Part shown: positions 1 through 23,500 of the stretch, in pieces
Position numbering within the stretch: position 1 is the stretch's first letter
Layout: the number at the start of each line of letters is the position of its first letter
DNA from: Bolinopsis microptera
Taxonomy: Eukaryota; Ctenophora; Tentaculata; Lobata; Bolinopsidae
Assembly: GCF_026151205.1 (NCBI RefSeq)
Contig: NC_087073.1
Span: forward strand, 3,338,501-3,362,000
Reading direction: 5' to 3'
Length of the DNA stretch: 23,500 nt
Notes under the pieces: generated by a model
The model's database searches: none
What the model was told of the DNA's origin: nothing
What the model saw: only the letters and a program-made list of their open reading frames with translations
Made by a program: the position numbers and the translations under genes

Positions 1-77
1 GATCTTGGAAACCCCTTCACGGAAACGGAATGATTGGATGATGGAACTCGGAACTACAACAGACGTGATTTTACAAC

Positions 78-145
78 CACACAACGGATTTTAAAGCTAC
101 AAATCGGATTTTAGTAACCACAAATCGGATTTTAGCAACCATTTT
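78..145. repeat. Short tandem repeat, three copies of about 20 bp
   Basis: A unit containing the core AATCGGATTTTAG is repeated head to tail. Copies at 99-119 and 120-140 are 21 bp each and differ at one base. A degenerate first copy with CAACGGATTTTAAAG lies at 81-98. The stretch is non-coding and its role is unknown. Confidence 0.85.
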
Positions 146-892
146 AATGACTTTAGTCGGCCAAGCAACACGTCGTGCTTGTGCCACAGTGGGGGGAGCA
201 ACGTAGGACCTGCTCTTCGTGCCAGCCTCATAACTCTGCTAGATCCTGCCGTGTGACTGGGTCTAACAGAACTAGGGGTCCCACTGCCGCGGATCTGATC
301 TGGCTGATGGTCCTGGAGTGCGGTCAACTCCACCTAACTTTAATTGAACTACTATCAATAATTAGAACCAACTCGATCAATTACATAATTGAACGACTGG
401 CGCGCCGGAGTGCGCGTAATTTTCGCGCCAGAATATCACGATAAAATTCGTTTGTCGTTCGCGCTCATATCCACTTGAAAGGTTTCATAAACAGAAAAAG
501 GGAAATATTGCGTTGCCAAGGGGTTTTAGGGAATGGGAGAATGACGAAAATGAAAAGCAGGTCCCTACTCCCTAACATATTGCATCAAAAGGTTCGAACA
601 ACTATAGCCCACAGCGGACGTAAACAGTGTGAGCTGATCGACGCCGCATATAAATGGTGATAACTATCATCGATTATAAATTAATCCAGAGACCATAATA
701 TATAGGTATCTCATTTATGGGGTTTAAGATGTATCAGATTTCAGTAGCCCTAATATGCACGCGGTATACCAGGTATCAACGTTCCTATCATCAGACCAGG
801 TAGACCGTGCTGTAAGTGTTGTGTGTCGCTGTTACTGATATCTTCATCTTCTGTTCTCCTCATTGGTTGGTAAGACTTAACACTGCCATAAA
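146..892. other. Non-coding stretch upstream of the LINE ORF1, probable LINE 5' leader in its right part
   Basis: No convincing exon is seen on either strand; the short open frames here are low-complexity or unsupported. A GC-rich inverted pair (TGGCGCG near 399 and CGCGCCA near 426) could form a small hairpin. The part closest to 893 is probably the 5' untranslated leader of the LINE that follows, because ORF1 begins without other flanking genes. The 5' end of the element cannot be fixed from one copy. Confidence 0.4.
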
Positions 893-2089
893 ATGAGTAT
901 ACTGACACACTCCCCAGAAGATGTCGAAATGTACAAATCAGCCATCGGAGAACTACTCGAACTAGCTAAAACACCCAACATAAAGAAAGTCATCGGTGCT
1001 TATAGTTATTTCGTAAAGTACCAGGCAAACTTCAAGAAGATCAAAGTTTTCCCTGTGGCCGAGCTAGAAGATTGTGCCGTTTTCCTTAAATTGAAGGTGA
1101 GGAATGAAGACGACACAAAGATATTTAAGAACAAAGACATCCTTACTGACAGGATAATCCTGAAGATAGAATCACACTTTGCAGAACAGTGCGACGAATG
1201 TAACGAGAAGTACCAGAACAAGCTCGATGGAGAGATTCCCTATATATCTTGCTATCTCTGCATACAAGGAAGTCACGACTGTGAAGCAGTTTCTGCAAGG
1301 TTTGAGAGACTTAGTCAAGATTCGACCACCCACCTGACTGGGTCAGTTTGGCTTTGTAGGGGATGTAGGCTTAAGAACAAACTGTCGGGCTCTACTAAAC
1401 TACAAAGACGAACAGTATCTTTCGAAGAAGAAGAAAAGGAAAAAGAAGAAGAAAAAGATACTAGCGAGATAAAAGATAACGACAAAAATGATTTTGTTGT
1501 TGTCCAGAAAACTGAGACTGAGAACGATAATCTAACTTCTGAAGAAGATAGACCCAGCCCTCGTCGAGACACACACGAAGCGAGGAGTGAGGAGAAGTCT
1601 CAAGTACAAATTATATGTCCACTGTACAAAAAGCACCAATGCCCCTATGGTGCAAGTGGTCAAACCGAAGTGCAAGGCAAGACCTGTGAGCATGCACACC
1701 CCAGAAGATGCGTTAAGTTCTGTCGCTTTGGAAAAAGAAGAGGCGGTTGCACCAAAGGAAATTCCTGCAAACAGTACCACCCAGTACTGTGTAAGTTTTC
1801 CCTCAAATCTGGCAAATGCCTGAACCCAGACTGTACCTATACACACTTGGTAGGTACAAAGAGACAAAATTATGACGAGGATAGAGATAAAGATACCCGT
1901 CAATACAACCCACAAAGATTCCGCCCTACAGCTGACACATCTAGGATGGACACAAGGCCATCTAGATTGAGAAGAGATAGCACCACATCTGTGGAAAGCC
2001 ATAGTAGTGAAGCATTCAGAACCCCCTTCACTAGAAGACGAATGAACAGTGACCAACAGAGATCCACTGCACTCCAAATGATTTTTTAG
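893..2089 (+). CDS. LINE ORF1 protein with PHD-like zinc cluster and three CCCH zinc fingers
   Basis: This 398-residue protein has the nucleic-acid-binding layout of an ORF1 protein, which in LINEs coats the element RNA. A cysteine/histidine cluster at residues 100-158 (C100, C103, C120, C123, H128, C130, W153, C155, C158) resembles a PHD-type fold. An acidic, lysine-rich linker follows at about 176-200. Three CCCH fingers come next: C242/C250/C265/H269, C277/C286/C292/H296 (classic spacing 8-5-3) and C300/C309/C314/H318 (spacing 8-4-3). The tail is arginine- and serine-rich. The start ATG at 893 is the first in an open frame. The stop follows a run of six T at 2082-2087, and a compatible coiled-coil-like frame opens right after it, so the original protein probably extended to 2322 and this stop is likely an indel artefact of decay. 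Confidence 0.85.
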   Translation: MSILTHSPEDVEMYKSAIGELLELAKTPNIKKVIGAYSYFVKYQANFKKIKVFPVAELEDCAVFLKLKVRNEDDTKIFKNKDILTDRIILKIESHFAEQCDECNEKYQNKLDGEIPYISCYLCIQGSHDCEAVSARFERLSQDSTTHLTGSVWLCRGCRLKNKLSGSTKLQRRTVSFEEEEKEKEEEKDTSEIKDNDKNDFVVVQKTETENDNLTSEEDRPSPRRDTHEARSEEKSQVQIICPLYKKHQCPYGASGQTEVQGKTCEHAHPRRCVKFCRFGKRRGGCTKGNSCKQYHPVLCKFSLKSGKCLNPDCTYTHLVGTKRQNYDEDRDKDTRQYNPQRFRPTADTSRMDTRPSRLRRDSTTSVESHSSEAFRTPFTRRRMNSDQQRSTALQMIF

Positions 2090-2097
2090 AAAAACTT

Positions 2098-2322
2098 ATG
2101 GAGAACATGAAGCAGGGCTTCAGTCAACAACGAGCAGAGATAGGAATTATGAAACAGGGCATAGACACACAGATAGAAGCCCTCTGGAAACAACTGAGCT
2201 CCATCAACCAACTCAGCCTTCCCCAACCACCAACATTCCACCAGTACCAACTACCCAACCAAATGGTACAACCCCCAACTGCCCCGTGGAACAACGGCCA
2301 GAATCAGTGTTCCATCTACTAA
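2098..2322 (+). pseudogene. Probable displaced C-terminal tail of LINE ORF1
   Basis: The frame here differs from ORF1, and it stays open upstream through the T run at 2082-2087, so it joins ORF1 if one base is gained or lost there. The 74 residues start with a charged, glutamine-rich segment with regular hydrophobics (MKQGFSQQRAEIGIMKQG), plausible as a short coiled coil, then a proline/glutamine-rich end. It overlaps the beginning of ORF2 by about 37 bases, a common ORF1/ORF2 arrangement. It could instead be chance open frame; no independent domain is seen. Confidence 0.5.
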
Positions 2323-5300
2323 ATGCGCAGTGTCTATCCCCTAAAGCCACCAGCACGACAAAGTGGAAAATACCCTTCATTTCCGATACCATTCTCAACA
2401 ACAAAAATACTTTCGTGCCATTCATGGGGATAACAGAAACGTGGCTGAAGAGCTACATTACCGATGCACAATTACAGGTAAAAAACTATTCAGTCTTCAG
2501 ATCAGATAGAGACCTGAGAAACAATGGAGGTGCATTGTTATACGTTCACAGCTCGTATATTGTGTCTGACTACAAAAGTTTTGGCGACAAATTCTGTAAT
2601 TGTGTAATCCTCAGGATAGAGGAACTGAACTGTGTTACCGCAACAGTGTATAGACCACCTGACTGCCCGGTGGCTTCGTTCAGATATATATTAGAGCAGA
2701 TTCAATTATTCATTGACTCAAGACCTGAAGAAAATCAGGAGCTCTACGTAACAGGAGATTTCAACTTACCCAATATAGATTGGAAAATATTAACTGCAGA
2801 CAGCTCTCTAGGAAGAGAGGAACAGAGTCGGCGACCCTTCTACTTGACTTCATGTCGAAAAATCTTCTCTCACAAATCATTAACCAGCCGACACGTGGTA
2901 ACAACACCATTGACCTGGTCTTAACCAACCGTGTGCAATATGTTTGTGAGACACAGTCCACAGAAACTAGTTTATCTGACCATAATCTTGTGTCCGTAGT
3001 TCTAGGCTACGACGCCAGAAGAAATGAAAACTACTATCACAATGTGAAAGAAGCAGAGGATTTCACATACTTTAGCCTCAACCTCCACAAAGCAGATCTT
3101 GATGCCATAAACAGAAAACTCATAGATGTTGAATGGAACACACTTCATAATCTGTGCCCACAAGAAGATGACGGATCGATGTTTGCAGAAATCGTCCGAC
3201 TGACAACACTACAGATCTGCTATGCCCATACCCCTCTCAAGGAAACTCCAGCAGCTAATGCCAGGCCCAAAATAAGCCGACCCAGAAGGATATTATACAG
3301 AAAAAAGAGAAAACTCAAGGCACGCATCAAATGTCTTAAGATATTAAACCCAGACTCCCTCTCCTTACCTACCCTAGAACATAAAGTGAATCTGATGGCT
3401 TATGAAATTCAACAAAACATAAGTATGGAGATTCACGGAAGAGAGCGCAAAGCTGTACAATGCGTTAAGAAAAACCCGAAATATTTCTTCAGCTATGCAA
3501 AAAGATTTTCTAAGCTGAAATCAAATATCGGTCCGCTAAGAAGCAGCTCCACAGGAACACTACAACATGATGCTAAGAAAATGGCGGAAATCCTTCAAGA
3601 CCAATATTCTTCAGTGTTTAGTGACCCTGACAACGAGAAGAAAAAAGACACAACCAGCAATATAACATCGCCCTCAGAAAAGTTAACATCATTCAACTTT
3701 AGTAAAGAGGACCTCATCACAGCTATTGATGAAATTGATGCTGACTCAGCAACATCTGATGGGGACATTCCAGCAAGGATACTGAAAGCTTGCAAACAAC
3801 CGCTTTCAGAAGCCCTGATGATCATTTGGGAGAACTCCTTCAGAAATGGTCAAGTTCCTTCAGTCTATAAGGAACAATATATCACACCAGTGTTTAAAAA
3901 AGGAAACAAAACAGACCCGGGAAATTATAGACCTGTCTCGTTAACTTCCCATATGATAAAAGTGTTTGAGAGAGTACTAAGAAAGAACATGGTAGAGCAC
4001 TTGGAGTCGAATCACATATTCTCTAAGAAGCAACACGGCTTCCGGAAAGGTAGAAGCTGTCTTACACAGTTATTACAACACATGGACTACATCCTAAACA
4101 ACTACCTAGACAGCTCCGAAACAGACGTGATATACCTTGATTATGCTAAAGCCTTCGACAAGGTGGATCATTCCCTACTTCTTAAAAAGGTTAAGTCGTA
4201 TGGAATACAAGGTAATCTGTACAAATGGATTGAGCAATTCCTCCTTGATAGGACTCAAACGGTCATTGTTGATGGAAAACATTCTAGGCCAATGCCGGTT
4301 ATCAGTGGAGTACCGCAGGGGACTGTACTTGGTCCAATCCTCTTTCTTCTTTACGTCAACGATCTAGATCAGTACGTGAAAGATTCCAAACTGAGCAGCT
4401 TTGCCGATGATACCCGAATAGGCAGAAAAATATCGACCTTAAACGACTGCAATCTTCTTCAAGAAGATCTAAACAGAATCATACGTTGGTCCGAGGACAA
4501 CAACATGAAACTGCACGAAAACAAGTTTGAACTTGTTTGCTATAGAACACCGGCCTCTAAATCACTTTCAGAGGAGCTGCCATTTATGAGTGACATCACA
4601 AACTACACCACTCCAAATGGATCAGTCATAGAAAGAAGCCCATTAGTGCGTGACCTAGGAGTCAACATGTCCGATGATTACTCCTGGACACCACATATCA
4701 ATATCATGGTTGACAAGGCACGTCAGATGGCATCTTGGGTTCTTGGAGTATTCAAAGACAGGACAACACCTGTTATGCTCCAGCTCTACAAATCCCTGAT
4801 AAGGTCCAGAGTGGAGTACTGCTGCCCGCTTTGGAATCCAAACAAGATCTATGATATCCAGTCTATCGAGAGCATACAACGCCAGTTCACTAGACGAATT
4901 CTAGGGCTCAGAGACACCGATTATTGGAATAGACTGAAGGAACTGAAACTTACATCACTGCAAAGACGCCGAGAACGCTACACCATCATACATCTGTGGA
5001 AAGTTCTCCAGGGTATATGTCCAAATGACCTAGATGTACAGTTCAGAGAGAATGCCAGACTGGGAGTTAAAGTTATACTCCCTTCTCTCACAAAAAAAGC
5101 ATCAGCTGCTGCACGCTCCACCTACGACCACTCATTCGCAGTGAGAGCTGGAAGACTCTGGAATGTTCTCCCCAAAATTGTCAATACTCAAAGGACTTTG
5201 ACAAGCTTCAAGACATCTCTTGGAAACTTCCTAGACACCCTTCCAGACAAGCCCCCTACTCCTGGATACAGTGCAGAAAACTCTAACTCGATAATAGACT

Positions 5301-5335
5301 GGTGCAGTCAAGGAGGTGGTCCGCAGATTGCGTGA
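2286..5335 (+). pseudogene. LINE ORF2: endonuclease plus reverse transcriptase, one frameshift
   Basis: ORF2 nicks target DNA and copies the element RNA. The endonuclease half begins at 2286 with the motifs NAQCLSPK, GITETWLK (catalytic E), YRPP and GDFNLPNIDW. The frame is lost near 2823-2835, where one base seems to be missing, and resumes in the frame that stays open from 2780 to 5335 (851 residues). The first residues of that frame are out-of-frame noise; real protein restarts around 2832 with endonuclease motifs GNNTIDLVLTN and SDHN (catalytic DH). The reverse transcriptase shows KKGNKTDPGNYRPVSLTS, QHGFRKGRSCLTQL, YLDYAKAFDKVDH (D454), SGVPQGTVLGPILF and SFADD (D543, D544), so the polymerase triad is intact. 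A thumb and a C-terminal segment follow. No RNase H is seen. Apart from the one indel no stop interrupts it. Confidence 0.88.
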
Positions 5336-5726
5336 TGGCCGTGAAGATGCCTACTTCTAAACCTATCAATAGGTTCAATAGGTAGGTAGAACAATGTATC
5401 GTATACCGAACAATATTTTAAGAGCAATTTAACGAACAGACTACTGGAACTAACTCTTGTCTAACCTGTGCCGGCAAGATAAATCCTTTCCAAATAGGGG
5501 TGGGGCTGTTCGACATCTGATACATCTTTATTCAACAGTACATTACCTGATAAAGCGTTAGTATTTAGAGATGCAAACATTCATCTTACGAAGGTGCTTT
5601 TTTCGGCCATTTGAGGCAATTTCGAAAGATTATTGGGATAAAGTTTCTCAGTCAGAAATTGGAAGTGGAGATAAATGCACTTTTTCAGTTCATTCAAAGA
5701 CAAGCAAGTTTATAATTATTAATTAC
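5336..5726. other. LINE 3' untranslated region and flank; no exon recognised
   Basis: The first 100-200 bases after the ORF2 stop are probably the LINE 3' untranslated region. The exact end is not visible: there is no poly(A) tail and no clear terminal microsatellite. The remainder up to 5726 would be the intron following TBCE exon 5. I searched the minus strand here for the next leucine-rich-repeat exon; no frame of the right phase stays open between usable splice sites. Confidence 0.5.
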
Positions 5727-5884
5727 CTTTCAGATGTACGCTTCTCAATTTGGGCATGAGATGTAAGATTTGAAGTATGGTATTAATATCGTGGAATAAG
5801 TTCAATGACATATCCATGTTTTCAGCATTTACACATTTCTCTTCTATGAAGCTATCATCACCAACTGATATTATACTCTGTTCT
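5727..5884 (-). CDS. TBCE: TBCE coding exon 5 (first leucine-rich repeats)
   Basis: This 158 bp exon has acceptor AACTGTTTCAG and donor GTAATT. Its first base completes the arginine codon from exon 4. It encodes REQSIISVGDDSF and onward to HLMPKLRSVHLKG, a leucine-rich-repeat pattern, and ends in phase 1. The downstream exon was not found. Confidence 0.82.
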
Positions 5885-8800
5885 CTGAAACAGTTACAAA
5901 AGTTTTTCATTCTAGGTTATATTATTATTATAAAACAGGATCTTACCGACAAAAATGATTCTTAAAAATACCTTAATGCGGTAAACTGTACCCTTGAAAA
6001 AGATTTTCCCAACATCTGTTGCATGCAGCTATATCTCTAATTTCGTTCAATTCATACAAGTTGTCCATTTGCAAATTTCTACTATTTAAATCACTTCTTA
6101 AAACCGATAACAAGTTCATTGTGAGATTGTGAGATTGTGAGATAGGATTTGGGAGATTGGGATTGGGGGATCCAAAGATTGAAAGATTGAAAGATTGGGA
6201 GATTGAAATATTGGGAGATTGGGAGATTGGGATTGTGAGTTTGAGTTCAAGTTTGAGTTCGAATTCGAGTAAATCCTTACCTCATCACAAGATTGGTGAG
6301 TTGAGCTGCTCTGTTAATATCAGCATCTGATAAACCGACCAGTTCAACATTTGTTTTGGAGTTATCTTTGTTTACAATAGACATTTCATCACCCTGAAAT
6401 TAATAAGTTTAGTTGTTTCTCTTCTATTTTCAGCTAACTGAAAAACACCACAAAATTAAATGGACCTAAAGCAGTTGTCCTGTCCTCCACTGGAACTATA
6501 TTAACGTAAAATGCCGTATATATCTAGATACTGGTGAAAAGGTGAACCAAATTTCTTTGGACACGTGCCAACTGCCAGTGTTTCTGGTTTTTAGATAAAC
6601 ATTACTAGAAACTTATTGGTAAGTATCAGGAGGTGACCGGGACATGATTTTAGGCCTGACCGGGACCGGGACCGGGACCGGGATACAAAATGTGACTTGA
6701 CCGGGACCGGGACCGGGACCGGGACTGAGATTATCAATTTACCGTGACCGGGACCGGGACCGGGACCAATAATTTCTGGGATTTCTATCTTACCGGGACC
6801 GGGACCGGGACCAACAATCCAATTTTACCGGGATGACCGGGATGACCGGGATTTGACCGGGATGACCGGGATTTGACCGGGATGACCGGGATGACCGGGA
6901 CCAAAACTGGTATTCTCATATTGAAAGCTGCAACTTTCATTTACATTATAATTGAACAATTTGAATAAGTAATAACTAGAATATTAAATTAGAAAAAACT
7001 TTTAAAAAACCGTCAATATGGGGCATGGGCCTAATGTACTACACCAATAATGTTCATGTACTGATTACTCAAGTTCACCCTCATTCCTCATTCCTCAATC
7101 AATGATCCCTCAAATTATTCAACAGTTTCATTCTCCAATTCCAATTGACAATTGGGCGTAGCCCGAGTTGAAAACTTGATGTTAGTTTGCACTTATGAGT
7201 TATGTAACGATATTAGTTACCTAAACTTGTTTAGCAATTTTAAACATTGTTTTATTTGGCTCAGAGGTTGTTTAAAGATGAAATTCACAATGAATGAAAG
7301 TAAAAACTTAAAATCACAGTGAATGAAATTATGTAAAAGATCCCGGTCAAAATCCCGGCAAATTTGAGTGATTGACCGGGACCGGGACCGGGACCGGGAC
7401 CAAGAATCCTGAATTAACCGGGACCGGGACCGGGATCATAAATCAGCATTTGACCGCGACCGGGACCGCGACCGGGATGAAAAATGTGACTTGACCCGGT
7501 TGACCGGGACCGGGACCGGGACCGGGATAGCTCAAAATTGCCAATCCCGGTACCGGGATTCCCGGTACCGGGATTCCCGGTCACCTCCTGGTAAGTATTA
7601 CTCACAACACCAGTAACGTCAGCGTATCTTTGTCGGAGAACTTCACTAAAACTCAAGCCAGGATTCAGTTTGTGTGATCGTACAAAGCTACCGTGTAGGG
7701 GCTTTGCTTCAAAGTACCTGGAAATGGACATAACTGTGTCAGAAACTCTTGGGAATGCAGCAAATCAGGGTATAGCCCTTTATCAACAATACTTTCGAAA
7801 CTATCACACTGTGAAGTTTTTAAAATAGCTTAATCAGAAGCAATAGCTCTATTTGAACAACACCTGAGTTCAAAAAATACAAATTTCTCACTTGACGTCT
7901 CTATAAGAACCATCATGTTTACCACGCCCCTCGTCTTCCCACTCTACTCCCAACCACTCTCCTGAAACACAAGATTATATTTTTAAAGGTAATAGAATAA
8001 ATCAATTGGCAGGAAAACTGACCTGCTACATATAAGTTAATTTACTGAGTACAGGTCTTCTTTCATACATTTGATTAGTACATTAATTAGTGCTTCCTTT
8101 ATCAGGGCTTTCCCTTAGGTTGTGCATAATTTTGTGGCTCAGAATCTATGAAGAAAAGCGGAAGTAAATTGTTGACAGACAAGACACGACAGTAACGATC
8201 ATTAGACAGAATTTACAATAAATAATAAATAAATCAAATACTATTTCAACAATTGCTAAAATCGTCGAACAAGAAGCAGACTGTTTATACTGCATGCCGC
8301 ATGGACAGAAACTAGGAAGAAGAATTGTTTTCTGACATTAGGCTCAATTATAGGTAGGTTCATTTGAGTTCCTAGTGCATAGTCTAATCTCGGACTCTTC
8401 ATTTGTCTCCCCAGTTCAATTAGTTCGTTACATTTGAGGTTTGTTTTATTGATATAATAAACTTTTTCCCAATATATAAGTTAAATAATCTTATACATGC
8501 TTAGAGCGGTTCAAATTACCATTAGCTGTTCAAATAATTAGAGATCATATCTTATTAGTTGCTCTATAGGGTCAGCAACAACCAAAAAAAGTTTTGACTC
8601 TACGGTGTCGGATAATATTGACTTGGGCCACGCCCATATTTTTCACCAATTTTTAACAAGTAAAATTCTCTAAATCGTCAATTTAGTCATGAAAGAGTAT
8701 GGAAGGAGTTCAAAATGTGCCCACTTTGTATGCTTGTTGAAGGCACGCCCTTAGGGTTCTGTTGGGGGGACTCGCCAAGTGAATCATATCATGTTACACT

Positions 8801-11800
8801 TAATTCGGAGAGACAGGAGTTACGGAGTTCTCGGAACAGTATTACTACTCAGTAAACATTGAAATACTCAGCAATACTCAGCAATACTTAGTATAATATT
8901 TAGTATACCTTCCGTCCAGTTTCCAACAACTACACCTCATCAAACATGTATACGGAGATTTAGTACCATATGTGTTATACAATATACATAGAACGTGACA
9001 TTGAGTAGTAACTTAATAACAGAACCACTGTCACCATTGAAACTCGAGACAAATAATAAATATCCATAAATATCGCGTTACAACTCTGAAAGAACATTTG
9101 GTACCTTCTCTCAGGGTGTTATGATCTAAATCTCGAGCGTACTTCAATTTCATGATTCATTCAGTTATTTGTTTCGCAATTAACTTTACAATTATACGAT
9201 TTTGTTCCTTGCGGTCTAGTTGCTGATAAGATATTTGGCTTAAAGTCTAATTTAAAAATTTTATTTGGTATTAATGCTTTTCATACAAGTTACAACAAAG
9301 TCTTCATGTTATGTATCCTGGGTTTGGACAGGATTTTACCCGTTTAAAATATTTCCATCACGTTACATAATTCTCAGTAAATGTAATAGATCTGTAGTGT
9401 TGTAATTAGTATGCAACACGAAGGTTCATACTCTATGACAGTTCTCTTAACTTTAAGGAGGATTGTATTTGCTAGCTACAACAGTTTCAACACATAACAT
9501 CGGATATCGGTGTTGAAAAAAAATAGTAACTTAACCATGTCCCTTTTTACCGGCTTATTGACTTTTACTGACTACACCGATTCCTCTTATTTGAAAATGA
9601 TATATTATTATATGAGTCTGACTCAGTCCTATATCCTAGAGAAGAGGGATGACGGAGTATTTGTACAAGGTGATTGTTATTGGAAACCAAGACGTGGGCA
9701 AGACAGCTTTCCTAGACAGATACGTAAACAATACGTTCAATGCAAATTACAAAAAAACTTTAGGAGGTAAAACTTCATTTTCACAAAAGCTCAACAATCT
9801 TCACGACAATGATGAGCGTTTACTTACCGGAAAAATCTTATTTCAATTTTTGTTTCGTGCAAGATTTTTGGGATGGAACCAACGTCACAATTAATTTTAG
9901 ATTCCATGAACTGATCTCCCTATCAATAAGATTAATATGTAATATTCACACTACTTAAACTACTAAACCCCACCAGTTGATTACCAGCTGAAAGTGATAC
10001 AGTGGGAGAAGTGTACCCTCCGCATGCAGTTCTGGGACATTGCTGGTCAGGAGTACACTAAGGTCCTGACTAGAAATTACTATAATGCTGCAAGCGCTTG
10101 TATCATCGTGTTTGATATCACTAATACCAAGTCGTATGAAGATGTTAAGGAGTGGAAAGCTGAGGTAGATACTAAGTTGGGACAGATTCCTACGATTGTA
10201 CTTGCAAATAAGGTAGGGAGTTTGAATAGTTAATGATAAGATTGCGAATAAGGTGGGTAACGGCAACAATAACAACATTCTCGTCCTGAATTACTGAATT
10301 TCCAAGTTGCTTGCTGCATCATGGCAATTCTACTTAGGATCTTAGTGTACTCTGTTTACAGCACGATTTGGTGGATAATAGTTCACTGGAACCAAAGAAC
10401 GCGTGTGTTGATGATATGGACTTAGAAACGTTAAAAACATCAATCCAAGCTACCGAGGTGTTTCATGTAAGCGCGAAGACTGGTTATCAAGTGAAATCGA
10501 GCATGAAGTTATTAGAGAAAATCGTAAGTTTTTATAGAACTTTCAGAACGGAAGGAATTGTGACTGAGTGTCCTTCGATAAGCAATAATCTTGAATTTGG
10601 CTGATAGCAAATTAACTTACATATATTCTTTGTACTTATCTTACTCGGCCTTTAAAGTTACTTCGATTTTACAAGCTAACATTCCTCTATTATGATTTAG
10701 CAGATCAGTCACAGGTCCTCAATTCTAAGTGACCAACATTTCAGTTGATGGGAGTCACGATACCACGCCCTACTGAACCACGCCCTCCTAAAAACATCAA
10801 TGTTCAGAGGAAAGGGAGCGTTGCACCTCCTGGACTTGGAGCCTCTAGATTCTGTTGTAACTGAAACTGACTCTTAATCTTCAGAACGCAATTGAAAAAA
10901 TTCGTTTTTTGCCCTAGTTATTTAAATCTCAGTTTAATGAGATGTTTATAGTTAAACCAAACTTATAAGAGTTTGACTGGAGCCCAGACCTTTTTGTTTG
11001 TTTTTGTTTTTTCTTTAAACAAATTTTATTTCAAGAATTTCACAGAAAATCGTGTATTTGATTATTTTACCAACCTTTCGTATATCAATTATAATTATAG
11101 TCCATAGTTTTTCTGTAATTTTTTTTCTGATCTAAAAATTGAAGCCTTTAACACTTAAATTGAAACTGTTTAAACTAAAATAAATGTAAAAGGACAAGAC
11201 TTACTGGGCAAATAGTGACGTAAGTTTACACATGACCCGGTTAGAGTTTTGAGTTTTGACTTTCGTGTTCCATTTTGAACACATTATCACCGGTAAAGTT
11301 AATATTAGATTACAGCCTTACAAGTTGGGAAAGATCCAGCTAACTTATAATGGCTAAAGTGCTGAAATCTTAGAAAATACTATTAGATCACTATACTGAT
11401 AAGATTCTCATCGACAAAAGAAACTAATCCCGGTCATTGCAGTGATTTTATTTCAACTGATGTTAGCCCGTTAGGTACTCGCAGTTTCTCACAGATAATT
11501 GTGAGCATGACGGATCAGACATACTTCAGACATACTTCATGGTAACTTTTCAGCTTCCTTCACATTTTGTTATCACAGCAGCAGTAACCCGATACTCCTA
11601 CCTCAGATAAGTAAGATTCCGTACTGTTAAGGCAATGTCCAGATACTTGTTACTCATTTTCATACATTGCTCTAGACTTTCATACCACTTTTCAGTTTTG
11701 CTTTCTTTCCCTACCGTGAAATTTCCATAACAAGTGAAACGATTCTTAATAAAACAAATATTTAATAAAACAAATATTTATTTTTACGGCACAATCAAAC

Positions 11801-14800
11801 AATATCAATAATAAATAAATCAGGGGAGGTTTGAAGAGGTTTCAAGTGCCGAAGGCCACTGCTTATCTTTAGGATTTGAGAGTGACCTGTGCTTGAAACC
11901 CCCTCAACCATCCACTACGTCAATATACTTATTATACAAATATAGAAAAATATAATAATCTAAAATTACTTATTGGTTTAGTTTGGTGACAAAGGAGAGC
12001 CCAGTTGAGTTTTAGTTTAGCTTTAGGTTTTGAATCACAGTTTAAAGGGTTAGCCATGTTTCATGGCAGAGAGAGATATCATGTGTGCATAGCCGTACCG
12101 GATGTAGAGTTTGAGATATAATATAGATTAGTTACCATGTATTAGGGTCATCTCGATTTTGGAGGGATAGCAAGTGCTTTTTAAGGTTAGATTTAATAAC
12201 ACCTGACGAAGCTGATAAGTCTGAATTCTTGGAAGAACCCGGGATTATTATCCCATCTACATTAGCATCACATATTTCGAATACATAGGGGCTGAGGTCA
12301 TTCCAAATTTTCGTAGAGGTGTACAAAAAGTTCTGTTGGGAGATATCTAACCTCAGTAATGGGACAATCAGACGAATTTTTTCATTTCTAGGACAGAACT
12401 TGAAAAGATCTTTAATCGACTGGGGGACATCAAATTTAAGAATTTTGAATAGTTCCATAAATGTATGGTACATGTGCAGATTCTCCAGGTTCATAATTTT
12501 CTGCTCGGTGAATAGCGGTTTAGTGTGTTCAAGACAGTAGTTCTTGCTAGCCATATGTTCGTTATAAGATCTTGAACGTGCACAGGTTAAATAGTATTCT
12601 TTATGATCAAAATTGGGAATGTTACCAAATAGCAGTCTTATACATCGCTTTTGAATTGCAAAGATTTTATTCAGCTTATGTTTAGGGATCCCACCCCAGC
12701 AACTTATACAATTTAGCTAAGATGTGACATAAAAAGAGCATCGTATAGTTTCAAATATTCAGATTTGGGAATGAATTTGCAAAATCTCTTAATCGATACA
12801 ATACTGGAGTTCAGCTTTAAAGATAAATGATTAAGATGTGGTTCCCAGCTTAGCTGTTCGTCTATTATCACCCCAAAAAACTTTGTACATTGAACTTTTT
12901 CTAGCTTTTTGCCATCTATTAAAATCGTTAGATTTCTGTTAAAGGGCCGTGTTCTGGCACAGGTCTGTGTTGCTCTTGACAAACCTGGCTGAAAATGCAT
13001 ATAACAACTTTTCCCTGCATTTATATGTAACTTGTTAGATTCCATATAGTTACTGACTTGTTTCATTACATGATTAGCTTTTTCAAAAGCTTCCTGTGCT
13101 GAACTACCTATCACAAAAATATTTGTATCATCAGCAAACAATATTATCAATTAAGCTTTCGTTGCAACCCGGCTTGGCATGGCTGGCAATCGATATCAAA
13201 GGGATTAAATTGTTACTGTAGATAGTTTGTTCAAATTCAGCTATGTTTCGTCCCTGGGCCAAAAGATCAACATTGGAGTCACCTGTCAAGGCTACATTAT
13301 TAGACGGTAGGAATTTCATCAACACATCAAGCTCAGCAAGTGCATCTAGAATATCACCACTAGGGGGCCTGTAAACAACACCAGCAATCTGTGGAACCTC
13401 TGTGTTAGTGATCTCAACAAAAAGTGTTTCAAGATTGTCAGAGCATTTACATAACTTTTCGATTCGGCTGTATTGGTACTTATTGTCAATATATACACCA
13501 AGGCCACTACCTTTCTTTTTCCCATCAGTTTTGGAGTTGTACTCACTGCTGTAACCATCAATTTTGTATAAATCTTTATTTTCCTCATCAATGTTTGTTT
13601 CAGCTAGCGCAATAACTGCAAATTTCTCATCATATTGACTCATATCAGTAATAAAGCTGTCAAAGTTAGATGCGTTCCCATCAATGTTGTTAAACACAAT
13701 AGATATAAACGGCTTGTTATGGTTAAGTATGTTTTTTGACAGCCGGTTGAAATTTGTCATGTTATAAGACCTACAGTCTTTTAGAATGTTTGAAATAGTC
13801 TCCATATCGTCGTCTCTTTCTACAGTGTTGGGATCATATTTGTCATAAATAATTGAGTTGAAAGGATTGTACCTTTGGGATTTGAAGGCGAAACATTGAC
13901 TGCAGTGCCACATTTGTTTAACATGGTCAAATTTAAAGCTCTGTTCAGAACATTTGGCATGATATATTGTATCGCAACACTCACATATTATGACTTTATG
14001 ATGGCTTAGTACATTGCTATCACAACCTGGACATCTCTCTCTTGTAATATTAAAGTTTATTGAGGTCATATCGGTAAGATATCACCCCTACTACCCCTAC
14101 TTAGGGCATGGCACTCCTATAGTCACCATTTCCACCTTTAAATCTTTCCGTGGACTGACTTCCACCACGTTGTACAATACATCGTTTTATATTCATGCAA
14201 AATATTTTCAGGCCTTCTCTTCCGAGATGTACAACATCATTGACCAATGGTGTGCCATCACGTGAGAATCTACCATACTTAGAAGGCATGCATCCGTTAA
14301 CTGAACCTAGTACAGAGTTATCTATAATAAACATGTTTTTCCTATTATAAACCATGTTGACATGATTCTTGATGCAATTGGATTGCACCCATTTACCTCG
14401 ATTTGGAATTCTACGATCCAACATTATTCGGAATATTTATGATAACTACTCATACATATCTTCGTTATCATTCGAAAATTAAAAGTAAGATTACGCTCCG
14501 AATTGTTTCAAGTCAATTATATTCTGCAGTCTAAGTAGAACTAAGTAATGACAGAGTACTTGTACAAAGTTTTGGTACTTGGAAACAACAGGGTCGGGAA
14601 AACAGCATTTCTAGAAAGATATATCAACAACAACTTCAGTGCTCAGTATAAAACCACTCTAGGAGGTTTGGAAACAAATGAATAATCCGAATTTAATCGA
14701 ACATTAATGTCAAATATCATTTTACCATGATTATTTTCTGGAGCATTTTAAATTAAATTTTCGGAATTAATACAAATTATAGTTATATTCCTCAGTGGAC

Positions 14801-16418
14801 TTTCAGCCGAAAGTCATAAAGTACGAACATTGTACATTGCGAATGCAGTTTTGGGATATAGCAGGACAAGAACGGCAGAAAGTGTTGTCAAGAAACTTTT
14901 ATAATGGAGCGAGCGCTTGTATCATCGTGTTTGATATCACTAATACCAAGTCGTATGAAGATGTTAAGGAGTGGAAAGCTGAGGTAGATACTAAGTTGGG
15001 ACAGATTCCTACGATTGTACTTGCAAATAAGGTAGGGAGTTCGAACAATTGATAAAAGAACAGTTGATAAAAATTGTATCGAGGAAAGTTTTGTAGGATT
15101 GCAAAAACCAATCATTCACTATAATATTAGAAACCAATAAAGATACAAACAAGATTCAGAACAAGTCATTATCTAAAAGATTGTATTTCAGCAAGATCTA
15201 GTTGACGACATCTCTAATCCAAGGAAAGCTTGTGTTGATGACATGGATCTAGACATTCTCAAAGATACGATAAAAGCAACTGAAGTGTTCCATGTCAGCG
15301 CAAAAACTGGTTATCAAGTTAAGCAGAGCATGCAGCTTGTAGAAAAAATTGTGAGTGGTACAAATTCATGTTAGTTATGTTGTGTTTTCGATCATATGTC
15401 TAACTTGAAGATTATTTTGAAAGTATCGTGAAATTTCAAAGAGTTCATCACAGAATTTTTATTAGAAAAATTTCAGTTGATGGGGGTGACGATCCCAAGA
15501 CCGCCAAAGACAGGAACTTCAGATGGTAGCATCACGTTAGATAGTCAGACTTCAGTACACCACAACTCCAGATCATGTTGCAGCAGTAATTGAAATCTGA
15601 TAAACCAAAATACCTAATATTGCTTGTTTTCAATTATCAAAAGATACATAAAAGATGGGTTTGCCAATTTTTTGCTTTATATCAAACTGAATCTTATGGA
15701 CGATAGGTACTATATATCGACAGTTGAGACAATTAATTGCTATTTTTCTTTTATAAATACAGATCTTTAAATGTAGAAACTGTGAATCCAATTATTTCAT
15801 CATTGATGCAGAAAGAATAGCAAATGATGTTTTGACTAAAACGTTCTGTTACTTCAACTTCAACTAAATCGATTTAACACCGCAATTCCAGTCGCAAGCC
15901 TGGGACCACTACTAGCATAGTCACAACATCTACAAAGCTGCCATATAGCCTGACTGACAATTTTCTCGACTGACTGACAATGTTTCTTCTTTTTCCCCAT
16001 TTAGAATACAAAGATTAGTACATTTTAGCTTATGATTAATATTATATTTTTACCTATAGTTTACCTAGATTGTGATGTTGCTTTCTAACTCTAACTCAAA
16101 CTTGTTATTATACATAAACAAAAAACGATTTTGTTGATGAATGTGAGGTTGTTTGGCCAATTTTCTACTATTCCTGTCAACTCATTTCTATCATAACTTT
16201 CCGTTGAACAGGGTACATGCAATTCCTTAGGGCTAGACTAGTGTAATTATAGATACATATAATAATAATTGTTATGATCAATATATTAATGACCATAATG
16301 TTTAATATTTCAAGATCATATAAATTTTGAACTTACCATCAGTTCCTGTTACAGGGCCCATGTATTTGACCACAGCATAGAAATCACCCACTTGAACCCG
16401 TTGACCTAGAACTACCAT
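5727..16418 (-). CDS. TBCE: Tubulin folding cofactor E (tubulin-specific chaperone E), 5' five exons, 3' end missing
   Basis: Coding exons in transcription order are 16418-16337, 7961-7892, 7717-7606, 6393-6281 and 5884-5727 (complement). All introns are GT-AG and the phases agree at every junction, giving about 178 residues. TBCE is a cytosolic cofactor that handles alpha-tubulin in assembly and disassembly of the tubulin dimer. Exons 1-3 encode an N-terminal CAP-Gly domain: LGQRVQVGD, then WLGVEWEDEGRGKHDG containing the GKHDG form of the GKNDG signature, then GSFVR. Exons 4-5 match the linker and first leucine-rich repeats (AQLTNL, PKLRSVHLKG). The family is about 500 residues long, so later repeats and the ubiquitin-like domain are missing; they lie beyond the left edge or are lost. 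Intron 1 is about 8.4 kb and contains two Rab genes and a LINE; intron 3 contains a hAT element. CLIP-type CAP-Gly proteins are the alternative, but the N-terminal position and the repeats that follow favour TBCE. Confidence 0.88.
5885..6280 (-). other. TBCE intron 4
   Basis: This intron of about 400 bases lies between TBCE exons 4 and 5. Apart from the GATTG-type minisatellite near its 5' end on the minus strand, nothing is recognised. Confidence 0.7.
6120..6262. repeat. Degenerate minisatellite of AGATTG / GGGATTG units
   Basis: Many tandem short units (GTGAGATT, GGGAGATT, GAAAGATT) fill this stretch and degrade into GAGTTC repeats at its right end. It lies inside TBCE intron 4, immediately next to the donor of exon 4. 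On the TBCE coding strand it is a pyrimidine-rich tract (CCCAATCTC units). Confidence 0.85.
6281..6393 (-). CDS. TBCE: TBCE coding exon 4
   Basis: This 113 bp exon has acceptor TTAATTTCAG and donor GTAAGG. It encodes GDEMSIVNKDNSKTNVELVG and onward to AQLTNLVM, matching the TBCE segment between CAP-Gly and the first leucine-rich repeat. It ends in phase 2, compatible with the next exon. Confidence 0.85.
6637..6901. repeat. GACCGG-type tandem repeat, left side of the hAT element
   Basis: Clusters of (GGGACC)n and (GGGATGACC)n are separated by short AT-rich words. They resemble subterminal repeats of hAT elements, which can bind transposase, though here they are unusually numerous and microsatellite-like. 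Confidence 0.85.
7376..7582. repeat. GACCGG-type tandem repeat, right side of the hAT element
   Basis: (GGGACC)n clusters lie at 7376-7400 and continue to about 7530, followed by CCCGGTACCGGGATT repeats near the right terminus. They mirror the left-side array in composition. The last copies, being self-complementary around GGTACC, could fold. Confidence 0.85.
7606..7717 (-). CDS. TBCE: TBCE coding exon 3 (end of CAP-Gly domain)
   Basis: This 112 bp exon has acceptor CATTTCCAG and donor GTGAGT. It encodes YFEAKPLHGSFVRSHKLNPG and onward through RQRYADVTGV, the C-terminal part of CAP-Gly (GSFVR) and the start of the linker. The hAT element begins 15 bases inside the following intron. Confidence 0.9.
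7892..7961 (-). CDS. TBCE: TBCE coding exon 2 (CAP-Gly core)
   Basis: This 70 bp exon has acceptor GTGTTTCAG and donor GTGAGA. Its two leading bases complete the glycine codon begun in exon 1. It encodes EWLGVEWEDEGRGKHDGSYR and onward, the CAP-Gly signature, and ends in phase 2. Confidence 0.9.
7962..9648. other. TBCE intron 1, left part, no gene seen
   Basis: AT-rich non-coding sequence lies between TBCE exon 2 and the first Rab gene. It holds three tandem copies of AATACTCAGC at 8863-8892. The promoter and any 5' untranslated exon of the first Rab gene should lie in its right end. No protein homology is visible on either strand. Confidence 0.6.
9649..10864 (+). CDS. Rab32/38/29-like small GTPase, copy A (four exons)
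   Basis: The coding exons 9649-9766, 9977-10212, 10362-10523 and 10745-10864 join through GT-AG introns (210, 149 and 221 bp) to a 211-residue protein, close to the family length. Rab GTPases are membrane switches for vesicle traffic; Rab32/38/29 act at lysosome-related organelles and trans-Golgi. Seen: YKVIVIGNQDVGKTAF (P-loop GxxxxGKT), TLGVDYQLKV (switch I, formed across intron 1), WDIAGQEY (switch II), NKHD (NKxD formed across intron 2), SAK at residues 162-164, and C-terminal FCCN with two cysteines for geranylgeranylation. Start choice: the ATG directly precedes TEYLYKV, the family N-terminus. Odd: the arginine usual after GQE is tyrosine. The gene is nested in TBCE intron 1 on the opposite strand and paralogous to copy B. 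Family assignment rests on GVDY/FxxKV, WKAEVDTKL and LLEKI; another divergent Rab is possible. Confidence 0.88.
10093..10222 (+). repeat. 130 bp tract identical to 14912-15041 (Rab paralogue conversion tract, copy A)
   Basis: There is no mismatch over 130 bases, from AGCGCTTG in exon 2 through GTAGGGAGTT in intron 2. Flanking sequence on both sides diverges at once. Confidence 0.93.
10865..12131. other. Intergenic part of TBCE intron 1 between Rab copy A and the degraded LINE
   Basis: No exon is recognised. It contains the 3' untranslated region of Rab copy A (a possible AATAAA at about 11179), a 16 bp tandem duplication (11746-11777), a long hairpin (11836-11905), and probably the 3' untranslated region of the minus-strand LINE in its right end. 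The rest is AT-rich. Confidence 0.55.
11746..11777. repeat. 16 bp tandem duplication
   Basis: TTAATAAAACAAATAT occurs twice without mismatch, followed by a partial third copy. Non-coding. Confidence 0.9.
12132..13150 (-). pseudogene. LINE ORF2 remnant: reverse transcriptase catalytic end and C-terminus
   Basis: The frame 13150-12713 begins at the conserved ILFADDTN of the palm domain, then continues through thumb-like sequence with KLHINAGKS and SWEPHLNHL to FMSHLS. The frame shifts by an indel near 12710-12718 and continues as CISCWGGIPKHKLNKI and onward to the stop at 12132. This tail has the typical WGG..P......QKR..R pattern of CR1-like elements. Everything between the end of the endonuclease and FADD is absent, so motifs for template binding and the first catalytic aspartate are gone. 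It is not functional. Confidence 0.85.
13131..14069 (-). pseudogene. LINE ORF2 remnant: PHD finger and endonuclease domain
   Basis: A 312-residue open frame. A complete PHD finger (Cys4-His-Cys3: C13, C16, C29, C32, H37, C40, C56, C59) stands at the N-terminus. The endonuclease shows FNNIDG, ALAETN (catalytic E), VVYRPPSGD and TGDSNVDLL, where the usual GDFN has serine in place of phenylalanine. The frame ends at LIDNIVC; the terminal catalytic SDH motif of the endonuclease is lost through the internal deletion. The ATG at 14069 lies 32 bases after the stop of the ORF1 remnant, a spacing compatible with reinitiation in the intact element. Confidence 0.85.
14101..14424 (-). pseudogene. LINE ORF1 remnant: C-terminal SGNH esterase-like domain
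   Basis: The 107 residues contain FSRDGTPLVNDVVHLGREGL, where D..H before LxxxGL is the C-terminal catalytic Asp-His block of SGNH/GDSL hydrolases. Esterase domains in ORF1 are known for CR1-like LINEs. The upstream serine and glycine/asparagine blocks are missing. The frame stays open only about 15 bases above the ATG, to a stop near 14437, so the element is 5'-truncated close to there. The assignment rests on this single block and the following PHD/endonuclease context. Confidence 0.65.
14548..15593 (+). CDS. Rab32/38/29-like small GTPase, copy B (four exons)
   Basis: The coding exons 14548-14665, 14796-15031, 15192-15350 and 15477-15593 join by GT-AG introns (130, 160 and 126 bp) to 209 residues. 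Intron positions and phases equal those of copy A, so the two arose by duplication of a spliced gene, not by retroposition. Motifs: VLVLGNNRVGKTAFLERY (P-loop GxxxxGKT), TLGVDFQPKV (switch I), WDIAGQER (switch II with the usual arginine), NKQD formed across intron 2, VSAKTG, and a C-terminal SRSCCSSN with two adjacent cysteines for prenylation. The first donor is GTTTGG, weaker than average. Most of the gene differs clearly from copy A, but 130 bases at the end of exon 2 and start of intron 2 are identical. It is nested in TBCE intron 1 on the opposite strand. Expected role: vesicle trafficking to lysosome-related compartments. Confidence 0.88.
14912..15041 (+). repeat. 130 bp tract identical to 10093-10222 (Rab paralogue conversion tract, copy B)
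   Basis: Partner of the tract in copy A. It covers the last 120 bases of exon 2 and the first 10 bases of intron 2. Confidence 0.93.
15594..16336. other. TBCE intron 1, right part, no gene seen
   Basis: AT-rich non-coding sequence between the stop of Rab copy B and TBCE exon 1. It includes the 3' untranslated region of copy B. Only a short direct repeat (CGACTGACTGACAAT-like, near 15950-15980) stands out. Confidence 0.6.
16337..16418 (-). CDS. TBCE: TBCE coding exon 1
   Basis: It encodes 27 residues plus one base, from the ATG at 16418 to the donor GTAAGT at 16336-16331. It contains the first strand of the CAP-Gly domain (VLGQRVQVGDFYAVVKYMG). An acceptor-like pyrimidine-rich TTTTTAG ends one base before the ATG, so an upstream untranslated exon or a trans-spliced leader is possible. 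Confidence 0.85.
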
Positions 16419-16767
16419 TCTAAAAATATCATTAAACTGATTTTATTTCACAGTAGACTGTAGAGAGAACAGTTGTATATAATGAGAGAATAAAGTTCCA
16501 AGTTTTAACATCATTATCTTTTTGAAACTCAAATTATTGGAGTTTCCTAAAAAATATAAAGTACAATCATTGAACAAATTAAAAAACAATGACATGCTAA
16601 AGAATATCATAATCCCTAATAGATCCTAAGACCCTAGCTAGACAGTACGTGGAGCGTCACATGATGCGTTGCGTGATTGAGTATTTGTTGTAGCTAGATG
16701 TGACATGACGCGTAACATGAGCCAGTCTTTGATCCTAGCTAGACAGTACATGAGTCATGACCTGTCA

Positions 16768-17123
16768 CAGAGGCGGCTATTGCTTCCAGGCGTCCGTGGA
16801 AACCCTAAAATTAGTATCTGTGGGCGGTGGCCCTTGCTTGAAAATAGAAATAGTAATTAGTAATAGTATTCGGAAATATCTAATCACGATATAAAGCTCT
16901 TTATTCTACTCAAACGTTCGAATGTAAGCGCACGCATGATCAATTGTGTTGTTGGGTGTCCAATCCTTATTTGGACAACTCAGCCGCGCAGTTTTAACAC
17001 ACAGTTAATTGCAAACGGGTACAAAGCCGTCGGCATTTGGAGTGGGGGCCATCCCCAAGCCCCCTGAGTCCGTCGATTGGACACCAAACACAACTGCCAG
17101 CCAGCTCCCACGAGCCGCCTCTG
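16768..17123. mobile_element. Small non-autonomous hAT-like element (MITE)
   Basis: The 356 bp element has perfect 11 bp inverted ends, CAGAGGCGGCT and its complement, of the CAG-GGCGGCT kind seen in hAT elements. The flanking octamers ACCTGTCA (16760-16767) and ACGTGTCA (17124-17131) match at 7 of 8 bases, as expected for an aged 8 bp target duplication. A further internal inverted pair (GGTGTCCAATC at about 16955 and GATTGGACACC at 17075) lies inside. No transposase is encoded. It is unlike the 964 bp element in its ends. Confidence 0.72.
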
Positions 17124-17657
17124 ACGTGTCACATGATCATCTTAAACATATGTTGATCTCATTAATCTGGCCTTGTCAGTGATGTGGAGAAATCAATGAG
17201 AAAAGACAATTTTTTCTTGAGAAAAACAATGGATCTCATTAACCTTGTCAGTGATGTTATGGTCCTTGCCGAAACGAAAACCTTGTTATGACGAGCCAGT
17301 TTGTATAGTTTGTATAAAAAGAAACAATAGCTCGTGTTCATATTGACACATTCTCAATCCAAGAAGACCAACGAGATGAACTCTACCAACAACAATGATG
17401 ATTCTGTTTTCAATACATGCAGCTGCACTGAAGAATGCCCTTACAAAATACCACATCTTTGACCAGAGTTCCTTCTCACGGATTAAAAAATAACGATCAG
17501 TAAAGTGTTTTGACCTTAGCACTGCCATTAGTATCTAAGGAAAACGAACAGGTGTCGATGGAGAAACAAATGTGAAAAGAGCAAAAACATTTCACAATAT
17601 AATGGCGTGTTATATGTTATACATAGCTTAATTTACAAGATCAATTCATCGCAGCTC

Positions 17658-17735
17658 GGCGCGGCACAGTAGCGCATCTCGCCGATCTAGCAAGAGAAGC
17701 CTCATTGAGTGCGCGGCGCGGCACAGTAATGCATC
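17658..17735. repeat. GC-rich direct repeat containing GGCGCGGCACAGTA
   Basis: A 21 bp word beginning GGCGCGGCACAGTA and ending GCATC occurs at 17658-17678 and 17715-17735 with two mismatches. It lies in a GC-rich island otherwise unlike the AT-rich surroundings. Confidence 0.7.
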
Positions 17736-18047
17736 GAGCTACAATGCATAGCTAACTAAAAGGTCGCTAGTACATATTAACTTTTATATAGTGTAGCGAC
17801 CTATCAGGTCTACACTGGTTTGGCAACAATAATTGGCATATTTTCAGTCACGAAATTTAAATTTAATTAAGAGGAAGTGTGTAACTTGTAAACGAGTCCG
17901 CTCGCGCACAGTGCAGTAGCGAAACGTACGTAACTGTGGGCCGCCCCTCGCTATATTTTTGCAGCCCCCTGTCCAGTGTCCATATTTAATATCATAACTC
18001 AGCGCGCGCTACTTCGTAGCACTTACCTATAATATTTCGAGAAGAAA

Positions 18048-18063
18048 GCGGCGCGCGCCGCGC
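18048..18063. repeat. GC-only palindrome
   Basis: GCGGCGCGCGCCGC is a perfect 14 bp palindrome. About 40 bases to its left GCTAC-TTC-GTAGC forms another hairpin. Both lie just before the decamer array that borders the satellite. Confidence 0.7.
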
Positions 18064-18250
18064 TATAATTCGATGAAATTTAAACAAGTAACATCCGTCA
18101 ACCACGCCCCCCTCCTCAATTTTTTTAAATATCTTCATTTTAGACTTTAGCTTAGACAATACGGTTGTAAAATATTTGTTTGAGTGTATTTTAGAGCAAA
18201 ACGCGCATTTTGCTAGTACTACACAGGATCGAGGAGCAAATTGCAAAGAA

Positions 18251-18330
18251 ACTGCCACAAACTGCTACAAACTGCTACTAACTGCTACAAACTGGCACTA
18301 ACTGCCACAAACTGCTACTAACTGCTGCAA
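18251..18330 (+). repeat. Decamer array, eight copies of ACTGCYACAA
   Basis: Exactly eight in-phase 10 bp units (ACTGCCACAA, ACTGCTACAA, ACTGCTACTA, ACTGGCACTA and similar) stand 43 bases before the first satellite unit. The same decamer in the opposite orientation borders the other end of the satellite array. Confidence 0.92.
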
Positions 18331-18373
18331 TCTCGCCCACGCATTCGCTTAACGGGTGATACTCGTAAAATAT

Positions 18374-18553
18374 CCCAGGAACCCTGACCGGATGGGGCTT
18401 AACTTTGAAAGTAAAAGAGTTGGAGACTTCCGGTTTTTTGTAACATGTTCCTCTTTTAAAAGTAACGTTACCTCTCCAGGAGGAAAATTCAAGACAACGT
18501 AATTGTTGAGTTATCTCAAAATCTCCAGAAAAGTCCCCTTTCGGGCCGATCAA
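18374..18553 (-). other. 60-codon open frame conserved in every satellite unit (unit 1 copy), coding status doubtful
   Basis: On the minus strand each X holds an ATG and 60 open codons reaching exactly to the X boundary. The product starts MIGPKGDFSGDFEITQQLRC and ends HPVRVPG, then runs 13 codons into Y in complete units. Because units are nearly identical, the repetition of the frame is no evidence for coding. No domain, signal peptide or membrane segment is recognised. Confidence 0.25.
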
Positions 18554-21500
18554 AAGTTTGCAACTTTAACTTTGCGGATTCCTGTACTCTGGTTGGCTGA
18601 ATTGTGTCACGTGGTAGCTGCTTGAACATTGGAAAGCGCCACGCGTGCAAATCATGCTTGTTGTTGCGCGCGAGGTCAAGCCGTCTGTTTAAATTAAACC
18701 AACTCTAGTACCACCACCAGCCGGTAACTTTTCCTGGGTAAGAAGTAACCAATTAGGGCTACTAAGTGCCGAACACAAGGATATTTCGTATTCGGATCAT
18801 ATGCCTGCAGGCTGTCTGTCGCTTAAGACCATGGTCGCTCTTAACTGAGCGGTAAGTGACGTTAAGTGAGACCGTGAGCACCACTTCTTGCCAATTTGCT
18901 TTTGAATTACGGCCCAATCATGAAGTTAAACAGTACAAGTTGTGTTTTAACGGCAAAATACAGCGAATTCTAGCCCTTGAAAGTTGTAGGTTTGGAAGAT
19001 CAATACGGCTGCTTTAATTCTTAAAAGTCTTAAGTTAGAACGGCCAAAACACCCTACTCGGCGTCCCCAGGAACCCTGACCGGATGGGGCTTAACTTTGA
19101 AAGTAAAAGAGTTGGAGACTTCCGGTTTTTTGTAACATGTTCCTCTTTTAAAAGTAACGTTACCTCTCCAGGAGGAAAATTCAAGACAACGTAATTGTTG
19201 AGTTATCTCAAAATCTCCAGAAAAGTCCCCTTTCGGGCCGATCAAAAGTTTGCAACTTTAACTTTGCGGATTCCTGTACTCTGGTTGGCTGAATTGTGTC
19301 ACGTGGTAGCTGCTTGAACATTGGAAAGCGCCACGCGTGCAAATCATGCTTGTTGTTGCGCGCGAGGTCAAGCCGTCTGTTTAAATTAAACCAACTCTAG
19401 TACCACCACCAGCCGGTAACTTTTCCTGGGTAAGAAGTAACCAATTAGGGCTACTAAGTGCCGAACACAAGGATATTTCGTATTCGGATCATATGCCTGC
19501 AGGCTGTCTGTCGCTTAAGACCATGGTCGCTCTTAACTGAGCGATAAGTGACGTTAAGTGAGACCGTGAGCACCACTTCTTGCCAATTTGCTTTTGAATT
19601 ACGGCCCAATCATGAAGTTAAACAGTACAAGTTGTGTTTTAACGGCAAAATACAGCGAATTCTAGCCCTTGAAAGTTGTAGGTTTGGAAGATCAATACGG
19701 CTGCTTTAATTCTTAAAAGTCTTAAGTTAGAACGGCCAAAACACCCTACTCGGCGTCAGCCAGCTGCACCCAGGAACCCTGACCGGATGGGGCTTAACTT
19801 TGAAAGTAAAAGAGTTGGAGACTTCCGGTTTTTTGTAACATGTTCCTCTTTTAAAAGTAACGTTACCTCTCCAGGAGGAAAATTCAAGACAACGTAATTG
19901 TTGAGTTATCTCAAAATCTCCAGAAAAGTCCCCTTTCGGGCCGATCAAAAGTTTGCAACTTTAACTTTGCGGATTCCTGTACTCTGGTTGGCTGAATTGT
20001 GTCACGTGGTAGCTGCTTGAACATTGGAAAGCGCCACGCGTGCAAATCATGCTTGTTGTTGCGCGCGAGGTCAAGCCGTCTGTTTAAATTAAACCAACTC
20101 TAGTACCACCACCAGCCGGTAACTTTTCCTGGGTAAGAAGTAACCAATTAGGGCTACTAAGTGCCGAACACAAGGATATTTCGTATTCGGATCATATGCC
20201 TGCAGGCTGTCTGTCGCTTAAGACCATGGTCGCTCTTAACTGAGCGGTAAGTGACGTTAAGTGAGACCGTGAGCACCACTTCTTGCCAATTTGCTTTTGA
20301 ATTACGGCCCAATCATGAAGTTAAACAGTACAAGTTGTGTTTTAACGGCAAAATACAGCGAATTCTAGCCCTTGAAAGTTGTAGGTTTGGAAGATCAATA
20401 CGGCTGCTTTAATTCTTAAAAGTCTTAAGTTAGAACGGCCAAAACACCCTACTCGGCGTCAGCCAGCTGCACCCAGGAACCCTGACCGGATGGGGCTTAA
20501 CTTTGAAAGTAAAAGAGTTGGAGACTTCCGGTTTTTTGTAACATGTTCCTCTTTTAAAAGTAACGTTACCTCTCCAGGAGGAAAATTCAAGACAACGTAA
20601 TTGTTGAGTTATCTCAAAATCTCCAGAAAAGTCCCCTTTCGGGCCGATCAAAAGTTTGCAACTTTAACTTTGCGGATTCCTGTACTCTGGTTGGCTGAAT
20701 TGTGTCACGTGGTAGCTGCTTGAACATTGGAAAGCGCCACGCGTGCAAATCATGCTTGTTGTTGCGCGCGAGGTCAAGCCGTCTGTTTAAATTAAACCAA
20801 CTCTAGTACCACCACCAGCCGGTAACTTTTCCTGGGTAAGAAGTAACCAATTAGGGCTACTAAGTGCCGAACACAAGGATATTTCGTATTCGGATCATAT
20901 GCCTGCAGGCTGTCTGTCGCTTAAGACCATGGTCGCTCTTAACTGAGCGATAAGTGACGTTAAGTGAGACCGTGAGCACCACTTCTTGCCAATTTGCTTT
21001 TGAATTACGGCCCAATCATGAAGTTAAACAGTACAAGTTGTGTTTTAACGGCAAAATACAGCGAATTCTAGCCCTTGAAAGTTGTAGGTTTGGAAGATCA
21101 ATACGGCTGCTTTAATTCTTAAAAGTCTTAAGTTAGAACGGCCAAAACACCCTACTCGGCGTCAGCCAGCTGCACCCAGGAACCCTGACCGGATGGGGCT
21201 TAACTTTGAAAGTAAAAGAGTTGGAGACTTCCGGTTTTTTGTAACATGTTCCTCTTTTAAAAGTAACGTTACCTCTCCAGGAGGAAAATTCAAGACAACG
21301 TAATTGTTGAGTTATCTCAAAATCTCCAGAAAAGTCCCCTTTCGGGCCGATCAAAAGTTTGCAACTTTAACTTTGCGGATTCCTGTACTCTGGTTGGCTG
21401 AATTGTGTCACGTGGTAGCTGCTTGAACATTGGAAAGCGCCACGCGTGCAAATCATGCTTGTTGTTGCGCGCGAGGTCAAGCCGTCTGTTTAAATTAAAC

Positions 21501-22580
21501 CAACTCTAGTACCACCACCAGCCGGTAACTTTTCCTGGGTAAGAAGTAACCAATTAGGGCTACTAAGTGCCGAACACAAGGATATTTCGTATTCGGATCA
21601 TATGCCTGCAGGCTGTCTGTCGCTTAAGACCATGGTCGCTCTTAACTGAGCGGTAAGTGACGTTAAGTGAGACCGTGAGCACCACTTCTTGCCAATTTGC
21701 TTTTGAATTACGGCCCAATCATGAAGTTAAACAGTACAAGTTGTGTTTTAACGGCAAAATACAGCGAATTCTAGCCCTTGAAAATTGTAGGTTTGGAAGA
21801 TCAATACGGCTGCTTTAATTCTTAAAAGTCTTAAGTTAGAACGGCCAAAACACCCTACTCGGCGTCAACCAGCTGCACCCAGGAACCCTGACCGGATGGG
21901 GCTTAACTTTGAAAGTAAAAGAGTTGGAGACTTCCGGTTTTTTGTAACATGTTCCTCTTTTAAAAGTAACGTTACCTCTCCAGGAGGAAAATTCAAGACA
22001 ACGTAATTGTTGAGTTATCTCAAAATCTCCAGAAAAGTCCCCTTTCGGGCCGATCAAAAGTTTGCAACTTTAACTTTGCGGATTCCTGTACTCTGGTTGG
22101 CTGAATTGTGTCACGTGGTAGCTGCTTGAACATTGGAAAGCGCCACGCGTGCAAATCATGCTTGTTGTTGCGCGCGAGGTCAAGCCGTCTGTTTAAATTA
22201 AACCAACTCTAGTACCACCACCAGCCGGTAACTTTTCCTGGGTAAGAAGTAACCAATTAGAGCTACTAAGTGCCGAACACAAGGATATTTCGTATTCGGA
22301 TCATATGCCTGCAGGCTGTCTGTCGCTTAAGACCATGGTCGCTCTTAACTGAGCGGTAAGTGACGTTAAGTGAGACCGTGAGCACCACTTCTTGCCAATT
22401 TGCTTTTGAATTACGGCCCAATCATGAAGTTAAACAGTACAAGTTGTGTTTTAACGGCAAAATACAGCGAATTCTAGCCCTTGAAAGTTGTAGGTTTGGA
22501 AGATCAATACGGCTGCTTTAATTCTTAAAAGTCTTAAGTTAGAACGGCCAAAACACCCTACTCGGCGTCAACCAGCTGCA

Positions 22581-22945
22581 CCCAGGAACCCTGACCGGAT
22601 GGGGCTTAACTTTGAAAGTAAAAGAGTTGGAGACTTCCGGTTTTTTGTAACATGTTCCTCTTTTAAAAGTAACGTTACCTCTCCAGGAGGAAAATTCAAG
22701 ACAACGTAATTGTTGAGTTATCTCAAAATCTCCAGAAAAGTCCCCTTTCGGGCCGATCAAAAGTTTGCAACTTTAACTTTGCGGATTCCTGTACTCTGGT
22801 TGGCTGAATTGTGTCACGTGGTAGCTGCTTGAACATTGGAAAGCGCCACGCGTGCAAATCATGCTTGTTGTTGCGCGCGAGGTCAAGCCGTCTGTTTAAA
22901 TTAAACCAACTCTAGTACCACCACCAGCCGGTAACTTTTCCTGGG
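22581..22945. mobile_element. Unit X, 365 bp candidate inverted-repeat element (type copy at the array end)
   Basis: Left end CCCAGGAACCCTGACCGG and the complement of the right end, CCCAGGAAAAGTTACCGG, agree at 17 of the first 22 positions. The whole array begins and ends precisely at these ends, and the second array at 23270 begins at the same base. No target duplication is convincing and no superfamily can be assigned, so calling it a mobile element is an inference. Confidence 0.45.
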
Positions 22946-23269
22946 ATCTGTTCCATATATTGGAACCGTCGACGAGTCCAACTCGGCGCACGTCCTGGTA
23001 GGTTATAAACCTACAAGCATTCGCGCGCCGTTTGCAGCAGTTAGTAGCAGTTTGTAGTATAGCAGTCAGTGCCAGTTTGTAGCAGTTAGTGCCAGTTTGC
23101 GGCAGTTTGTAGCAGTTGCGCGCGGCGTGCGTTGCGCAGTAAAGACACGAGCGCGACTGCTACAAACTGCTAGTAGTATTTGTGTTGATTGTTATTATTA
23201 ACTATTAATTAAGTTACGTTAGGTTGAAATATTTGCTTAAAACACTACTAAATGTTGTTTTTAAATATT
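22946..23269. other. Spacer between two satellite arrays, rich in hairpins
   Basis: Directly after the array come three small hairpins: GTTCCA-TATAT-TGGAAC (22950-22966), CGAGT-CCA-ACTCG (22973-22985) and GTAGGTT-ATA-AACCTAC (22998-23014). An inverted decamer array (23031-23115) and a GC-rich stretch follow, then AT-rich sequence up to the next array. No coding region. Confidence 0.75.
23031..23115 (-). repeat. Decamer array, inverted relative to 18251-18330
   Basis: About eight units such as TTTGTAGCAG, TTAGTGCCAG and TTTGCGGCAG, the reverse complement of the ACTGCYACAA family, with a 5 bp irregularity at 23056-23065. A single unit in the other orientation at 23156-23170 can pair with 23102-23116 to give a 15 bp stem. 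Confidence 0.9.
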
Positions 23270-23500
23270 CCCAGGAACCCTGACCGGATGGGGCTTAACT
23301 TTGAAAGTAAAAGAGTTGGAGACTTCCGGTTTTTTGTAACATGTTCCTCTTTTAAAAGTAACGTTACCTCTCCAGGAGGAAAATTCAAGACAACGTAATT
23401 GTTGAGTTATCTCAAAATCTCCAGAAAAGTCCCCTTTCGGGCCGATCAAAAGTTTGCAACTTTAACTTTGCGGATTCCTGTACTCTGGTTGGCTGAATTG
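23270..23500. repeat. Start of a second satellite array (X unit, cut by the window edge)
   Basis: Starts with CCCAGGAACC and matches the first 231 bases of unit X. It is in the same orientation as the first array and begins at the same base of the unit, but with different left-flanking DNA. Confidence 0.92.

Follow-up and report, generated by a model that had tools for sequence, protein, structure and literature searches.

How does a tandem array come to begin and end exactly at the two ends of one segment of its own repeat unit? This question is raised by an array on the plus strand of the window, by which we mean the whole 23,500-bp stretch analyzed (contig C2:3338501-3362000 of a 264.65-Mb genome). 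The array is made of tandem head-to-tail units of two segments, X and Y, and thus qualifies as satellite DNA; its formula is X(YX)6 and it spans 18374-22945. The first-pass annotation had placed its limits at the ends of X, and this placement was upheld: there are seven X copies of 365 bp each, the first starting at 18374 and the last stopping at 22945, within TTTTCCTGGG. Consecutive copies (starts at 18374, 19066, 19769, 20472, 21175, 21878, and 22581) lie 692 bp apart once and 703 bp apart five times. The length of 338 bp given earlier for Y holds in five of the six copies in the window, the first Y being only 327 bp long because the 11 bp adjoining the second X are absent. AT lies on both flanks, in the target context TAAAATAT on the left and ATCTGTTCC on the right. 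A second array, already reported to open with the start of X at 23270, does so and resolves as X(YX)2, running past the window edge to C2:3363542 with TT on both flanks. The features of the window are as follows.

18374..22945, plus strand: whole array, X(YX)6
18374..18738, plus strand: X copy 1, 365 bp, with inverted-repeat arms at 18374-18395 and 18717-18738
18739..19065, plus strand: Y copy 1, 327 bp, with 11 bp missing on the side of X copy 2; locus L013 shares this short junction
19066..19430, plus strand: X copy 2
19431..19768, plus strand: Y copy 2, 338 bp
19769..20133, plus strand: X copy 3
20134..20471, plus strand: Y copy 3
20472..20836, plus strand: X copy 4
20837..21174, plus strand: Y copy 4
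21175..21539, plus strand: X copy 5
21540..21877, plus strand: Y copy 5
21878..22242, plus strand: X copy 6
22243..22580, plus strand: Y copy 6
22581..22945, plus strand: X copy 7
18372..18373, no strand: AT target duplication, left copy
22946..22947, no strand: AT target duplication, right copy
22948..23016, minus strand: host repeat W, right part; joins the left flank (~18343-18373) in array-free copies of W
23270..23500, plus strand: left end of the second array, X(YX)2, whose right end is at C2:3363542; left TT copy at 23268-23269

Considered alone, X has the properties of a MITE, with terminal inverted repeats, a target duplication of fixed length, and a short, non-coding sequence. Its termini, CCCAGG..CCTGGG (CCCAGGAA type), match each other in inverted orientation at 17 of 22 positions, confirming the earlier description, and a score of 17 was reached in one of 200,000 shuffles. 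A stretch free of stop codons reaches at most 64 codons in X and, across two X-Y units placed end to end, 77 codons. Allowing up to two mismatches, the genome contains 195 matches to the X left end, 242 to the X right end, and 143 to the middle of Y; our match lists comprised the first 100 places for each, so later contigs are under-sampled. In all, 108 loci were fetched for comparison, and an array on contig C13 was taken from outside these lists. Solo X copies with both ends had an identical flanking dinucleotide in 24 of 30 cases among the fetched loci. With same-site duplicates removed, a 2-bp duplication was found at 21 of 26 distinct sites (all except L025, L026, L027, L063, and L089), compared with 64 of 650 mismatched pairings. 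The duplicated dinucleotides were TA, TT, AA, TG, CA, AT, GC, TC, AC, CG, and CT; since they vary, the 2-bp duplication has no fixed target. The supposition that X is mobile is thus supported by its precise ends and fixed 2-bp target duplication as a solo element. No match to the exact X left end was found in viral contigs. At L049 (oriented positions 1313-1349), a 37-bp mini-X lies inside Y, with both X ends, almost no interior, and a few Y bases replaced.

A duplication of 2 bp also surrounds whole arrays. Composites with intact outer X ends carried it in 25 of 25 cases (24 of 24 without one shared site), while mismatched pairings agreed in 74 of 552 (13%). Four further intact-ended arrays carried it as well, giving 29 of 29 fetched arrays, which range from 1 to 21 Y units and up to ~15 kb. 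This count left out 29 loci incomplete at either outer end and, unless added by hand, L006, L034, L040, L085, L086, L088, L090, and L092; the starts of L013 and L064 were placed by hand, and L043 has intact outer ends with part of its interior missing. The longest array, on contig C7, has 22 X copies in 15.1 kb with CT on both flanks, and the C13 array has 15 X copies between two GC dinucleotides and is interrupted by ~5.2 kb of other DNA. Two element copies, a passenger, and one duplication around the whole make a composite transposon, and all 29 arrays have this structure. In at least eight copies of W that lack the array, the site is uninterrupted with a single AT; an X-Y-X locus (L059) has uninterrupted paralogues too, including one within the window (17628-17744). 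The exact X ends and the surrounding target duplication suggest that the array came in, or began, as a transposon; random growth of repeats seems not to account for it. Tandem 10-bp repeats (AAACTGCTAC type) at 18249-18330 and 23036-23117 flank the array in inverted orientation, with 89% complementarity over 56 nt, as if the array lay inside another inverted-repeat element, W.

We consider it likely that X(YX)n is a non-autonomous composite DNA transposon, mobilized through its outer X ends, with exchange between X copies setting their number. The basis for this explanation is the exact ends, the duplications, the uninterrupted paralogous sites, and an old subfamily of the same plan. X itself would be a small, non-coding, MITE-like cut-and-paste DNA transposon of ~365 bp whose 2-bp target duplication varies in sequence. 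A passenger Y between two X copies in direct orientation would make up X-Y-X, which would enter a site as one element by its outermost X ends with a transposase acting in trans; insertion of this kind would set the array limits at X ends and leave one duplication for the whole. Exchange among X copies, whether by unequal recombination, by conversion, or through copies made from an excised unit, may then have turned X-Y-X into X(YX)n and homogenized the copies, and loss of one X from a composite would give X-Y with the target dinucleotide kept. The order of transposition and growth, as well as the first formation of X-Y-X, are parts of this explanation that we infer. The flanks of X-Y loci and the likeness of X copies within a locus, both described below, also favor the explanation. 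Counting against it are the Y-anchored loci that depart from the X-to-X plan, the Y-X loci, the five solo sites without a duplication, the four X-Y-X loci whose two X copies are not each other's closest relatives, a Z satellite array that stops at an X with no duplication, and the lack of an autonomous partner among the matches listed.

Loci that depart from the X-to-X rule were assessed in a Y-anchored census of 41 loci, sorted by hand from 100 listed of the 143 Y-middle matches. Twenty-three start and stop at X with a duplication, and in 18 an X is missing from one end or both. These 18 comprise seven X-Y loci (L008, L010, L049, L056, L060, L073, and L107), two Y-X loci (L017 and L108), two with a truncated right X (L039 and L048), a Y fragment next to a diverged X (L051), one left unclassified (L071), three in which X is absent (L038, L057, and L058), and two in which Y pieces are part of other satellites (L054/L061 and L074). 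Most of them look like X loss or truncation. The first-pass annotation would have taken array ends at many monomer positions, or X never occurring without Y, as refuting its reading. The first was encountered in the 18 of 41 loci without X at both ends, and the second was not, as solo X copies exist. X-free Y loci, which it had suggested looking for, were found at L038, L057, and L058, with Y pieces in other satellites at L061 and L074. The L061 piece lies within a ~691-bp tandem unit (C5:19740601-19743500) and the L074 piece within a ~829-bp tandem unit (C7:17911900-17915300), neither containing X. At L057, on C7, Y occurs alone next to 374 bp of sequence repeated, identical and inverted, ~2 kb off (L057, L081, and L082); in a C9 paralogue of its flanks, Y is absent.

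The flanks of the X-Y loci appear to retain a trace of a second target copy. The left dinucleotide recurs within 6 nt past the end of Y in 6 of 6 loci (L008, L010, L011, L056, L060, and L073) and in 4 of 30 controls, the 6-nt limit having been chosen once the flanks were known. At L107 and L049 it is found at offsets 0 and 1, so that in all eight X-Y loci without a right X (8/8) the target dinucleotide lies 0-3 bp past Y. We read these loci as composites whose right X may have been lost by excision, the retained dinucleotide being like an excision footprint. Y-X loci showed no excess of retained duplication (2 of 8, vs 18 of 56 in the control); L108, with TA on both sides, would raise the tally to 3 of 9. 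In L037, TG stands where X would be in one type of Y-Y junction.

The alternative that survives best is a version of the composite-transposon explanation, differing in the order of events alone: X or X-Y-X would be all that transposes, and long arrays would have grown in place by unequal exchange without ever being mobile. We lean slightly towards this order. All intermediates exist, from X-Y-X up to 22 X copies, and copies are more alike within an array than between loci. Within 20 multi-X loci, X copies differed by 0.0028 on average, against a mean of 0.0305 and a minimum of 0.0193 in 500 shuffles of locus labels, a contrast that is overstated because the shuffle ignores subfamilies. Every X has its nearest or tied-nearest relative at home in 16 of the 20 loci; the exceptions (L013, L041, L047, and L059) are all X-Y-X, making up four of the nine X-Y-X loci, and in them the partner X is not the nearest for both copies. 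With gaps counted, 78 of 89 variable X columns within loci were private. In the C7 and C13 arrays the X copies at the edges are unlike the inner ones, and the second window array has no Y variant other than that of unit five in the first array, as if a short piece had moved and then doubled; both observations are predicted by unequal exchange. That X(YX)n of up to ~15 kb was instead inserted whole, with a transposase working on the X ends at its outer limits, each array being rebuilt from a single X-Y template, seems improbable to us.

Two further ideas about the X copies were set aside. Homogenization specific to X was hinted at by the window, where with gaps ignored X has no variable sites in 10 copies and Y has four in eight copies; it was dropped since X is the more variable segment in the C7 array (X 5, Y 1) and the C13 array (X 6, Y 3). 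The other idea was that recombination might have left behind all solo X copies. These were weakly separated from the composite ones (same-type nearest neighbor 0.667 vs 0.492, reached by 23 of 2000 shuffles; 45 loci), which is not decisive.

Another order would put the satellite first, with X entering a pre-existing tandem Y, the X-Y unit being amplified, and X-bounded pieces being mobilized afterwards. A precedent of sorts is found at L040, where five X copies lie inside a satellite, Z, with a 353-bp unit (L040 and L062, C1:8853900-8870000). X sits at one position in some Z units, TA is found on both sides of X in four of the five places, and the X-Z unit is repeated; the fifth X closes the Z array and is followed by TT, with no duplication there. 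X inside Z offers another possible route to X-Y arrays. Y-Y junctions, present at L037, L038, and L061, would fit a satellite origin, although they may also be scars of X excision. We nevertheless regard this order as unlikely: a long X-free Y array was not found among the fetched loci, and there is no duplication around X at X-Y junctions. X, Y, and Z have no detectable relation to one another; Z and the old Y have 63 bp in common, at 81%.

An older subfamily (L091, L093, L094, and L095) has the same X-Y-X plan, with a 365-bp X and duplications of TT, TT, TG, and CT, respectively; its Y is longer, measuring 466 bp in L091. It differs from the window sequences by ~0.295 in X and ~0.25 in Y. 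The presence of this plan in a subfamily diverged by 25-30% suggests a long association, and judging from these sequences X and Y have probably been partners for a long time. At L052 (C3:7223400-7225500), a diverged X (0.158) accompanies a near-modern Y (0.032); this difference indicates that exchange has occurred and suggests that Y may have been swapped between X lineages. The earlier proposal, in which the satellite was seeded by two X copies inserted separately on either side of a single-copy Y, gains no direct support: the fetched loci include no Y progenitor in unrearranged form, X-Y-X is already present in the old subfamily, and the X copies inside Z point to another possible route.

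A retroelement of LTR or TRIM type, with X as its terminal repeat, would account for the direct repeats at the ends, the existence of solo copies and of tandem arrangements, and the near-identity of X copies in many loci. LTR elements have TG..CA ends and target duplications of 4-6 bp, whereas X has inverted CCCAGG..CCTGGG ends and a 2-bp duplication, and we judge this origin very improbable. A duplication of 5 bp is given for LTR elements in the portion of PMC11899658 available to us. An ordinary satellite formed by random exchange, with its X ends due to coincidence or assembly error, is scarcely credible given 29 arrays with a surrounding duplication at many sites, a 13% control, and uninterrupted paralogous sites, even if repeats are often misassembled and some Y loci end elsewhere.

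Among the matches listed in our genome searches, there was no autonomous partner with X ends, nor any transposase. L006, with the first 32 bp of X followed by other DNA, was rejected as a candidate, having no matching right end and no frame above 83 aa. A degenerate X-end pattern gave 377 matches, and the 11 regions fetched from 100 listed proved to be X copies, the old subfamily, or intermediates. Six of these 11 regions were scanned for open frames; the longest frame, of 255 codons in L086, had no Pfam match and lay inside other high-copy repeats, and frames in L092 and L085 had no Pfam match. PF02992 (Transposase_21) had no match in this genome and none in 14 control genomes. The ends of CACTA (CMC/EnSpm) elements begin with CACTA or CAC, and X ends begin with CCCAGG instead. 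Retrozyme units contain a hammerhead ribozyme; scanning the window and seven loci with Rfam gave no match at the gathering score, and three weak matches in 18200-20500 (E 0.59-0.89) were taken as chance. Helitrons and Helentrons make no target duplication and are ruled out by the 2-bp duplication. This lack is also described for Helitrons in the part of PMC9659126 at hand. No retroelement coding was found in X-Y.

That satellites arise from transposons is accepted, the step from element to array being usually inferred from worn remnants. Bacterial composite transposons consist of two insertion sequences around a passenger, and the present composites are like them in carrying a passenger between two element copies with one duplication around the whole; they differ in that X is non-coding and the composite reaches many units. 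In coral, CMITE elements are full-length MITEs in tandem, with similar copies as here, in arrays ascribed to replication slippage; the accessible sections of that paper (PMC2872659) mention no array delimited by element ends and enclosed in a single target duplication. The Xenopus elements miDNA4 and Xstir are MITEs with internal satellites and thus likewise non-autonomous inverted-repeat elements carrying a tandem repeat, which in the excerpts available lies within one pair of ends, whereas in the present arrays a complete element with inverted ends lies in every monomer (PMC12628747; PMC9659126). Tandem LTR elements and TRIMs, as presented in the available portion of PMC11899658, have the same repeat-internal-repeat-internal-repeat order, a single outer duplication, and solo repeats, with two tandem elements typical; X differs in its inverted ends, its 2-bp duplication, and arrays of up to 21 units. 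Tribolium TCAST transposon-like elements are dispersed satellite sequences with inverted ends and target duplications, in which the inverted ends of a single element are built from parts of the satellite; element-bounded arrays are not described in the sections accessible (PMC3411249). In a limited body of literature, of which parts were available, we found no array of whole inverted-ended elements with one outer duplication, which does not imply absence from print.

Here, a single genome contains exact ends, duplications, uninterrupted sites, and the intermediates (solo X, X-Y-X, longer arrays, and X-Y losses), and an older subfamily repeats the plan seen in the window arrays. The dispersal of satellites by transposition, and changes in array length before versus after insertion, can now be tested. 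If whole arrays did move, they would represent a DNA transposon with an LTR-like life cycle and a tandem body of variable length.

Elsewhere in the window, LINE-like reading frames occupy 2082-5335, with an RVT_1 reverse transcriptase match (E 2.5e-33) in 2729-5335 and an endonuclease match, weaker than the Pfam cut-off, in 2082-2924. Several short tandem repeats of GACCGG type are found at 6657-7581.
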